A stretch of 64,000 bases of DNA from contig NZ_FSRT01000001.1 of assembly GCF_900143015.1 (NCBI RefSeq), positions 1,798,001 through 1,862,000 of the forward strand. Reading direction: 5' to 3'. Positions 1 to 64,000 of this stretch are shown here, in pieces. Source of the DNA: Fibrobacter sp. UWB11. Lineage in GTDB: Bacteria; Fibrobacterota; Fibrobacteria; Fibrobacterales; Fibrobacteraceae. The position numbers and the translations under genes are program-made. Below the pieces are notes generated by a model, which made no database searches, was not told the DNA's origin, and saw only the letters and a program-made list of their open reading frames with translations. How positions within the stretch are numbered: the first letter of the stretch is position 1; the number at the start of each line of letters is the position of its first letter.

Positions 1-10
1 TAAATAAAAA

Positions 11-94
11 GTCCACATTTTTTAGTATATTTTAATCTTTCAATCCGCAATTCACCGAAAAAAGTCCACAAACTTATTTTATTAATTGTCCACA
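11..94. repeat. Three GTCCACA motifs in the AT-rich region before brkB-like gene
   Basis: The 213 bases before the first gene are AT-rich and hold the heptamer GTCCACA three times in the same orientation (11-17, 64-70, 88-94), with start-to-start spacing of 53 and 24 bases. I see no reading frame here. They could be regulator sites for the downstream gene or chance in AT-rich DNA; the sequence alone does not decide. Confidence 0.3.
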
Positions 95-213
95 TTAATA
101 GACCTATTCCAAGGAAATTTTGACCACCAAAGTACGTTTTTTCGTAAAAAATTGAATGGATGGGCATTATAGGGGCTCGTAAGTCATTCCTTTAACTATA
201 TTTAACGGCGAGT

Positions 214-1179
214 ATGCCGCATTGGTGGGAAAATTTTTCGTGGGAATGGTTGTTCGATAACATCGCAGCCCGGTCCCCCACATTTGTGAAAGTCATGATT
301 GTCACGGGTAAGTCGTTCCTGTATTATCACGGAATGACTCGTGCGGCGTCTTTGACCTATACGACGCTAGTGGCAGTCGTCCCCCTGCTTATCATGCTCA
401 CATCTATTTCGCTTGCAGTTGGGTTCGGTAATTTCATTTCGGACTACCTCCCCATCGTCATCGAAATGCTCAATTTGGACTGGCCGACCGAGCAAATTAT
501 GGATCTTGTGGAAAATGCCGAGCATATTCCCATCAGAAAGCTCGGGTTTATCGGTGCCGGTGGTCTTTTTGTCACGTTCATCCTCGCATTTGGGAGCCTC
601 GAAACGAACTTCAACGTAGTCTGGGAGAACAAGACTTCAAGAACATTGGTGCGCCAAATTAAGGTTTACACGCCGTTTTTGCTCATCGGAGCGATTGTCG
701 TCGGGATGTTCGCCGGGTTCGTGAACCACGTGCAAAACGTACTCTCAGTTATTATTGTCGACGGTTTCCATTTTTCGCCAGAAGTCATCAAGGCAATCAT
801 TACGGCATTCTGGTATTCCGCGTTCCACATTGCGGTCCTCCTCGTCATTTTCATTATGCTTTACTTGCTGCCCGCACGCCCCGCAGGACACAAGCCCTAC
901 ACCCGCAAAAAACTGTTCCTGGCATCGATGCTTTCGACCTTGATTTCTTGGCTGGCCATCAATATTTACGTGAAAATTTTGATGCTCATCCAAACCGCGA
1001 TGGTCACGCGCATGTCCATTTTCTATGGATCGTTAGCTTTTATTCCACTATTCCTCTTCTTGCTCTTTGGCGTTTGGTCTATCATTTTGTGCGGCAACAG
1101 TCTCGTGTGGACAATTTGCCACTGGCCAGCAGTCAGCACAAAGAGCTGGAGATGGGAAGGTCAATCGGAGGATTTATAA
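214..1179 (+). CDS. YihY/BrkB-family inner-membrane protein
   Basis: A 321-residue polytopic membrane protein of the YihY/BrkB (formerly 'ribonuclease BN') family. After about 40 polar residues there are roughly six hydrophobic segments (about 45-70, 110-130, 150-180, 200-225, 235-260, 270-300). The family hallmark near the first segment, a Tyr-rich stretch followed by AASLTYTTLVAVVPL (residues about 44-58), is clear. Members are widespread; their molecular role is not firmly established, and the old RNase BN label came from a mis-assignment. The stop codon overlaps the ATG of the next gene (TAATG), so the two are probably translated together. Length is normal for the family. Confidence 0.85.
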   Translation: MPHWWENFSWEWLFDNIAARSPTFVKVMIVTGKSFLYYHGMTRAASLTYTTLVAVVPLLIMLTSISLAVGFGNFISDYLPIVIEMLNLDWPTEQIMDLVENAEHIPIRKLGFIGAGGLFVTFILAFGSLETNFNVVWENKTSRTLVRQIKVYTPFLLIGAIVVGMFAGFVNHVQNVLSVIIVDGFHFSPEVIKAIITAFWYSAFHIAVLLVIFIMLYLLPARPAGHKPYTRKKLFLASMLSTLISWLAINIYVKILMLIQTAMVTRMSIFYGSLAFIPLFLFLLFGVWSIILCGNSLVWTICHWPAVSTKSWRWEGQSEDL

Positions 1180-1781
1180 TGAAAACAAAACTTTTGACAT
1201 CACTCCTTATGGCACTCACGCTCGCCGTAAGTTCCCACGCAGAACTCCAAGGCTCCAAGGATTACGAACCGGGCAAGGTCGAATCGTCTGAATGGAGCGC
1301 ACTTTTGGGCGTTAGTGGCGGCAACTCCCTGATTGCTCGCGACGGCACCATTTTCATGAACCTCCGCGTCGGTGTCGTGTTGAACCCGCACATTAGCCTG
1401 GGCGCATACTTTTCCACCATCCTCAGCGACGTGAAAAACCCGAAGGTTCGCCACCCGCAAATGCTCGACTACCATTCTTACGGCATTTTCGCTGAACCGG
1501 TCGTTTTCCGCAATGGACTTTTCTCTATTTCGCTCCCGGTGAGCATCGGTGGCGGCAGCGTGAATTTCTTGAACAAGGGCGACGAAGACGGCTTCAAGTC
1601 TGACGACGCTTTCTTTACCTCTGACTTTTCGGCACAGTTCAACTTCCGCGTAACCAAATTGCTTGAAGTTTCTGTTGGCGGCGGCTACAGGCTGTTTGCA
1701 GGCATCGAAGAAAACAACCTCAAGAACAAGGATTTCCGCACGCCGTTCGGCGAACTGAGATTCACGTTTAAGGAATTTTAG
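1179..1781 (+). CDS. Small exported protein, probable outer-membrane beta-barrel
   Basis: I take the ATG at 1179 because it overlaps the stop of the preceding gene (TAATG), has GGAGG about 8 bases upstream, and gives a textbook signal peptide (MKTKLLTSLLMALTLAVSSHA, cut before E). The frame stays open further upstream, but that part lies inside the BrkB gene. The 200-residue product has alternating hydrophobic/polar stretches rich in Gly and aromatic residues and ends in Phe (LRFTFKEF), as is usual for outer-membrane barrels of about eight strands. No specific family is recognised. The function is unknown; coupling to the BrkB-like gene suggests an envelope role. Confidence 0.7.
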   Translation: MKTKLLTSLLMALTLAVSSHAELQGSKDYEPGKVESSEWSALLGVSGGNSLIARDGTIFMNLRVGVVLNPHISLGAYFSTILSDVKNPKVRHPQMLDYHSYGIFAEPVVFRNGLFSISLPVSIGGGSVNFLNKGDEDGFKSDDAFFTSDFSAQFNFRVTKLLEVSVGGGYRLFAGIEENNLKNKDFRTPFGELRFTFKEF

Positions 1782-1841
1782 CTCAGAACAGGAATGCGCG
1801 CCGCATCCGCAATCGGAGCTGCGCGAGGATTCCTTGCCTCT

Positions 1842-1882
1842 GTCATCCTGAGTGAAGTGCGAAGCACGAAATCGAAGGATCT
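1842..1882. repeat. Dispersed intergenic repeat, family A (GTCATCCTGAG ... GGATCT)
   Basis: The segment starts GTCATCCTGAG and ends GAAGGATCT with GAAGTGCGAAGC between. A second copy with the same ends is at 58919-58948, and a minimal hairpin version (GTCATCC ... GGATC) at 7229-7252. It lies between genes and ahead of a terminator. I call it repetitive from these internal matches only. Confidence 0.6.
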
Positions 1883-1897
1883 AGTGAAATTAGAAAC

Positions 1898-1935
1898 GCC
1901 CGGCAGAAGTGAACTGCACGGGCTTTTCGTTTTTT
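1898..1935 (+). terminator. Rho-independent terminator after the small outer-membrane gene
   Basis: GCCCG (1898-1902) pairs with CGGGC (1919-1923). Inside, GCAG (1903-1906) pairs with CTGC (1914-1917). The stem is followed by TTTTCGTTTTTT. It is correctly placed to end the BrkB/outer-membrane operon before the convergent lipoprotein gene. Confidence 0.75.
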
Positions 1936-1969
1936 AGAGGCTAGTGGACTCCTACGGAGTCCCTCGCTG

Positions 1970-2719
1970 TTAATCCTTCAAGCAACGAACACTAAACCCG
2001 AGGAACTTGTAGTTGCCGTTCAGGAATGCATTGTCATCGTTGCCGTTCAAGGACATGCTGATTGCGCGGTTGTTATCTTTCTCAGTAGAACTCCAGAAGT
2101 ACGTTTTGGATCCCTCGAGGTCGTAATCTCCACGGACGAACCTGTAGCCAGCTGACAACGCCGAGAACCCGAAATCATCCGTGCCATTACCATTCCAACT
2201 AGATGTGGACTTGAGCACCTTGCCCGCGGTCGATACTCCACCGACTGCAATAAGCATTGTTTCCCACTCGGTATTACTCGGCAGGTGCCAGCCCTTGGGG
2301 CATACACCGCGAACAGGGTCCGTTGGCGAACAACTTGTAAGATCACCACAGTCTTTGCCGTTTGTACTCCATGCGCCCACGCTATCCATGGCTGCGCTCC
2401 ACAGGTAAAGCCGTCCATATTTTTCGCAATTCTCAGCAGAACTCTCATAGCAGAAACTGTTTGCCGCTTTGTAGTTCAAGTTCTGAGCCATCCAGGTCTG
2501 AGTGCCGATGGTCACCGTCTTATATGTTTGGCCATCGCGAGAGTCGGTGAGATTCTCGGTCGAGCCAAGAATGACAACACTGCTAGAGGATGTCATCTTG
2601 ACACTGCTGCTAGATTTAGACGATTTTTCATCATCATTCGAATTGTTCGCTGAAGTTGACGAATCGTTGTCGCAAGCAATAAGAAATAACGCTAGCAAAG
2701 TAGGAATAAGCAATTTCAT
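1970..2719 (-). CDS. FISUMP-domain lipoprotein
   Basis: A 249-residue predicted lipoprotein: hydrophobic leader with lipobox LIAC (Cys16), a Ser/Asn/Asp-rich linker (about 17-55), then one FISUMP domain (Fibrobacter succinogenes major paralogous domain). Its hallmarks are all visible: DGQTYKTVTIGTQTWMAQNLNY (shown here as DGQTYKTV ... WMAQNLNY), a GRLYLWSAAM block, CPKGWHLPSNTEWE, and SAGYR followed by FWSST and the closing SVRCLKD. The family is abundant in Fibrobacter and Bacteroidota and is thought to act at the cell surface, but its biochemical role is unknown. It is convergent with the preceding operon, and no partner gene is obvious. Confidence 0.9.
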   Translation of the reverse strand: MKLLIPTLLALFLIACDNDSSTSANNSNDDEKSSKSSSSVKMTSSSSVVILGSTENLTDSRDGQTYKTVTIGTQTWMAQNLNYKAANSFCYESSAENCEKYGRLYLWSAAMDSVGAWSTNGKDCGDLTSCSPTDPVRGVCPKGWHLPSNTEWETMLIAVGGVSTAGKVLKSTSSWNGNGTDDFGFSALSAGYRFVRGDYDLEGSKTYFWSSTEKDNNRAISMSLNGNDDNAFLNGNYKFLGFSVRCLKD

Positions 2720-2837
2720 AACATACGCCTTTCAACAAACATTTTAGAATAGTTTTCTTTATTCTAAATATAGCTTTTTCGCACTCGCGAACCTCTAAAA
2801 TTTGCTTTGGGCGACCACATTAATTATCTTTTAAACG

Positions 2838-5408
2838 ATGCTTGATTACATTTCAATTCGCGGTTGCAGACTCCATAATTTAAAAAATGTCAACGCCCAG
2901 TTTCCGCTGGGAAAAATTACAGTAGTGTGCGGACCATCGGGTTGCGGAAAATCGACGCTCGTGATGGACACGCTCCATGGAGAAAGCAAGCGGCGTTACC
3001 TTGAAACGCTCTCGCCTTTTGCAGCCGATATGCTCGGAGGCAAGCGAAGCATTCCGCTCGACAGCGCCGAAGGGCTACCTGCCAGCTTAGCGATTGCCGC
3101 CACGCGTGGCGAAGCTCCTGCGAAAGCAACTGCACTTTCAATTGCCGAATGCGATAACGCCTTGCGTACATTGTTCGCCGCATTCGCAAAGCCTGCCTGC
3201 CCGATTTGCGGTGCTCCAATGGTAAGCCAGAGCCGCGAAGAGATTATCCGCGAAATTGCGGGGATGCCAGTCGGGACGAAGCTACAGTTCTTGGCAAAAA
3301 TCGAGTTGCAAACGGGAATGGCGACCCCGGAACAAGTCCGGGGTGACATTAATGCCGGCGGGAATGACAATAAGAAAGCGCAGGGCAAGAGTCGCACGAC
3401 GTTGGACAAGCTGTCGGCGGTGTTTTTGGCACAAGGTTTTACGCGAGCGTTGGCCGATGGCACGATGTATTCGCTAGCAGACTTGCTTCCCGGCGAAAAA
3501 GTCCTGACGCCCAAAGAATTCTACATCATCGTCGATAGAATTATTGTCCGCGAAAACACGCGCACGCGAATCGCCGAAGCTGTTGACGGGACGTTAAAGC
3601 TTACGCATTCTGCAATTACGCTTGACATTGCTGGCGAACGCAAATTTTACAGCACAAAACCGCGCTGCCCGAACGCAAATGACGAGCAGCACCAATCGCA
3701 AATATCCAGCGAAACCGTTGCCAACTTAGATGCATGCGCATTCTCGCCTTACAACCGTACAAGTGTTTGCGAATACTGCGAAGGCACGGGAAACATTCAA
3801 GAAGTTTTCGCAACCAAAGAAAAAGGAAATAGCCGCAAAAACCGCGCCGAAAACGATGTTGAAAGCAATGAGGACGAAAACGCAGAATGTCCGCACTGCC
3901 ACAGACTCCGCCTCAAGAAAACATACTTGAACGCCACCGTAGATGACGTCAGTTACAAGCAAATTCTCACGACGGAATTTGCAAATTTGCCGGAGCTTTT
4001 GCACAAAATTTTCGACAACAAAATAGGGCAAAATTTAAAGGCGACATTCAATTCACTACTCGACCGCATAGAAGCCATCAACGATTTGGGCATTGGCTAC
4101 CTCACGCCAGGGCGCGCGGGGCAAACACTTTCGGGCGGAGAATTGCAAAGACTCAAGCTCGCAAGTCTCAGCACAGGGCACTTGAACGGTCTTTTGATTG
4201 CGCTTGACGAACCCGCCAGCGGCCTGCATGCAAGCGATGTCACCGCACTTTGGAATGTCCTCGAGAAAATTCGCAAGCGCGGCAATACGCTCGTACTCAT
4301 TGAGCACAATCCGCAAATCATCAAGCGAGCCGATTACATCATTGAAATGGGTCCTGGCGCAGGTGAAAAAGGAGGCGAAATTTTATTCCAAGGCACTCGC
4401 GACGAAGTGCTTGAAAATCCGGGATCACCCACAGGGAAATGGTTAAAAGATTTAGGAATTCGGAATTCGGAATTCGGAAATAATTTAAAACGTCATTGCG
4501 AGGAGCAAAGCAGAGCCTGCCACGAGCAAAGCGTGGTGGCGGCAATCCATAAAACCAAAGAAGACACAGCAATTCTCGTCGAGAACTTCGCGAAGTTCGA
4601 CATGGCACCCGTTAACGCCGCCTTCCCCATCAACAAATTCAGCGTGATTACGGGCCAAAGCGGCAGCGGAAAATCGACACTTCTTTTTGAAAACATCGCC
4701 AAACGCGCCAAAGCCGAAGAATTCAAGAGCCTCGGCATCGACGCACTTTCCATTCTCACTACGGGAGATTTTCACGGGAGCAAGCGCAGCACCGTTATGA
4801 GTGCCATTGGCCTTACAACACTGCTCCGCGACTTGTTCGCCAAACTCCCCGAAAGCAAAGTACGGGGCTACACGGCATCCAAATTCACAACGCACGCCCC
4901 CGGCGGCCGCTGCGAAAACTGCAAAGGCGAAGGTGTCATTTACGATCCACTCGGCTACGAAGAATCCGAATGCCCCGTCTGCCTCGGCAAGCGCTTCCGC
5001 GACGAAGTCTTGGAAGTCCGCTTCAAGTCGCTTTCCATCGCCGACATCTTGGACATGGAAATCGGTAGTGCATACAAGCTATTTACCAACATGAAGCCGT
5101 TCGCCGAAAAGCTCAAACCGCTTGTCGATACAGGCCTCGACTACCTCAAACTCGGACAAACGACAGCGCACCTCTCCGGTGGCGAACGCGCAAGACTCCG
5201 CCTTTCCATTACGCTTGCACGAGCGAAAGCCCCGAATACATTGTTCCTCTTTGACGAACCCGCCCGCGGTCTACATCAAAAAGACATCCAACAATTGCTC
5301 GGACTCATCCATGGACTTTGCAACGCAGGACACACGGTCATTGCCATTGAGCACGCCCAAGACTTCGTCGACGCTGCGGATTACGTGGTTGAATTGAAGA
5401 GAGGCTAG
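2838..5408 (+). CDS. UvrA-like ABC ATPase, shortened paralogue
   Basis: An 856-residue tandem ABC ATPase of the UvrA family; canonical UvrA is about 940. Visible in order: Walker A GPSGCGKS (about 32-39), CPIC (121-124) in the UvrB-contact region, first zinc-finger cysteines CEYC (311-314) and CPHC (351-354), signature LSGGELQ (about 431), DEPASGLH, second Walker A GQSGSGKS (about 605), second zinc finger CENC ... CPVC (about 692-715), signature LSGGERA and DEPARGLH. UvrA recognises damaged DNA and loads UvrB. No uvrB or uvrC is nearby, so this may be a UvrA2-type paralogue linked to DNA-damage or drug tolerance. Two stretches (residues about 162-178 and 540-571) are translated dispersed-repeat DNA rather than family sequence. 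Confidence 0.85.
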   Translation: MLDYISIRGCRLHNLKNVNAQFPLGKITVVCGPSGCGKSTLVMDTLHGESKRRYLETLSPFAADMLGGKRSIPLDSAEGLPASLAIAATRGEAPAKATALSIAECDNALRTLFAAFAKPACPICGAPMVSQSREEIIREIAGMPVGTKLQFLAKIELQTGMATPEQVRGDINAGGNDNKKAQGKSRTTLDKLSAVFLAQGFTRALADGTMYSLADLLPGEKVLTPKEFYIIVDRIIVRENTRTRIAEAVDGTLKLTHSAITLDIAGERKFYSTKPRCPNANDEQHQSQISSETVANLDACAFSPYNRTSVCEYCEGTGNIQEVFATKEKGNSRKNRAENDVESNEDENAECPHCHRLRLKKTYLNATVDDVSYKQILTTEFANLPELLHKIFDNKIGQNLKATFNSLLDRIEAINDLGIGYLTPGRAGQTLSGGELQRLKLASLSTGHLNGLLIALDEPASGLHASDVTALWNVLEKIRKRGNTLVLIEHNPQIIKRADYIIEMGPGAGEKGGEILFQGTRDEVLENPGSPTGKWLKDLGIRNSEFGNNLKRHCEEQSRACHEQSVVAAIHKTKEDTAILVENFAKFDMAPVNAAFPINKFSVITGQSGSGKSTLLFENIAKRAKAEEFKSLGIDALSILTTGDFHGSKRSTVMSAIGLTTLLRDLFAKLPESKVRGYTASKFTTHAPGGRCENCKGEGVIYDPLGYEESECPVCLGKRFRDEVLEVRFKSLSIADILDMEIGSAYKLFTNMKPFAEKLKPLVDTGLDYLKLGQTTAHLSGGERARLRLSITLARAKAPNTLFLFDEPARGLHQKDIQQLLGLIHGLCNAGHTVIAIEHAQDFVDAADYVVELKRG
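3321..3372. repeat. Palindromic repeat (family C) inside the uvrA-like coding sequence
   Basis: CCCCGGA (3325-3331) and TCCGGGG (3337-3343) form a perfect 7-bp inverted repeat with loop ACAAG, followed by TGACATTAATGCCGGCGGG and AATGACA. The same layout of GC-rich palindrome plus TGACA occurs between genes at 19949-19978, 10014-10039 and, in related form, 30854-30872 and 59002-59023. Here it is read through in frame as residues near MATPEQVRGDINAGGN of the ATPase. Confidence 0.6.
4455..4550. repeat. Heptamer GGAATTC x3 plus family B repeat inside the uvrA-like gene
   Basis: Three tandem GGAATTC units (4455-4475) are followed, after a short AT-rich stretch, by a 60-bp element (4491-4550) beginning CGTCATTGCGAGGAGC and ending GGCAATCCAT, with an internal inverted repeat CCACG/CGTGG. 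The same CGTCATT ... GCAATCCAT ends are found in a non-coding copy at 59094-59130. Together they add about 32 codons in frame, forming the linker between the two ATPase halves. Confidence 0.65.
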
Positions 5409-5432
5409 CAGTCGTCAATTAGGAGTTTAAAG

Positions 5433-6689
5433 ATGAAGAATAGAATTTCACATGCATTTGTAGCGTTCATCGCTAGTTCTCTTTGCACTCTCGCCGGTAT
5501 TAGTTCCGCATGGGCCGCCCCACTGTTTATCGGCTACTATCCCGATTGGGGCAAATGGCACAAGCCCGCCTACACTGTAGATAAAGTTCCGTACAACAAA
5601 TTAACGCATGTGCTGTGGAGTTTCATTACGCCAAACACGGATGGCTCTTTGCGTGGCGATGCCGCAGACAACCCGAGCGCTTTAGACGAAATGGTAAAGC
5701 TCGCCCACGCTGCCGGCACAAAGGTCATCGTCTCGCTCGGCGGTGGCGGACAAAGCGAAAATTTTGTACCCGTGGCCTCAAACGATGCGCTCCGCCAAAA
5801 ATTCGTCGCAAGCCTCGTCAAATACGTCGCCGACCACAATCTCGACGGACTCGACATGGACTGGGAATGGGAATACAATCCCGTCCCCGAAGCGGACACA
5901 ACAGCCTACAGCAAATTGCTCACAGAGCTCCGCGAGGCCCTCCCCAAAGACAAAAGCCTTTCGGCAGCGCTCCCCTGCTCGCCCTATTACGGGAAGTGGT
6001 TCACAGCCGAAGTCCTCGTGAAAAACTTGGACTGGTTCGGATTCATGACCTACGACATGACCGGCGATTGGGACGAAAAAGCCATGTTCGATTCGCCGCT
6101 ATACCCGCACGAAGGTTACACCACATGGTCGTGGGAAGAAACGCGCAACTACTGGAAAAAGCGTGGCGTCCCGACAGAAAAGATGGTCTTTGGCATACCC
6201 TCATTTGGTTTTCAATTTCAAGGAGCAACAGGACCGGGCACCGACTTTACCAAAGGTACCGCCAAGCAAATCGCATACAAAGATATCGTCGCGAATACCG
6301 CGTGGAAATTCCATTTCGATAGCGTATCCGTGGAACCCTACGGAGTCTCTTCGACTGGGTACGTCACCTTCGAAGACCCGCATTCTTCCGCCATCAAATC
6401 GCGTTGGGTCAAGGAGAACGGTTACGCCGGCATCATGGTCTGGGAAGTTTCGCACGACTACATCGAAGACGTCGGAAATCCGATTCTCGACAGCATTGCC
6501 ATTGTATTGCGCGAAGAAACTACGGGAATCCGCGACTTCCACAAGAAGCACACGGCAGGCTCTCGGCTAGACGCATCACAATTGCAAAATTCGCAAATCA
6601 AACGCGTGGATGCACTCGGAAAAAGCGTACAAAACAAAGGCCGCGAAAATCGCCTAAAGAACAAATTTATTTTCAAAGTAAAACCGTAA
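5433..6689 (+). CDS. Secreted GH18 glycosidase (chitinase-like)
   Basis: A 418-residue secreted family 18 glycoside hydrolase. The signal peptide ends AWA-A near residue 29. The GH18 substrate-site strand KVIVSLGGGG is at about 97-106. The catalytic DGxDxDxE motif is intact as D138-G-L-D141-M-D143-W-E145, with E145 the proton donor, and YDM follows in the barrel. GH18 enzymes cleave beta-1,4-GlcNAc linkages in chitin or peptidoglycan-type glycans by substrate-assisted catalysis. The last 40 residues are Lys/Arg/Asn-rich and lie outside the barrel. The gene follows the UvrA-like gene by 24 bases with AGGAG ahead of the ATG; co-transcription is possible, but the functions are unrelated. Exact substrate is not determined. 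Confidence 0.9.
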   Translation: MKNRISHAFVAFIASSLCTLAGISSAWAAPLFIGYYPDWGKWHKPAYTVDKVPYNKLTHVLWSFITPNTDGSLRGDAADNPSALDEMVKLAHAAGTKVIVSLGGGGQSENFVPVASNDALRQKFVASLVKYVADHNLDGLDMDWEWEYNPVPEADTTAYSKLLTELREALPKDKSLSAALPCSPYYGKWFTAEVLVKNLDWFGFMTYDMTGDWDEKAMFDSPLYPHEGYTTWSWEETRNYWKKRGVPTEKMVFGIPSFGFQFQGATGPGTDFTKGTAKQIAYKDIVANTAWKFHFDSVSVEPYGVSSTGYVTFEDPHSSAIKSRWVKENGYAGIMVWEVSHDYIEDVGNPILDSIAIVLREETTGIRDFHKKHTAGSRLDASQLQNSQIKRVDALGKSVQNKGRENRLKNKFIFKVKP

Positions 6690-6703
6690 ATATTCCTTTC
6701 CCC

Positions 6704-6732
6704 TTGCCAAATATCTCTTACTTTAGTATAAT
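6704..6732 (+). promoter_or_regulatory. Sigma-70-type promoter of the Fur-family gene
   Basis: TTGCCA (6704-6709), a 17-base spacer and a consensus TATAAT (6727-6732) stand 31 bases ahead of the ATG at 6764. The -10 box overlaps the palindrome described in the next entry, the usual geometry for metal-dependent self-repression. Confidence 0.65.
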
Positions 6733-6752
6733 TTGATAGCGGTTATCAAATT
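6730..6752. promoter_or_regulatory. Candidate Fur/Zur operator
   Basis: AATTTGATA (6730-6738) and TATCAAATT (6744-6752) are a perfect 9-bp inverted repeat separated by GCGGT. It overlaps the -10 box and start region of the Fur-family gene. Fur and Zur bind AT-rich dyads of this size; the match to this particular protein is inferred from position. Confidence 0.6.
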
Positions 6753-6763
6753 TCGAGATAAGC

Positions 6764-7189
6764 ATGGGCATTATTAAATACAAAACCAAACAGCAGGAAC
6801 TACTTCTTTCTTGCTTCAAAGCGATGCAGGGCCGCCATTTTACTGCAGAAGATGTGTCGGCTTATTTCCAGAAAAAAAACATTTCTATCGGCATTGCAAC
6901 AATCTATCGACAAATTGAGAAGTTTGTGGCGCAAGGCGTCGTCCAAAAATATTTTCTTGGCGAGCAGAACGCCGCCTGCTTCCAATACATGGGCGAAGAA
7001 TGCCACAAAGAAGTTTCCCATTTTCACTTGAAGTGCGAAAAATGCGGCACGCTCATCCATCTCGAATGTCATGATCTTGAAAAGCTGAGTTCGCACCTGA
7101 TGGCGGATCATGGTTTTACGCTAGACCCCTTCCGCACAGTTTTTTATGGACTTTGCAAAAATTGCAGCCACGCCGCCAATAGCTTATAA
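6764..7189 (+). CDS. Fur-family metal-dependent repressor, probably Zur-like
   Basis: A 141-residue Fur-family regulator. An N-terminal winged helix (about 1-82, with IGIATIYRQIEKFVAQGVV as recognition region) precedes the dimerisation domain. The structural zinc site is clear as C91-EK-C94 and C131-KN-C134, and a His-rich strand (H81, H86, H88) supplies likely sensory ligands. Fur-family proteins bind operator DNA when loaded with iron, zinc or manganese, or respond to peroxide. The next gene is a COG0523 GTPase, a family often under Zur control, so zinc sensing is the best guess; peroxide or iron sensing is not excluded. A consensus promoter with an overlapping palindrome suggests autoregulation. 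Confidence 0.85.
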   Translation: MGIIKYKTKQQELLLSCFKAMQGRHFTAEDVSAYFQKKNISIGIATIYRQIEKFVAQGVVQKYFLGEQNAACFQYMGEECHKEVSHFHLKCEKCGTLIHLECHDLEKLSSHLMADHGFTLDPFRTVFYGLCKNCSHAANSL

Positions 7190-7231
7190 CGCAGTCGATT
7201 ACATCTAAAATATTTGCCGAAATAAATCGTC

Positions 7232-7251
7232 ATCCTCGTGATTACGAGGAT
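7232..7251. promoter_or_regulatory. Hairpin in the leader of the CobW-family gene
   Basis: ATCCTCGT (7232-7239) pairs perfectly with ACGAGGAT (7244-7251) around GATT, 33 bases before the ATG at 7284. The downstream sequence CAATAAAGTTTTT is only moderately T-rich, so it may be a weak attenuator, an mRNA-stability hairpin, or a minimal copy of repeat family A (GTCATCC ... GGATC). Confidence 0.4.
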
Positions 7252-7283
7252 CAATAAAGTTTTTACACAAACAAAGGATTCTT

Positions 7284-8441
7284 ATGAAAAAGAATAAGAA
7301 ACCGGTGATTCTCATCACTGGGTATTTGGGCTCGGGTAAAACGACCCTTTTGAACAACCTTCTCAAGCAAGAGAAACGAAAAGTCGCCCTCATCGTTAAC
7401 GATATGGGAAGCATCAACGTCGATGCCGAAATCTTGAAAAAGAACGGCTCGAATGTTACCGAATGCCCGATGTTCGAATTGCAAAACGGTTGCATCTGCT
7501 GCACGTTGCGCGATGAATTCATTGAACATGTTGAAAAAATTTCCAACCTCGATTCCATTGAAGTCGTGTTTGTCGAAGCATCCGGCATCAGCGACCCGGG
7601 CGCAGTCAGCGCAAGTTTCCTCGCTTACGAAGACGACAATCCCAATACAAATGTCTACTTGACTTCCATCGTCACTGTTGTTGATGGCGACAGAATTTAT
7701 CGTGAATTCCTTAGCGAATTAAAACAGAAAAAAGAAGAAAGAGATTCTCTCGCCGAAAAATACGATTTAAGCGACGAAGAAATTTCGACACTGATTGTAG
7801 ACCAGATTGAATTCTGCAATTTCATCATTTTGAACAAGTGCGATTTGCTCAGCGCAGACCAGCTCAAGGAAGTGGAATCTATCGTTCGCGATTTCCAGCC
7901 TCGCGCTCCGATTATCCATTCCGTCAACGGTGATATCGACATCGAAAAAATCATGACGACAAAGCCGTTCAACTATGATCAAATTGATTCCTCTTCGGCC
8001 ATCCAGAAGGCTACCGCAACATTAACCCAGCCAGGTCGCAAAAGCAATGGTTGCGTTGACGAATATGGGATTACGTCATTCGTTTTCGAAGCTAGACGCC
8101 CGTTCAACAGAGACCGTTTTATGGAATTTGTCAACAATCGTTACCCATCGCAGCTCATCCGTTCCAAGGGTTACATCTGGTTTTCAGACGCCAGCAAGGA
8201 CGTGCAGCTTTTCGAACAGGCAGGTCGTAATTCCTCGATTTTGCCCGTTTCGTATTGGATTGACGCATTGAGCGAAGATGTAAAGCAATCGTACATTGAC
8301 GACAATCCAGAAATCAAAGAAAACTGGGACACTCAATTTGGCGACCGCGAGAACCAGGTTGTCTTCATCGGCAAAGGCTACAACAAGGACGACATCATTG
8401 TCGAGCTTGAAAAATGCCTTGACGAAAGAGCGTATGCTTAA
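7284..8441 (+). CDS. CobW/COG0523 G3E GTPase, probable zinc metallochaperone
   Basis: A 385-residue G3E-class GTPase. Walker A is GYLGSGKT (13-20). The metal-binding CxCC motif, C70-I-C72-C73, follows, then EASGISDP (Walker B/G3 region) and the guanine-specificity motif NKCD near 184. The CobW C-terminal domain (about 265-385) is present. COG0523 proteins (CobW, YeiR, ZigA, ZNG1) use GTP hydrolysis to deliver metal, often zinc, to client proteins. It lies 94 bases after the Fur-family gene on the same strand, which fits zinc-limitation control; cobalamin synthesis is less likely since no cob genes are near. A strong terminator follows at 8492. Confidence 0.88.
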   Translation: MKKNKKPVILITGYLGSGKTTLLNNLLKQEKRKVALIVNDMGSINVDAEILKKNGSNVTECPMFELQNGCICCTLRDEFIEHVEKISNLDSIEVVFVEASGISDPGAVSASFLAYEDDNPNTNVYLTSIVTVVDGDRIYREFLSELKQKKEERDSLAEKYDLSDEEISTLIVDQIEFCNFIILNKCDLLSADQLKEVESIVRDFQPRAPIIHSVNGDIDIEKIMTTKPFNYDQIDSSSAIQKATATLTQPGRKSNGCVDEYGITSFVFEARRPFNRDRFMEFVNNRYPSQLIRSKGYIWFSDASKDVQLFEQAGRNSSILPVSYWIDALSEDVKQSYIDDNPEIKENWDTQFGDRENQVVFIGKGYNKDDIIVELEKCLDERAYA

Positions 8442-8491
8442 ACATAATACAGAATATTTGCATAACCGCAAAAAACGAGCTGAAAAAAGTA

Positions 8492-8520
8492 GGGACCGAA
8501 AGGTCCCTTTTACGTTTTTA
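8492..8520. terminator. Bidirectional terminator between the CobW-family and GH53 genes
   Basis: GGGACC (8492-8497), loop GAAA, GGTCCC (8502-8507), then TTTTACGTTTTT on the plus strand. On the minus strand the same stem is followed by TACTTTTTT. It serves both convergent genes. Confidence 0.85.
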
Positions 8521-9987
8521 GAAAAACTCTTCAAAAGCCTTAGCGTTTGCGTAAAGGTCTTTACCGCGCCAGTCAAAAAGCCCTGCGCCCCAGGCACCGC
8601 CAATTGTCGGTTCCCAGAAGAATGTTCCAATCCAGCGGTTCATTTTGCGGACGGATTCACGAGTCTTTTGGCGGGATTTGTCGAAATTGTAGTGGTTATC
8701 GGAATCACCACCATTGTATTCTGCAACGATAAATTCCAAATTTGAATACTTTGTTGTAATCGTATTGAACAAATTACTCCACTTATCGGGAGTACCGTCG
8801 CCGTAAGCGGTGTAAGCAGAGAAGCCCATCACATCGGCGGGGATTTTATAATCGTCAAAGATGACGCCCATCCACCATTTTACCGTTTCTGCCTGGCGGA
8901 TACGTTCAATGTGAAGCACCGTTTTCGTTGTCGGTGAGACTTCTTTAACAGCCTTGATGCCAGCATTAAAATACTTGGCGGCATTCGCCTTGCCTGCGGC
9001 AGTTCCCATATCGCCATTGACGGAAGTCGCCGCCTTATCAACGCCGTTTCCCCAGCAATCTGTTTTGCTGTTCGGCTTGTGAATCAAGATGCCCGGAGTC
9101 GTTTCATTGCCCACTTGCACCATGTCCGGCGTTGCCCCCGCATTCTTGAGAGCAAGCATCAAGTCCTTGGTGTATGCGTAAACGGAATCCGCCATTGCAT
9201 TGGCATTATTCACGCCGCGCCAGCGTTCGGGAATAATTTGTTTACCAGGATCCGCCCACACATCGCTGTAATGGATATCCACGAGAAGCCCCATGCCAGC
9301 CGCTTTGACTTTCTTGGCAAAAGCAACAACGTGGTCTTTGTCACCATACGCTTCGGAATCGTGGCCGCAACCGCTTGCCGCATAGCCGTACTTTGCCTTG
9401 GGCGAAACAAACGTGCGCAAGCGAATGGAGTTGAATCCGTGATTTTTCAGGATTGTGAAGATGTCGCTTTCTTTGCCATCGACATCGTAAAACTTTGTGT
9501 TATTTCGTTCGTATTCCTGGACTTCGGAAATATCGGCGCCGTTGTAGAAATCAATTTTTATAGGTTGTACAGAAGATGAACTGGGCGCTTGCGATGACGA
9601 GGATTCTATTGCAGAGGAGGGTTGCGACGCATTAGAAGACGACGATGATTCAGCCGCCGATGACTGAGCTTCGGACGATGAAGAATTCTGCGACGTTTCA
9701 GACGACGTCGGTTCTATTTCAGATGACGTCGCCACGGATGAAGACGATTCAGTCCCAGCCGACAAAGATGTTTCCGAAGACGAGGAGTCACCATCTTGGC
9801 TAGAAGACGATAAATTTTCAACAGACGACGAGGATTCTTGAGCCGAAGATGATTCTAACGATTCCTGCGCAGACGAAGAACTTAAAGCATAAACAGGCGA
9901 CGAAGCCGTATCGTCACCACAAGATTGCATTAGCAAAGCAACAGAAGCGCAAGACACGCACATTGTAAGATTTTTAAAAAAATTCAT
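8518..9987 (-). CDS. GH53 endo-beta-1,4-galactanase lipoprotein
   Basis: A 489-residue surface lipoprotein. Lipobox LMQSC puts the acylated Cys at 23. Residues about 27-142 are an extreme Ser-rich linker, and the GH53 catalytic barrel fills 145-489. Family blocks seen: GADIS (150-154), SIRLRTF, DIHYSDVWADPGKQ (237-250), VQVGNE with acid/base E295, and the nucleophile E423 in IVAEY. GH53 enzymes cut beta-1,4-galactan side chains of pectic arabinogalactan I. The tether plus long linker suggests display away from the outer membrane. Two cysteines inside the barrel (C207, C311) could pair. It is a single-gene unit sharing its terminator with the convergent CobW-family gene. Confidence 0.92.
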   Translation of the reverse strand: MNFFKNLTMCVSCASVALLMQSCGDDTASSPVYALSSSSAQESLESSSAQESSSSVENLSSSSQDGDSSSSETSLSAGTESSSSVATSSEIEPTSSETSQNSSSSEAQSSAAESSSSSNASQPSSAIESSSSQAPSSSSVQPIKIDFYNGADISEVQEYERNNTKFYDVDGKESDIFTILKNHGFNSIRLRTFVSPKAKYGYAASGCGHDSEAYGDKDHVVAFAKKVKAAGMGLLVDIHYSDVWADPGKQIIPERWRGVNNANAMADSVYAYTKDLMLALKNAGATPDMVQVGNETTPGILIHKPNSKTDCWGNGVDKAATSVNGDMGTAAGKANAAKYFNAGIKAVKEVSPTTKTVLHIERIRQAETVKWWMGVIFDDYKIPADVMGFSAYTAYGDGTPDKWSNLFNTITTKYSNLEFIVAEYNGGDSDNHYNFDKSRQKTRESVRKMNRWIGTFFWEPTIGGAWGAGLFDWRGKDLYANAKAFEEFF

Positions 9988-10013
9988 ACCAACCCAATCC
10001 CTTCTAAAAGGAG

Positions 10014-10039
10014 ATTCCTGCTCGGAGGCAGGAATGACA
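10014..10039. repeat. Palindromic intergenic repeat (family C variant)
   Basis: ATTCCTGC (10014-10021) and GCAGGAAT (10028-10035) form an 8-bp inverted repeat, followed by GACA. The palindrome-plus-TGACA design matches the copies at 3325, 19949 and 59002. It sits in the 159-bp gap between the divergent GH53 and methyltransferase genes; the rest of that gap is AT-rich with no frame. Confidence 0.45.
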
Positions 10040-10146
10040 TTTTCACGCTATACATTCACAGGAATGACTCTATAAAAATACATCTTAATCGTTAATCCTC
10101 AAAATTTAAAATTGTAAAATTCCCGCATAAAAATTAAATTTCAAGC

Positions 10147-11511
10147 ATGTTCAACGCGGATTTACTCATTTCGGCAAAAGTTCAGGATTTCATCAAGCTT
10201 GCAACCAAGAAAAAAATGGATGCATTGCAAGTTTCGACGCAACTTGCCAAGGAATTCAGCAACGAAGAACGCGCCGCCATTATGGATTACATGGCGCTCG
10301 TGCCGAAATTCCGCGAAAAATTCGGCATCGAAAAAACCGCATTCCTCCTTTGCGACAAATTAGCGCTGGAACAGAGCACCGCCCAAGATATCGGTCGATG
10401 GAAATCGACGCTCTGGGAACGCGCTCGCCAAGCGAAAAGAAACGGCTACAGCGAAACCGCCCCCGTCGTTCATGACCTTTGCTGTGGCATGGGTGGCGAT
10501 TCCTTCTTTTTGCCGAAGGAACTGACTGCAATTGGCGTTGACCTCGACGAAAACCGCCTTGCAATGTACCGCTACAACAGTTGCGTAATGCGAGGAGTCT
10601 CGCCAGAAGCCAGCAAAGCACATACCATCCTCGCCGATGTCCGCGAAGTCGCCCACCAAAACGTTTCCGAGAGCGCGCCCCTCTCTCAGCGCAAAGCCGA
10701 CTACTTTACGATTGACCCCGCCCGCCGCGCCATCGAAGGCGAAAACCAGCGTGATTTGCGCAATCTCACGCCCACATTCGAAGAAGTCATCGAGATTTCA
10801 AAGCATTACAAGGGCGGCATGGCAAAAATTCCGCCCGGCTACCCCATTTGCGAAATTCCCCGTAGCACAGAAATTTTGTACATCGGTTCCCGCACGGACT
10901 GCCGCGAATGCTTAGTGCTGTTCGGCGAACTCGCCAAGAATCCCGACCACGTGCGCGCTGTGATGGTCGATAAAACAGGGAATGAAATCGCCAACTGGAC
11001 ATTCGCCCGCGACGAAAAGCGCGAAGCCCGCAACGAGAGCGAACAATCGCAATACGACCACAACTATGAACTCGAAGGCCGCGACCGCGTTTACCGCACA
11101 TCGAGCAGCGAATCCGACTTGCCTCTTGGCGGGATTTCAAAGTTCATCGCAGAGCCCGCACCGGTGTTGCTCCGCAGCCACCTCTTTGGAGTGGTCGCCC
11201 TCGCCCACGACGAAACCACGCATCTGATTTCGCCGGGCATCGCTTACGTGACGAGCGAAAAGCCGCTCCCTGCCCCCGCTTTCGCCAACTACGAGATTTT
11301 AGAATCGTCCGAGATTTCGACAGGCGCCGTCCGCGCGATGCTCAAATCGCACGACATCGGAAAACTCACGCTCAAGCTCCGAGGCGTCAAAGTAGACCCC
11401 GACCAAGAAATCAAGCGACTCAAGCCCAAGGGCAAGAACGCAGCAACACTATTCTACACGCGCCTCGACGGCGAGAAAATCGCAATACTCGCAAAGAGGC
11501 ACGAGGTATGA
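10147..11511 (+). CDS. Class I SAM-dependent methyltransferase with THUMP-like C-terminus
   Basis: A 454-residue protein. After a helical N-terminal region (about 1-110) comes a Rossmann methyltransferase core with the SAM-binding motif DLCCGMGGDS (about 115-124) and the acidic end of strand 2, GVDLDENRLAMY. FTIDPARR (about 180) matches the DPxR/DPPR-like substrate motif of this group. The C-terminal 60 residues (LKLRGVKVDPDQEI ... LFYTRL) match the THUMP-like domain found at the end of these proteins. Related proteins are annotated only as RNA- or cap-type methyltransferases; substrate is unknown. It precedes ung by 55 bases, so both may be on one mRNA. Confidence 0.75.
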   Translation: MFNADLLISAKVQDFIKLATKKKMDALQVSTQLAKEFSNEERAAIMDYMALVPKFREKFGIEKTAFLLCDKLALEQSTAQDIGRWKSTLWERARQAKRNGYSETAPVVHDLCCGMGGDSFFLPKELTAIGVDLDENRLAMYRYNSCVMRGVSPEASKAHTILADVREVAHQNVSESAPLSQRKADYFTIDPARRAIEGENQRDLRNLTPTFEEVIEISKHYKGGMAKIPPGYPICEIPRSTEILYIGSRTDCRECLVLFGELAKNPDHVRAVMVDKTGNEIANWTFARDEKREARNESEQSQYDHNYELEGRDRVYRTSSSESDLPLGGISKFIAEPAPVLLRSHLFGVVALAHDETTHLISPGIAYVTSEKPLPAPAFANYEILESSEISTGAVRAMLKSHDIGKLTLKLRGVKVDPDQEIKRLKPKGKNAATLFYTRLDGEKIAILAKRHEV

Positions 11512-11531
11512 GCACAAACGGCGAAGCCACC

Positions 11532-11566
11532 CCTAAAACCTATAACCTAACACCTACAATCTAACC
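11532..11566 (+). repeat. Heptanucleotide array abutting the ung start codon
   Basis: Five tandem 7-bp units (CCTAAAA, CCTATAA, CCTAACA, CCTACAA, TCTAACC) run from 11532 to 11566 with no phase slip and end exactly at the ATG of ung. No Shine-Dalgarno sequence is present in this stretch. Arrays with the same period and CYA core occur at 16115, 35722, 56523 and 56579. Confidence 0.65.
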
Positions 11567-12244
11567 ATGTCCGTAAAACTTGAAGAATCTTGGCTAAAAC
11601 TGCTCGCCGACCAATTCGAGCAACCGTATTTTAAGCAAATTAAGGCAAAACTTTTGCAGGAACATGCAGAACACCATGTGGTGTATCCTCCCGGACCGCA
11701 GATTTTTGCAGCCCTCGACTATTGCCCCGTCGATAAAGTCAAGGCTGTCATCATCGGACAAGACCCATACCACAATCCGGGGCAAGCTCACGGGCTTTGC
11801 TTCTCGGTGCCGTTCGGAATTGAGCCGCCGCCCTCCCTCATCAACATTTTCCAGGAACTCCACGACGATCTCGGCATCACGCCGCCGCCACACGGGAACT
11901 TGGAAGGCTGGGCCCATCAGGGAATTTTGCTTTTAAACGCATCGCTCACAGTGCGCGCCCACATGGCTGCCAGCCACGCAGGCATTGGCTGGCAGCAGTT
12001 CACGGACACGATTATCCAGCGCCTTTCGCAGGTTCGCGAGAACCTCGTCTTTTTGCTCTGGGGCAGTTTTGCCATCAAAAAGCAAGTGCTCATCGCGCCC
12101 AATCGCGGCCACCTGATTCTTACCGCTCCGCACCCGAGTCCACTCTCGGCTTATCGCGGATTCTTCGGCTGCAAGCACTTCAGCAAGGCAAACGCTTACC
12201 TTGTCAGCAAAGGACTTGAACCCATCGACTGGAGCATAAAATAG
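11567..12244 (+). CDS. ung: Uracil-DNA glycosylase, family 1
   Basis: A 225-residue family 1 uracil-DNA glycosylase that removes uracil from DNA to start base-excision repair. The water-activating loop is G64-Q-D66-P-Y-H69, with D66 catalytic, followed by GQAHGLCFSV. LLNASLTV supplies the uracil-contact Asn. The DNA-intercalation loop H189-P-S-P-L-S-A-Y-R carries the second catalytic residue, H189. Length and motif spacing are normal, so it should be active. The start is fixed by homology rather than by a ribosome site, because the bases in front of the ATG are a heptanucleotide repeat. Confidence 0.95.
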   Translation: MSVKLEESWLKLLADQFEQPYFKQIKAKLLQEHAEHHVVYPPGPQIFAALDYCPVDKVKAVIIGQDPYHNPGQAHGLCFSVPFGIEPPPSLINIFQELHDDLGITPPPHGNLEGWAHQGILLLNASLTVRAHMAASHAGIGWQQFTDTIIQRLSQVRENLVFLLWGSFAIKKQVLIAPNRGHLILTAPHPSPLSAYRGFFGCKHFSKANAYLVSKGLEPIDWSIK

Positions 12245-12283
12245 ACGAGTGAACGCCGCAAGCGGCTACAGACGAGAGACGAC

Positions 12284-12366
12284 AAATGCGAAAGCCGAGA
12301 GTCGCGACAAAACTTGTTTTGGCATGACCGAGGTTAGCATTTGGGATTAGAGCAAAGCGATAATCC
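12284..12366 (+). promoter_or_regulatory. Possible structured leader of the CDF transporter gene
   Basis: In the 147-bp gap between ung and the transporter, AAATGC (12284-12289) can pair with GCATTT (12337-12342), enclosing a CAAAAC/GTTTTG hairpin. Downstream, GGATTA (12344-12349) pairs with TAATCC (12361-12366). AGGAG lies just before the ATG at 12392. I looked for the conserved core of the manganese (yybP-ykoY) riboswitch and did not find it, so this is only a structured-leader candidate. Confidence 0.3.
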
Positions 12367-12391
12367 AAAGAAAAATTAGTAGGAGAATCAT

Positions 12392-13528
12392 ATGGCAAAG
12401 AACTGCAATGAAGAAAAGCACAACGAAGAAAACCGCAATAAGGTCATCGTCAAAACTAGCATTGTCGGGATTGTCACAAACGTCATTCTCGCCAGCGTCA
12501 AGGCGGTTATCGGCCTTATGGCAAATTCCATCGCCGTCGTTCTCGATGCCGTGAACAACCTCTCGGACGCACTTTCATCCATCATCACAATTGTCGGCAA
12601 CAAGCTCTCGCGAAAATTGCCCAACGAAAAGCACCCGCTCGGTTACGGACGCATTGAATACCTGACCGCCATGGTCATCGCCTCCATTGTGATTTACGCG
12701 GGCATCACCTCTTGTGTGGAATCCATCAAAAAAATCATCCACCCCGAAGAAGCCGATTACTCCACCGTTTCACTTGTCATCATCGCCATCGCCGTGGTCG
12801 TGAAAGTAATCCTCGGGCGTTACGTAAAATCGCAAGGCGAACGCGTAAATTCCGGTTCGCTTATCGCCTCCGGCTCCGATGCGCTCTTTGACGCCATCCT
12901 CTCACTTTCCGTTCTCGCCTCGGCACTCATCTTCATTTTCACGGGACTCTCGCTCGAAGCTTACGTCGGCGTTCTGATTTCCATCTTCATCGTCAAAGCG
13001 GGCTTTGAAATGTTGAAGGATACCGTCAGCGACTTGCTTGGCAAGAAAAATGATAACGAACTCACCAAGCAAATCAAGAGCCTCATCCGCAGCGAAGAAG
13101 GCATCCACGGCGCATACGACCTCGTCATCAACGATTACGGTCCCGAAAAGAAACTCGCCTCCGTGCACGTGGAACTCCCCGACACCATGACCGTCGCCGA
13201 CCTGGATTCCCTCACGCGCAAACTCGAAAAGAAAGTCTATCGCGAAACAGGCGTCATCCTCACCGCCATCGGCGTTTACTCTTACAATACCAAGGACGAC
13301 GAAGCATCCAAAATTCGCGACACAATTTCAAACAAAGTCAAGTCACACGATTGGGCACTCCAGATGCATGGTTTTTATGTAGATATCGAAGCCAAGGAAA
13401 TGCGCTTTGACGTGGTCATCAAATTCGGCGTGAACGCCCAGGAAGCCCTCGAAACCATCAAGAGCGAAGCAGCTGAGCTTTACCCCGACTTCACGATACA
13501 GGTTTCACCCGATATCGATTTGGGATAA
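12392..13528 (+). CDS. Cation diffusion facilitator, probable Mn2+ exporter (MntE type)
   Basis: A 378-residue CDF transporter with six predicted membrane helices (about 20-220), the cytoplasmic ferredoxin-like domain (about 225-300) and an extra C-terminal tail of about 80 residues. CDF proteins export divalent metals by proton exchange. The transport-site quartet reads N55/D59 in helix 2 and D163/D167 in helix 5. This ND-DD set, together with a C-terminal tail, is the pattern described for the manganese exporter MntE, while zinc exporters carry HD-HD or DD-HD. Mn2+ export is therefore the leading inference. AGGAG precedes the ATG. It could also move Fe2+ or Co2+. Confidence 0.85.
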   Translation: MAKNCNEEKHNEENRNKVIVKTSIVGIVTNVILASVKAVIGLMANSIAVVLDAVNNLSDALSSIITIVGNKLSRKLPNEKHPLGYGRIEYLTAMVIASIVIYAGITSCVESIKKIIHPEEADYSTVSLVIIAIAVVVKVILGRYVKSQGERVNSGSLIASGSDALFDAILSLSVLASALIFIFTGLSLEAYVGVLISIFIVKAGFEMLKDTVSDLLGKKNDNELTKQIKSLIRSEEGIHGAYDLVINDYGPEKKLASVHVELPDTMTVADLDSLTRKLEKKVYRETGVILTAIGVYSYNTKDDEASKIRDTISNKVKSHDWALQMHGFYVDIEAKEMRFDVVIKFGVNAQEALETIKSEAAELYPDFTIQVSPDIDLG

Positions 13529-13548
13529 CGCAATTTACGCTCCGTAAT

Positions 13549-14292
13549 TTACTCTCCGCGACTCAGTTTTTCTTCCTGTTCGCGGAGCTTTTTGTATCCA
13601 GGGCTTTCAAGCGGAAGGATGGACGAATCGAGTTTCAGGGGCTTGTAGCCTTTATGATCCTTGGGATCGGTGCGAACAGTCAAAGAGAAAACAGGCTCAT
13701 TTAATGGAATATCAAATTCAAAAATGGGGCCTTGCAAAGTTTCTCGAATTCGTCCTTGTTCATCTTTCACAGCGAGATAATTTTGTTCTATTCTTTTGTG
13801 GTTTCGAACTTGTCCAGACTCAATAAGAAGGCTATCACCCGCATAGAAAACACGAACATTCTCATCTGTTGTATCCAGCACTATATTTCGTCCAAACACA
13901 GCACTCATAACATTTCCCAAAGTCAAAGGAGTCATTTCATATACGCACTCCGCATCTAAACCTTCATGATTTTGATTAGAATCAAACAATTTTTCACCTA
14001 AAAGAACAGACCTTTGCAAGCAAAAACTGGGATTATAAAGACCATCTTTATTCCTTGATGCTTGACCAAATGAATAAACAAGTGCTTCCTTGTCAATATT
14101 CCCAATCATTCTAAGCGAAGAACAGACCAATCGCAGCATATTCCATTCCGCATAAACGTCAATTGTTTGTTTTTCAGGAATCAAAAACGGTTCTTCGGAA
14201 GAAAGCCGAGAATGAAGCCATTCGCCAGAAACAGGCTTTTTTGCACATCCGCAAATAAGTAAAATAAACATTAAGGCAATAATTTTTCTCAT
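13549..14292 (-). CDS. Unknown lipoprotein, third gene of an AT-rich exported-protein operon
   Basis: A 247-residue predicted lipoprotein with lipobox ICGC (Cys16). I recognise no family. The mature part is mixed alpha/beta in composition, has four further Cys residues, and ends in a charged Lys/Glu-rich helix. Its ATG overlaps the stop of the gene upstream (ATGA), so it is the last of three coupled genes on the minus strand (14915-15661, 14289-14918, 13549-14292). Base composition is clearly more AT-rich than the flanking CDF and gatA genes, hinting at recent acquisition. Alternatives are an envelope or predatory/immunity-type lipoprotein; nothing in the sequence settles it. Confidence 0.65.
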   Translation of the reverse strand: MRKIIALMFILLICGCAKKPVSGEWLHSRLSSEEPFLIPEKQTIDVYAEWNMLRLVCSSLRMIGNIDKEALVYSFGQASRNKDGLYNPSFCLQRSVLLGEKLFDSNQNHEGLDAECVYEMTPLTLGNVMSAVFGRNIVLDTTDENVRVFYAGDSLLIESGQVRNHKRIEQNYLAVKDEQGRIRETLQGPIFEFDIPLNEPVFSLTVRTDPKDHKGYKPLKLDSSILPLESPGYKKLREQEEKLSRGE

Positions 14293-14918
14293 TCGCAGCC
14301 ATCCATATAAACATCAAACGGATACTTTTTTAGCATATCATACAAAGGAATCAGCATATCCAACGGTTTCTTTAACACGACACCATTGCTCCGAAAATCA
14401 TTGAAATAGAAATTTTTGATAAAAGAGCCTTCTTTTACAAACCCTAAATATTGAATATTTTCTATTTGCGGTAATTCAGGCCAATCTTTCATAACAGACA
14501 TTTGAGGATACCGTTCAAAAGTAATTTTTTTCAAAAAAGAAAAAGCGTTCCCATCATCATTAATTCTTTGCAAACATTTACCAATATTTAATCCACGAAT
14601 TTTCTTTTTTCGTTCATCCATATACTCTTCGGGATTTGTCCAACGAGATTCTTTCATTTTCGGATATTGAAACAATTCTACACCAGATTCATTTATAAAG
14701 AAAAGTTTCAGAGATTCCTTTTGAGATACAAAAAGGTATATTCCATCGCGGTTCCAATTATACAAGGAATCCTTAAAAAACATTTCCATCGAACCTTTTT
14801 TTAGTGTTATTTCGCGATTCATCATTTTCTTTGGAACTTCATCAAAAGAACTTTGATTTCCCATTGCTGAATTCACTAAAAAGAAAAAAAGAGACACAAT
14901 AAACTTTATCTTTTTCAT
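14289..14918 (-). CDS. Unknown exported protein, second gene of the AT-rich operon
   Basis: I place the start at 14918 because that ATG overlaps the stop of the upstream gene (ATGA) and gives a clean signal peptide (MKKIKFIVSLFFFLVNSAMG); an in-frame ATG four codons earlier is possible. The 209-residue product is Lys/Asn/Phe-rich with one Cys in the middle (KCLQRI) and a last-but-one Cys, and no recognisable domain. Repeated four-base overlaps with both neighbours imply one operon and perhaps one complex in the periplasm. No homologue is recognised. Confidence 0.6.
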   Translation of the reverse strand: MKKIKFIVSLFFFLVNSAMGNQSSFDEVPKKMMNREITLKKGSMEMFFKDSLYNWNRDGIYLFVSQKESLKLFFINESGVELFQYPKMKESRWTNPEEYMDERKKKIRGLNIGKCLQRINDDGNAFSFLKKITFERYPQMSVMKDWPELPQIENIQYLGFVKEGSFIKNFYFNDFRSNGVVLKKPLDMLIPLYDMLKKYPFDVYMDGCE

Positions 14919-15661
14919 AAATCCGAGCACCTTATTTCTTTAATTTTGCCTTCATTCGAACGAATGGAGAAATGTTCGGGATTATCCACAAGTTTATCCC
15001 ACCAGCATTGCGGAAACTCATAATTTGCAAACTCACTAAGCAACAGATAAACTTCTCTATAATAATCTAAAATCACAGATTGAGATTCTTTCTTTATTTT
15101 CGAAAAGTCGGGAATTGTAAAGATCTTTTCTTTTCCACTCTGATCAAAAGCCAACACATAAACATCGTCACCACTACCAGCAGACAGTATCTCAGAATAA
15201 TTTTTACTCAACAATTCAATCCATTCCCTGAGTTTAGGCTTTAAAGGAAATGCTTTCGCACAAGCATTTCGATATCTTTCGATATGCTGCAAAAAATGCT
15301 GTTTCATGCAATTACCGATACGAGTAGATAAAGAAGGATCCGCAGAATATTCCGACGGATCTACAGCAAAATAGAGAGAATCTTCTTCAAATGAAAAATA
15401 TGCATATTTGTAAACAAAGAAACCATCTTTTCGATAAGATGTATAAAAGAAAGTTCCTTGATTGCCAATATTCTTTTCTGGGAACAAAGGACTGACAGCA
15501 TTAGCAACGCTTTTTGAAATATCAAAATATTTGTATAATTCGCTAGCGTCATCTCTATACGAAATATTGTGCGAAAAAGATTTCTGAACAAACAGAGTGT
15601 CATTCGCACATAAACAAGTCACTAATACAAGAATCGTTAACAAAGTTACAATTTTCGCCAT
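14915..15661 (-). CDS. Unknown exported protein, first gene of the AT-rich operon
   Basis: A 248-residue protein with an N-terminal hydrophobic signal (about residues 1-19, VLVTCLCAND), ending in a probable signal-peptidase site; a lipobox reading (VTCLC) is weaker. The mature sequence is rich in Tyr, Ser, Lys and Asp and contains no motif I know. It is the promoter-proximal gene of the three-gene unit. The 509-bp non-coding stretch upstream, with ordered TACCAAA/TTTGGTA motifs, is the likely control region. Function unknown. Confidence 0.6.
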   Translation of the reverse strand: MAKIVTLLTILVLVTCLCANDTLFVQKSFSHNISYRDDASELYKYFDISKSVANAVSPLFPEKNIGNQGTFFYTSYRKDGFFVYKYAYFSFEEDSLYFAVDPSEYSADPSLSTRIGNCMKQHFLQHIERYRNACAKAFPLKPKLREWIELLSKNYSEILSAGSGDDVYVLAFDQSGKEKIFTIPDFSKIKKESQSVILDYYREVYLLLSEFANYEFPQCWWDKLVDNPEHFSIRSNEGKIKEIRCSDL

Positions 15662-15794
15662 GCATACCTCAAAAAAATTTCATAAAAAAATACACAGCAA
15701 AAATCAATATAGGTAATTCGACTGCAAGCGAAAATAATCATCCTCCAAAATCCAAGTTGAACAAGTAAAAAAAGCGATTTTTGCATTTTTATGC

Positions 15795-16032
15795 TACCAA
15801 AATGTTTTTTTGTCGTGTTTGGTATCACATTTTTTACTTTGTACTACAAAATATTCATTCAACAGGCTTGCATTATGATACCAAATCTAACGTTACGCTC
15901 CATTTGGTAACACATTTTTCATAAACAAACTCATATTTAGCGAATTTCCATTAAGTTTATCTGCATTTTTTGTTACCAAAAGAGTTATTTTCATGCATTT
16001 GGTAGCAGATTTTCACATTTTTACATACCAAA
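15795..16032. repeat. Ordered array of inverted TACCAAA / TTTGGTA motifs
   Basis: In the 15662-16170 gap, TACCAAA occurs at 15795, 15879, 15974 and 16026 and its complement TTTGGTA at 15818, 15903 and 15998, strictly alternating. Three TACCAAA-N16/17-TTTGGTA units result (start-to-start 23, 24, 24). Each is preceded by a TGCATT-like sequence and each TTTGGTA is followed within about 12 bases by CACATTTTT. The units repeat every 84-95 bases. This may be a multi-dyad regulator site or a degenerate repeat family; it lacks the uniform repeats of CRISPR. Confidence 0.6.
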
Positions 16033-16114
16033 CCACCATATTAGCCTCAATCTCCCCAAAAAACGCTTAAGAAAGCTTTAACCGCCGACCACCAAGCAAC
16101 ACCATTGATAACAA

Positions 16115-16156
16115 CCAACAACTAACGACCATTGACCAATGACTAATAACTAAAAT
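16115..16156 (+). repeat. Heptanucleotide array before the DUF4321 gene
   Basis: Six consecutive 7-bp units (CCAACAA, CTAACGA, CCATTGA, CCAATGA, CTAATAA, CTAAAAT) end 14 bases before the ATG at 16171. The units share CYA at the start and mostly A at the end. The period is exact, as in the arrays at 11532, 35722, 56523 and 56579. Confidence 0.65.
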
Positions 16157-16170
16157 ACTATATTTGCGGC

Positions 16171-16497
16171 ATGACTCACAAGAACTCATTGGCACGTGTC
16201 GTCCTTTTCATTTTTGTCGGCCTTATTTTAGGCGGCATCATGAGCGAAGCTCTCGGAGCTTTGTTTGGCGAACTCGGAGTCCTCTTGAACGCCGGTGGCT
16301 ACGATAACAGCGTTCACCACATTTTTACGGCGGCAGCCGATTACAGTATCGGTTTTTCTGGCGATACACCGCAGCCCGTCGTCATTGATTTGTACCTTGT
16401 CAAATTTGCACTTGGATTCGGCATCAAAGTGAACTTTTTAAGTGCTATTGGCATGTTCATCGCCCTTTACATTATGAAATGGTCCGGAGAAAGATAA
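16171..16497 (+). CDS. DUF4321 small membrane protein
   Basis: A 108-residue protein with two hydrophobic segments (about 8-37 and 79-103) flanking a soluble stretch; the first contains LGGIMSEALGALFGELG. The arrangement matches the DUF4321 family, small membrane proteins of unknown function. Its stop overlaps the gatA start (TAATG), so the two genes are translated together. A functional link to amidotransferase is not known, and coupling may only reflect housekeeping co-expression. A heptanucleotide array lies just upstream. Confidence 0.7.
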   Translation: MTHKNSLARVVLFIFVGLILGGIMSEALGALFGELGVLLNAGGYDNSVHHIFTAAADYSIGFSGDTPQPVVIDLYLVKFALGFGIKVNFLSAIGMFIALYIMKWSGER

Positions 16498-17915
16498 TGC
16501 AGACTATTCAGGAACTTCAGGCTCAACTTGCTAGCGGCAGCACCACTGCCGAAAAGCTCGCACAAGCTTCCCTCGAAAAAATTGAATCTACAAAGAATTT
16601 GAACGCCTATATCTCGGTGCTGAACGACCGCGCTCTCGAACGCGCTAAGGAAAGCGACAAGCGCCGCGCCGAAGGCAAGTCTCTGGGAGCCCTCGATGGT
16701 ATCCCAGTCGCCGTGAAGGACAACATGTGCTTGACCGGCACACGCACCACCGCCGCTTCCAAGATTCTCGACAACTTTGTTGCCCCGTACACTGCAACGG
16801 CACTCGAAAAGCTCGAAGCCGCAGGCGCCATCATCGTCGGCAAGACGAACATGGACGAATTCGCCATGGGTTCCAGCAACGAAACCTCTTACTACGGCCC
16901 GGTCAAAAATCCGCTCGACGAATCCCGCGTTCCGGGTGGTTCCTCGGGTGGTTCCGCAGTCGCCGTCGCCTCTGGCACGGTTCCTTGCGCCCTCGGTTCT
17001 GACACGGGTGGATCTATCCGCCAGCCGGCAGCATGCACGGGCGTTGTCGGTTTGAAGCCAACCTACGGCCGCGTTTCCCGTTACGGTCTCCTCGCCTACG
17101 CAAGCTCACTCGACCAGATTGGTCCGTTCGGCTCCACCGTTCGCGATTGCGCAACGCTCCTCGGTGCTATTTGCGGCATTGACCCGCACGACAACACCAC
17201 AAGCACTCGCCCGACCGAAGACTTTACTGCAAAGCTCGGCACTGGCGTTAAGGGCAAGGTCATTGGCGTTCCGAAGGAATACTTTGGTGAAGGTCTCGAT
17301 GCAGAATGCAAGGCCGCCATCGAAAACATGCTTAAGAAGATGGAAGCCGAAGGCGCCACCATCAAGGAAGTGAGCCTCCCGCACATCAGCTACGCTGTGT
17401 CCAGCTATTACATCATTGCAACTGCAGAAGCAAGCTCCAACCTCAGCCGCTACGACGGCGTGCGTTACGGTTACCGCAGCCCCGAAGCTCGTAAGCTCTT
17501 CGACCTTTACGCCAAGTCCCGCAGCGAAGGTTTCGGCAAGGAAGTGCAACGCCGCATCCTCCTCGGAAGCTACGTTCTCTCCGCCGGTTTCTATGACGCT
17601 TACTACGTGCAGGCCCAAAAGGTTCGCCGCCTCATCACGGACGACTTCACCGAAGCATTCAAGACTTGCGACGTGATTGCAAGCCCGACGATGCCGGGTC
17701 TCCCGCTCAAGTGCGGCATGAACGAATCCGATCCGATGGCAGTTTACCTCTCCGACATCTACACCGTTAGCTTGAACCTCGCCGGTCTCCCGGGCGTGAG
17801 CGTTCCGTGCGGTATGGCAAGCGGCCTCCCGGTTGGCCTCCAATGGATTGGCAAGCCGTTCCAGGAAGCAGACTTGCTCAGCGTCGCCGAAGCAACCGAG
17901 CGTTTGAACAAGTAA
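16497..17915 (+). CDS. gatA: Asp-tRNA(Asn)/Glu-tRNA(Gln) amidotransferase subunit A
   Basis: A 472-residue amidase-signature enzyme. I choose the ATG at 16497 (overlapping the previous stop, GGAGA seven bases upstream) over an in-frame one at 16479 that lies inside the DUF4321 gene. The Ser-cisSer-Lys triad is visible as K74, S149 and S173 in GGSSGGSA and DTGGSIRQPA; its spacing matches characterised GatA (79/154/178). GatA releases ammonia from glutamine for GatB, which amidates mischarged Glu-tRNA(Gln) or Asp-tRNA(Asn). gatB and gatC are not in this window, so the subunits are encoded apart. Ends with a strong terminator. Confidence 0.95.
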   Translation: MQTIQELQAQLASGSTTAEKLAQASLEKIESTKNLNAYISVLNDRALERAKESDKRRAEGKSLGALDGIPVAVKDNMCLTGTRTTAASKILDNFVAPYTATALEKLEAAGAIIVGKTNMDEFAMGSSNETSYYGPVKNPLDESRVPGGSSGGSAVAVASGTVPCALGSDTGGSIRQPAACTGVVGLKPTYGRVSRYGLLAYASSLDQIGPFGSTVRDCATLLGAICGIDPHDNTTSTRPTEDFTAKLGTGVKGKVIGVPKEYFGEGLDAECKAAIENMLKKMEAEGATIKEVSLPHISYAVSSYYIIATAEASSNLSRYDGVRYGYRSPEARKLFDLYAKSRSEGFGKEVQRRILLGSYVLSAGFYDAYYVQAQKVRRLITDDFTEAFKTCDVIASPTMPGLPLKCGMNESDPMAVYLSDIYTVSLNLAGLPGVSVPCGMASGLPVGLQWIGKPFQEADLLSVAEATERLNK

Positions 17916-17934
17916 AACAAAATTATACGAGAAG

Positions 17935-17958
17935 CGGCGCCCACGAGGCGCCGTTTTT
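17935..17958 (+). terminator. Rho-independent terminator after gatA
   Basis: CGGCGCC (17935-17941) and GGCGCCG (17947-17953) form a perfect 7-bp stem around CACGA, followed by five T. It also touches the end of the convergent expansin gene, but the minus-strand side lacks a T run. Confidence 0.85.
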
Positions 17959-19047
17959 CTATTCCTTCCGATGTTCGTACAGATAAAGGTTCGCCTCAGG
18001 CACCGCAAGCTCCGAGCCCTTGATAATCCACTCGTCATCCGTGCCGGTGCGGTATGTCACTACGACGCGATAGCGGTTATCCGTCTTGAGCACAGCCACA
18101 GGAACCGTCCAGAAGTTTTCCGTCCCGACGACCATTTCAAGCATGTAGTCTTCGTCGCTATCCATTCCCTGAATCGCAATTTTCTTGACCATATCCTTGG
18201 GATTGCGCACTTGAATAATGCTCCAGAATTCGCTTGCGCCTTCCTTGACCCAAATGGACGTGGAATCGCCCCACACGCCTTCGACACCTTCGCAGCTCAC
18301 GAATTCCCATTCGCCGTAATAGCGACCGACCTGAATTCCCATGATATCGCTAGCGGGCGCACCGCCCAAATCCACGCCGCAGTTCGCATCCGGGCAACGG
18401 TCTGTAATACGCACTGTCACTTCTTTCCAACCATCCGGCGTTTTGGCCTTCACATGAACGCAGCCGCCACAAGCTGCACCGCCATCCCACGGGCCTTTAT
18501 CATCGCCCGGAGAAACATTCACATGGATTGCCGCATAATACCGGATATTCGTCTGTCCGTAATTGCAGGCGCCACCGAGACTCGTTTCTTTCGCAGTGAT
18601 GCTCCCGTAAGTCGTCACGGAGCCCTTACCGCCATTTTCCACAAGCGTCGGGTCTGCCGCCGTATAGCTATCGCAGTTCGTGCAGACACCACTGTCCGAT
18701 GATTCCGTAGACTTTTCAGAAGAAAATGATTCCGCGACCTTCTCGGAGGACGAAGATTGCGCAGGTTTCACCGAAGATGAACTTGCAAACTTTTCCGAAC
18801 TAGAGCTTGCGACATTTTTCGCAGACGAGGATTCCGCGGACTTTACTGACGATGAACTTGCAGGCACTTTTACAGAACTCGACAGCGCAACCGATGAACT
18901 CGATTTCTCCGAAGACGAAGAACCCTCACCCACAGCAACCGGCGAACCATCAGACGAATCGCCACACGCCACAAAAACAAACGGAACCGCAAGCGAACCT
19001 GCGAACACCGCCGCCAACAACAATCTCGAACGCAACCTATAATTCAT
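17959..19047 (-). CDS. Expansin-like lipoprotein with Ser-rich linker
   Basis: A 362-residue surface lipoprotein. A leader with lipobox FVAC (Cys28) is followed by a Ser-rich linker (about 42-118). Then come a double-psi beta-barrel expansin domain 1 (about 125-255: GSVTTYGS, GGACNYG, and ITDRCP with the conserved Asp216, then VDLGGAPASDIMG) and an expansin C-terminal carbohydrate-binding domain (about 260-355). Six or more cysteines probably pair. Expansins loosen non-covalent cellulose/xyloglucan contacts without hydrolysis, and Asp216 corresponds to the Asp needed for activity in bacterial expansins. In a fibre degrader this would help open plant walls. Single-gene unit. Confidence 0.85.
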   Translation of the reverse strand: MNYRLRSRLLLAAVFAGSLAVPFVFVACGDSSDGSPVAVGEGSSSSEKSSSSVALSSSVKVPASSSSVKSAESSSAKNVASSSSEKFASSSSVKPAQSSSSEKVAESFSSEKSTESSDSGVCTNCDSYTAADPTLVENGGKGSVTTYGSITAKETSLGGACNYGQTNIRYYAAIHVNVSPGDDKGPWDGGAACGGCVHVKAKTPDGWKEVTVRITDRCPDANCGVDLGGAPASDIMGIQVGRYYGEWEFVSCEGVEGVWGDSTSIWVKEGASEFWSIIQVRNPKDMVKKIAIQGMDSDEDYMLEMVVGTENFWTVPVAVLKTDNRYRVVVTYRTGTDDEWIIKGSELAVPEANLYLYEHRKE

Positions 19048-19086
19048 AAAAAAGTCTACCTTGCTGTCATGCTCTTAATATACATC

Positions 19087-19112
19087 AAAAAACGCAGCCT
19101 GGCGAAGCTGCG
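19087..19112 (-). terminator. Rho-independent terminator of the 19122-19871 gene
   Basis: On the minus strand CGCAGC (19112-19107), loop TTCGCCAG, GCTGCG (19098-19093) and six T (19092-19087). It starts about 10 bases past the stop of the lipoprotein gene. Confidence 0.8.
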
Positions 19113-19121
19113 TTTGCTTAT

Positions 19122-19871
19122 TTAAAACTGCGCGATTGGAGTTTTGTCTATCGCATGTAAAACCAAGTCTCGTAAAACATTTACCCAATCATGTTCAATT
19201 ACAGTTTCCTTAGAACACTGATCTTCTTCCAAGCGTCCAAAATCCATTCGTTTTCCGGCCTTTGCATCGTAAAATGCGTACGAAGCCGATATCTTGACGC
19301 AATTGTTTGTTCGATACCCCATGACAGCGATCGGAAACGCAGGTGTACCAAGTCCCGAATTATAAAGACTTAAGTTCTGATAAGACTTCATTTCTATGCT
19401 ATCTAAAATCATATAGACTTCGGCATCAGACATGGAAGCCGGTTTCGAGACACGAAGAGAATCGCCATCAAGCAGTTCATCAGAATATAAGACGTTATCC
19501 TTCGAAATTTTTTCCACCGTATAATGCACATTCGAATTGAATTTAAGCGTATTGTCCACATTACTCGAGAACCACTCCGACAATTTTTTCATATTTTCGG
19601 ATATCATGAGCGTGTCTCTAGAACCTGCCGTTGTTCCAGGAACAGCGATTTCACTCGTACTTGCATAGTACCACGGAAAAACAGTCCACTCATTAGAGCC
19701 ATCAGAATCTTTTTCTTTATTCAAAATTTCTGGCGTGGTAAACACCACCTTCAAACTAGATGGCTTTTGCGTCCACGAAGCATCCTTGTGCTGTTTAGAA
19801 CCCGAGCAACCGACAAAAGCCATACCAAACACGGCCATTACAACGAACAATTTAAAACATCTCATTTTCAA
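19122..19871 (-). CDS. Unknown lipoprotein
   Basis: A 249-residue predicted lipoprotein with lipobox VGCS (Cys22). The mature part starts with a short polar linker, and I recognise no domain. There is a hydrophobic SAEVYMILDS-like strand (SDAEVYMILDSIEM) and a paired-strand stretch near IAVMGYRTNNCVKISASYAFYDA that looks like an outer-membrane-associated beta/alpha fold of the kind seen in lipoproteins of envelope-maintenance systems, but this is only an impression. It has its own terminator and lies downstream of guaB, whose terminator separates the two. Function unknown. Confidence 0.6.
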   Translation of the reverse strand: MKMRCFKLFVVMAVFGMAFVGCSGSKQHKDASWTQKPSSLKVVFTTPEILNKEKDSDGSNEWTVFPWYYASTSEIAVPGTTAGSRDTLMISENMKKLSEWFSSNVDNTLKFNSNVHYTVEKISKDNVLYSDELLDGDSLRVSKPASMSDAEVYMILDSIEMKSYQNLSLYNSGLGTPAFPIAVMGYRTNNCVKISASYAFYDAKAGKRMDFGRLEEDQCSKETVIEHDWVNVLRDLVLHAIDKTPIAQF

Positions 19872-19900
19872 CTCCTTCTAAAATTTGTTTTAAACAATAT

Positions 19901-19932
19901 AAAAAATCCGGTACGCATTTTGCGCATCGGAT
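19901..19932 (-). terminator. Rho-independent terminator of guaB
   Basis: On the minus strand ATCCG (19932-19928) and CGGAT (19910-19906) pair, with an inner CGCA/TGCG helix (19924-19921 with 19917-19914), followed by a T run (19906-19901) and AT-rich DNA. It is about 50 bases after the guaB stop. Confidence 0.7.
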
Positions 19933-19948
19933 TAAAGTTTTTGATATG

Positions 19949-19978
19949 GCGCCCCCGCAACAAGTGCGTGGTGACATC
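19949..19978. repeat. Family C intergenic repeat after guaB
   Basis: GGCGCCCCCGCAACAAGT and GCGTGGTGACATC reproduce the layout of the 3321 copy (GCGACCCCGGAACAAGT ... GGGGTGACATT). The palindrome here is imperfect. It lies directly behind the guaB stop codon at 19985. Confidence 0.55.
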
Positions 19979-19984
19979 AAACGA

Positions 19985-21490
<1,506 letters not shown>

Positions 21491-21587
21491 CTAGCTCTAA
21501 GCCCCTAGAAATATGTAAAAAAGAGCATAAGCAAGGCGAGCAAGCCACAAGACAAGAATCAATAGGCTCGGCAAGGACTACAGGATA

Positions 21588-22532
21588 TTAATCCGACTCG
21601 CACATTTGACTCCGCAAAACGACAACATCTTCTACGGATAGACCAGAATAGTCTGCAATTTCAGCATCAGACAACTTGCCTGCGACAACCATTTTCTTGG
21701 CTATTTCACGATTTCGATCGGAAATACGTTCTTCAATCTTTGCGTTGATTTCCGTCGCGAATTCCTTGAAAATGCCCGGCACCATGACATTGTGATCCCA
21801 TTTTTCGTGATGCATACGCTGATAAGCCTCTAATTCCTTTTTTGAAAAGTTAGACACTTTCGAACTTTCCGTCAACTGTTGAAACTTGGACTCGTTCAAC
21901 TCTTCGGGGAGTTCCTTGAGGCGGTTCAAGTAACGGAAGAAGAACAGCCATTTGCTTAAATCACTGGATGTTTTCTCAATGAAAAACGGAACCTTAGAAA
22001 GCTCAATTATAGCATAGTTGTATGTATCCATAACTTGTTTGCCTGTTTCCAAATCTGTCACGGCGGCACGGTGAACAGCATTTTCGTCATCAAAAACATG
22101 AATACGAGTCAACGCGATTACGTATGTCGGCTGAACATCGTAATTCCACTCTTCACCAGGTTCGGCCTGATTGGCCACCAGCTCACTCGCATAGAAAGCC
22201 AGACGCTTCATAAAATTATCCATCTCGCGAATTTGCACCTCAATCTCAATCAAATTACCCATATCGTCTTTACAGTGCAAATCGAAAATTGCCGTGCGAG
22301 ATTCTTTGCTACCACTCAGATTCTTTGCGACATTGCGAGTCCACACGTTTTTGATTGGCCGCTTAAGCTGCGGTTCAAGCAGGTCATTCAGCAGGTTGAT
22401 GAGATTGTTGCGGCTAGTGGGCTTGTCCGGATCGAATGCTTTCTTGAACGCCAAATCAATAAGAAGATTTGCGAAGGGACTCTTCTCGCCCGGTTTCACG
22501 ATACAGTCCTTGAGGGACTTACGTTCTTTCAT
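21588..22532 (-). CDS. Rpn-family PD-(D/E)XK nuclease-like protein
   Basis: A 314-residue member of the Rpn/transposase_31-like group (PF12784 type, often named 'PD-(D/E)XK nuclease family transposase'). Family features: NLLIDLAFKKAF near the N-terminus, the nuclease core FDLHCKDD ... IEIEVQ (about 83-100, Asp and Glu-x-Gln of the active site), MKRLAFYASEL, and the helical C-terminal tail with AKKMVVAGKLSDAEIADYSGLS. Related Rpn proteins are DNA endonucleases that promote RecA-independent recombination; many copies occur in host-associated anaerobes. No inverted repeats are evident at its ends, so it need not be a moving element. It sits beside the restriction genes. Confidence 0.8.
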   Translation of the reverse strand: MKERKSLKDCIVKPGEKSPFANLLIDLAFKKAFDPDKPTSRNNLINLLNDLLEPQLKRPIKNVWTRNVAKNLSGSKESRTAIFDLHCKDDMGNLIEIEVQIREMDNFMKRLAFYASELVANQAEPGEEWNYDVQPTYVIALTRIHVFDDENAVHRAAVTDLETGKQVMDTYNYAIIELSKVPFFIEKTSSDLSKWLFFFRYLNRLKELPEELNESKFQQLTESSKVSNFSKKELEAYQRMHHEKWDHNVMVPGIFKEFATEINAKIEERISDRNREIAKKMVVAGKLSDAEIADYSGLSVEDVVVLRSQMCESD

Positions 22533-22685
22533 CTTTCACTCCTTCCTCGCAGACAAGCGTAAAACAGCGAGGCATTTAAATAGTGCTTACCATAAAATGA
22601 ACATTTGTTCACTACATAATATAAATTAGGAAATTGCGATTGTCAAGAGGTCTAAATCTTTTTCCGCAATTTAGGCAACATTAAA

Positions 22686-22706
22686 GCCTCTCAAGATTTG
22701 AGAGGC
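22686..22706. terminator. Hairpin between the Rpn and res genes, possible terminator
   Basis: GCCTCTCAA (22686-22694) and TTGAGAGGC (22698-22706) form a 9-bp perfect stem with a three-base loop. On the minus strand it is followed by TTTAATG, a poor T run, and it lies 120 bases past the res stop. The rest of the 22533-22825 gap is AT-rich without a frame. Confidence 0.4.
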
Positions 22707-22825
22707 CTTAAGCTTGATTATTCGTTTAATATAAACTCTTATACATTTTTGCAATATGTTTTGAGCAAAAATCGTTTTTTATGAAAAATCCACAGGTTCA
22801 AATACTGCGGACTTTTAAATCAGCT

Positions 22826-25543
22826 CTACACCTGATACGCTTTACTCATCTCTTCTGAATTACTCGCCTTCATTTGTATCACAAACTCCTGCAATATCAT
22901 GTCAGCCAAGTCATCTGGGATGAACACATACTCCATTTGACTGAGCGAAGCCATCTGCTTTGCATACTCTTCTTTAGCACGTGTAGAGGGAGCATTTATT
23001 AAATGACGTCCCTTAATTTCAACGATGTAGAATTTACCTTCATTATCCTCTATTAAGAAATCAGGATAATACGAGCGAAGCGAATGCGATTCCGGATCGA
23101 TATAATGCACATAAAAATTAGATTGACCATTTGTAAGCATACCCGTAAACCAAATGTGCTTTATTTGGCGATTGTTAAAAAGATTGCGATCAAAAAACTT
23201 TCGTTCAGGACCGGAATCAAAGCCGTACCCAGATAAATCAAAGCTTTTTTTGTTGCCATCCATCTGATTAAAAGCATTATAGCGAGCCGATACATCCGAT
23301 ATGAATTTATCATCACTAAATCGCATAGTGTAATATGCAGTATCTTCGTCAACACCATTCTTAGGAGGATCTTTTACAATATACTTGACGACTTCCTTGA
23401 TTTCACCCGGTTCATATTTAACACTATAAATTTGTTCAAAAAGCTTCGGTACAACAAAATCATAAAGAATTTCATTAGCGTAATTCACTTTCTCCAGAAT
23501 TTTATCTATTCCATCTGTCGATTTTTCCAAAAGTTTCCGAATTTCACTTGGGGGGAATAAAATTCCCGAAGACTCGTGTTGAGTTAAATAAAGCGAGATT
23601 TCAGCCACAAGGCTATACGGAGTAAATGTTCTGTCAACAGAACTGCGAATTTCTTTACGAATCGTTGCAGAATCAATGTTACTTAGAGAATGTGTTCCAA
23701 CGGTTTTACGCCAATTATCAAAATCGAAGGATTCATCAAAGATGGTATAAGTTTCAACCTGCTTCGGTTCAACTTTAAATGTTGAAATCTGTTCCATCAT
23801 TTTAACAGGAACCTTTTTGCGAACATAGATTCGACGTTCTTTTGCTGTATCTTCGTTTTTATGAGTAAGGTCATTGACAGTCATTCTGAAATTACATTCC
23901 AATTCATTTTGCAGAATAGCAAGATTTTCACTCGACAAGCAAACAAGACCTTTCTGCTGCAATTCCGTAATTGAACGCAAGCAACGCATCGTAGCCTGTA
24001 AAACAAAGATGGTACTATTGGGTTTTCGATACAGAGCGACCGAGAACAGCGAGCGGCAATTCCATCCTTCCTTACCCTTACCAACAAGCAAAATAAATTG
24101 TTTTTGCGATTTGACCGTATCAAGCAACTTGAATTCTCGCAAATCATCCGATTTAGTAACCTTATCGTCACCGACATTCACAAGAATTGAATCAAGTGAA
24201 AGGTTATGCTTTATAAGCGCTTTTTCAACAGCAGGTTTTAAGTCGTTCGTCAATTCATCAATGGTATTGGCAAAGAATGCCATCTTCGGGAGCATACCCT
24301 CATAACGTTTGAATACTCCTTTTTCATTTGCATGTTGAGCAACAAACAAATCAATAGATTTATCAATAAATGTTCCACTCTTTACATTATCGTAATCCTT
24401 GATATCAACTTCCTTGAGGTAGCGATTATCGATAGCACTTCGCAATCCATATTCATAGACAACTTCAGGCATAAGCTGATTATCGACATAAGGCGTTCCA
24501 GTAAAGTTATAGCACGCCACCACCTTGGAGCCACTGCGTTCCAATTCCTTCGCCAAATTATCAATCGTCAGTCTAAGACTAGTGTCCTTACTGCGATCAA
24601 GCATATCATTTTTTAGCGACTTACCGAATGCATGGTGAGCTTCATCTACATAAATGCCAAGTTGTTTCAACCGAGTAATCTTGACATAGCGTTGATTCGC
24701 GGTCAATTCCGTTTCATCAAGTTGGTATAAATCGGCATTTGGATTATTTTCCATCGCAGTTTCCCAACTTTCCTTAAAAAGCAAAACACCCGCCGAATCT
24801 TCCTTATGCTTCTTTTTCAAGATGATTTTTTGACTCGTTGAAATAATCACGTTGAAATCGGAGCCGTCCATTGTCGAAAGAGTGATTCCATCGTCTTCCA
24901 AGAAATGGAACTTTAGAATGGTATCTAGCGTGTGAGCGTATTCGGCAGCAAAGATTTTTGACTTATCAAATGTGAGTATTTCCTTGAGCGATTGCAACAC
25001 CGTTGTATCTGGAGCTAGCACCAAAACATTATGACAGAAGCGCTCATCTTTCGGAAACTTTTTCGCCAAAAGGAACTCATAGAATATGCAAAGAGCCATA
25101 AGAATGGTTTTGCCTGTTCCCATCGTAAGCGAAAAAATGTAGTTCGAATAAACTTGCCGCAAATTTTGAAGCTGTAATATAGCAGGTTCAATAACCTTCG
25201 CATCGGAAATTCGACGCAACTCATCTTCTTCGGCAAAAAGGTCAGTTGCCCCAGAATCCGTCAAATGCGTATTCTGAATTTGGAATTTACCCTGATTATG
25301 CCGCCAGTCATTAAACAAGTCAAACAACTTGGGGTTACCCAAATACTCCTTAAGGAACACATAGATTTCAAAAGCTTCGTATTGAGGCTTACGCAAAAAT
25401 GCACCCGGATTTTCGGGATTGGCATGAGCAAGAATCCGTCGTGTCAGCACGGTGTATTCTTTCTTGATTTCAGACTTGTTCGCGGAATAAAAATTCCAAA
25501 GGTATTTGTAGAACGGGAGTTCCACTTTATTTTTCTTGGCCAT
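22826..25543 (-). CDS. Type III restriction endonuclease, Res subunit
   Basis: A 905-residue Res subunit. It is a superfamily 2 helicase-like translocase with Walker A MGTGKT (141-146), DEAH box (300-303) and the TGTPY motif, followed by a C-terminal PD-(D/E)XK nuclease with PD (827-828) and EIK (842-844). Type III enzymes are Res/Mod complexes that move along or diffuse on DNA and cut when two unmodified sites are met; they act as phage defence. The gene starts 8 bases after mod with GGGGGAG ahead of the ATG, so the subunits are co-translated. All catalytic motifs are intact. Codon and base use are more AT-rich than the surrounding housekeeping genes. Confidence 0.92.
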   Translation of the reverse strand: MAKKNKVELPFYKYLWNFYSANKSEIKKEYTVLTRRILAHANPENPGAFLRKPQYEAFEIYVFLKEYLGNPKLFDLFNDWRHNQGKFQIQNTHLTDSGATDLFAEEDELRRISDAKVIEPAILQLQNLRQVYSNYIFSLTMGTGKTILMALCIFYEFLLAKKFPKDERFCHNVLVLAPDTTVLQSLKEILTFDKSKIFAAEYAHTLDTILKFHFLEDDGITLSTMDGSDFNVIISTSQKIILKKKHKEDSAGVLLFKESWETAMENNPNADLYQLDETELTANQRYVKITRLKQLGIYVDEAHHAFGKSLKNDMLDRSKDTSLRLTIDNLAKELERSGSKVVACYNFTGTPYVDNQLMPEVVYEYGLRSAIDNRYLKEVDIKDYDNVKSGTFIDKSIDLFVAQHANEKGVFKRYEGMLPKMAFFANTIDELTNDLKPAVEKALIKHNLSLDSILVNVGDDKVTKSDDLREFKLLDTVKSQKQFILLVGKGKEGWNCRSLFSVALYRKPNSTIFVLQATMRCLRSITELQQKGLVCLSSENLAILQNELECNFRMTVNDLTHKNEDTAKERRIYVRKKVPVKMMEQISTFKVEPKQVETYTIFDESFDFDNWRKTVGTHSLSNIDSATIRKEIRSSVDRTFTPYSLVAEISLYLTQHESSGILFPPSEIRKLLEKSTDGIDKILEKVNYANEILYDFVVPKLFEQIYSVKYEPGEIKEVVKYIVKDPPKNGVDEDTAYYTMRFSDDKFISDVSARYNAFNQMDGNKKSFDLSGYGFDSGPERKFFDRNLFNNRQIKHIWFTGMLTNGQSNFYVHYIDPESHSLRSYYPDFLIEDNEGKFYIVEIKGRHLINAPSTRAKEEYAKQMASLSQMEYVFIPDDLADMILQEFVIQMKASNSEEMSKAYQV

Positions 25544-25551
25544 ATCTCCCC

Positions 25552-27372
25552 CTACACTTCAAAAGTTCCTTCCCAGCTTTCACTCAGAAGGTCAGTAATT
25601 TTCACATGGATGCTACCCGCACCTTGCGGAATCTCGTACTCACCCTTGACCATCTCATTTTTCGCAGGAACATCGGTAATTGCAGGCGAAAATGTAGTAC
25701 CATCGTAATTCCAGTCAATCATGATGGAATCCACAAGTTCACGCCAATCTTCAACATCTTGGCATTCGATGGAAAGCTTCTGCAAAAGGTTCATCGGGTA
25801 GAATTCCTTGACGGTCAACTTACCTTTTGTCAACTTGATGTAGGCATCGGAATCACGTTTGAATGTCAAATCCTTCTTATCTCGAAGAATATCGACGATT
25901 TCCAAATCCACCTTAAAACCGAGTTTCTGCATTTCTTCAAGGAATAAAGCCTTAAGATTAGGATCGTGGCCCATGCAGACAAAAGTAATCTGCTCAATGG
26001 GCTTATTCGGTGTTTCAGCCTGACGACGAGTCCAGTCGGCAATATCAATATTATTTACGATTTTAGAGAATTCGGCAGCCGTTGCGATGCGATTGATCCC
26101 AAGAATGGCAACCATACGGCCATCAAGTTCCGCATCCCAAAGATTATTCTCAGGCAAGGCCTGCATTCCCAAAGCCTCAATAATAAGACGTTTGGCTTCA
26201 AGTTCATTACGGAAGAAATCGTAGTCATTTACATTATAGACTTCGAAACCAGTGTAGCAAGGGAGTTGATTTTTTTCATCCGTCATTCCCGCCTTTGCAC
26301 ATTCTTTTACTCGATTGACAAGGCGTTTTGTCGTGGTTTGAATTGCACCGAGGTTGATATCGGCACCAAGGAACTTGCGACCGAGTTTCATGGCAACAGC
26401 TTGGGTTGTTCCACTACCCATAAAACAGTCAAAGACAATATCGCCGGGATTAGATGAAGCCTTGATAATTCGTTCTAAAAGAGCTTCAGGTTTTTGAGTG
26501 GGATATGATACATTTTCAGGACTTTTAGGATCAACAACCTTTATATACCATACAGATCCAAGAACAGAACCTTTAAAATCAACGATAATATCTTTGCCTT
26601 TAGGTTTTCTCCCATTATTTTTTTCAAACTGATTCACATAAGTCGTAAATCTTGAATCATGATATGGAGCATTATCTGCATAAATTCTATTATTTACAAC
26701 ATAATCATACCATCGATTATAATTAACGCCACCTGAAATATCATCATCATTCAAAACATTAAACTTGTAGTTTGGAGATTTTGAAAAAAACAGCAAAGAA
26801 TTATGCCTTCTAGGAAACCAAGAATCAGAATTGACCCAAGCACCTTGATTTTCCCATATAATTTCGTTTCTAAAATTATTTGCACCAAAAATTTCTTCCA
26901 AAATATTTCTAAGAACATGGCTTCTATGCCAATCACAATGCAAATAAATACTTCCGGTATCACTCAGCAATTCCCTGCATAAAATCAGTCTTTCATACAT
27001 GAACTGCAAATATTCATCATTCGTCCAAATATCACCATACTGTTTTTCTTCAAAGTTACTGGAATCGCTTTCGGCCTTTTTGCCACGGAGTGCAATGGTC
27101 TTCTTGTAATCAGCCTTGCTATCAAACGGCGGGTCAATATAAATCAAGTTTACCTGGCCGCGGTATTCTTTGAGCAAATGACTCATTACCTGCAAGTTGT
27201 CGCCCCAATAGAGCTTGTTCATCCATCCATCTTCGTCAGGTTCGCCGTATGTTTCCTTCAACTGTGCTGGATAATAAGGCGTTCCTGTAAAGGGACGTTT
27301 GCCTCTCCAGCGAAGTTCTGGATAACCCTTGATAGGTTCTGCAAATTTGTATGTTTCTTGTTCCTTGCTCAT
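25552..27372 (-). CDS. Type III DNA methyltransferase, Mod subunit
   Basis: A 606-residue beta-class amino-methyltransferase. The catalytic motif comes first, DPPF (80-83), in NLIYIDPPF. The SAM-binding motif CFMGSGTT (316-323) comes later, after the variable target-recognition region (about 170-285). This order is typical of type III Mod, which methylates adenine (N6) in the recognition site and guides Res. It lies between the helicase-nuclease gene and res, spaced 54 and 8 bases. The target-recognition part is the most AT-rich section of the gene, consistent with exchange of specificity. No simple-sequence repeat suggesting phase variation is seen. Confidence 0.9.
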   Translation of the reverse strand: MSKEQETYKFAEPIKGYPELRWRGKRPFTGTPYYPAQLKETYGEPDEDGWMNKLYWGDNLQVMSHLLKEYRGQVNLIYIDPPFDSKADYKKTIALRGKKAESDSSNFEEKQYGDIWTNDEYLQFMYERLILCRELLSDTGSIYLHCDWHRSHVLRNILEEIFGANNFRNEIIWENQGAWVNSDSWFPRRHNSLLFFSKSPNYKFNVLNDDDISGGVNYNRWYDYVVNNRIYADNAPYHDSRFTTYVNQFEKNNGRKPKGKDIIVDFKGSVLGSVWYIKVVDPKSPENVSYPTQKPEALLERIIKASSNPGDIVFDCFMGSGTTQAVAMKLGRKFLGADINLGAIQTTTKRLVNRVKECAKAGMTDEKNQLPCYTGFEVYNVNDYDFFRNELEAKRLIIEALGMQALPENNLWDAELDGRMVAILGINRIATAAEFSKIVNNIDIADWTRRQAETPNKPIEQITFVCMGHDPNLKALFLEEMQKLGFKVDLEIVDILRDKKDLTFKRDSDAYIKLTKGKLTVKEFYPMNLLQKLSIECQDVEDWRELVDSIMIDWNYDGTTFSPAITDVPAKNEMVKGEYEIPQGAGSIHVKITDLLSESWEGTFEV

Positions 27373-27426
27373 ATTCTGTTCCTTCTATTAAAAACTCTTT
27401 TATTTCTTCGGTAAGCTCAGAGCCTA

Positions 27427-30375
27427 CTACTTTTTTGAACAATTTTCACAGTAATGCCTAAGGTCGCATTCCGCACAGGTTTTCGCAATGCGTTCCTTTG
27501 TTCGTGTAAAATCTTTCTTTTCGATTTTTCTCACAACTTCATCAACATCTCCAATGGTATGCTCAATGGATTTTGAATTGAAGTCATAACTCACAAAAGG
27601 AGAGCTATCAGTCGTTCCCGTATAAAATAAATGCATCTTGCTCACATGCTTGCCATACTTTCCTTCAACAATGTGTGCGTAAATTTCAAGCTGTCGCCTA
27701 TATCGTTTCAACTTTTCACGATCCGAGGCACTATTCACATCAGGTTTGCTATCCGTTTTAAAATCAAGAATTTCCAAAGTATCGCCTTTACCTTGAATCA
27801 AGTCAATTCGCCCTTCCAAGATGTAATCATCCTTCAAAAGCGTAAGCGGAACTTCGGCTTCCTTAACACGGCTCCAATCCTTGCTTGCATATTCCACATA
27901 GTTTTTGACATGACGTAACACAGCATCCAAAGAACTCTGACGCAAATACACCCCCAATTCCTTGGAAATTTGGCGGTAATTTTCTTGCATCCACCTTTCC
28001 ATATTCTCTGGAGTTACATTTTGCACATTGCCAGCAAGCACTTGCCTATGAGCATTTTCAATCGTTTCATGGACTAGCGTACCAAACAATACTGCGTTCG
28101 TGCGTACAGGGCTAAATTCCAATTCCCTAAAGAATTTGTATTGTGTCGGGCAATTTTCATAAAGAAGGATGTGGCTCGTAAACGAATACTGATGTTTTAC
28201 ATTATTCGGCTTAACAACATCAAGAGTTACCTTCGGAGCACCTGATTTAAAAAGAGTCGCACAATCCTTTACCCCTGCATAGACCGAGGTAAAATATTTA
28301 GAAGGGCTTCTAAACTCACCCTTTTCACGCACCACGCCATTATCAATGCCTGTCAGCACCAATAAATTTCGGGCTCGGCTAAAAGCAGTATAATACAATC
28401 GCCAAAAATCAAAAAACTTGGTCCGCTCCAAAGGTTCCCACGGTTCTTGTTTATGATAGTATGCGGCGATTTCGACATCCAAATCTTCGTAATTTTTTCG
28501 AGGTGAAGAATCCAACGAATCGACACATGTTACAGGGAACTCCAAGCCCTTACTTTGGTGAATCGTCATGATGCTAATGCAGCCCGAAGGCGTTACCATA
28601 TCGAAATCTTCGAATTCAGCAATGGCACCATCATGCAAAAATTTGAAATATTCGTTAAAAAGTCGGCGAAGAATCTGAGTACGTTTCTTTTGGTCAGCAT
28701 AAATACCCGTAACGCCATTCATGTTTTCAAAACGAGCAAGTAATTGGCTAAATAAGCCCAAATTATAAAGCGGACGCAAATCCTTCACACCACTATTCAG
28801 TTCCGTATCCATGTATTCTGAAAAAAGCGGGAACTGCAACATTTCATAAAAAAGATTCGCAAACGTGTAGTCCGTATTTCTTGACGCCTTCAGAATTTCT
28901 TTGGCTTTTGTTACCGCCCACACTCGCAATTTTTTAAGAGCATCCGGTTTATCTCGAAGTTTCTGGATAAACTTGTCTAGGCATAAATCGTAATAAGCCC
29001 AAATACCCTCCATGTACTGTTCATTTTTTCCATCATTCAAATAATCTTTTTCACAATTCGGGAAAATGAAAAGCAAAGCACCAATAGCAAGCTGTATTTC
29101 TTCTCGATTAAAAAATTGTCCAGATCTCGGTGAAAATACGGGAATATCATGTTCTTCCAAATAATTTGTCAAGGCTACAATTCTTTCGTTCTTTACGGAA
29201 TAGGCCAACAAAGCAACTTGGTTATAATCGGTCAAAGATCCACTAAGTTCAAGATCACGAATAAACTTGTAAAAAATTTTGCACCACTCATCCGTATTTT
29301 TCCCCATACACTTTACAACACCAATATAGGGAGAATTATCCTTATTCTGTCTGCCAGCACATTTTACAGTTTTCTTATAGCGAAATTCACCCCATTCTCC
29401 ATCATAAGGCCGTTCCATCCATTTGTTGTAAAAATCGATAATGTCCGGATGCGAGCGATAGTTTTTATCCATCTCAACTTTTTTGCATTTACTTTTGAGA
29501 AGACCCGGAAATTTATCACGAAAACGCAAAATATTTTCGACAGTCGCTCCACGGAATCGGTAAAGAGCTTGGTCATCATCTCCCACCACGCAAATGCGAT
29601 TTTGTGGAGCCGCAATTTTCAAGAGAATCTGTTCCTGAATACGGTTCGTGTCTTGGTATTCATCAACCATAATGTAGTGAACTTTTTCTCGAATTGAATT
29701 CAATACATCCGCATTCTGCAGCAACAGCCACATTTTCGTTTGGATGATTGAAAAATCAAGCGCATTCTCTTCGGAAAGAATATCCCTATAAAGCTGGACA
29801 AGTTTGGCCAAAGTAACCAAGGGCTTTGATTTTTTACATTTGCTCAACTTGTCCAAATCCAAATTTTCTTCGGCAACCTTATTTACCAATGAACAGATCT
29901 TTTTAGCAGATTTCCATCCATATGCAGATTCGTTCCCTGTAATTTCAACAAGGTTATCAATATCATTAAAGCGACGGGCGTTACGGTAAATCAAATACTG
30001 CTGTTCGAAATCATCTAGGACTCTATAGCCTCGACGCAAGTCCGTATATTCACGATATTCTTCCAAAAAGTCAAGGAAAAGTGAATGGAGCGTACCGACA
30101 CGGATTTCAGAAATATTCTTTTGAATATCGTATGTGGCAGATACTGTAGAAATGCGAGAGAGCAGTTCCTTTGCGGCTTTTTCTGTAAAAGTGCCCACAA
30201 AAATGTTTTCAGGAGCAACATTCAAATCATAAACCAAGTGGCACACACGGTCCACCAAAGTTTTGGTTTTGCCAGCTCCGGGGCCCGCAATCACCAACAG
30301 CGGAGATTCCGTTGTTTCTACCACCTGTTTCTGTTCATCGTTGCTTTTTACAGTCTGGGTTGCCGAACGTGCCAT
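27427..30375 (-). CDS. UvrD/PcrA-type helicase fused to an Fe-S PD-(D/E)XK nuclease
   Basis: A 982-residue superfamily 1 helicase with nuclease tail. Walker A GPGAGKT (31-37), Walker B VDEYQD (237-242), QSKGLEFPVT (motif V region) and AFSRARNLLVLTG (motif VI) are intact. The C-terminal PDDEXK_1 (Cas4/AddB-like) domain has GRID (855-858) and DFK (871-873). Cysteines at 967, 970, 976 and 979, or three of these with the Cys of ENCPTQY upstream, probably hold a 4Fe-4S cluster. Such proteins unwind and trim DNA ends. It is the first gene of the minus-strand run helicase-mod-res, with 54 bases to mod, so it may be an accessory of the type III system rather than general recombination. Confidence 0.85.
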   Translation of the reverse strand: MARSATQTVKSNDEQKQVVETTESPLLVIAGPGAGKTKTLVDRVCHLVYDLNVAPENIFVGTFTEKAAKELLSRISTVSATYDIQKNISEIRVGTLHSLFLDFLEEYREYTDLRRGYRVLDDFEQQYLIYRNARRFNDIDNLVEITGNESAYGWKSAKKICSLVNKVAEENLDLDKLSKCKKSKPLVTLAKLVQLYRDILSEENALDFSIIQTKMWLLLQNADVLNSIREKVHYIMVDEYQDTNRIQEQILLKIAAPQNRICVVGDDDQALYRFRGATVENILRFRDKFPGLLKSKCKKVEMDKNYRSHPDIIDFYNKWMERPYDGEWGEFRYKKTVKCAGRQNKDNSPYIGVVKCMGKNTDEWCKIFYKFIRDLELSGSLTDYNQVALLAYSVKNERIVALTNYLEEHDIPVFSPRSGQFFNREEIQLAIGALLFIFPNCEKDYLNDGKNEQYMEGIWAYYDLCLDKFIQKLRDKPDALKKLRVWAVTKAKEILKASRNTDYTFANLFYEMLQFPLFSEYMDTELNSGVKDLRPLYNLGLFSQLLARFENMNGVTGIYADQKKRTQILRRLFNEYFKFLHDGAIAEFEDFDMVTPSGCISIMTIHQSKGLEFPVTCVDSLDSSPRKNYEDLDVEIAAYYHKQEPWEPLERTKFFDFWRLYYTAFSRARNLLVLTGIDNGVVREKGEFRSPSKYFTSVYAGVKDCATLFKSGAPKVTLDVVKPNNVKHQYSFTSHILLYENCPTQYKFFRELEFSPVRTNAVLFGTLVHETIENAHRQVLAGNVQNVTPENMERWMQENYRQISKELGVYLRQSSLDAVLRHVKNYVEYASKDWSRVKEAEVPLTLLKDDYILEGRIDLIQGKGDTLEILDFKTDSKPDVNSASDREKLKRYRRQLEIYAHIVEGKYGKHVSKMHLFYTGTTDSSPFVSYDFNSKSIEHTIGDVDEVVRKIEKKDFTRTKERIAKTCAECDLRHYCENCSKK

Positions 30376-30496
30376 CTACAAATCGCCTCTCGCACCAACA
30401 GCAAGGCGACAATCGACAATGCGATAGCAACCAAACCACGAGCGCGGATTACGCTCTCGTTCGGCAGGGATTAACGCTCTTTTTCTGGAAAAGAAA

Positions 30497-30723
30497 GGGC
30501 GCAGGTCGCTGCAATTTATCACGCTGAGGCTCTGCATTGCCTATGTACGATAAACGCGAGCGACCCACGCCCCAAAAGGGTGATATATCTATACACAAAA
30601 ACGCACCGGCCCCAAGGGAGTCGGACAGATATACCAAAACACACCGTTAATAACGGGTATTTACGTGAGCGTTCGCCTTGTTCCCGTACATTGGAAATTT
30701 GCAGATTTCAGCGTGAGAACAAG
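30497..30723. ncRNA. Candidate structured non-coding RNA or leader, strand unknown
   Basis: The 525-bp gap 30376-30900 holds no convincing gene but folds well. GGGCG (30497-30501) plus GGTCGCT (30504-30510) pair with AGCGACC (30559-30565) plus CGCCC (30568-30572) across a symmetric CA/CA internal loop. TTTATC (30515-30520) continues with GATAAA (30549-30554). CCGTT/AACGG (30644-30656) is a tight hairpin. CTTGTTC (30677-30683) pairs with GAACAAG (30717-30723) around a GAAAT/ATTTC hairpin. It lies directly upstream of the defence operon on the minus strand. It could be an independent RNA, an operon leader, or a mobile repeat. Confidence 0.4.
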
Positions 30724-30843
30724 AGCAAAAAAACTCTTCAAGCGAGTGATGCAGAAACACAGATTCCCGCAAAACTCTATGTCAATGGCAAAAATAATAT
30801 AAAATCGGCATTTTAGTTCAGGAAAAACATAAAACCGAGCCTC

Positions 30844-30872
30844 AAAAAAACAGCCCCGGACATGTTCCGGGG
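30844..30872 (-). terminator. Terminator of the GH11 gene built from a family C palindrome
   Basis: On the minus strand CCCCGGA (30872-30866), ACATG, TCCGGGG (30860-30854), then CTG and seven T (30850-30844). The palindrome has the same arms as the repeat copy inside the uvrA-like gene (3325-3343). An outer AGCCTC/GAGGCT pairing also exists. Confidence 0.8.
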
Positions 30873-30900
30873 TAACAACGAGGCTTATTGATGCAATGAA

Positions 30901-32004
30901 TTATCGCTCGACAGCAATCGTCTTGGCAAAGGCCCCACGCTTGACCAGATAAACGGACGAGCGGGCGAACTTGCTTTCTACAGCCTGCTTAAGCGACACA
31001 CCATTCTTCAGCTCCACCTTGCCGAGGAAATTCCCCTGCATATCGAACACCTGATAAACACCCGCCTTGTCAAAGAGCTGAGCCATAAACGGAATCGCAT
31101 CGGTCCCCGAACTCGAAGAACCGTCAACGCTACTCGAAGATTCCGCGACCTTCTCCGATGACGAACTCGACACCGTTTTTGAGGAACTCGACGCCACAGA
31201 ACTTGAACTTAAAGCAACGGAACTGGACGACGGAACTTCTTCACCTTTGACGTAAACCTTTATGTGCGGGAAATCAGCCGTACCGGAAACGCCGTTACTC
31301 ATGCTCCCCGCTTCGCCAAGAACCTTGGCTTCGTAGAGCTTACCCATTTCCATGCCCAGCTTTTCCCACTGTCTCATGTGAGCGCTAATATTGATGACTC
31401 CGCAATCACGGGCATTTTCACGAATGCTGAAATACTGCAAAAAAGTCGTATTGCCCTGTGTCTTGATGGCCGGCCCCGTATGTTCGCCCCAATAAACGGA
31501 GTATTTGGCACCATCGATTGTGTAATCGCCCATCTTATGGCTAGCGACCCAATCGCCAGGCCTCCACCCCGTCAGCCAGTTATCGACAACATAATATTCG
31601 ACCAGTTTGCTCGGGGATTTCGAAACTTCTTCCATCCAACCGTAGACACCGACATAGGAGTAATCGGCACCATTGATATTCTGCTTCACGAGCTTGAATT
31701 CCGCAAGCATATCGCCGCCAAGTTCGTTATACTTCTTGTCGCTATCGAACGAAAGCCCCGCACGGCAAAGGTAGTCTCCAGCATTCTGGAAAGAACATGC
31801 CATGGATCCGTCTTCATAAATTGTAAGCGAACCCGAAGTAGCCCTATCGTACCAAAGCTCGTAACCGACACCGTTGAACGAGCTCACTTCGTTTCCATTC
31901 ACTTTTTTGCTTGCACCTGTATGTTTAGCTGCATTACAAAAATCCTGTGCCAAGACCCCCGCCGTGAGTCCCATACTCAAGGCGATAATAATTTTATTCA
32001 CCAT
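30901..32004 (-). CDS. GH11 endo-beta-1,4-xylanase with Ser linker and C-terminal sorting-like domain
   Basis: A 367-residue secreted xylanase. I start at the ATG at 32004, six bases after GGAGG; a TTG five codons earlier is unlikely. The signal peptide ends at LAQ-D. The GH11 jelly roll (about 22-255) shows YELWYD, the nucleophile E136 in VEYYVVDNW, the thumb region KYSVYWGEHTGPAIKTQG (168-185), FLQYFSIR, and the acid/base E231 in VLGEAGSMSNG. A Ser-rich linker (about 258-303) leads to a final ~60 residues (YQVFDMQGNFLGKVEL ... VYLVKRGAFAKTIAV) resembling type A C-terminal sorting domains of type IX secretion. It should hydrolyse arabinoxylan at or outside the cell surface. Confidence 0.9.
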   Translation of the reverse strand: MVNKIIIALSMGLTAGVLAQDFCNAAKHTGASKKVNGNEVSSFNGVGYELWYDRATSGSLTIYEDGSMACSFQNAGDYLCRAGLSFDSDKKYNELGGDMLAEFKLVKQNINGADYSYVGVYGWMEEVSKSPSKLVEYYVVDNWLTGWRPGDWVASHKMGDYTIDGAKYSVYWGEHTGPAIKTQGNTTFLQYFSIRENARDCGVINISAHMRQWEKLGMEMGKLYEAKVLGEAGSMSNGVSGTADFPHIKVYVKGEEVPSSSSVALSSSSVASSSSKTVSSSSSEKVAESSSSVDGSSSSGTDAIPFMAQLFDKAGVYQVFDMQGNFLGKVELKNGVSLKQAVESKFARSSVYLVKRGAFAKTIAVER

Positions 32005-32040
32005 ACATACCTCCACCAAAAGGTTACTTTCAATATAATA

Positions 32041-32072
32041 AAAAAGCCCGACAAGTTAATCACTAGTCGAGC
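32041..32072 (-). terminator. Rho-independent terminator after pth
   Basis: On the minus strand GCTCGAC (32072-32066) pairs with GTCGGGC (32052-32046), one G-T pair, followed by at least five T (32045-32041). It ends 39 bases past the pth stop and before the xylanase start. Confidence 0.75.
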
Positions 32073-32110
32073 TCATAACAATTTTAATGTATCCGTTGCA
32101 TATAACGGCT

Positions 32111-32665
32111 TTACTTACCGTTGTAGCGTTCCATGCACTTCTCGATGCCGAGCTTAAAGTAGCATTCCACAAGCGCTGGGACCTTTGCGATCGCTTCGTC
32201 GAATTTCGGGCGGTCTTCAGGAGAAAACTTCGCCAAAACCCAGTTGCTGAGGTCAAATTTCGGAGGGCACTTGCCCACACCAAAACGGATGCGCGGGAAC
32301 TTGTCGCCCACGTGCTCAATGATGTTGCGGAGCCCGTTCTGACCGCCGTGGCTGCCGTCCTTGCGGCAACGGATACGGCCTACATCCAAATTAATATCAT
32401 CGCTAAAAACGAGCAAATGATCAACCTTGACCTTGTACCACGTCATAAGCGCCTGAACCGCTTCGCCGGAGAGGTTCATGTAAGTCTGCGGCTTCACGAG
32501 GAGGCATTCTTCGCCTGCAATGTTCACCTTCATGGTGAGCGCCTTATGTTCCGATTTCCAGTCCTTGCTCGGGTCGGCGAGCTTTTCAACTGCCATAAAA
32601 CCGGCATTGTGGTGCGTGTTCGAATACTGCGTTCCAGGATTTCCAAGACCGACGATTAAATACAT
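32111..32665 (-). CDS. pth: Peptidyl-tRNA hydrolase
   Basis: A 184-residue peptidyl-tRNA hydrolase that frees tRNA from peptidyl-tRNA dropped by ribosomes. Family signature GLGNPGTQY (6-14), catalytic His19 in NTHHNAGF with Asn9, and the second signature around FSDDINLDVGRIR supply the catalytic Asp and substrate contacts. GSHGGQNGLRNI follows. Length is normal. It follows the small lipoprotein gene by 22 bases and is the last gene of the ispE-tRNA-rplY-pth neighbourhood, all on the minus strand. Essential in most bacteria. Confidence 0.96.
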   Translation of the reverse strand: MYLIVGLGNPGTQYSNTHHNAGFMAVEKLADPSKDWKSEHKALTMKVNIAGEECLLVKPQTYMNLSGEAVQALMTWYKVKVDHLLVFSDDINLDVGRIRCRKDGSHGGQNGLRNIIEHVGDKFPRIRFGVGKCPPKFDLSNWVLAKFSPEDRPKFDEAIAKVPALVECYFKLGIEKCMERYNGK

Positions 32666-32687
32666 AATAAGACCTTAAAAAATATCG

Positions 32688-32840
32688 TTACTTTTCCGCA
32701 TCGAGTTCGCTATACGCTTTTTCGGCATTTGCACGAACTTCATCTGCATTGCTATCCTGCTGCTGTACGACAGGTTCAGAACTAGCACACCCTAAAAGTG
32801 CGATAAAAGAAAGGCAAGATAAAAGCTTGAGTAATTTCAT
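32688..32840 (-). CDS. Small lipoprotein, 50 residues
   Basis: A short frame between rhuM and pth encodes 50 residues: a leader MKLLKLLSCLSFIALLGC with a strong lipobox (LLGC, Cys18), then a polar, acidic and Gln-rich tail ending NAEKAYSELDAEK. The clean lipobox and charged helical tail resemble small outer-membrane lipoproteins of the Lpp/entericidin size class, though no family is recognised. It lies 21 bases after rhuM and 22 before pth on the same strand, so it is probably transcribed with them. I consider it real because the leader is so typical. Confidence 0.6.
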   Translation of the reverse strand: MKLLKLLSCLSFIALLGCASSEPVVQQQDSNADEVRANAEKAYSELDAEK

Positions 32841-32861
32841 ATCTAGAATATACAAAATCGG

Positions 32862-33920
32862 CTACGGCTTGTATTGAGCCATTTTTTCATGAAGCTCAAG
32901 GAAGTAATCAAAATCGCTATGGAATAGCTTATCCTGCACAATGCGGTACTTTTCCCATTCTGTAATCGCATGAGCCTGAGCCACTTCCATCGAAATCTTT
33001 CCCGCATTAGTCAAAAGTTCGTGTTCTGTAGCATCTAGAATCCGATCAAGATGTTTTGCCCAATCTTCCATCGTCATCGGGATATGCCGATTCGCTTGCA
33101 TTTCAGCAAAGTCTAAATAACCCGAAACAATCAGTTCCAAAGCCTTAAGTTCATCCTTTTCTAAATAGTTTTTGGCAATAATAACATCGGATTTCAAAAT
33201 TTTCCCATTAGGGGACGCAACCCACGTTTTTAGCCCCATATGTTCTTTTTTACAATCTGCACGCTCCACTATAAGTTCTGCCGCAGTATGTCCATGAATT
33301 GCCCAATGCAATTTGTTCTGCACTTTCTTGAAAAAATCTTGTGTAATCTTAGCCGACGAATCGTAATCTAATGCCGTTGAATAAATATCCGTCACTTTTT
33401 GATAAAAACGCCTTTCGGACACACGAATTTCACGTATAGCTTCTAACTGACGTTCAAAGTAATCCTCGGTAAGAATTGTCCCAAAATTTTTGAGACGATC
33501 CTTATCCATAACCCACCCCTGGATGGTATAATCTTTGACGACTTGTCCCGCCCACTTGCGGAACTGCACCGCACGTTCATTATTGACTTTAAAGCCCACA
33601 GCGATAATCATTTGGAGATTGTAATGCAATACATCACGGGATACTTGCCGAGAACCTTCGGTTTGAACTATCCGGAAATTCCGGATAGTTGGATCTTCAG
33701 GCAATTCTCCATCACTCAAAATCTTGGAAATATGCTCGTTTATCGTTCGAACATCAACCCCATACAACTCAGCCATCATCTTTTGCGTCAGCCAGACGTT
33801 TTCATCTTCATAACGCATCTCGACACTCTGCTCAGAACCACCTACCGCAGAAATATAGGTCAAATACTCCGCAGCCGAGCTGCGAATCGATACAGGATTT
33901 ATCTTCTTATCTTTGCTCAT
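32862..33920 (-). CDS. RhuM-family protein
   Basis: A 352-residue RhuM-family protein ('virulence protein RhuM', PF13310 type). The N-terminal DNA-binding-like part reads VWLTQKMMAELYGVDVRTINEHISKIL (shown as VWLTQKMMAELYGV ... INEHISKIL), followed by the family blocks TEGSRQVSRDVLHYNL, AVGFKVNNERAVQFRKWA and VVKDYTIQGW. The C-terminal half is helical (EDYFERQLEAIREIRVSERRF). Homologues occur in pathogenicity islands and near restriction or toxin genes; the biochemical role is unknown. Its position, inserted between rplY and pth, which are usually close together, suggests acquisition by transfer. Complete, no frameshift. Confidence 0.85.
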   Translation of the reverse strand: MSKDKKINPVSIRSSAAEYLTYISAVGGSEQSVEMRYEDENVWLTQKMMAELYGVDVRTINEHISKILSDGELPEDPTIRNFRIVQTEGSRQVSRDVLHYNLQMIIAVGFKVNNERAVQFRKWAGQVVKDYTIQGWVMDKDRLKNFGTILTEDYFERQLEAIREIRVSERRFYQKVTDIYSTALDYDSSAKITQDFFKKVQNKLHWAIHGHTAAELIVERADCKKEHMGLKTWVASPNGKILKSDVIIAKNYLEKDELKALELIVSGYLDFAEMQANRHIPMTMEDWAKHLDRILDATEHELLTNAGKISMEVAQAHAITEWEKYRIVQDKLFHSDFDYFLELHEKMAQYKP

Positions 33921-33978
33921 TTGAACACTAATATAAAATTAGAAGTCAAGATTGTCAATAGACTCAGAATTTTCAACG

Positions 33979-34009
33979 AAAAAAGACCCACCCCAATCGG
34001 AGCAGGTCT
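33979..34009 (-). terminator. Rho-independent terminator after rplY
   Basis: On the minus strand AGACC (34009-34005) pairs with GGTCT (33988-33984), with an inner CTCC/GGGG stem, and a T run reaching 33979. It is 28 bases past the rplY stop and separates it from rhuM. Confidence 0.75.
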
Positions 34010-34037
34010 CTTAAAGCCTTTCAGCTTGTTGCCAGAA

Positions 34038-34667
34038 TTAGTTGGCAGCCGGAGCAGCGGCAGCGGCAGCGGCGTCAGCAGCCGGAGCAGCAGCAGCATC
34101 ATCCTTCTTCTTGGACTTAGAAGAAATCGTAAAGATAACGGTGCGCGGGCCAGAAGCGAGCGTAACGTTTTCCGGAAGCTTGAAATCCTTAGCGTAGAAG
34201 GTCACGTTCGTTTCGAAGTTGGAGATGTCCAATTCGAGAACAGACGGGATGCTTGCCGGCTTAGCAGCGAGCATGAGATAACGAGCTTCCTGAGAGAAGA
34301 GACCGCCCTGAGTCTTCACGCCAACCGGGAGACCGGAAAGCTTGACCGGGATGCGAACCTTAACGAATTCGTCATCAGCGATCTTAATGAAGTCAACGTG
34401 CGTGATCTTCTGGGTGAGAGCGTCCTTCTGGACACTGTAGACGAGAGCCGGATTGCCAGCCTTGCCATCGATTTCGAGGTCAAGAAGCGTGTAACGCTTG
34501 CCCGGAGCAAGAACCTTGCGGAGGTCGATTTCGCTTACAGCAATGTTCTTAGCTTCGATACCCTTACCATAATAGACGGCCGGAATCTGACCAGCCTTAC
34601 GCAAACGGGCGTTTTCGCGGTTTGCACCTAGCACTCTCGAGGTAGCTTTGAGCGTTGTGAGTTCCAT
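34038..34667 (-). CDS. rplY: Ribosomal protein bL25 (CTC type)
   Basis: A 209-residue bL25 of the long CTC form. The N-terminal 5S rRNA-binding domain (about 1-95) has ENARLRKAGQIPAVYYGKG, and the second beta domain (about 100-185) contains LSGLPVGVKTQGG. A final ~25 residues are almost pure Ala/Pro after a Lys-rich turn (SKSKKKDD), a flexible tail typical of many long bL25 proteins. It stabilises the 5S rRNA region of the large subunit. GGAGA precedes the ATG. The tRNA-Gln gene lies just upstream on the same strand. Confidence 0.95.
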   Translation of the reverse strand: MELTTLKATSRVLGANRENARLRKAGQIPAVYYGKGIEAKNIAVSEIDLRKVLAPGKRYTLLDLEIDGKAGNPALVYSVQKDALTQKITHVDFIKIADDEFVKVRIPVKLSGLPVGVKTQGGLFSQEARYLMLAAKPASIPSVLELDISNFETNVTFYAKDFKLPENVTLASGPRTVIFTISSKSKKKDDAAAAPAADAAAAAAAPAAN

Positions 34668-34698
34668 TGTATTATCTCCATTAGATAAAAAAAATTCA

Positions 34699-34770
34699 TT
34701 GGGGTAGCTGGACTCGAACCAACGAATAACGGAATCAAAATCCGTTGTCTTACCACTTGACGATACCCCA
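34699..34770 (-). tRNA. tRNA-Gln, anticodon TTG
   Basis: A complete cloverleaf on the minus strand: 7-bp acceptor TGGGGTA/TACCCCA, D arm GTCAAGTGGTAAGAC, anticodon stem ACGGA/TCCGT with loop TTTTGAT (anticodon TTG, decoding CAA and, by wobble, CAG), and T arm GTTGG-TTCGAGT-CCAGC. The discriminator is A and CCA is not encoded. It is placed between ispE and rplY, a neighbourhood found in many bacteria. Confidence 0.95.
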
Positions 34771-34852
34771 ATGGTGCGACAAAGATAGTAAAAATTTGCC
34801 GATTATCAAAGACAAACGTGCAAAAAAAAGCGCTTTTTCTTTGAAAAAAGCC

Positions 34853-35719
34853 CTATCTATGCCAGAATTTCGTGATGGTCTGGTAGCGAGAAATCGGTTT
34901 CATCGCTACAGCAGCTTTTTCGGCAAGTTCCCGGGTCTCGAAAATTCCGAAAACAGAGGCTCCAGACCCGGACATCAGGGCGACCTTAGCCCCCAGTTCA
35001 AGGAATTTCTGCTTCATCTCGGCAACAAGCGGGTGCGTCGGGAACACGGAAATCTCAAAAGCGTTGAAATACGACTTGGGATCGAGGAAAAGCGGCGTCG
35101 CGGACGAGGACGACGCGGTCCAAGAGGCCTTGTACTGTTCCCAGCGGTCCGGGCCAGATTTCGGAACGCCCGCGTAGGCATCCTTGGTCGGGACCGCGTC
35201 CAGCGGGGTTGCAATGAGGAGAGCTGCACCTTCAGGCAATTCAAGCGGTTCCACGAACGTCAGGCGCTCGCCGATGCCCTCGGCAAAGGCGGTTCCGCCT
35301 CGAACGAGGAACGGAACGTCGGCGCCAAGCCGAGCGCCGATAGATTCCAATGTTTCGAACGGAAGGTTCAAGTTCCACAAGTTATTGAGCAAACGGAGCG
35401 TTGCTGCAGCATCGGCACTGCCTCCACCAAGACCAGCCCCAAGCGGCATGACCTTCGTCAAATGAATATCGGCACCAAGATTGCACTTCGCAAATTCCTT
35501 GAGCGCCTTCGCCGCCTTGAACACAAGGTCCGATTCCAGCGGATAGTTCTGCGGTTCGTTGTACGTCAGGTGGATTTCGCCATCTTCGCGAAGCGTCGCC
35601 TCTACCGTATCGCCCGCATCGACCGTCTGGAACACGGTTCCCAAATCGTGGTAACCGTCTTCACGTTTACGAATCACATCAAGAAACAGATTGATTTTTG
35701 CAGGAGCGTATTCTTTCAT
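34853..35719 (-). CDS. ispE: 4-diphosphocytidyl-2-C-methyl-D-erythritol kinase
   Basis: A 288-residue GHMP kinase that phosphorylates CDP-ME in the MEP route to isoprenoids. APAKINLFLDV (N-terminal substrate strand), the ATP loop MPLGAGLGGGSADAAA (about 92-107, with GLGGGSA) and the C-terminal MSGSGASVFG are all clear. I start at the ATG at 35719; another ATG two codons upstream lies inside a heptanucleotide repeat array and gives only Met-Thr in addition. Neither has an evident ribosome site. Divergent from the LolA-like operon and upstream of tRNA-Gln and rplY. Confidence 0.93.
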   Translation of the reverse strand: MKEYAPAKINLFLDVIRKREDGYHDLGTVFQTVDAGDTVEATLREDGEIHLTYNEPQNYPLESDLVFKAAKALKEFAKCNLGADIHLTKVMPLGAGLGGGSADAAATLRLLNNLWNLNLPFETLESIGARLGADVPFLVRGGTAFAEGIGERLTFVEPLELPEGAALLIATPLDAVPTKDAYAGVPKSGPDRWEQYKASWTASSSSATPLFLDPKSYFNAFEISVFPTHPLVAEMKQKFLELGAKVALMSGSGASVFGIFETRELAEKAAVAMKPISRYQTITKFWHR

Positions 35720-35721
35720 AG

Positions 35722-35749
35722 TCATTAGTCAATGGTCTTTAGTCGTTAG
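35722..35749 (-). repeat. Heptanucleotide array at the ispE start
   Basis: Read on the minus strand: CTAACGA, CTAAAGA, CCATTGA, CTAATGA, four units in exact 7-bp phase ending at the ispE start codon region. Two of these units (CTAACGA and CCATTGA) are identical to units in the 16115 array. Confidence 0.65.
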
Positions 35750-35890
35750 GACAATTGCATGCTGAGGTAAACTTAGAAAAGTTAGTTCGCTTGCTATTCC
35801 TAGTTGGAATAAAAAATTTGGTCTTACTCGGGAAAAAATTTTTCATCCACCCAAAACCGTAATATATTTATAACATTCAAGGGGAATTTT

Positions 35891-36679
35891 ATGAAGAATT
35901 TTGTTTTCAAAGCACTCATTTCAAGTGCGTTGTTGATTTCCACAAGTTTCGCACAGACTGCAAACGAAATTGCCAAAAAAGTCCACGATTTGCCATCCGG
36001 AAAAACATCGTCTTACACCGTTTCGCTCACTCTGGTCGATAAAAACGGCAAAACCCGCAACCGCGAACTCGTCTCTTACTTCATGAAGGAAGGGACAACC
36101 GAAAAAACAGTCATCGTATTCAAGACACCACGCGATGTCGCTGGCATCAGTTACTTAACATACGACTATCCCGACAAGGCTGACGGCTCTTCCGTCGATA
36201 GCGATAGCTGGATTTACCTCCCCGCCATGAAAAAGGTGCGTCGCGTTTCCGGTTCCAGTAAAGACGATGATTTTCAAGGAACGGACTTTACTTACGACGA
36301 CTTAGGCACCCGCAGTCTCAACAAAGACAACTTCGCTATCCTTGGCGAAGAAAAGGTAAACGGTGTTGATTGCTGGATTCTCGAAGCCAAGGCCAAAGAC
36401 CCCAAGGCCAAAATCAGCCGCCGCGTCTCCTGGATCGACAAGAAAACCTACGTGACCCACAAAGGTGAATACTACGACAAGCAAAACCGTCTCCTAAAGA
36501 CGCTTATTTGCGATACCATCAAGCAGGTAAAGGGCTACTGGAGCACGCAGAAGCTGACCATGACCAATGTCCAGTCTAACCACAAGACCGTGTACGAAGT
36601 CAAGGACTTGAAATACGATGAACCCGTAAACGCAAGTTTCTTTATGGTCAGTTCATTGGAACGTGAACTTGTCAAATAG
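35891..36679 (+). CDS. LolA-like outer-membrane lipoprotein-sorting family protein
   Basis: A 262-residue periplasmic protein with a signal peptide ending SFAQ-T (about residue 22). It matches the 'outer membrane lipoprotein-sorting protein' group (PF17131-like), a LolA/LolB-type half-barrel that binds lipid in a hydrophobic cup: SSYTVSLTLVDKNGK, TVIVFKTPRDVAGISYLTY, DSWIYLPAMKKVRRVS, GTDFTYDDLGTR, GVDCWILEAK. Such genes usually accompany MMPL-type RND permeases rather than LolCDE. Here the permease gene follows after 9 bases. AAGGGGA precedes the ATG. The likely job is to shuttle a lipid-like cargo across the periplasm; cargo unknown. Confidence 0.85.
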   Translation: MKNFVFKALISSALLISTSFAQTANEIAKKVHDLPSGKTSSYTVSLTLVDKNGKTRNRELVSYFMKEGTTEKTVIVFKTPRDVAGISYLTYDYPDKADGSSVDSDSWIYLPAMKKVRRVSGSSKDDDFQGTDFTYDDLGTRSLNKDNFAILGEEKVNGVDCWILEAKAKDPKAKISRRVSWIDKKTYVTHKGEYYDKQNRLLKTLICDTIKQVKGYWSTQKLTMTNVQSNHKTVYEVKDLKYDEPVNASFFMVSSLERELVK

Positions 36680-36688
36680 GATACAAGT

Positions 36689-39118
36689 ATGCAAGTCAGT
36701 CGCCTGAATCAATTTTTCGGCAAGATTGGACGCGCCCAGCTACGCCATCGCTGGAAAGTTCTTATTGCTCTGATCATCGTTACCGTCATCTGCAGTTCCG
36801 GCTTAAGTCAGTTTGCGCTCGATATTGGCGAAGAAGGCTGGTTCGGCGATTCCGACGACATAACGCTAAACACAAAGAAATACGAAGAAATTTTCGGAAA
36901 CCTGAATGGTGTGGGCGTTTTGCTCGTAAAGCAAGGGGACGGAGATGTCTTTAGCGAAGACATGCTGAAGGTCATCGACAAAATCGGAACCCGGATGAAG
37001 GACGAGATTCCGTTTGCAGACCGACTCACCTCGATTATCGATGTTGACATTCCTGTTGGCAATGAAGAAGGTTTCGAAATCAAGAAACCTTACGAGAACG
37101 GCATCCCCTCGGATTCTGCGGAGCTGGCTCACGCACGCGCACTCGTGATGCGCGGAAGCGAGAAGACGAATGCACTCGTAAACGCCCTCGTGAGTGACGA
37201 CGGCCGAGAAACTTGGATTTCCCTATCGCTACACCCGTTCAAAGGAAAGGAACTCGACGAAAAATTCAACGGCGTGCCAGATGAAGTCTCGGTTGCCATC
37301 GGATACAAGCTGATGGAAATCATCGAAAGTGACGAATTCCAAAATAAGGGTTTCAAGCTTTACGGTGGTGGCATGCCGTTTGACAATGCCAACGAAGATC
37401 GCTACGAAGTCCCCGAATACAGCATCAGGGTTCTCTGTAGCATCGGCGTGATGCTTTTGTTTTTGGCCTTGTGCCTACGCAACGTTTTTGGCGTCGTTGT
37501 GCCTGCCGTTGCAACACTCAGCGCCATTGCATCGGTCTTTGGCGCAATGTCTTATTTTGGAGCAAAAGCCGATTCTGCCCTCGTGACACTGCCGGTCGTT
37601 CTCGGCATGGCCCTTGCGGTGGGTTATTCGGTGCATTATATCAAGATGTTCAAGCTGTTCTTTAGACGCACAGGCAAGCGCAAAGAATCGGCAATCAAGA
37701 GTGTCGAGGAATGCGGATGGCCGGTGCTGTTTACCGTTCTTACGACCATGGCATCTTTCGTGAGTTTCCTGTTTGTCGACATGAAACCCCTGGAATGGAT
37801 GGGCAAAACATCGGCCCTGGTCGTACTTGCCATCTATCTCTATGTAACCACATTAATTCCGATTTTACTTTCTTTCGGCAAAGATCGCGCCCCCAAGGCG
37901 AATCTCGAAGAAGGCGCCACCAAGTTAGACACAAAATTCTCTGGTTGGTCGAAATTCGTCTATAAAAAGAAGAGGGCCTTTATCGTTGTTACGGCACTGA
38001 TTATCGCCGCATTTATCCCCGGGATGTTTAAAATGACAGCGCAACTGGACTACCTTACTATAACAGGCGACAAAATGTCGTACATCCGAGAAACAAAGGA
38101 AATGCTCAAGACCAAACTCGGTAACCAGTTCAGTTACGAGATCATGATTTCCTATGACGAAGAAGGAGCCTTCAAGAAACCGGAAAACATGAAGGCTCTG
38201 TTACAGTTGGAAGATTACCTGGGGACACTTTCGCTTACCAAGTGGTCGGGCGGCAAGGCACGTGTGGAATCAGCGACAAGCATCTTGAAAGAAATGAATC
38301 GCGCCCTGAACGAAGGAAAAGATTCTTTCTACACCGTTCCCGAAGACGAATATGTGCTTGCTCAGCTGATGGAACTTTCATCTATCGAAATGCGTGAGGA
38401 TTTCAGCGACGCGATGGACGAAGACTTCAAGACGACCGTTGTCAATGTGGACATGACTCAATTCGCCACAGAAGAAGCGCTCGCCAATATGGAGTCGTTG
38501 AAGGCAAAACTTGCTGAACTGTTCCCGGACGCTAAATGCACCCTTTTAGGCGACATGATCCGGTATTCCGAAATGAGCAACCGCATTATTTTTGGAGGCC
38601 TGAAATCCTTCGGATTTTCGCTTCTGATTATCGCCATCATGCTGATTTTCGCATTCTCTAGCCTAAAGCTTGGGCTCATCGGCATGATTCCGAACGTGGC
38701 TCCGGTTATTTTGGTAGGCGGCGTCATGGGCTACTTCAACTTTGCGCTTGATTTCAGCACCATCACGGTAATGCCGCTAATTTTAGGCATTGCCGTCGAC
38801 GACACCATCCACCTTACGACGCACCTTAAAATGCGCTACGAACAAAGCGGTTCCTGCGTCAAGGCGATGGAAGCGACCTTCCGCGAAATTGGTTCGACCA
38901 TGTTCCTGACGACAATTATCCTATGCTCCATGTTCAGTGTCTACCTGTTCAGCCCGATGCGTTTCTTGATGGTACTGGGCATTCTGATCATCATAGGCCT
39001 TTCGAGTGCATTGCTTGCCGACTACACCATTACACCGGCGCTCTTGCATGTGGCCAAACCATTCGGCAAGGAAAAACAAACATCATTACGAGTTCCAGAG
39101 GAACAAAGCAATTCATAA
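36689..39118 (+). CDS. MMPL/RND-superfamily transporter
   Basis: An 809-residue RND-superfamily permease with two homologous halves. Each has one helix, a large periplasmic domain and five more helices (first half: helix about 25-47, helices about 245-400; second half: helix about 430-450, helices about 635-785). VVLGMALAVGYSVHYIKMF and LILGIAVDDTIHLTTHLKMRYEQSG mark the helix 4 segments, with the paired acidic residues AVDD likely used for proton coupling. At this size it is MMPL/HpnN-like rather than a 1000-residue AcrB drug pump. These export lipids or hydrophobic molecules to the outer membrane. It is translated just after the LolA-like gene and before two outer-membrane proteins. Confidence 0.88.
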   Translation: MQVSRLNQFFGKIGRAQLRHRWKVLIALIIVTVICSSGLSQFALDIGEEGWFGDSDDITLNTKKYEEIFGNLNGVGVLLVKQGDGDVFSEDMLKVIDKIGTRMKDEIPFADRLTSIIDVDIPVGNEEGFEIKKPYENGIPSDSAELAHARALVMRGSEKTNALVNALVSDDGRETWISLSLHPFKGKELDEKFNGVPDEVSVAIGYKLMEIIESDEFQNKGFKLYGGGMPFDNANEDRYEVPEYSIRVLCSIGVMLLFLALCLRNVFGVVVPAVATLSAIASVFGAMSYFGAKADSALVTLPVVLGMALAVGYSVHYIKMFKLFFRRTGKRKESAIKSVEECGWPVLFTVLTTMASFVSFLFVDMKPLEWMGKTSALVVLAIYLYVTTLIPILLSFGKDRAPKANLEEGATKLDTKFSGWSKFVYKKKRAFIVVTALIIAAFIPGMFKMTAQLDYLTITGDKMSYIRETKEMLKTKLGNQFSYEIMISYDEEGAFKKPENMKALLQLEDYLGTLSLTKWSGGKARVESATSILKEMNRALNEGKDSFYTVPEDEYVLAQLMELSSIEMREDFSDAMDEDFKTTVVNVDMTQFATEEALANMESLKAKLAELFPDAKCTLLGDMIRYSEMSNRIIFGGLKSFGFSLLIIAIMLIFAFSSLKLGLIGMIPNVAPVILVGGVMGYFNFALDFSTITVMPLILGIAVDDTIHLTTHLKMRYEQSGSCVKAMEATFREIGSTMFLTTIILCSMFSVYLFSPMRFLMVLGILIIIGLSSALLADYTITPALLHVAKPFGKEKQTSLRVPEEQSNS

Positions 39119-39141
39119 AACTATTTATCGGAGTCATACTT

Positions 39142-40539
39142 ATGAGTTTAAAAATGTTTAAAGAGCTCTCCATTTATGGACTTATCTTTGGTTCATCAAT
39201 TTTCGCGCAGGAAATCAATTTCACAGGAAGTTTCACTTCTCAAGTAGGGATTGGTTTGCCGCACACGCACGAAAACAAAGGTGACTTTTTGCTCGGCCAG
39301 AATATTTTCGATGGCACGATAAAATCTTACATTGACGAAGCAACCGTTGTCGTGAACGCGCAATTGGTTCATGACGCTTTAGGCTCCCAATCTGCAAACG
39401 GATATTCCGCACTAGTCTCTGACGACGGCTCGTTTGCACTCAAGCTGAAAGAAGCATACATCGACTGGAAAGGCGAAATGCTCGCCCTCAGAGTCGGTCG
39501 ACAATTAGTCTCTTGGGGAAAAGCAGACGATATTCAAATAACAGATGTCATTTGTCCTAAAGACGAAGCCAGCTTTATCGCTAGCGATTACAATGAATCC
39601 AGACTTGGGGTTGATGCCGTGCGTCTTTCACTTTTGACGGAAAAAATCCAAGCGGACGTGTATTACATTCCGTTCTTCACGCCTAGCATTCTGCCGCTTG
39701 CAAAAGGCAACCCGCTCAAAGCAAAAGTTTTCCCAGCAAACGTAGATGGGATTAGAATTTACGCACCGGAGGACTACCGCGATTTAGAACATCCAAGCAA
39801 ACATGTTTCCAACAGCGAATACGCATTTAGGGCAAGTGCCTACACCTCTTTTGCAGACGTGTCGCTGTATTACTTTTACGGCTGGGACGACACCCCATTT
39901 TTCAAGTACGACCCCCATACGGTCATATATAATTCTGCGGATTCCAAAGACAACTCAAGTATTTACGATGACATCTTTGAAATTGATATTTCCGGCAAGT
40001 ACAAACGCATGATGATGATTGGCCTCGATGCCGCCATCCCGGCAGGGGAATTTGTAATTCGACTTGAAGAAGCATATTTCCCCAAACGCCATTTCCAAAC
40101 AACGGCAGAAAATCAAATACAACGTCAATTCAGCGGTAAAAACGTGAAAACCAGTTTGCAGAAGCACCAACTCATAAGCCTTGCAGGGCTTGATTGGACC
40201 CCAAGCGGCGGCTGGACACTTACAGCGCAATACATCTCCGACATTGTATTCAATCACGAAAAAAGTATCGACCGCAGAAACTTTGAACACCAAGCAACAT
40301 TGAGTGTCGAAAAAACGCTCCTGAACGAAACGTTAACACTCATGGTTTCGGGCGCACTTGATTTGCGTAATTTTTCTAGCGCAGGCGAAATTGAAGCAGC
40401 TTACAAGCTAACGGACGCCATCACTTTAAGCATCATCGGAGACATTTACTACGAAGGTCCCGATGAAAACAAAAAAGGATTGTATAGCGACTATCGCAAT
40501 TTAAGCAGCATTACGTTTAAAGGGAAAATGAGTTTCTAA
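39142..40539 (+). CDS. DUF1302-like outer-membrane porin
   Basis: A 465-residue outer-membrane protein. I start at the ATG at 39142, with GGAG upstream and a signal peptide ending IFAQ-E; the frame continues upstream only into the permease gene. The block LRVGRQLVSWGKADDIQITDVICPKD (LRVGRQLVSWGKA ... VICPKD) closely resembles the DUF1302 family signature, and the rest is a run of aromatic beta-strands ending LSSITFKGKMSF. DUF1302 proteins are often encoded with RND/MMPL permeases and lipid-binding partners, and may be the outer-membrane receiver. It begins 23 bases after the permease gene. Confidence 0.75.
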   Translation: MSLKMFKELSIYGLIFGSSIFAQEINFTGSFTSQVGIGLPHTHENKGDFLLGQNIFDGTIKSYIDEATVVVNAQLVHDALGSQSANGYSALVSDDGSFALKLKEAYIDWKGEMLALRVGRQLVSWGKADDIQITDVICPKDEASFIASDYNESRLGVDAVRLSLLTEKIQADVYYIPFFTPSILPLAKGNPLKAKVFPANVDGIRIYAPEDYRDLEHPSKHVSNSEYAFRASAYTSFADVSLYYFYGWDDTPFFKYDPHTVIYNSADSKDNSSIYDDIFEIDISGKYKRMMMIGLDAAIPAGEFVIRLEEAYFPKRHFQTTAENQIQRQFSGKNVKTSLQKHQLISLAGLDWTPSGGWTLTAQYISDIVFNHEKSIDRRNFEHQATLSVEKTLLNETLTLMVSGALDLRNFSSAGEIEAAYKLTDAITLSIIGDIYYEGPDENKKGLYSDYRNLSSITFKGKMSF

Positions 40540-40604
40540 GAATGAGTTAAAAACATCATTGTAAGAGATATGGCCCCAAAGCAAACCATAAAAGGAGAAT
40601 TATA

Positions 40605-41600
40605 ATGGATAAACTCACATTACCTATTGCTACACTAATAAGTTGCAGTCTCCTTTTCGCAGAAGAGAGCGCCTCCGCAAAATCATCCGACGCTGCACAG
40701 GAAAAATCCCCTTGGGAGTTTTCAGCAACGACATCAGCGGCATATTACCCCGAAACAGAACACCACCGCGGAGCAACTCATTTTTCGGGCTTTAGCAGCC
40801 CTTACGATGGCGTTGAAGTCGTTGTAGAATTTGATGCTGCCTACTCGCTCCCCTTCTTGCGCGGAGACGACGAATTCACAGCGGACAATCATGTGACATT
40901 CAACATGGGGCTAGAAATTTCACCCGTCACAATTGCACCAATCGCCCAAATTACCGTATCGCCCATTGCTTTTTTGGAGCTTGCCATCGGTGGCACGGCA
41001 GGAACCGGCTGGAATACTTTTGGCTTATTCCAAGGAATGGCCAAATACAGCGCCATAGAACCTGAATATAAGGACTTGACGCCCTTTGCACACTGGTACT
41101 TGTACGGCTGGGCGAGTGCATGCCTTATGTTTGATTTGGCGGCCCTCTGGGAAGGCGACTGGCACCATGTCGTGGCTACAGCTACCTACAAGGCCGGGTA
41201 CCAGAAATTAACCGGCACCGAAGCCGACGTATGGATCTGGCGGACCACAGACGGCTTGGCTAGCGGCTGGGTGTACGAGCAGGAATACTTTGTCGGTTAC
41301 CAAATGCCTTTGAAACTTTCGATGATCGGCATCGGAGCAACGCTTTCCGGCCATTACAAATCGAGCGATTACGGTAATTATTCGTCAAACTACAAGGGCG
41401 ATTTCATGACGATTGACATTTGGTCCATGGCAGAAATCGCCCTCAACAAGAAAGACAAACTCTATGTGCTTTTAGATTTCGAATCCCGCAGAAGTTTCCG
41501 CGAAAAATACAAAGACATAGAGCACGAACCCCTCATGACCTACAGCGGCAGGGAATGGATTTTCTACATGTTAGGCATCCAGTGGAAGCATGTATTCTAG
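40605..41600 (+). CDS. Outer-membrane beta-barrel protein of the LolA-RND operon
   Basis: A 331-residue exported protein with a signal peptide ending LFAE (about 20). The mature sequence alternates aromatic and polar residues throughout, is rich in Trp, Tyr and Gly, and ends WIFYMLGIQWKHVF with the terminal Phe of barrel proteins. No named family is recognised. It follows the DUF1302-like gene by 65 bases with AGGAG before the ATG, so it is the fourth gene of the operon. Its stop codon and that of the convergent phosphatase gene share the palindrome CTAG (41597-41600). Confidence 0.7.
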   Translation: MDKLTLPIATLISCSLLFAEESASAKSSDAAQEKSPWEFSATTSAAYYPETEHHRGATHFSGFSSPYDGVEVVVEFDAAYSLPFLRGDDEFTADNHVTFNMGLEISPVTIAPIAQITVSPIAFLELAIGGTAGTGWNTFGLFQGMAKYSAIEPEYKDLTPFAHWYLYGWASACLMFDLAALWEGDWHHVVATATYKAGYQKLTGTEADVWIWRTTDGLASGWVYEQEYFVGYQMPLKLSMIGIGATLSGHYKSSDYGNYSSNYKGDFMTIDIWSMAEIALNKKDKLYVLLDFESRRSFREKYKDIEHEPLMTYSGREWIFYMLGIQWKHVF

Positions 41601-43057
41601 TCAACTCTGATAACCATCATCGTAAGGTCATCAAAAGGATCCGTTCCTTTAGCAAAAGCATTCACATCTTCGGCGATTTGCTTCAAGAAGCTTTCGCCGC
41701 CGCGCGTTTCGATGGCATTTAGCTTATCCAAAAGCCGTTTTTCGCCGTAAAGTTCAGCGGACGCATTGTGAGCCTCGGTAAGACCATCGGTATAGAGGAA
41801 AAGGCAATCCCCGCTTTCGAACTGGATTTCGGCTTCTTTATATTGCGTAGTGTCAAAGCCGGCAAGGAACACGCCATGCCGTTGCCTTAAGAATTCGAAC
41901 TTGCCATCTTTTTTGGCAAAGCACACGGCATTATGCCCTGCATTGGTGCATTTCATGATTTGGGTTTTAGTATCCAGAATGCCAATCCAGGCGGTCGCAA
42001 ACATTTCTTCGGCATTGTTTTCGCACAAGAGGCGGTTCACATCATTGAAGATTTCCGCCGTAGAAAGTTTCATGGATGCATGGTCACGAATCATCGTTTT
42101 CACAACCATCATGAAAAGAGCCGCAGGCACACCTTTTCCCGACACATCGGCAATCACAAAACAAATGTGCGTATCATCTATTTCAAAGAAGTCGTAAAAG
42201 TCACCGCCCACTTCTTTTGCTGTAGTCATTGATGCAGAAACACAGACCTCAGGGTGCGTCGGCAAGGCATTTTCTACCGCAGGAAGGGCTGCCAACTGGA
42301 TATTTGTTGCGACAGCCAAATCCGATTCTACGGCAGCAATTTTTTCACGATTTTTAACAAATCGATCCGTATTCACATACGTCGTAAAGAATACAAAGCC
42401 TATCGCCCAAGAAAGGCTTGTTATCAAATAATTTCCATCATTTCTAAAAATATAGGTCTGAAAAGCCTGGACACACACAGTCAATATAGCAAATATCAAC
42501 AGGTTTCTTGCATAAACCACTTTTTCTTTTTTCTTTTTACGATGCATTATCACATAATAAATTGCAAGTAAAATCGAAAATAACATATAAAGAAAATATA
42601 CAGGGACAAGAAAGAAGTCAAACAATTCCTTATACTGAATTGATCCGCCCTCATCAACGGAATACACTAAACCAGTCCAAGGCGTTGTGAGGCACAAAAG
42701 AAGAGTCAAAATAGTAGGTGTTACCAAAAATAAAGCATTCAATTTTTTAGGATTAAAATTCAATTCAAAACGTTCCAAGCTGAACAGCGTAAACATGGAT
42801 ACGGCAATCATCAAACAGACGCTGTAAACATCGGCACAAATATAGTTCAGCACTCGAAAATTCGCATTTCCATCTACATAGTGCCAAATCCATTCAAAAG
42901 TCGACAATACGATTGTCGACACAAGGACAACAGAGAGTTTATCTTTAATACTTATTTTATACAGAGCGATATTGTTATACAGCAAGAATAAAAGCAACAA
43001 TATTGAAAACAGGGACAATTCAGCAAAAATGGTTTCCGTAATGCCATATTGAATCAT
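41597..43057 (-). CDS. Membrane SpoIIE/PP2C-type serine phosphatase
   Basis: A 486-residue protein: about seven N-terminal membrane helices (residues about 5-225, resembling 7TM sensor modules), a short helical linker (KNREKIAAVESDLAVATNIQ) and a C-terminal SpoIIE-type PP2C phosphatase. The metal-binding and core motifs are intact: GGDFYDFF, DVSGKG, NAGHN, LYTDGLTEA and DPFDDLTMM. Such phosphatases remove phosphate from Ser/Thr of STAS anti-sigma antagonists in partner switching. The STAS gene lies two genes upstream in the same operon, and the ATG overlaps the MATE gene stop (ATGA). The membrane domain may sense a ligand or the state of the exporter. Confidence 0.9.
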   Translation of the reverse strand: MIQYGITETIFAELSLFSILLLLFLLYNNIALYKISIKDKLSVVLVSTIVLSTFEWIWHYVDGNANFRVLNYICADVYSVCLMIAVSMFTLFSLERFELNFNPKKLNALFLVTPTILTLLLCLTTPWTGLVYSVDEGGSIQYKELFDFFLVPVYFLYMLFSILLAIYYVIMHRKKKKEKVVYARNLLIFAILTVCVQAFQTYIFRNDGNYLITSLSWAIGFVFFTTYVNTDRFVKNREKIAAVESDLAVATNIQLAALPAVENALPTHPEVCVSASMTTAKEVGGDFYDFFEIDDTHICFVIADVSGKGVPAALFMMVVKTMIRDHASMKLSTAEIFNDVNRLLCENNAEEMFATAWIGILDTKTQIMKCTNAGHNAVCFAKKDGKFEFLRQRHGVFLAGFDTTQYKEAEIQFESGDCLFLYTDGLTEAHNASAELYGEKRLLDKLNAIETRGGESFLKQIAEDVNAFAKGTDPFDDLTMMVIRVD

Positions 43058-44784
43058 ACTCGCACCTCGTTGTTTACCTTGAATGTATTCCGGTTATAGC
43101 TCATGGTCGTCAAGTATTTTTTATTTTCCTTCAATTTTTCCATATAGCCCGAAACCATAAATTCAACAATTGACCCGGCGATGACATCGTCACTGGACAA
43201 ATCGAACAATATACCGTCATCCTTGGTTATAATCTGTACGCCCGTTTCGCGAATAATAACAGTACACTCTGCATAGACCGCTTTGTCGGCACCATTTTTT
43301 TCATAAATCAGCATATAAATGTCTTCTATCAATAACTTCACCTTTGAGACAATCTTACGGTCAACACCATTTTCACAAAGAAACTTTTCTGCCTGCTGCT
43401 GAGTTTTAACAATCGATGCCGGGTCCAATTTCAACTCGTAAAATTTATGCTTGAAGCCTTTCAGCTTATCCGCAAGCAGCAATGGATAATTCTCTGCTCC
43501 ATAACGAATGCGGATATACAGAACCGATATCACATAAGCCAACGCAGGGCTAACGGCGACACCGGCAAACATTCCATACACCCCAAAGAAATATCCCAAA
43601 ATCACACAAACCGGAGTCACCACAAGTACATCCCGGAGCGCACTCATCATAAATCCAAGTTTAATCTTGTCTATGAGCAAATAGTAAGAGCTCAACAGGT
43701 ATAGCAAGCTCAAGAATACAAGCCCCAAAACTTCAATTCGAGCACCACCTACCGCATAAAAATACATCGACGGATCAGAGATATCATAAAGTTTCACAAC
43801 ATAGGGCGCCAACAAAAGCAGCAACAGCGTCAACGCAAGACCTTCGGCTACAGCCGTGTTTCGAGAAAGACGATAACATTTTTTGACGGCATCATAGGAT
43901 TCTTCGCCCAAGTAGATGTTCATCAACGGAGTGAACGACTCCCCCACACCATCAAACAAGATTTGTATCTCTTTTATAAAAAGGACTATAGCACCAAGCA
44001 CCAGCATTTCAGGGCCGTAAGCGAAGGTTATAAAACGGTTCATCACCGCAATGAAACAAGCCAAAAAAAGATAGGAGCCCGCATCAACCGCGCTATATTT
44101 TACAACATCGACAAGCCACCTAAACGAGAAGTAAAAGCCAAGCTTTAGCGAATTGCCTTGACGAAGAAGATGTGCAAAAGAAACGAGTATCGCCGCAGCA
44201 GTTCCAATAAACGAGCCAAGTCCAATTCCCGCAATACCGATAAATTTTACAAGAACAATTGAGCAGACGATGTTCCCTACAATCTGCACGATTCCTGAAA
44301 CCATTGACAATGTTTCATCGCCATCGGCAAGGACCATCACATACATCAGAGTATAAAGCGGCAACAGTAAAAAAGTAAACTTGTACCAAAAGAAATAATC
44401 CTTTGCCGCACCGAAAACAATTGAAGACGGTTCATAAAAGCGAAGATAAGCATCCCCGATTACCATAAAGGTGACAAACAGAATTACTCCCATCAAGAGA
44501 GACATGAATAATCCAAACGCAAAACAACGATCGGCCTTTTTCTTGTCAAACTCTCCCATGGCCCGGTTATAAATAATGGGAACACCCAAGGCAACCAGAC
44601 ATCCCCAAAAACCAGCCAACGAATAAGCTGGGACAACTAGGCAAATGGCAGCAACGGCATCTTCACCGAGCATTACACCAGCAATCATCGAGTCTGAAAG
44701 GGTCAGCACCGTAATAACGAGTTGACCAATTGTACTCGATAGCAAGAGCGAAAAAAACTTTCTTGAAAGAAATGTCTTGAACAT
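43054..44784 (-). CDS. MATE-family exporter fused to an RsbW-like ATPase domain
   Basis: A 576-residue protein. Residues about 1-440 are a MATE/MOP-type transporter with about 12 helices. About 450-576 is a soluble domain resembling the HATPase_c_2 (RsbW/SpoIIAB) fold: KVKLLIEDIYMLIYEKNG at the N-box position and IITKDDGILFDL at the DxGxG position. Both motifs look degraded: the Asn of ExxxN is Met, and the second Gly is missing. The domain may bind the STAS partner without strong kinase activity. The gene starts 8 bases after the STAS gene and overlaps the phosphatase start. Export of the synthetase product is the obvious inference. Confidence 0.82.
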   Translation of the reverse strand: MFKTFLSRKFFSLLLSSTIGQLVITVLTLSDSMIAGVMLGEDAVAAICLVVPAYSLAGFWGCLVALGVPIIYNRAMGEFDKKKADRCFAFGLFMSLLMGVILFVTFMVIGDAYLRFYEPSSIVFGAAKDYFFWYKFTFLLLPLYTLMYVMVLADGDETLSMVSGIVQIVGNIVCSIVLVKFIGIAGIGLGSFIGTAAAILVSFAHLLRQGNSLKLGFYFSFRWLVDVVKYSAVDAGSYLFLACFIAVMNRFITFAYGPEMLVLGAIVLFIKEIQILFDGVGESFTPLMNIYLGEESYDAVKKCYRLSRNTAVAEGLALTLLLLLLAPYVVKLYDISDPSMYFYAVGGARIEVLGLVFLSLLYLLSSYYLLIDKIKLGFMMSALRDVLVVTPVCVILGYFFGVYGMFAGVAVSPALAYVISVLYIRIRYGAENYPLLLADKLKGFKHKFYELKLDPASIVKTQQQAEKFLCENGVDRKIVSKVKLLIEDIYMLIYEKNGADKAVYAECTVIIRETGVQIITKDDGILFDLSSDDVIAGSIVEFMVSGYMEKLKENKKYLTTMSYNRNTFKVNNEVRV

Positions 44785-44792
44785 TGCTTCTG

Positions 44793-45092
44793 TTACAAAA
44801 TTCCAAACGCCACATCTAGCCCGGTCGCTTCGAGAACGTCCTTAAAATTCGGGCCCACATTTTCTAGTCGCATATTGCCCTGATTCTTTTTCAAAGTCTT
44901 GAAAGAAGAAAGCAACACGCGGATTCCTGCCGACGAAACAAAGTCGCACTCCTTGAAATCAAAAACAAGGGACTTTATCTTTTCGAGATGCGGAGCAAGG
45001 TATGTCGAAAGCTCTGGAGCCGTCACCGCATTCAACTCCCCCGAAAGTTCTACTTTCAATTCATCGCCATTTAAGTTTGACCTGATTTCCAT
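44793..45092 (-). CDS. STAS-domain anti-sigma factor antagonist-like protein
   Basis: A 99-residue single STAS domain, the size of SpoIIAA or RsbV. LSGELNAVTAPEL (about 16-28) and the phosphorylation loop DFVSSAGIRVLLSS (about 50-63) are typical; one of the two Ser in VSSAG is the expected phosphate acceptor. Such proteins switch partners: unphosphorylated they bind an RsbW-type domain, phosphorylated they release it. The partner domain and a matching PP2C phosphatase are encoded by the next two genes. The ATG overlaps the stop of the synthetase gene (TAATG). No sigma factor is nearby, so the output may not be transcriptional. Confidence 0.9.
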   Translation of the reverse strand: MEIRSNLNGDELKVELSGELNAVTAPELSTYLAPHLEKIKSLVFDFKECDFVSSAGIRVLLSSFKTLKKNQGNMRLENVGPNFKDVLEATGLDVAFGIL

Positions 45093-48088
45093 TACATCTC
45101 CTTCAGTAGTTTTTCACAATTTTGAACGAATATCTCGGCAAATTTTTCCATGCTTTCTGGTTTATACAACGCTCCGTTGTAGTCAAAAAGAGCCTCGAAT
45201 TCTTCAGGACTGTCAATAATTTCTAAATCCAGAGGACTTTCGCAGGCTGTAGGATACTTATCCGAAAAGATTCCCTCCACACCACTTATAATTTCATCTA
45301 TAACACGATAATCATAAACATCGTTTTGGAATATGACCGTTGCAGCCCCGTTTTTTCGCATAAACCATTCGTCCAAGCAATACGAAAGGCTCGCATGATT
45401 TATCCCTTCTTCAATCTGTTTTTGTGCATTTTCCAAATACACGCGAGGGCTTTTTTCTTTTTCCATCGAAAAAGCAATAGGAATCTCGCGAATAAAAACA
45501 CCTACCGAATTCATGGATTCTACATCGTTCCTGCCGTTCCAAACCCAACCGAACCGGACTAATTTGGAATTGTTGTACTGGCAAACCGACAACGCAAAAG
45601 CGGCACAATAAAACGCATTCTCTCCTATTTTTATTTTTTCGCAGAATTCTTTCACTTCATTTTTTGAGAACGGAAAGGGCTTTGTGACTTGACCATCTAC
45701 ATTTTCTTTCAAATCAAAATCAACCCTTGGAATGGCGTCATAATTCTCTTTTCTATAGCGGGATATAAAGAATTCCCTATCTTCTTCAAATGTCATTGAG
45801 TTTCTTAGTTCGTAATCCTTTTGAAGAAGCGGATAAAAATAATCCTTGGAGGGTTCATCTCCATGGTAAACACGGGAGAGATCTTTCAAAAAATGCTGTA
45901 ACGAAAGACCATCACAAACAGTATGATAAACACATAAAAGAAGAAATTTTTCGTTTTTTGAACGGACAAGGCGACATCTGAAAAGTGGAGAGCCGTCTAA
46001 ATTGAACGGGCGGGAAATTTCTTCTTCGGCAATCTTCAGTTCTGAGGCATTCATTTCCTCAACAGGAATTTCGTGGGAATTGTCTGCGGGTTTTCGAATA
46101 TAAAACTCGGGTCCCCGTTTTTCAATGACACTGGACAAAACAGGACGGGCCGCAATTTCCTTTGAAAGGGCAGCAGAAAACTTATCCAAATCAATTTCGT
46201 CCGATAGTTTAAACTTATAGGCAAGATTCAACATTGTTGTTCCTGGCTGCTTGAAATCAAGATTCAGGAAATTCAGTTGCATCTCGTTTACAGGAACGCC
46301 CTTTCTTTCAAGCACACCACTCAAAAAAGCAGGACCTTTTTGAAAATGATTTTCTGCTTTTTGCCTTTGAACAAGTTCTGCAATTTTACGCGGAGTTCGT
46401 CCGCCATAGACAAACTTAAAAGAAAATGATTCTATAACATTGCGGCTTTCTGAAACAAGTTCCATTGCGCATATAGAATCTCCGCCTAAAAAGAAAAAGT
46501 CGTCATCGATTCCTATTTTGCGGTCTACATCAAGGACTTTCTCAAAAAGGTCGCATATTTTTTTCTGCAATTCATTTTCCGGTACAACGTAGCACAAGTC
46601 TTCAAGATTATCCGGTTCTTTTAGGGCTAGCTTGTCCACCTTGCCATTCGCATTGAAAGGAATTTCATCCAGCTTGACAAAAAACGAGGGAATCATAAAT
46701 ATCGGAAGGTAAGATTCCAATTTTTTAGCGGCTTCGGCAACATCTATTTCTTTTTCATCTTTATAATAAAGTCCGAGCCTTACTAAGCCGTTTTTTGCAA
46801 AAGCCTTTACAACGCAGAATTCAAGCGACAATGCCGATTTTGCGGCTGATTCAATCTCGGAAGGATCAACTCGGTTCCCGTTGATTTTCACCATATTGTC
46901 GATGCGACCTAGAATGGTGTATTTTCCGTCAGAGTCTTTTTTGGCGTAATCGGATGTTTTAAAATAATTTTTTCCATTATGCAAAATGAACTGGTCTTTT
47001 TCGTAATCCTTATTGTACCTTCTGAAAAACGGAAGCGCAATACAGAAAACACCCTCGTCCGCTTCGTTTCCATCTTCGTCAATCAAGACAATATCTGAAT
47101 TGCAGGTGGCATAGCCAATGGGCGTATTGCGGTAGCTTTTATCCAGCGTAAAAAGGCATGAGGTATAACCAAATTCACTCGAGCCGTAAATATTGACTAT
47201 ATCAAACTCAGGAGAATAAATATCAGAAACAATTTCACCGCCTGTAAAACCCGCCCTAAGCGTAAAGCTAGGCATTTTCAGCATCGCCCTTAAGAAATGC
47301 GGAGTCATAAAAGTCGTGTCAATTCCGTTTATTGCAAAATACCGAGCAAGGTCTTTTATATCCCTAAGAAAATTAAAAGACAGAACATGGACTGTATTTC
47401 CGACAAACAATTCACCCATGGTAATATAGACGCCGCCCACATAACTTTCAGGAATCACATGCGCAAACCGGGATGGCGGATTGGAATAAGGTTCCATGAA
47501 CCCACAGCATCCTTCAATCAAATTTTTATAAATTCCGTATTCCTGAGCCAAGCCCTTGGGGGTTCCCGTACTGCCCGAGGTGTAAATGTAAAAGGCAAGA
47601 TCATGAGGCTTAGCTGTTTTTATTTCGGCACAGGGAACCTCCTTCATCGCCTCGTCCCAGCATTGCATGGTGAATTCGAGTTTGCAGTTGCAGTCTTTCT
47701 TGACAAAGGCAATACGCTCTGGCCCCATCATATCTTCTAGCGAGACCCAGGCAGCCCCCGCCATAATGACTCCCACACGAATAGCCATGTATTCCATTCC
47801 GCGCGGGACATGAATTGCAACCGTATCTTCACTCCCAATCCCTTTTTTACGAAGGTAGGCGTTCACCTTCTTGCTGTTTTCATAGAATTGCCGATATGTC
47901 GTATTCCGTTCGCCGTCATGGTCGACAACGGCAATTCGTTCAGAAAAGAGGTCTAACTTATCAAAATAAGCGGAAAGACTTTTTATTTCTTTTTGTTCTG
48001 AAAACAACTTTTTCACCTTCTTACGGAAAACAATCCCAACTTCAAATATAATCCATAACATTACAAAAAATAAAAAAGCAACTCCCAT
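45092..48088 (-). CDS. A-T-C nonribosomal-peptide-synthetase-like enzyme
   Basis: A 998-residue single-module synthetase. After a hydrophobic N-terminal segment (about 1-20) comes an adenylation domain (about 35-515: YTSGSTGTPKG near 166, IYGSSEFGY, YFKTSDYA, GRIDNMVKINGNRVDP, Lys of NANGKVDK). A carrier domain follows with LGGDS (phosphopantetheine Ser near 537), then a condensation domain (about 610-998; active-site YHTVCDG instead of HHxxxDG, keeping the catalytic His). There is no thioesterase, so the C domain may transfer the bound acyl group to an acceptor. It heads an operon with STAS, MATE and PP2C genes. Start uncertain: this ATG sits in the loop of the ftsK terminator hairpin; ATG at 48061 is an alternative. 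Confidence 0.85.
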   Translation of the reverse strand: MGVAFLFFVMLWIIFEVGIVFRKKVKKLFSEQKEIKSLSAYFDKLDLFSERIAVVDHDGERNTTYRQFYENSKKVNAYLRKKGIGSEDTVAIHVPRGMEYMAIRVGVIMAGAAWVSLEDMMGPERIAFVKKDCNCKLEFTMQCWDEAMKEVPCAEIKTAKPHDLAFYIYTSGSTGTPKGLAQEYGIYKNLIEGCCGFMEPYSNPPSRFAHVIPESYVGGVYITMGELFVGNTVHVLSFNFLRDIKDLARYFAINGIDTTFMTPHFLRAMLKMPSFTLRAGFTGGEIVSDIYSPEFDIVNIYGSSEFGYTSCLFTLDKSYRNTPIGYATCNSDIVLIDEDGNEADEGVFCIALPFFRRYNKDYEKDQFILHNGKNYFKTSDYAKKDSDGKYTILGRIDNMVKINGNRVDPSEIESAAKSALSLEFCVVKAFAKNGLVRLGLYYKDEKEIDVAEAAKKLESYLPIFMIPSFFVKLDEIPFNANGKVDKLALKEPDNLEDLCYVVPENELQKKICDLFEKVLDVDRKIGIDDDFFFLGGDSICAMELVSESRNVIESFSFKFVYGGRTPRKIAELVQRQKAENHFQKGPAFLSGVLERKGVPVNEMQLNFLNLDFKQPGTTMLNLAYKFKLSDEIDLDKFSAALSKEIAARPVLSSVIEKRGPEFYIRKPADNSHEIPVEEMNASELKIAEEEISRPFNLDGSPLFRCRLVRSKNEKFLLLCVYHTVCDGLSLQHFLKDLSRVYHGDEPSKDYFYPLLQKDYELRNSMTFEEDREFFISRYRKENYDAIPRVDFDLKENVDGQVTKPFPFSKNEVKEFCEKIKIGENAFYCAAFALSVCQYNNSKLVRFGWVWNGRNDVESMNSVGVFIREIPIAFSMEKEKSPRVYLENAQKQIEEGINHASLSYCLDEWFMRKNGAATVIFQNDVYDYRVIDEIISGVEGIFSDKYPTACESPLDLEIIDSPEEFEALFDYNGALYKPESMEKFAEIFVQNCEKLLKEM

Positions 48089-48096
48089 AGAGTTGC
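48072..48096 (-). terminator. Terminator after ftsK, overlapping the synthetase gene start
   Basis: On the minus strand GCAACTC (48096-48090), loop TATGG, GAGTTGC (48084-48078) and six T (48077-48072). On the plus strand it also ends in TTTTT. It is 31 bases after the ftsK stop. The loop holds the first possible ATG of the downstream synthetase gene. Confidence 0.8.
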
Positions 48097-48126
48097 TTTT
48101 TCATTTAAAACAATTTTCAGGGAAGC

Positions 48127-51100
48127 CTAGCCGAATCTCCCGGAGCGTTCGAGTTGCATGAGTTCGTCCATTCCGATAAGCATGGCACGCGGTTTCGAAT
48201 TGCCCTTGCTCGGGCCGCACACGCCAAGGCCATACAGCTGGTCCACAATCTTCCCGGCTCGGCTGTAACCCACGCTAAAGTGACGTTGCACCGCCGAAGT
48301 CGAAAGGCCGTTCACGCTAATCGCCCATTGCGCGACTTCGAAAAGCAACTTGTCAAGCTTTTCGTTTTTCAGCGAACCGCCGCCTTCGTCGTCGCCATCT
48401 TCGCCGCCCGAGACATCGAACGATTCCACCTGCGGGTAGAATACGTTCTGGTCAGAGCAGGCGTCGGCCAAGCGTTCGGCTTCTTCATCGCTCAAAAACG
48501 CACCGTGTACGCGCACCGGATCCGGATCGTTCACGGCCTTGTAAAGCATGTCGCCACGGCCCAAAAGCTTTTCGGCACCGGCATGGTCCATTACCGTGCG
48601 GGCGTCAATCTGCGATGCCACCTTGAAGCTGATTCGCGTCGGCAAGTTTGCCTTGATGATACCCGTAATGACCTTCACGGACGGACGCTGCGTTGCCAGC
48701 ACCAAGTGGATACCCACGGCACGAGCCTTTGCGGCCAAACGAGCTACAGACTTTTCGATTTCCTTGCCGGCAACCATCATGAGATCCGCCATTTCGTCGA
48801 TAATCACGACGATAAACGCCATGCGATGGCCGCGGTCTTCTTCAGGGACTTCATCCGGCAATTCGCCCGCTTCAAACTTTGCGTTGAAACCGCCAATGTT
48901 ACGCACCTTTGCAGATGCCAAGACTTCCGTACGGCGGTCCATCTCGTAGCAGAGCCACTGGAGCGCCTGGATAGCAATTTCGGGCTTCGTGATGACAGGC
49001 GCCAAGAGGTGCGGGATGTTTTCGTACATCTTGAGTTCCACCGCCTTCGGGTCCACAAGAATCATGCGGAGTTCATCCGGAGTCTTGCTGAATAGCATCG
49101 ACGCCATGAGCGCGTTAATGCAAACAGACTTACCGGAACCCGTCTGACCTGCAATAAGCAAGTGCGGAGCCTTCGCCAAATCCATCGTGAACGATTCACC
49201 TGTAATGTCCTTGCCTAGCGCCACGAGAATCTTGTCCGGCGCGGGCTTAAACTTTTCGCTCAAGAACACATCACGGCAGAACACCGTCTGGAATTTGCGA
49301 TTCGGGATTTCAACGCCCACGGCAGCCTTGCCAGGAATCGGCGCCAAAATACGAATCGACGAGACCTTCAGCGGGAGCGCCAAATCTTCTTGCAATGCCG
49401 AGAAGCGACTCACCTTCACGCCCGGCCCCGGTTCCACTTCAAAACGGGTAATCATCGGGCCCGTTTCGCAACCAATCACGCGGCCCTTGACCTTGAAGTT
49501 TTCAAGCTTTTCTTCAAGCATCTTGCCGATGGCATTCAGCTCTTCTTCAGTGTAGTCGGCCGTCTGCACTTCGTGCGTGTCGAGAATCTTTGCAATTTCC
49601 GGAACTTTGTATTCATCGTAAGAGGCTGTAGGCGCGGGCGGAATTTGAGCAGACTGGACAGCCTTCGCTGCTGGGCGCGCACTTTCACCAGCATTTGCGC
49701 GACCTTCACCACCGCGAGAACGGCCAGCAAACTCACCTTCACCAAAAGTCGGGTCCTCGCCTACTTCGTCCGCAGTCACAACTACAGGAGCAAAGGTTTC
49801 ATCATCTTCAACAGCCGGGCTTCCCGGGAAATCTTCAACGTAGGCACCATCGCCACCCAAAAGATCTTCGGCATGGATTGCAGCACGCGTTGCTACAGAA
49901 TCCGAAAGCGTTGCATCACGCACCACCGTATTCGCCATCGTTTGCGGTTTCGCGGATTGCGGCACATCAGCACGACCAACAACAGTCCTTTCGGCAGTTC
50001 GGCGTGCAGCCACATTCGCTTCATTTTGAGCAGCGCTAGCAGCATTGGCTGTAGCATTCAGAGTTTCGGCATCACCGTTACGGCGCACATCGCCCTTAAC
50101 CTGCATACGACCACGATGACCTTTTTCCCAATCAATCAAGTCGCGCGCACGGCGCAACGCCCCAATGCGTTCCTTGATTTCCAAAATCTGGAGCGCATTC
50201 ATGTGGCGTTCATTCAAGCGAAGTTCTTCTTCCAAACGACGAATTTCCGGATCTTCCATTCCGCTAGCATCGTCAGCACCACCCAACGTAGCCCCAGAAG
50301 GCACAATCCCAATCGGCGCATTCGCCGCAACATTTCCCGGCACAGCGTTACCTGGAACATTTCCCGCCGCATACTGAGGTAATCCAAACGCATCGTTCCC
50401 GACTTGAGTCTGCATATCCGAGCGGCTTACATCGAGTTCATCCGTGAGCCAGTTATGGCGACCATTGAACGGTTCGACCTTTCCGCGCCTGCGCATTTTC
50501 ACGGAATCCGGAACAAAAATCATCGTTTCGTCTTCCATCACCACGCCTTTGCGGAGCGTCTTTTTCTCGGATTCCTTCTTATCCTTTACTGTCGGGACTT
50601 CAACCGTTTCCACCTCAATCGTACCCTGCGAACGGCGTTGTCCAAATACACCGCACATGTACCGCATCGTCTGTGCTACAAACTTAAAGTGACGCGGACG
50701 CACGCCAAACGAAAGAACAAGAATCAACGCCAACGTTGTCAAAAGCAAAATCAGCGGAGCAACAAACGAAACACGCCCAAACACGGGTATCGCCAAGTTC
50801 TGCAAAAAGAACTCACCCAAGACGCCACCGCTCATCGAGAGCGCATCATTCGAAACACTCTTAACGCCAAAATTCTTGAGTGACATGAGGAACGACACGT
50901 TTACCACAAGCAAACTTGCGCCCACAGCAAATCGCAACAACTTCGTCCGGAGCGATGCAATCGCAATAAAAAGTCCCCAAAGGACAAGCGCAGCCGTAAA
51001 CACGACAACCGCCACACGCCCAAACAGGAACGTCATAAAGCCCGGGAACATAACCCCAAAATAATTGCCAAGCCAGTTTTCATTTTCGCCCACAATCGAA

Positions 51101-51258
51101 ATCGTAATGCAGCCAAGCAACAGGACGACACCGGCAATCAACACCAAATAACCCACCATCATCGTGATAAAGTACGAATCCGGCTCTTGAACATTCTTTT
51201 TCGGTTCAACTTTAGTTTTCTTCGGTTTCTTTACAGTTTTTTTCTTCTGAACAGCCAA
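48127..51258 (-). CDS. ftsK: DNA translocase FtsK
   Basis: A 1043-residue FtsK. Four to five N-terminal membrane helices (about 28-190) anchor it at the septum. A long low-complexity Ala/Glu/Arg/Asn linker (about 200-530) follows, then the alpha/beta motor with Walker A IAGQTGSGKS (about 700-710) and Walker B VVIIDEMADLMM (about 814). Last is the gamma winged helix that reads KOPS sequences (LFEVAQWAISVNGLSTSAVQRHFSVGY, given as LFEVAQWAI ... QRHFSVGYSRAG). FtsK pumps chromosome ends across the division plane and activates XerCD. Overall architecture is normal. Its terminator lies at 48072. Confidence 0.94.
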   Translation of the reverse strand: MAVQKKKTVKKPKKTKVEPKKNVQEPDSYFITMMVGYLVLIAGVVLLLGCITISIVGENENWLGNYFGVMFPGFMTFLFGRVAVVVFTAALVLWGLFIAIASLRTKLLRFAVGASLLVVNVSFLMSLKNFGVKSVSNDALSMSGGVLGEFFLQNLAIPVFGRVSFVAPLILLLTTLALILVLSFGVRPRHFKFVAQTMRYMCGVFGQRRSQGTIEVETVEVPTVKDKKESEKKTLRKGVVMEDETMIFVPDSVKMRRRGKVEPFNGRHNWLTDELDVSRSDMQTQVGNDAFGLPQYAAGNVPGNAVPGNVAANAPIGIVPSGATLGGADDASGMEDPEIRRLEEELRLNERHMNALQILEIKERIGALRRARDLIDWEKGHRGRMQVKGDVRRNGDAETLNATANAASAAQNEANVAARRTAERTVVGRADVPQSAKPQTMANTVVRDATLSDSVATRAAIHAEDLLGGDGAYVEDFPGSPAVEDDETFAPVVVTADEVGEDPTFGEGEFAGRSRGGEGRANAGESARPAAKAVQSAQIPPAPTASYDEYKVPEIAKILDTHEVQTADYTEEELNAIGKMLEEKLENFKVKGRVIGCETGPMITRFEVEPGPGVKVSRFSALQEDLALPLKVSSIRILAPIPGKAAVGVEIPNRKFQTVFCRDVFLSEKFKPAPDKILVALGKDITGESFTMDLAKAPHLLIAGQTGSGKSVCINALMASMLFSKTPDELRMILVDPKAVELKMYENIPHLLAPVITKPEIAIQALQWLCYEMDRRTEVLASAKVRNIGGFNAKFEAGELPDEVPEEDRGHRMAFIVVIIDEMADLMMVAGKEIEKSVARLAAKARAVGIHLVLATQRPSVKVITGIIKANLPTRISFKVASQIDARTVMDHAGAEKLLGRGDMLYKAVNDPDPVRVHGAFLSDEEAERLADACSDQNVFYPQVESFDVSGGEDGDDEGGGSLKNEKLDKLLFEVAQWAISVNGLSTSAVQRHFSVGYSRAGKIVDQLYGLGVCGPSKGNSKPRAMLIGMDELMQLERSGRFG

Positions 51259-51360
51259 AAATACGCTCCTCTATTTACATATCTAAATATAGTCTAATCT
51301 AGGCCTTAATTTTTGCTCAAAAAATGACACTATTTACTCAATTATTATTTTTTTCATGAC

Positions 51361-54300
51361 ATGAATCAAAAAAATTTAAAATTTCTTAAAAAACTTATTT
51401 CGGGGCTCTTCTTTTCGGCTATCGCCGTAGTCCTCATCATTATTTTCGGAGATCCCCAAGATAACTACACCGCCGAATCGGCAGAAAATATTTTCTACGA
51501 CCAGTTTTTCAAATTGACAACTGGTGTTAGCGATTCCATCATCATAAAGACCGATGAAGGCGATACAGCCACAATAGCAACAAGCGACCTCGGGAAATAC
51601 CAGGAAGAACAAAAAAAAGAGACAATCAAAGTCCTAGGAAACAAGGATAACAACGATTCAAATATCGTTATCGTTGATATTGACGAAAAATCGTTGCAAA
51701 AACTAGGCAGCTACTACACTTGGGACAGATCCATCCATGCGCAAGTCATCAAGAATTTAAGCGAAGGCGGAGCTGCTGCAGTTGCATTCGATATTCTCTT
51801 TAAAGATGCCGACTTCGGCAAAAGAAGAGCAGAACAATGCCAAAACATTCTCACAACATTGGCCCCCGATACAAGTCACGTCAACCTTTTTTCGCAAATC
51901 CAGTCCTATTACAATTTTGATTCCATGCTCGTCGAATCCACACGCAATTCGGGAATATGCATCGTCAGTTACTTGTTGAACTTCACCTCGTACTATAAGA
52001 ACAAAAGCGATTGGTACCCACTAAGCACTTGGGATCGAGCCAAAAAAGTCGGTTTCTCGTCTACATTCCAATTAAACCAAGCCGATAAGCCCGAAGAGAT
52101 TGAATCACGCCAACTTCTCGACAACATTTTCCCAGAACTCGCTCAAGCCGGAGCTCGTCTTGGAGCCGTAAACGCTTACCCCGATAACGACGGAACCATT
52201 CGTCGAATCAACATGTTGTACAAATTCCCAGATGTCGAAAATGAAAAGCTCGCCCCACAGCGCATTTATTCGACGCTTTCATTGATGACCATATTGCACC
52301 TTTTCCACAAGAATCCCAAAGATGTTAAAATCAAAATGGGGCAATACATTGACATCGGAAAACCGTTCGGGATTTACCGCGATTCCATCGGCGAATTCCA
52401 CACGACATATCCAAACTTTACATACCCCATGTTTATCGGCTTGCGCGACAAGATGAAAGAAATTAAAGAAAGCGGGGTGCAAAAAATAAGTCTCGTCGAA
52501 ACATCATCAAAAATTACCGCAAAGAGAAACAATAACGGACACATCGTTTTTGATTTCTTTGTCGATGATGACCAACATGCAAACGACACGCTCTCAAGAA
52601 TTTTACGAAAACTTTCAGAAGACATTTTTGAAAAAGTAAATGAAAGCGAATCCGTTGATTTAGGTCATGGATTTGCAATGAAAAAAAGCGAAGATGACGA
52701 AAACATTTACATCATCACGGATAAAGAAGATAACGAAATCAGTATTACGCCAAGCGTTCTCAAGACAATTCATTTTTACGAACCCAGCTACCGCAAAATC
52801 AGAATCGGTGAGCACAAGCATTTGTCTCACTACATGAATATAAGTTACAACAAGGCAAAAAATGAATGGTCCGCTTCATTCAGCTTTTTCACGAATAGAA
52901 TCCTGAACGAAATTTCTAGCGTTACCGATGCGCAAATCAACAATCTAAAGCCCGGCGAAGAACTCCGATTTGGCCCATACAAGCGCATTCCCATTGACAA
53001 GCACGGCAAATATCTTATTAAGTACAAAGGTCGATTCAACCTCATTTCGCCAGAAGCAAGAACTTTCAAGCATGTATCCTATTATGATGTTTACAAGGAT
53101 TCTACAAATATCGACCAACACGCCGGAAAAACGTTTATTCTCGGTTCCTCCGTTTCTGCACTTCTTGATATTGTAAATGGCCCCCACGAAGAAAATCTCC
53201 CAGCCATTCTCGTCCATGCCAACATTATAAAGAACATTCTCGAAGACGAATACTTAACGATTTTAAAAGAAGATTACCAATGCTACATAGTCATCTTAAT
53301 CGCTATTATCTGTATGCTCATCGGGCTTTACTGCAGTAGCATTATATCACTAATTTCGGCAGTCATCATAATCATTCTTTATACATTATCAGCCTACATT
53401 TGTTTCAAGCACAACATCTACATCGGGGTATCAAGGCCACTACTCACAATAATTGTGACAAACACCTTTGCCATGGTCGTGCAAGCATTTTTTGAAAATA
53501 GAGAAAAGAAATTTATTACAAATTCTTTCAAGCAGTACATGGCTCCGGAACTCATCGATGAAATTGTCGATAGCGGAGACATGCCGCAACTCGGCGGTGA
53601 AGAATCCGTTATTACCGCATACTTTACCGACATTCAAGGATTCTCGACTTTTTCCGAACAGATTGGCAGTGCAAGCAAACTCGTTGAACTGTTGAACGAA
53701 TACCTGACTGCAATGACCGACGTGCTTACGGTCAAAAACAAAGGCGCTCTCGACAAATACGAAGGAGACGCCATCATCGCCTTCTTTGGAGCTCGATGGG
53801 AAAAGAAGATTAAGGACCTTGATGACCCCGCCATGCGCGCCTGCGAAACGGCTCTCGACATGCAACGCGAGCTATTGAGGCTCCGCAAAAAATGGATTAG
53901 CGAAGGTAAAAAATGGCCCAAGGTTGTACACGAGATGCACATGAGAATCGGTATCAACACAGGTTACATAGTGACGGGTAACATGGGTTCCAACATGCGC
54001 AAGAACTTCACCATGATGGGTGACGAAGTGAACCTCGCCGCTCGCCTAGAAAGTGTCGCAAAGCAATACGGCGCGTACATTCATGTATGCAAGAATACAG
54101 TCGATCAACTTGTGGAGCAAGGTACAAACGGCAAATACATCTACCGCTCACTTGACTTTATCCGCGTTGTCGGTAAAGATAAGCCGGTCGAGACATTCGA
54201 ATTTTTGGCCTACGCAAACGATGACAATGCAATGGTTTTGAATAAGCTTGTTTCAATTTGGGAACAAGCTCGTGGAGCATACCTTGCCATGGAATGGGAC

Positions 54301-54480
54301 AAGGCAATCGAGCTCTTTACCCAATGTTTGGAATTTGAGCCGCATTTACCGGAGCGCGATCCCGGAAGCAAGACATGCCCAAGCCTAGTCTATATCAACC
54401 GCTGTACCGCCTATAAACAAAAACCGCCCACAATCGCGGGCGATAAATGGGACGGTGTGTTTACTGCTACTGAGAAGTAA
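51361..54480 (+). CDS. CHASE2-domain adenylate/guanylate cyclase
   Basis: A 1039-residue class III nucleotide cyclase. An N-terminal helix (about 12-28) is followed by a very long extracytoplasmic CHASE2 region (about 60-630: IVIVDIDEKSLQKLG, HAQVIKNLSEGGAAAVAFDI, ILGSSVSALLDI), three closely spaced helices (about 638-715), and the cyclase domain (about 740-930). Metal-binding Asp residues are visible in FTDIQGFS and DKYEGDAIIAFFG, and MMGDEVNLAARLE follows. A C-terminal TPR-like stretch (about 960-1030) ends the protein. It makes cAMP (or cGMP) in response to an unknown periplasmic signal. The stop codon abuts that of panC (54480/54481). The CHASE2 part is longer than usual, with Asn/Asp/Lys-rich insertions. 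Confidence 0.9.
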   Translation: MNQKNLKFLKKLISGLFFSAIAVVLIIIFGDPQDNYTAESAENIFYDQFFKLTTGVSDSIIIKTDEGDTATIATSDLGKYQEEQKKETIKVLGNKDNNDSNIVIVDIDEKSLQKLGSYYTWDRSIHAQVIKNLSEGGAAAVAFDILFKDADFGKRRAEQCQNILTTLAPDTSHVNLFSQIQSYYNFDSMLVESTRNSGICIVSYLLNFTSYYKNKSDWYPLSTWDRAKKVGFSSTFQLNQADKPEEIESRQLLDNIFPELAQAGARLGAVNAYPDNDGTIRRINMLYKFPDVENEKLAPQRIYSTLSLMTILHLFHKNPKDVKIKMGQYIDIGKPFGIYRDSIGEFHTTYPNFTYPMFIGLRDKMKEIKESGVQKISLVETSSKITAKRNNNGHIVFDFFVDDDQHANDTLSRILRKLSEDIFEKVNESESVDLGHGFAMKKSEDDENIYIITDKEDNEISITPSVLKTIHFYEPSYRKIRIGEHKHLSHYMNISYNKAKNEWSASFSFFTNRILNEISSVTDAQINNLKPGEELRFGPYKRIPIDKHGKYLIKYKGRFNLISPEARTFKHVSYYDVYKDSTNIDQHAGKTFILGSSVSALLDIVNGPHEENLPAILVHANIIKNILEDEYLTILKEDYQCYIVILIAIICMLIGLYCSSIISLISAVIIIILYTLSAYICFKHNIYIGVSRPLLTIIVTNTFAMVVQAFFENREKKFITNSFKQYMAPELIDEIVDSGDMPQLGGEESVITAYFTDIQGFSTFSEQIGSASKLVELLNEYLTAMTDVLTVKNKGALDKYEGDAIIAFFGARWEKKIKDLDDPAMRACETALDMQRELLRLRKKWISEGKKWPKVVHEMHMRIGINTGYIVTGNMGSNMRKNFTMMGDEVNLAARLESVAKQYGAYIHVCKNTVDQLVEQGTNGKYIYRSLDFIRVVGKDKPVETFEFLAYANDDNAMVLNKLVSIWEQARGAYLAMEWDKAIELFTQCLEFEPHLPERDPGSKTCPSLVYINRCTAYKQKPPTIAGDKWDGVFTATEK

Positions 54481-55329
54481 CTAGTTCAATTCCATATTGT
54501 CAATAAGGCGCGTCTTGCCGAAGAATGCGGCAGCCAAGATAACAGCTTTATCTTCGCCCAAGGCGCCATTGCACTTCTGCAAAGTTTTCTGGCTTGCGAC
54601 TTCGACATACTGAACGACGCCGCGAGCAGCCACGATGGACTTCACGACAATGTCACGAATTTTCGAAACGCTGCGTTCACCCGCTTCGTAAGCAGCCTTA
54701 GCAGCCTTCAAACCATTGTAAATGCCAAGAGCCTGAGCGCGTTCTTCGTCGGTCAAGTATTCGTTACGGCTAGAACGAGCAAGGCCGCTTTCTTCACGAA
54801 CAATCTTCACGCGGTGAATCTTGATGTTAAAGTTCAAATCCTTCACCATCTTTTCGATCAAGAACACCTGCTGGTAATCCTTTTCGCCAAAGAAGGCATC
54901 GTTTGCACCCGAAATCAGGAACAACTTGGAAACGACCGTCAACACGCCACGGAAGTGTCCCGGGCGGTAAGCACCGCAATACATCGATTCGAGTTGTTCA
55001 TCACGAACAAGCGTCATCGGATCGCCATCAGGGTACATTTCTGCGACAGACGGAGCAAAAACAAAGTCGGCACCTATCGATTCCGCAAGTTTTGCATCGG
55101 CTTCCAAGCGCTTGGGATACTTGTCCAAATCCTCGTTCTTACCGAACTGGATAGGGTTTAAAAACACACTTACAACAGTCACATCGCACTCGCTCACGGA
55201 AGCCTTGATAAGAGCGCCATGACCTTCATGGAGTGCACCCATCGTTGGAACGAGACCGATTCTTTTCCCTTCTTTCGCAAGAGGTGCAAGCGTTTGACGT
55301 AGGGAATCGATAGACTTAATTATCTGCAT
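54481..55329 (-). CDS. panC: Pantothenate synthetase
   Basis: A 282-residue pantothenate synthetase (pantoate plus beta-alanine with ATP) of the coenzyme A pathway. The HIGH-like nucleotide motif is in VPTMGALHEGHGALI, with VSVFLNPIQFG following, then FFGEKDYQQ (pantoate/ATP site) and the KMSKS-like loop EESGLARSSRNEYL. Complete and of usual length. It is the last gene of a tight minus-strand operon folK-dNK-panC (gap 2 bases to the kinase gene). panB and panD are not in this window. Confidence 0.96.
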   Translation of the reverse strand: MQIIKSIDSLRQTLAPLAKEGKRIGLVPTMGALHEGHGALIKASVSECDVTVVSVFLNPIQFGKNEDLDKYPKRLEADAKLAESIGADFVFAPSVAEMYPDGDPMTLVRDEQLESMYCGAYRPGHFRGVLTVVSKLFLISGANDAFFGEKDYQQVFLIEKMVKDLNFNIKIHRVKIVREESGLARSSRNEYLTDEERAQALGIYNGLKAAKAAYEAGERSVSKIRDIVVKSIVAARGVVQYVEVASQKTLQKCNGALGEDKAVILAAAFFGKTRLIDNMELN

Positions 55330-55331
55330 GA

Positions 55332-55982
55332 TTAGATACCTTCTGGAACAAAATAAGTCGTTTGACTTGGGCAGGACGCAATCGCGTTCAATACCATTTG
55401 CAAATGGCTTTCGTTATGAACAAAATCAATATTATCAGTGTTGATTATCAGCACAGGAGCGTCGGTATAATGCCAAAAATGATGGTCGTAGCGGTCCTGC
55501 AAATCGCTCAGGTAGTTACCGTCAATGGTCTTTTCCATCGCGCGGCCACGGCCCCTGATGCGTTTCAAAAGTGTAGAAACACTCGCCTGCAAATAGACAA
55601 CGTAGTCCGGCTTGCGGATATCGTGGTTCAAGGCGTTCGACACTTGGTCATACATTGTAAGTTCGTTTTCGGTGAGGTTCTGCGAGGCAAAGATGCGGTC
55701 TTTGTCGAACGTATAATCGCTCACCAGCAAATCGTGGAACAAGTCACTCTGCAGCGCAGAATTCTGAAGTTGCTTAAAACGGTCAAGCAAAAAGAACAAC
55801 TGCGTCTGGAAGGCGTACGCCGAGCGGTTCTCGTAAAATTTGGGCAAGAACGGATTGTCAGCAAAATTTTCTTCGATAAACATCGCGTTCCAGCGTTCAC
55901 AAATGGCGCGCGCAAGCGAAGTCTTACCAACGCCAATCACACCTTCAATTGCCATAAAATGAATGTTCTTGTCTGCAAGCAT
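55332..55982 (-). CDS. Deoxynucleoside kinase
   Basis: A 216-residue deoxynucleoside kinase (dNK/dCK-dGK family) of the P-loop type. Walker A GVIGVGKTSLA (about 14-24), the EEN motif for nucleoside binding (IEENFADNPFL), the DYTFDKDRIFA region, and the lid arginines RIRGRGRAMEK are clear. It salvages deoxynucleosides by 5'-phosphorylation; substrate preference cannot be read with certainty. The ATG overlaps the folK stop (TGATG) and panC follows two bases after the stop. folK next to this kinase is a recurrent pairing in this part of the tree of life. Confidence 0.88.
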   Translation of the reverse strand: MLADKNIHFMAIEGVIGVGKTSLARAICERWNAMFIEENFADNPFLPKFYENRSAYAFQTQLFFLLDRFKQLQNSALQSDLFHDLLVSDYTFDKDRIFASQNLTENELTMYDQVSNALNHDIRKPDYVVYLQASVSTLLKRIRGRGRAMEKTIDGNYLSDLQDRYDHHFWHYTDAPVLIINTDNIDFVHNESHLQMVLNAIASCPSQTTYFVPEGI

Positions 55983-56491
55983 CAGGGTTCCTCCCCTTTT
56001 ATGACACGGAACGGAATTTTATCTTCACGCTGAAGCAGTTCTGAAAGCAAGTCCTTTACGGCCTTGTTCGTCTTTGGGTCCACCCAGTCCGGAGCAATGT
56101 CGTTCAACGGCACGAGCACGAACTGACGGTTGTAAACCTGCGGATGCGGAATTGTCGGGCGTCCTGCGCAAACTTCACGTCCAAAGAACAGCAAATCCAG
56201 GTCTACTTCTCTAGAATTCCAATGTCCGCGGTCCTTACGCCCAAGAATAAGTTCGGAACCCTTTAAGTAATACAAGAGTTTCGTCGGGTCACCATCGTAC
56301 CAGAAACTCACCACCTGATTAAAATAAGGCCCTTGACCAGCCGGTCCAACAGGAGGAGTTTCATAAATCGGGCTTTCGACCCAACCACCCGCGCTCACGC
56401 GGCAGAGCATATCCCTCCCAGCTTTCAAGTGGGCCGAGCGGTCAGGAAGGTTGCTTCCAAGTGCTATATATACTCTGTTTAAGGATTCCAC
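55982..56491 (-). CDS. folK: 6-hydroxymethyl-7,8-dihydropterin pyrophosphokinase
   Basis: A 169-residue HPPK that transfers pyrophosphate from ATP to 6-hydroxymethyl-dihydropterin in folate synthesis. The fold markers are ALGSNLPDRSAHLKAG at the N-terminus, TPPVGPAGQGPYFNQVV and the strongly conserved block RxxRWNSREVDLDLLFF, seen here as DRGHWNSREVDLDLLFFG with the two Mg-binding Asp. PHPQVYNRQFVLVPLNDI follows. Intact. First gene of folK-dNK-panC. A heptanucleotide-repeat region separates it from rho, which is divergently transcribed. Confidence 0.95.
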   Translation of the reverse strand: MESLNRVYIALGSNLPDRSAHLKAGRDMLCRVSAGGWVESPIYETPPVGPAGQGPYFNQVVSFWYDGDPTKLLYYLKGSELILGRKDRGHWNSREVDLDLLFFGREVCAGRPTIPHPQVYNRQFVLVPLNDIAPDWVDPKTNKAVKDLLSELLQREDKIPFRVIKGEEP

Positions 56492-56522
56492 GCCCCAAAT
56501 ATAGTCATTTTTTAGTTAATAG

Positions 56523-56606
56523 ATACTAGTCATTGGTCGTTAGTTACTAGCGATTAAAAAAAAGAAATTTTCTAAGAACCAATAACTAGTGACTAAGAAC
56601 TAAGAA
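56523..56606. repeat. Two oppositely oriented heptanucleotide arrays between folK and rho
   Basis: Array 1 (56523-56550, read on the minus strand: CTAGTAA, CTAACGA, CCAATGA, CTAGTAT) and array 2 (56579-56606, plus strand: CCAATAA, CTAGTGA, CTAAGAA, CTAAGAA) each have four units in exact 7-bp phase. They face each other across an A-rich spacer, so CTAGTCATTGGT (56526-56537) can pair with ACCAATAACTAG (56578-56589) with one mismatch. Confidence 0.65.
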
Positions 56607-56674
56607 CTCGCAATATTTTTCACAAAAAAAAATTTTTTTATGACATTTCGCAAATTATTATGTATCTTTTAACC

Positions 56675-56740
56675 CGTTCCGCCATTTCGGAACGTAATAA
56701 TTTTAATCATCAATAAATTTTAAGGGGCTGCAAGCCCTTA
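56675..56740 (+). promoter_or_regulatory. Hairpins in the rho leader region
   Basis: CGTTCCG (56675-56681) pairs with CGGAACG (56688-56694). A second hairpin uses TAAGGG and CT (56721-56729, one bulged G) with AGCCCTTA (56733-56740). Between them the sequence is AT-rich. This region is 60-125 bases before the rho start and may form part of an autoregulatory leader. Promoter boxes are not clear enough to mark. Confidence 0.4.
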
Positions 56741-56800
56741 TTATCCATTCACTATATTAGTCTATTTCATTTTATTGAAATTCAATTATAGGACGCTATC

Positions 56801-58855
56801 GTGCCCAGAACACCTAAGAATCAGAGTTTAGAACAAAATAGTCAGGAAAAGTCCTTGACCGACATCGTTTATCCCGAAAGCACAGGAATTCTAGTTCCTG
56901 AATACCTCGGCACACCCGACAAGCTCCCTGAAAATACAGAAGAAGCTCCGCAGCCGAAGCGCCGTGGCAGAAAGCCAAATCCCAAGACAAAGGCCCGCAA
57001 AGAACCCGAATTCGAACAAAACGCTCAAGCCGAAGTCGAACCTGAATTTCAAGAAAAGAGACAGCCGGTTGATGGCATTGCCGCAGCCGAAAAGCGACTC
57101 GCTGAACAATACGGCGTAGCAAACATCGACGCTATTTCTGAACCGATTTACACGAATACCGCACCTTACAGCGAAACATCGAACGAGCAACTTGGCGAAC
57201 AAACAATCTTCACCGCCGAAAACGCAGGCGAGCAAGCTGTTCAAGCAACAGAATCCGCTCCGATTCAAGGTGAAGCTACAGCAGACCCGAACGCTCAACA
57301 GCAAGGTGAAGCACAGGCTCAAAACGGCGAAGGTCAAGATGACCGCCGCTTCAACAACCAAAACGGAAAATTCCAGAACGGTAAGTTCAATAAGAACAAC
57401 AAGTTCAACAAGAACAACCGCAACAACCGCAATTTCCAACAAGAAGAATTTGTCGATGATTCTGCAACGCTCCCGGCTCCAGGTTCCGAAGCTATTTTAA
57501 AGGCAAAGGAAAACTGGCTCAAGTTCCGCAAGCTATCCATGAGCGAACTCCAGGAACTCGCCGTGCAAAAGGAAGTGGACTTCCGCAGAATGCGCAAGCA
57601 GTCCCTCAACTACATTTTGCAGAGCCTCGAAAACGAAGGCAATATCATTTATACGGAAGGCGTTCTCGAAGTCACGCCGCAGGGTCACGGATTCCTCCGC
57701 ATGCCGGATCAGAACTACCAGACCAGCACGGATGACGTTTACGTGAGCCAAAACCTTATCCGTAAATTCAACCTCAAGATTGGCGATACGATTGAAGGCC
57801 TTGTGCGCACGCCTCGCGAACAAGATAAGTACTTCTCCATGCGCCGCATTGACCGCGTGAACTTTGAAGAACCGGACAAGATGCGCCGCCGCGTGGCATT
57901 CGAATATTTAACGCCGATTCACCCGGAAGAAAAGATCCACCTCGAATGGAACGAAACGGAATACAGCACCCGTATCATGGACTTGTTCTCCCCAATCGGT
58001 AAGGGTCAGCGCAGTATCATCCTCGCTCCTCCGCGTACCGGTAAGACCGTTCTTTTGCAGAACGTGACCCGCGCTATTGCAAAGAACCATCCTGAAATCA
58101 TCCTCATCACGCTCCTCATTGACGAACGTCCGGAAGAAGTCACCGAAATGCGTGACATCATCACGGACATCAAGGAAAAGGCAGCCGAAAAGGGTATCGA
58201 AATCAAGGCCGAAGTCGTCGCCTCCACGTTCGATGAACCGCCCGAGCACCACACCCGCGTGGCAAACATGGTCTTGGAAAAGGCAAAGCGCCTCGTCGAA
58301 AGCCAGAAGGACGTCGTGATTTTGCTCGACTCCATCACGCGTTTCGCTCGTGCAAACAACGTTGTGATTCCGCACTCCGGCAAGATTTTGTCTGGCGGTG
58401 TGGATGCCAACGCCATGCAGTTCCCGAAGAAGTTCTTCGGTGCCGCCCGTAAGATTCAGGACAAGATCCGCACCGTCAAGAACGAAGACGGCTCCATCAC
58501 AGAAGAAGTCCAGAAGAATGGTTCACTCACCATCATCGGTACCGCCCTTATCGAAACGGGTAGCCGCATGGACGAAGTGATCTTCGAAGAATTCAAGGGC
58601 ACCGGCAACATGGAACTCGTGTTGGACCGCCGCATCGCAGAAAAGCGCATTTGGCCCGCCATTGACGTGTTCAAGTCCGGCACCCGCAAGGAAGAACGCT
58701 TGCTTACGCTTCTCGAACAGAATGCCGCTTGGAACTTCAGACGCGGTAGCCAGAACGAGACGGAAACAGGCATCATGGAGAACCTGCTTAAGCTCATGAG
58801 TAAGCTCAAGACCAACGCAGAACTCCTCGCCGTTCTCTCCAAACCGAAAGTCTAA
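56801..58855 (+). CDS. rho: Transcription termination factor Rho with long disordered N-terminal region
   Basis: A 684-residue Rho; the usual length is about 420. The start codon is GTG. Residues about 1-230 are a polar insertion: first Glu/Gln/Ala-rich, then a basic Asn/Lys/Arg-rich stretch (near 183-210, NNKFNKNNRNNRN type). Then come the helical N-terminal domain (about 240-280), the cold-shock-like RNA-binding domain (about 285-355) and the hexameric ATPase with Walker A PPRTGKT (about 409-415), LLIDERPEEVTEM, the VILLDSITR Walker B and the Q/R loops. Similar disordered extensions in Rho of other phyla affect RNA binding and condensate formation; that role here is inferred. A strong terminator follows. 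Confidence 0.94.
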   Translation: MPRTPKNQSLEQNSQEKSLTDIVYPESTGILVPEYLGTPDKLPENTEEAPQPKRRGRKPNPKTKARKEPEFEQNAQAEVEPEFQEKRQPVDGIAAAEKRLAEQYGVANIDAISEPIYTNTAPYSETSNEQLGEQTIFTAENAGEQAVQATESAPIQGEATADPNAQQQGEAQAQNGEGQDDRRFNNQNGKFQNGKFNKNNKFNKNNRNNRNFQQEEFVDDSATLPAPGSEAILKAKENWLKFRKLSMSELQELAVQKEVDFRRMRKQSLNYILQSLENEGNIIYTEGVLEVTPQGHGFLRMPDQNYQTSTDDVYVSQNLIRKFNLKIGDTIEGLVRTPREQDKYFSMRRIDRVNFEEPDKMRRRVAFEYLTPIHPEEKIHLEWNETEYSTRIMDLFSPIGKGQRSIILAPPRTGKTVLLQNVTRAIAKNHPEIILITLLIDERPEEVTEMRDIITDIKEKAAEKGIEIKAEVVASTFDEPPEHHTRVANMVLEKAKRLVESQKDVVILLDSITRFARANNVVIPHSGKILSGGVDANAMQFPKKFFGAARKIQDKIRTVKNEDGSITEEVQKNGSLTIIGTALIETGSRMDEVIFEEFKGTGNMELVLDRRIAEKRIWPAIDVFKSGTRKEERLLTLLEQNAAWNFRRGSQNETETGIMENLLKLMSKLKTNAELLAVLSKPKV

Positions 58856-58867
58856 AAAAGAATTTAG

Positions 58868-58897
58868 CGGAACGCTCACAAGGCGTTCCGTTTTTTT
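58868..58897 (+). terminator. Rho-independent terminator after rho
   Basis: CGGAACGC (58868-58875) and GCGTTCCG (58883-58890) form an 8-bp stem with loop TCACAAG, followed by seven T. It starts 12 bases after the rho stop. Confidence 0.88.
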
Positions 58898-58918
58898 CAT
58901 TACGACGTCCCCCAGTTT

Positions 58919-59130
58919 GTCATCCTGGAGCCGAAGGCGATAGGATCTATAATTTCTGGAGACCTCATTTGGGACGGCATCCCCTTTTTACCACCTCTGT
59001 CATGCCGGACTTTGTTCCGGCATCGCCTTTTTACAAACAAAAAATTTTTACGTTTACAATCGTAACGTCATTGCTAAAAGCGAACACAACTTTCGTCATT
59101 ACGTGAAGCGAAGCGCCGAAGCAATCCATT
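58919..59130. repeat. Cluster of three dispersed repeat families between rho and proC
   Basis: This 297-bp gap (58856-59152) contains, after the rho terminator, family A (58919-58948, GTCATCCTGGAG ... GGATCT), family C (59002-59023, ATGCCGGA/TCCGGCAT palindrome) and family B (59094-59130, CGTCATTACG ... GCAATCCAT). A partial CGTCATTGC lies at about 59065. All three families recur elsewhere in the window. No gene is seen. Confidence 0.6.
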
Positions 59131-59152
59131 AAGCTTTAAAAAAGGAATAAAA

Positions 59153-59959
59153 ATGAACAATACGATTTTCTTTGCCGGTACTGGTAACATGGGCGGAGCC
59201 ATCCTCCGCGGTCTTTTGAACGCAGGCACAGATGCCAAGAACATTTTCTTCTTTGATCCAAGCGACAAGGCTGCCGAAGCCGTAAGCGCCCTCGGTTGTG
59301 TCCGCGTTTCTAGCTTTGCCGAAGGTATCGAAAAAGCAAACGTCACGTTCCTCTGCGTCAAGCCGCAGATTTTCAAGCTCGTCGCTGCCGAATGGAAGGC
59401 TGCAGCAGCAACGCTCAAAAGCGAAAAGACCTTCATCAGCATCATGGCTGGCGTTGTCCGCAAGAGCCTCATCGAAGTTCTTGGCGAAAAGAATCAGGTT
59501 CTCCGCGTGATGCCGAACTTGCCGCTTACCGTTGGCAAGGGCTCTGTGGGCCTTGCTACCGACGGAGTTTCCGAAGCAACGCTCAAGATTGCAGAAGAAA
59601 TCTTCGGTAACATCGGTGTGACCTGCCGCGTTGCAGAATCCCTCATGGATGCTGTTACTGGACTTTCCGGCAGCGCTCCGGCATACGTCTTTGAATTCAT
59701 CGAAGGACTTACCCGCGGTGGAGTGAAGGCTGGCCTCACCCGCGATGTCGCCCTCAAGCTCGCCCTCGGCACTATCGAAGGTAGCGTTGAACTCGTCAAG
59801 CAGTCCGGCAAGAGCCCCAGCGACCTCTGCGCTATGGTCTGCTCTCCGGCCGGCACGACAATTGCAGGCATCGACGCTCTCGAAGAAGGTGCATTCCGCA
59901 GCACGCTTATCAAGGCTGTTGTCGCCGGCACGAACCGCAGCAAGGAACTGGGCAAGTAA
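59153..59959 (+). CDS. proC: Pyrroline-5-carboxylate reductase
   Basis: A 268-residue P5C reductase, last step of proline synthesis. The N-terminal Rossmann fold carries FAGTGNMGGAILRGL (NAD(P) loop) and VTFLCVKPQ. The C-terminal dimer domain has the family signature DAVTGLSGSAPAYVFEFIEGL and CSPAGTTIAGIDALEE. Normal length, no defects. It lies between a repeat cluster and a sigma-54 activator gene that starts 3 bases after its stop, so the two are co-transcribed. Whether that is functional or incidental is not clear. Confidence 0.95.
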   Translation: MNNTIFFAGTGNMGGAILRGLLNAGTDAKNIFFFDPSDKAAEAVSALGCVRVSSFAEGIEKANVTFLCVKPQIFKLVAAEWKAAAATLKSEKTFISIMAGVVRKSLIEVLGEKNQVLRVMPNLPLTVGKGSVGLATDGVSEATLKIAEEIFGNIGVTCRVAESLMDAVTGLSGSAPAYVFEFIEGLTRGGVKAGLTRDVALKLALGTIEGSVELVKQSGKSPSDLCAMVCSPAGTTIAGIDALEEGAFRSTLIKAVVAGTNRSKELGK

Positions 59960-59962
59960 AAC

Positions 59963-61330
59963 GTGCAATCTTCCATCGATTTTTTCACAAAAGAAACTGC
60001 AACATCCTCGTTCATCTTGGATGTGCTTTCTTCTGTGGACAACAAAGTCGATGTTCATTCGCCCCTAAATGACGATGTCTCCGAAATAGCAAACGCGCTC
60101 CGCGCTACACTTGCCCCCATCGTCATTTGGGACTTAGATTCCTTTACTGCAAAAAATGCAGAACTGCTTTCGGAGCTTCGCGAATACAATCCGGACTCCA
60201 TGATTCTCGCCTATGCAGAATCACCCGAAAAGCACACAAACATTTCAAGCAAGCTCTACGACGCCATTCTCTCGACCGAAGCGCTCCGTTTACACTTGAT
60301 GAGCAAAATTTCGCGTCTCAAGGAAATCTATAACGCAAAGCGCATTTTCCGTGAAAGAATGTCGCACCTCGTCGGTAAGAGCGAAGCAATGCAACGTTTG
60401 CGCAAGAACGTCGAACGCGCTATTTTGCACACAGGCCCCGTACTCATCCAAGGAGAATCTGGAGTCGGCAAAGATCTCATTGCTCGCGCCATCGCCTGCG
60501 TTTACGACAAATTCGTCACAGTCAACTGTAGCGCCATTCCCGAAGCGCTATTTGAGAGCGAACTTTTCGGCCACACACGCGGAGCGTTCACTGGAGCACA
60601 AAACGAACGCATCGGGCTTTTCGAAGATGCGAACGGCGGTGCCATATTCCTCGACGAAATCGGTGACATGCCGTTGCACGCTCAAGTCAAGCTTTTGCGT
60701 GTCATCCAGAATCACGAAATCCGCCCCATCGGAGCCAACAAAACCCGCCACATAGACGTACGCATTATCGCTGCCACGAACCGCGATTTGAAAGAAGAAA
60801 TTTTCGAGAAACGATTCCGCGAAGACCTTTATTACCGTCTGAACGTTATCCCGATGCAGCTTTCACCGCTCCGCGATCGAAAAGAAGACATCGAAGATCT
60901 CGCCAATTACTTTATCCGCCAATATGCGCCCGCAGGCGAACCGTACACGCTCTCGCCCGAAGCCTTGAAAAAACTTCAAAATCACAATTGGCCAGGCAAC
61001 ATCCGTGAACTTGAAAACGTCATTCAACGCGCGCTCTGCTTTACGGACCCCGGCGTTTTAAGGCCCGAAGACCTGCAAATTGACGAAGACAACCACAAAA
61101 AAACAGATTTTTCAAGCGCTAGCCACGCGGCAATCAAAGCATTCAACGCCGATAGCTATGATGATTTTCGCGACATGCAACTCGACGAAGAACGAGAATT
61201 TCTAAAAGCAACTATCCGCAATTGCGATGGTTCCGTAAGCCTTGCCGCCGAGCGGCTTCGCATGAACCGCACCGCACTTTACAACCGTCTTGCACGCCTT
61301 GGCTTAAGCGTCAAAAACGTTCAATTTTAA
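59963..61330 (+). CDS. Sigma-54-dependent transcriptional activator
   Basis: A 455-residue bacterial enhancer-binding protein starting with GTG three bases after proC. The N-terminal ~125 residues look like a diverged receiver: WDLD is at about the phospho-acceptor position, but the acidic pair and conserved Lys are not evident. The AAA+ domain (about 135-370) is complete: GESGVGKD (Walker A, about 162), GAFTGA loop that contacts sigma-54 (about 206-211), [12 protein letters not shown] (Walker B), and arginine-finger region [12 protein letters not shown] Fis-type helix-turn-helix (about 410-450, [21 protein letters not shown]) closes it. Its target promoters are unknown and no partner kinase is adjacent. 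Its 3' end overlaps the convergent TraB gene by 20 bases. Confidence 0.9.
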
Positions 61331-62264
61331 AGCCGCGTTTGCGCAAAGCGTCTATGACGTTATCCTTTTCAAGCGCCAAATGCGCAACGCCAACAACTAC
61401 AAAAACGTTTCTATCCTCACGCAAAAATGCCGCAATGGACTCCGCCATTTTTGCATTGCGGTTCACATAAATACGTTGTTCAATTTCATCCTTGAACTTC
61501 TGATCGCTAGAAGACGATTCCTCGCTTTCGTATTCTTCATCATCTTTGTTCAACAAGCTACGCAACAAATCGTCATCACCCGTTTTCCAGGCGTGAATCA
61601 AGTTTTTCACAAGCGTTTCAAATTCAGCAATTTCTCGCAAGGTTGTCTTTAAGTAATACACACCCGCCGAATCCGATTCCGTTGTATCAGCAAGTGCGCT
61701 AATCTGTTCTTCCGCAGTTTCCAAGTCCACAATAGCCTTGCCATCTGACGCCGCTCTATCCAAAAGCACATAGTCAATCCCGTATTCAGGATTCAATCCA
61801 GCCTGTTCAAATGCATACGCACTAAGCGTTGTCGCTACAAGCCAGGGGCGCATTTTTTCAAATACCACCATAGGAATATCCCAGACCGCACAAAGGCTAT
61901 CTAAAGACTTCCACATTTCTGGCGGCAATATATCACGGAGCAACTTATCTTCAAGCATTCCCTGAGAAACCGATTCCTTACCAATCTCTTTCGCGACTTC
62001 TTCATCGTTCATGTTGATTTCAACAGCAAGTTCCTCAGCACGAGCAAACGCAGAATCAATCACAGGTGCAAGCGGATAAAGCGAGGAATCCGCCAAATGG
62101 ATACTCCCCAGCACCCACACCGAAGAATTTTCATCAGAAATTTTCCACAAAAAATGTTTGCTTTCAGGCTGGACTTCATTTTTTTTTGAAGTTCCCGAAC
62201 ATGCGATTAAACAAGATGTCCAATACGCACAAAGCAAAGCAAACAAAATGTATCGTCTATTCAT
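61311..62264 (-). CDS. TraB/GumN-family lipoprotein, copy 1
   Basis: A 317-residue lipoprotein (lipobox LIAC, Cys22) of the TraB/GumN (Tiki-like) family. The two family motifs of GxxH type are present: GSIH near the N-terminus (SSVWVLGSIHLAD) and GVAH near the C-terminus (VFVVVGVAHLALEKDNV). With conserved Glu these are thought to bind metal in a protease-like site. An acidic Ser/Glu insert (about 245-258, EEYESEESSSSDQK) is not in the second copy. The two neighbours share most of their sequence, so they arose by tandem duplication. Its 3' end overlaps the sigma-54 activator gene. Substrate and role are unknown. Confidence 0.85.
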   Translation of the reverse strand: MNRRYILFALLCAYWTSCLIACSGTSKKNEVQPESKHFLWKISDENSSVWVLGSIHLADSSLYPLAPVIDSAFARAEELAVEINMNDEEVAKEIGKESVSQGMLEDKLLRDILPPEMWKSLDSLCAVWDIPMVVFEKMRPWLVATTLSAYAFEQAGLNPEYGIDYVLLDRAASDGKAIVDLETAEEQISALADTTESDSAGVYYLKTTLREIAEFETLVKNLIHAWKTGDDDLLRSLLNKDDEEYESEESSSSDQKFKDEIEQRIYVNRNAKMAESIAAFLREDRNVFVVVGVAHLALEKDNVIDALRKRGFKIERF

Positions 62265-62299
62265 AATATAATTCTACAAAAAACAACTACAAATAGACT

Positions 62300-63262
62300 T
62301 TAGTAGCGTTCAATAATATAGCCACGATTTCTAAGGTTTTCAATCACATTATTTTTTTCAAAAGCCAAATGAGCTGTACCCACTACGACAAAAACATTTC
62401 GATCGTCACGCAAAAAACTTGCAACAGAATCAGCCATGTTCGCATTACGATCTACAAGAATATGTTGCGTCAATTCTTCCATAAATTGCAATTCGCTTGG
62501 CGTATAATCTTCTGTATTATCTTCACTCAACAAAAGATTCAACAATTCATCATCGCCAGATTTCCATGCGTGTACAAGATCCCTCATCATAGTTCTAGCT
62601 TTGGGAAGTTCACGCATGGTTGACTTCAAAAAACAGATGCCTGCCGAATCCGAATACGAATAACCAGCAAGAGCATCAATCTGTTCCTCAACAGTTTCTA
62701 AACTGATGATAGGTTTGCCACTCGCATTTGCATTTTTTATAAACACATTGTCAATTCCATATTCCGTTTTCATTCCTGCCATCATATACGCATAAGTGCT
62801 GATTGTCGAAGCAACCACCCAGGGGCGTTTCGTTTCAAAAGCACTTATAGGCAAGCCCCAAGACTTACAAACACTATCTAAAGAGTTCCACAATTCCGCA
62901 GGCAATACATCCCGCAACTTTTCCCCGGCAAGTTCTCCCCGCACTTTCACCTGCCATTGAAGGTCATTCATAACTTTTTCATCACTTGTATTTAGTTCAA
63001 CAGCAAGTTCACTTGCGGTCGCAAAAGCCGAATCAATCACCGAAGGGAGCGGATAAAACGAAGCATCTGCTATATGGATACTTCCCAACAGCCACACAGA
63101 AGAATTTTCATCAGACACTTTCCACAAGAAATGTTTTTCGCCCCATGATTCCGACGGAGCCGATGGTGTTGAGGACTCCGAGCACGCCACCAAGATTGTA
63201 ATAAAACTAAATATCAAACATGTGGCAAGAAACGAACGAAGTAATTGTAATTTATTCATCAT
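62300..63262 (-). CDS. TraB/GumN-family lipoprotein, copy 2
   Basis: A 320-residue paralogue of the downstream gene. I start at the ATG at 63262, seven bases after AGAGGA; a TTG two codons earlier is unlikely. Lipobox VAC (Cys27) is followed by a short Ser/Pro linker and the TraB/GumN domain with GSIH (SSVWLLGSIHIAD) and GTAH (VFVVVGTAHLAFEKNNV). Blocks shared with copy 1 include HFLWK(I/V)SDENSSVW, PLPSVIDSAFATA and MRPW/KRPWVVAST. The 35-base gap to copy 1 suggests one transcript. Divergence between the copies is concentrated in the middle helical part. Confidence 0.85.
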   Translation of the reverse strand: MMNKLQLLRSFLATCLIFSFITILVACSESSTPSAPSESWGEKHFLWKVSDENSSVWLLGSIHIADASFYPLPSVIDSAFATASELAVELNTSDEKVMNDLQWQVKVRGELAGEKLRDVLPAELWNSLDSVCKSWGLPISAFETKRPWVVASTISTYAYMMAGMKTEYGIDNVFIKNANASGKPIISLETVEEQIDALAGYSYSDSAGICFLKSTMRELPKARTMMRDLVHAWKSGDDELLNLLLSEDNTEDYTPSELQFMEELTQHILVDRNANMADSVASFLRDDRNVFVVVGTAHLAFEKNNVIENLRNRGYIIERY

Positions 63263-63296
63263 AAACAAATCCTCTTTAAAACAATTTAAATATAAA

Positions 63297-64000
63297 TTAT
63301 TCGAAAGTTTCCGTCCAATCTAACAAGCCCGTTTTTCGAGCATCGGCTGTAGGCGCCACACGCACAGTACCTCCATTCACAACCATCATTTTATCGCAAT
63401 AGCGTTCCGCGTATTCCACAGAATGAGTCGAAACAATAATGCCCATTTGACGTTCCATAGCAATTTTCTTGAGCAGACGGAACAGCGCATGACTACGCGG
63501 AATATCCAAGAACGCATTCGGTTCGTCAAGCAACAAAACCTTTACCTGTTGCGCGACCGCTTCCGCCAAAAACACACGGCTGCGTTCACCATCACTCAAT
63601 TCAGCAATCGGACGATTTGCAAAAGCAGCAACATCCAAAAGATCCATCGATTCTTTGACAATGCGGTTATCTTCATCCGTACGGCTGTCAAAAATTCCAG
63701 AATACGGCGAACGTCCCAAGCGCACAAATTCGCTCACACTCATGCGAGGCGGTACCGCGCTCGACATCCGCACAAGCGAAATAGCCTGAGCACGTTCACG
63801 CGGAGCCCACTCTGTAAGCGTTTTGCCCTCTAGCGAAACCTCGCCTGCCACCGGCGAAAGCAAACCAGCAAAAGTTTTCAACAACGAACTTTTGCCGCAA
63901 CCATTCTCGCCCATCAAAGCAACAACCGTTCCCGACGAGAGTGAAAAATCAAACGGGCTTTTCATTGTTTCAAGCGCCTTACCATAGCCGACAAGCAAAT
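63297..64000 (-). CDS. ABC transporter ATP-binding protein (FecE/BtuD-like), 5' end outside window
   Basis: The C-terminal ~234 residues of an ABC ATPase whose start lies beyond the window edge; the frame is open to base 64000. Walker A GENGCGKS, Q-loop region SLVRMSSAVPPRMSV, a signature with Asp in place of the second residue after Leu-Ser (LSDGERSR), Walker B VLLLDEPNAFLD and the switch His in VSTHSVEYAERY are visible. ARMSVSEFVRLGRSPYSG-like spacing (MSVSEFVRLGRSPYSG) matches the iron-siderophore/cobalamin/heme importer group (FecE, BtuD, HmuV). Permease and binding-protein genes are expected upstream, outside the window. Confidence 0.85.
   Translation of the reverse strand, partial: LLVGYGKALETMKSPFDFSLSSGTVVALMGENGCGKSSLLKTFAGLLSPVAGEVSLEGKTLTEWAPRERAQAISLVRMSSAVPPRMSVSEFVRLGRSPYSGIFDSRTDEDNRIVKESMDLLDVAAFANRPIAELSDGERSRVFLAEAVAQQVKVLLLDEPNAFLDIPRSHALFRLLKKIAMERQMGIIVSTHSVEYAERYCDKMMVVNGGTVRVAPTADARKTGLLDWTETFE

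Follow-up and report, generated by a model that had tools for sequence, protein, structure and literature searches.

The question raised by this locus is what a partner switch controls when its genes accompany a biosynthetic enzyme and an exporter and no sigma factor is encoded beside them. In partner switching, RsbW phosphorylates a STAS protein, a phosphatase reverses this modification on a signal, and the unphosphorylated STAS protein binds an RsbW-fold domain. In the 64,000-nucleotide stretch of the Fibrobacter sp. UWB11 genome analysed here (the window), four minus-strand open reading frames at 41597-48088 encode an adenylation-carrier-condensation (A-T-C) enzyme, a STAS protein, a MATE transporter with a C-terminal tail and a SpoIIE-type phosphatase (Table 1). 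The A-T-C and STAS genes share a TAATG overlap, the STAS and MATE genes are joined by TAA, 8 bases and ATG, and the MATE and phosphatase genes share an ATGA overlap; the positions and all three junctions agree with a preliminary description of the locus. All Pfam assignments (AMP-binding, PP-binding and Condensation for the A-T-C enzyme; STAS; MatE; SpoIIE) were above cut-off. The open reading frame list and Pfam revealed no sigma factor among the operon genes, in line with the same description. A role as an anti-phage defence system was considered and found to be unsupported, as none of the four operon proteins matched a PADLOC-DB model.

Table 1. Features of the operon and its upstream border, in window coordinates
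Feature	Position	Strand	Basis
A-T-C enzyme gene	45092..48007 (ORF open from 48088)	-	Pfam; start from terminator and homologues
A domain	about 46616-47947	-	Pfam AMP-binding 3e-42
Carrier domain	about 46370-46561	-	Pfam PP-binding 7e-7
Condensation domain	about 45101-46300	-	Pfam Condensation 1e-29
Terminator-like hairpin of upstream ftsK-like gene	48068..48106	-	18-pair stem and T-run
Stand-alone STAS protein, 99 aa, anti-sigma-factor-antagonist type	44793..45092	-	TIGR00377 above cut-off; Pfam STAS
Ser53-Ser54 codons, SSAG motif, predicted phosphorylation site	44931..44936	-	Conservation
MATE transporter with C-terminal tail, 576 aa	43054..44784	-	Pfam MatE; AF2 pLDDT 87.6
MATE transporter part	residues 1-442, 43459-44784	-	Best PDB Z 36.0 to MATE transporter
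Tail domain, RsbW/SpoIIAB fold, predicted kinase-dead STAS-docking domain	residues 446-571, 43072-43449	-	AF2; PDB; hhalign
Degenerate N-box in tail, E487-D-I-Y-M-L492	43309..43326	-	Alignment, 52 tails and 11 RsbW
Membrane serine phosphatase	41597..43057	-	Pfam SpoIIE 1.2e-48
Phosphatase hydrophobic part, about 7 segments	residues 1-235	-	7-TM
SpoIIE-type PP2C domain	residues 294-485, 41603-42178	-	Pfam SpoIIE

The first gene has the domain order proposed for it, and the motifs of an NRPS module were present in its A domain, its carrier domain (GGDS) and its condensation domain (HxxxDG), where the first His of HHxxxDG is replaced by Tyr and the catalytic second His is kept. Its start had been placed at the ATG at 48088. 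However, this ATG falls within the hairpin loop of the terminator that belongs to the upstream ftsK-like gene (48106-48068), and the homologues start about 25-35 residues downstream of it. Because of these two facts the start was moved to near 48007, where a TTG following AAGGTG is probably the true start codon. With regard to the substrate, in A domains Asp at position 235 (GrsA numbering) holds the alpha-amino group. The A domain could be aligned with that of linear gramicidin synthetase, and in this alignment, by which the position was assigned, Val188 stands opposite the LgrA Asp, so that the residue expected in an NRPS for alpha-amino acids is missing. Since Val188 replaces the residue holding that group, the substrate is likely to be a carboxylic acid without an alpha-amino group. 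The condensation domain is the last of the chain and no release domain follows it, which makes it plausible that a free amine serves as acceptor.

Two parts of a partner switch are readily recognised in the operon. The STAS protein stands alone and belongs to the anti-sigma-factor-antagonist family, and the SS and G of its SSAG-type motif are invariant in 29 of 29 STAS proteins, which is consistent with the phosphorylatable STAS protein proposed earlier. The last gene encodes, as was also proposed, a membrane-bound PP2C/SpoIIE-type phosphatase with intact metal-binding motifs, which are conserved across its family. Co-variation of the sensor half of this phosphatase with the A-T-C gene was considered and rejected, since the A domains of loci L042 and L044 are 99% alike and their sensors just 68%.

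The third part, an RsbW-fold domain, was claimed to reside at the C-terminus of the MATE protein. The transporter part contains two MatE stretches in Pfam and adopts a 12-helix fold, and its best PDB match (Z 36.0) extends over 427 residues. The MATE chains in the PDB cover only residues 1-442, so the cytoplasmic tail following the twelve helices is an addition. When the tail was modelled alone (AF2 pLDDT 80.7, pTM 0.76), its ten best PDB matches were all anti-sigma factors of the RsbW/SpoIIAB/UsfX type with Z 13.3-11.7, far above the Z of 6.6 to histidine kinases. Several of these anti-sigma factors were solved in complex with their STAS partner (8ih8, 6m37 and 1th8); these reached Z 13.3-13.2 with an rmsd of 2.4-2.7 over 111-125 residues. 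A comparison of the tails with stand-alone RsbW proteins by hhalign gave 94.3% (E 1.1e-7). In its model the tail thus has the RsbW/SpoIIAB fold, and the likeness claimed for it holds. This relation is visible only by profile-profile comparison or structure: Pfam did not detect it in the window tail, weak HATPase_c_2 matches were found in 7 of 23 aligned tails (best 0.0041), and PDB sequences searched with a profile of the tail yielded matches at chance level only. Among 168 Fibrobacterota genomes, all full-length matches to the tail are part of MATE-sized frames (570-613 aa), and one further copy in this sample is a fragment.

The tail had also been regarded as the supplier of the kinase, by which reading the transporter would be both the kinase for STAS and its target. 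Fifty-two distinct MATE tails were compared with 11 RsbW proteins of these loci, one of them encoded in the window genome. The RsbW proteins keep the N-box Asn without exception (11/11), the catalytic Glu and the DxG motif are likewise invariant in them, and their Gly-rich ATP lid reads GGLG in ten and GKLG in the other. Of the 52 tails, 49 lack the Asn and all lack the lid. In the window tail, D488 occupies the position of the RsbW Glu and L492 that of the Mg-binding Asn, and because of this Asn-to-Leu replacement and the absent lid it was not filed as an RsbW kinase. The residues for binding Mg-ATP are thus degenerate in the tail and intact in stand-alone RsbW proteins, which are encoded either in cis or elsewhere in the genome. 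An active kinase in the tail would accord with the RsbW fold and with the retention of an acid in the N-box (E in 41 tails, D in 11), of DxG in most tails and of the Asn itself in three distant relatives (L061-L063, 3/52); weighed against the losses in nearly all tails and the canonical RsbW at hand, this reading is distinctly unlikely. The tail is probably a pseudokinase, and we infer its lack of kinase activity from the lost motifs. It may still bind a nucleotide or have weak activity, as the acid and DxG are kept in most tails.

A canonical RsbW is a fifth component, which the preliminary description had overlooked. It occurs within 5 kb of the MATE-tail gene in 7 of 26 clusters of MATE proteins (see below), and in the Spirochaetia loci L080 and L082 a five-gene operon has the window order with RsbW added at its end (A-T-C/STAS/MATE-tail/PP2C/RsbW). 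In the window genome the RsbW-type kinase is encoded in trans, at C1:1913208-1913573, about 70 kb from the operon. It adjoins a second STAS gene of its own and may serve another pathway; no sigma factor was recognised among its neighbours. In a survey of 61 genus genomes (canonical RsbW domain at E < 1e-10, some of the domains being parts of longer frames), RsbW was found in 25 of 25 genomes with the MATE-tail protein and in 14 of 31 without it (Fisher p = 3.4e-6, uncorrected for phylogeny). Five further genomes, in which the copies are distant or broken, were left out of this comparison; all of them also have RsbW, as do six genomes behind the Treponema/Spirochaetia loci.

In an alternative reading, the tail would bind the RsbW kinase as a heterodimer rather than STAS, so that the transporter titrates the kinase or anchors it at the membrane. 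RsbW proteins do dimerise, and RsbW3 of M. smegmatis works by binding RsbW1 (PMC7693655). However, the window clade and the L074 and L095 clusters have a STAS gene and no RsbW in cis, and we regard this alternative as unlikely. A tail that receives STAS and has lost kinase function fits the material better: on balance we rather favour a partner-switch module with the transporter as its output and the tail as a kinase-dead STAS-docking domain.

The recurrence of the genes bears on whether they act together. Among 101 relatives searched, the MATE protein with its tail was found in 25 genus genomes, plus more distant or broken copies. When genome contigs were scanned with a 6-row MATE alignment, 38 loci were found, which belong to Fibrobacter, gut Treponema/Spirochaetia, Clostridia (including Oscillospiraceae), relatives of Selenomonas, and Desulfobulbus. 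The MATE proteins were clustered at 70% identity into 26 clusters, and partners within 5 kb were mapped with purpose-built profiles. STAS and the phosphatase were each found in 12 clusters, RsbW in 7, and A-T-C or condensation in 11; at least one of STAS, phosphatase and RsbW was present in 14 of the 26 and at least one of the four partner types in 18, with A-T-C as the sole partner in some and none in the remaining 8. The 3.76 Mb window genome holds only 4 SpoIIE and 5 STAS matches, so that chance neighbours of these kinds should be rare, for SpoIIE roughly 1% per gene within 5 kb by our estimate. Because it recurs across genera and phyla, the linkage is not due to chance, and this gene set is a conserved module. 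The expectation that the four families co-occur in the order of the window was therefore borne out in part: the set recurs in Fibrobacter, Spirochaetia, Clostridia and Desulfobulbus, but its order varies, the A-T-C gene being divergent in L050, STAS lying upstream in L046-L049 and the phosphatase being fused to RsbW in L057, L058 and L094, and eight clusters are without partners.

Conserved neighbourhood could also reflect a mobile gut-bacterial cluster, the genes of which make no direct contact while the switch controls an unlinked target. The MATE-tail gene is indeed patchy in the genus, and gut Treponema/Spirochaetia and Clostridia carry copies of 50-81% identity, though the fusion of an RsbW-fold domain to the transporter is likely to be a physical link to STAS, and this account appears highly improbable. 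No relatives of the MATE protein were found in viral contigs.

The preliminary description had left it open whether phosphorylation of STAS gates export or synthesis. In the latter case STAS would act on the A-T-C enzyme, the MATE tail being a mere scaffold, as the adjacency of the A-T-C and STAS genes in the window might suggest. However, when the window clade is compared with L041-L044, the STAS proteins are 92-94% and the MATE proteins 81-85% identical, whereas the A-T-C enzyme has been exchanged for a relative with 40% identity in the A domain and 30% in the C domain. Moreover, in 7 clusters the MATE-tail gene is accompanied by STAS or RsbW but by no A-T-C gene within 5 kb, some of their contigs being short. 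Control of synthesis is thus very unlikely. Because STAS and MATE stay alike while the A-T-C enzyme is exchanged, the transporter rather than the enzyme is suggested as the partner of STAS, and a switch acting on export is the most economical reading.

In the mechanism that we propose, the A-T-C enzyme would activate a carboxylic acid that probably lacks an alpha-amino group and would join it to an amine, and the MATE protein would export the product. A separate canonical RsbW kinase (which RsbW this is we infer) would phosphorylate STAS, and the 7-TM SpoIIE-type phosphatase would dephosphorylate it on sensing a signal from outside. Unphosphorylated STAS would then dock on the MATE tail and alter the state of transport, both the binding and the direction of gating being putative. 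For this picture as a whole, in which STAS binds an RsbW-fold pseudokinase on a MATE exporter, and the export of an NRPS-type product is gated post-translationally, without a sigma factor, by the membrane phosphatase together with a separate kinase, we find confidence and doubt evenly balanced. If it is true, a switch for transcription would have been converted into a direct control of export. The target-like domain fused to the transporter would make a directly testable non-transcriptional output of a partner switch, and the module would connect a family of uncharacterised small molecules from gut bacteria with an exporter of its own and with a sensor in the membrane.

Parts of this design are known from other systems. 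The Bacillus switches RsbU-RsbV-RsbW and SpoIIE-SpoIIAA-SpoIIAB likewise consist of a SpoIIE-type phosphatase, a stand-alone STAS protein with a conserved Ser and an RsbW-fold domain, but the UWB11 operon has no sigma factor, its RsbW-fold domain, which is without the ATP-site motifs, sits on a MATE protein, and the kinase is separate. ClbM, the exporter of the assembly-line product colibactin, and PfMATE share the 12-helix MATE fold, to which the UWB11 protein adds the RsbW-fold tail. A partner-switch-type domain on a transporter is also found in the SulP/SLC26 family; there it is the STAS half that is fused, whereas UWB11 has a free STAS protein and a fused RsbW half, and the transporter families are unrelated. 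The closest division of labour is that of the SigF switch of M. smegmatis, where RsbW1 is an anti-sigma factor without kinase activity and RsbW2 is the kinase for the STAS protein RsfB (PMC7693655). A non-kinase RsbW homologue and a separate kinase are thus combined in both cases, but RsbW1 sequesters a sigma factor, while its UWB11 counterpart belongs to an exporter. Other partner switches are known whose output is undefined or is not a sigma factor: the targets of SypA, RbaV and HmpV are not known, and the BtrU/BtrV/BtrW proteins of Bordetella act on type III secretion (PMC8256260). Both the Btr proteins and SypA/SypE of Vibrio fischeri resemble the present module in using switch parts outside plain sigma-factor control; their output is different, and an RsbW-fold domain fused to a transporter has not been described for them. 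In the open-licence literature we found no description of a MATE-RsbW fusion, of an RsbW-fold domain on any transporter or of this gene set, as the preliminary description had anticipated. Known parts with a new output would be combined here, a view well supported by comparison.

Some relatives carry a variation at the biosynthetic end of the module. An additional gene, for which a search run without a positive control gave no match in the window genome, precedes the A-T-C gene in L046, L073, L077 and L080, and its product is weakly similar to histidinol-phosphate aminotransferase (E 0.0028).

The Asn-Arg pair of a TxSYNR-like motif was invariant across the tails aligned, in all three alignments. 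The N-box Asn, the ATP-site residue lost in most MATE tails, was retained in distant MATE-tail proteins of three loci (L061, L062 and L063), and a separate RsbW is encoded nearby in the first two. These tails may show the domain at an earlier stage, when it was still active. The kinase source for the operon is likely an RsbW-STAS gene pair of the window genome, which lies about 70 kb away and has no recognisable sigma factor beside it. In three other loci, a second MATE gene lacking the tail directly adjoins the MATE-tail gene, and the two could form a transporter pair under one switch.

L073, a contig filed as Treponema, carries two STAS genes, and its MATE-tail and STAS proteins are 81% and 94% identical, respectively, to those of the window, which may be explained by recent transfer or by a binning error. 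In genome G051, the MATE-tail gene was found as a fragment only, so the system seems to have been lost in some strains.

In four relatives, the A-T-C gene is preceded immediately, or almost so, by a conserved gene that encodes about 375-381 aa, had no match in Pfam, showed weak likeness to histidinol-phosphate aminotransferase, and had no counterpart found in the window genome. Near the A-T-C operon of Spirochaetia there is a carboxynorspermidine-decarboxylase-like gene, whose L080 copy matched the nspC model with a score under the model cut-off. The amine acceptor of the A-T-C enzyme might be a polyamine.

Coordinates of the features in the window, its genome (G000) and related loci (L) or genomes (G)
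Feature	Location	Strand	Source
RsbW-STAS gene pair	G000 C1:1912867-1913573 (L141:6874-7664)		
Second MATE gene, without tail	L083:4001-5323; L085:1348-2670; L054:6710-8095		
Distant MATE-tail proteins with N-box Asn	L061:7937-9709; L062:8191-10002; L063:8106-9902		
Asn-Arg pair, tail residues N564-R565	window 43090-43095	minus	tail alignments
Conserved gene upstream of A-T-C	L046:3127-4260; L073:1419-2546; L077:5909-7048; L080:5533-6678		
Carboxynorspermidine-decarboxylase-like gene	L080:4392-5552; L077:3289-4431		
MATE-tail gene fragment	G051 C17:256930-257187 (L066:9919-10239)
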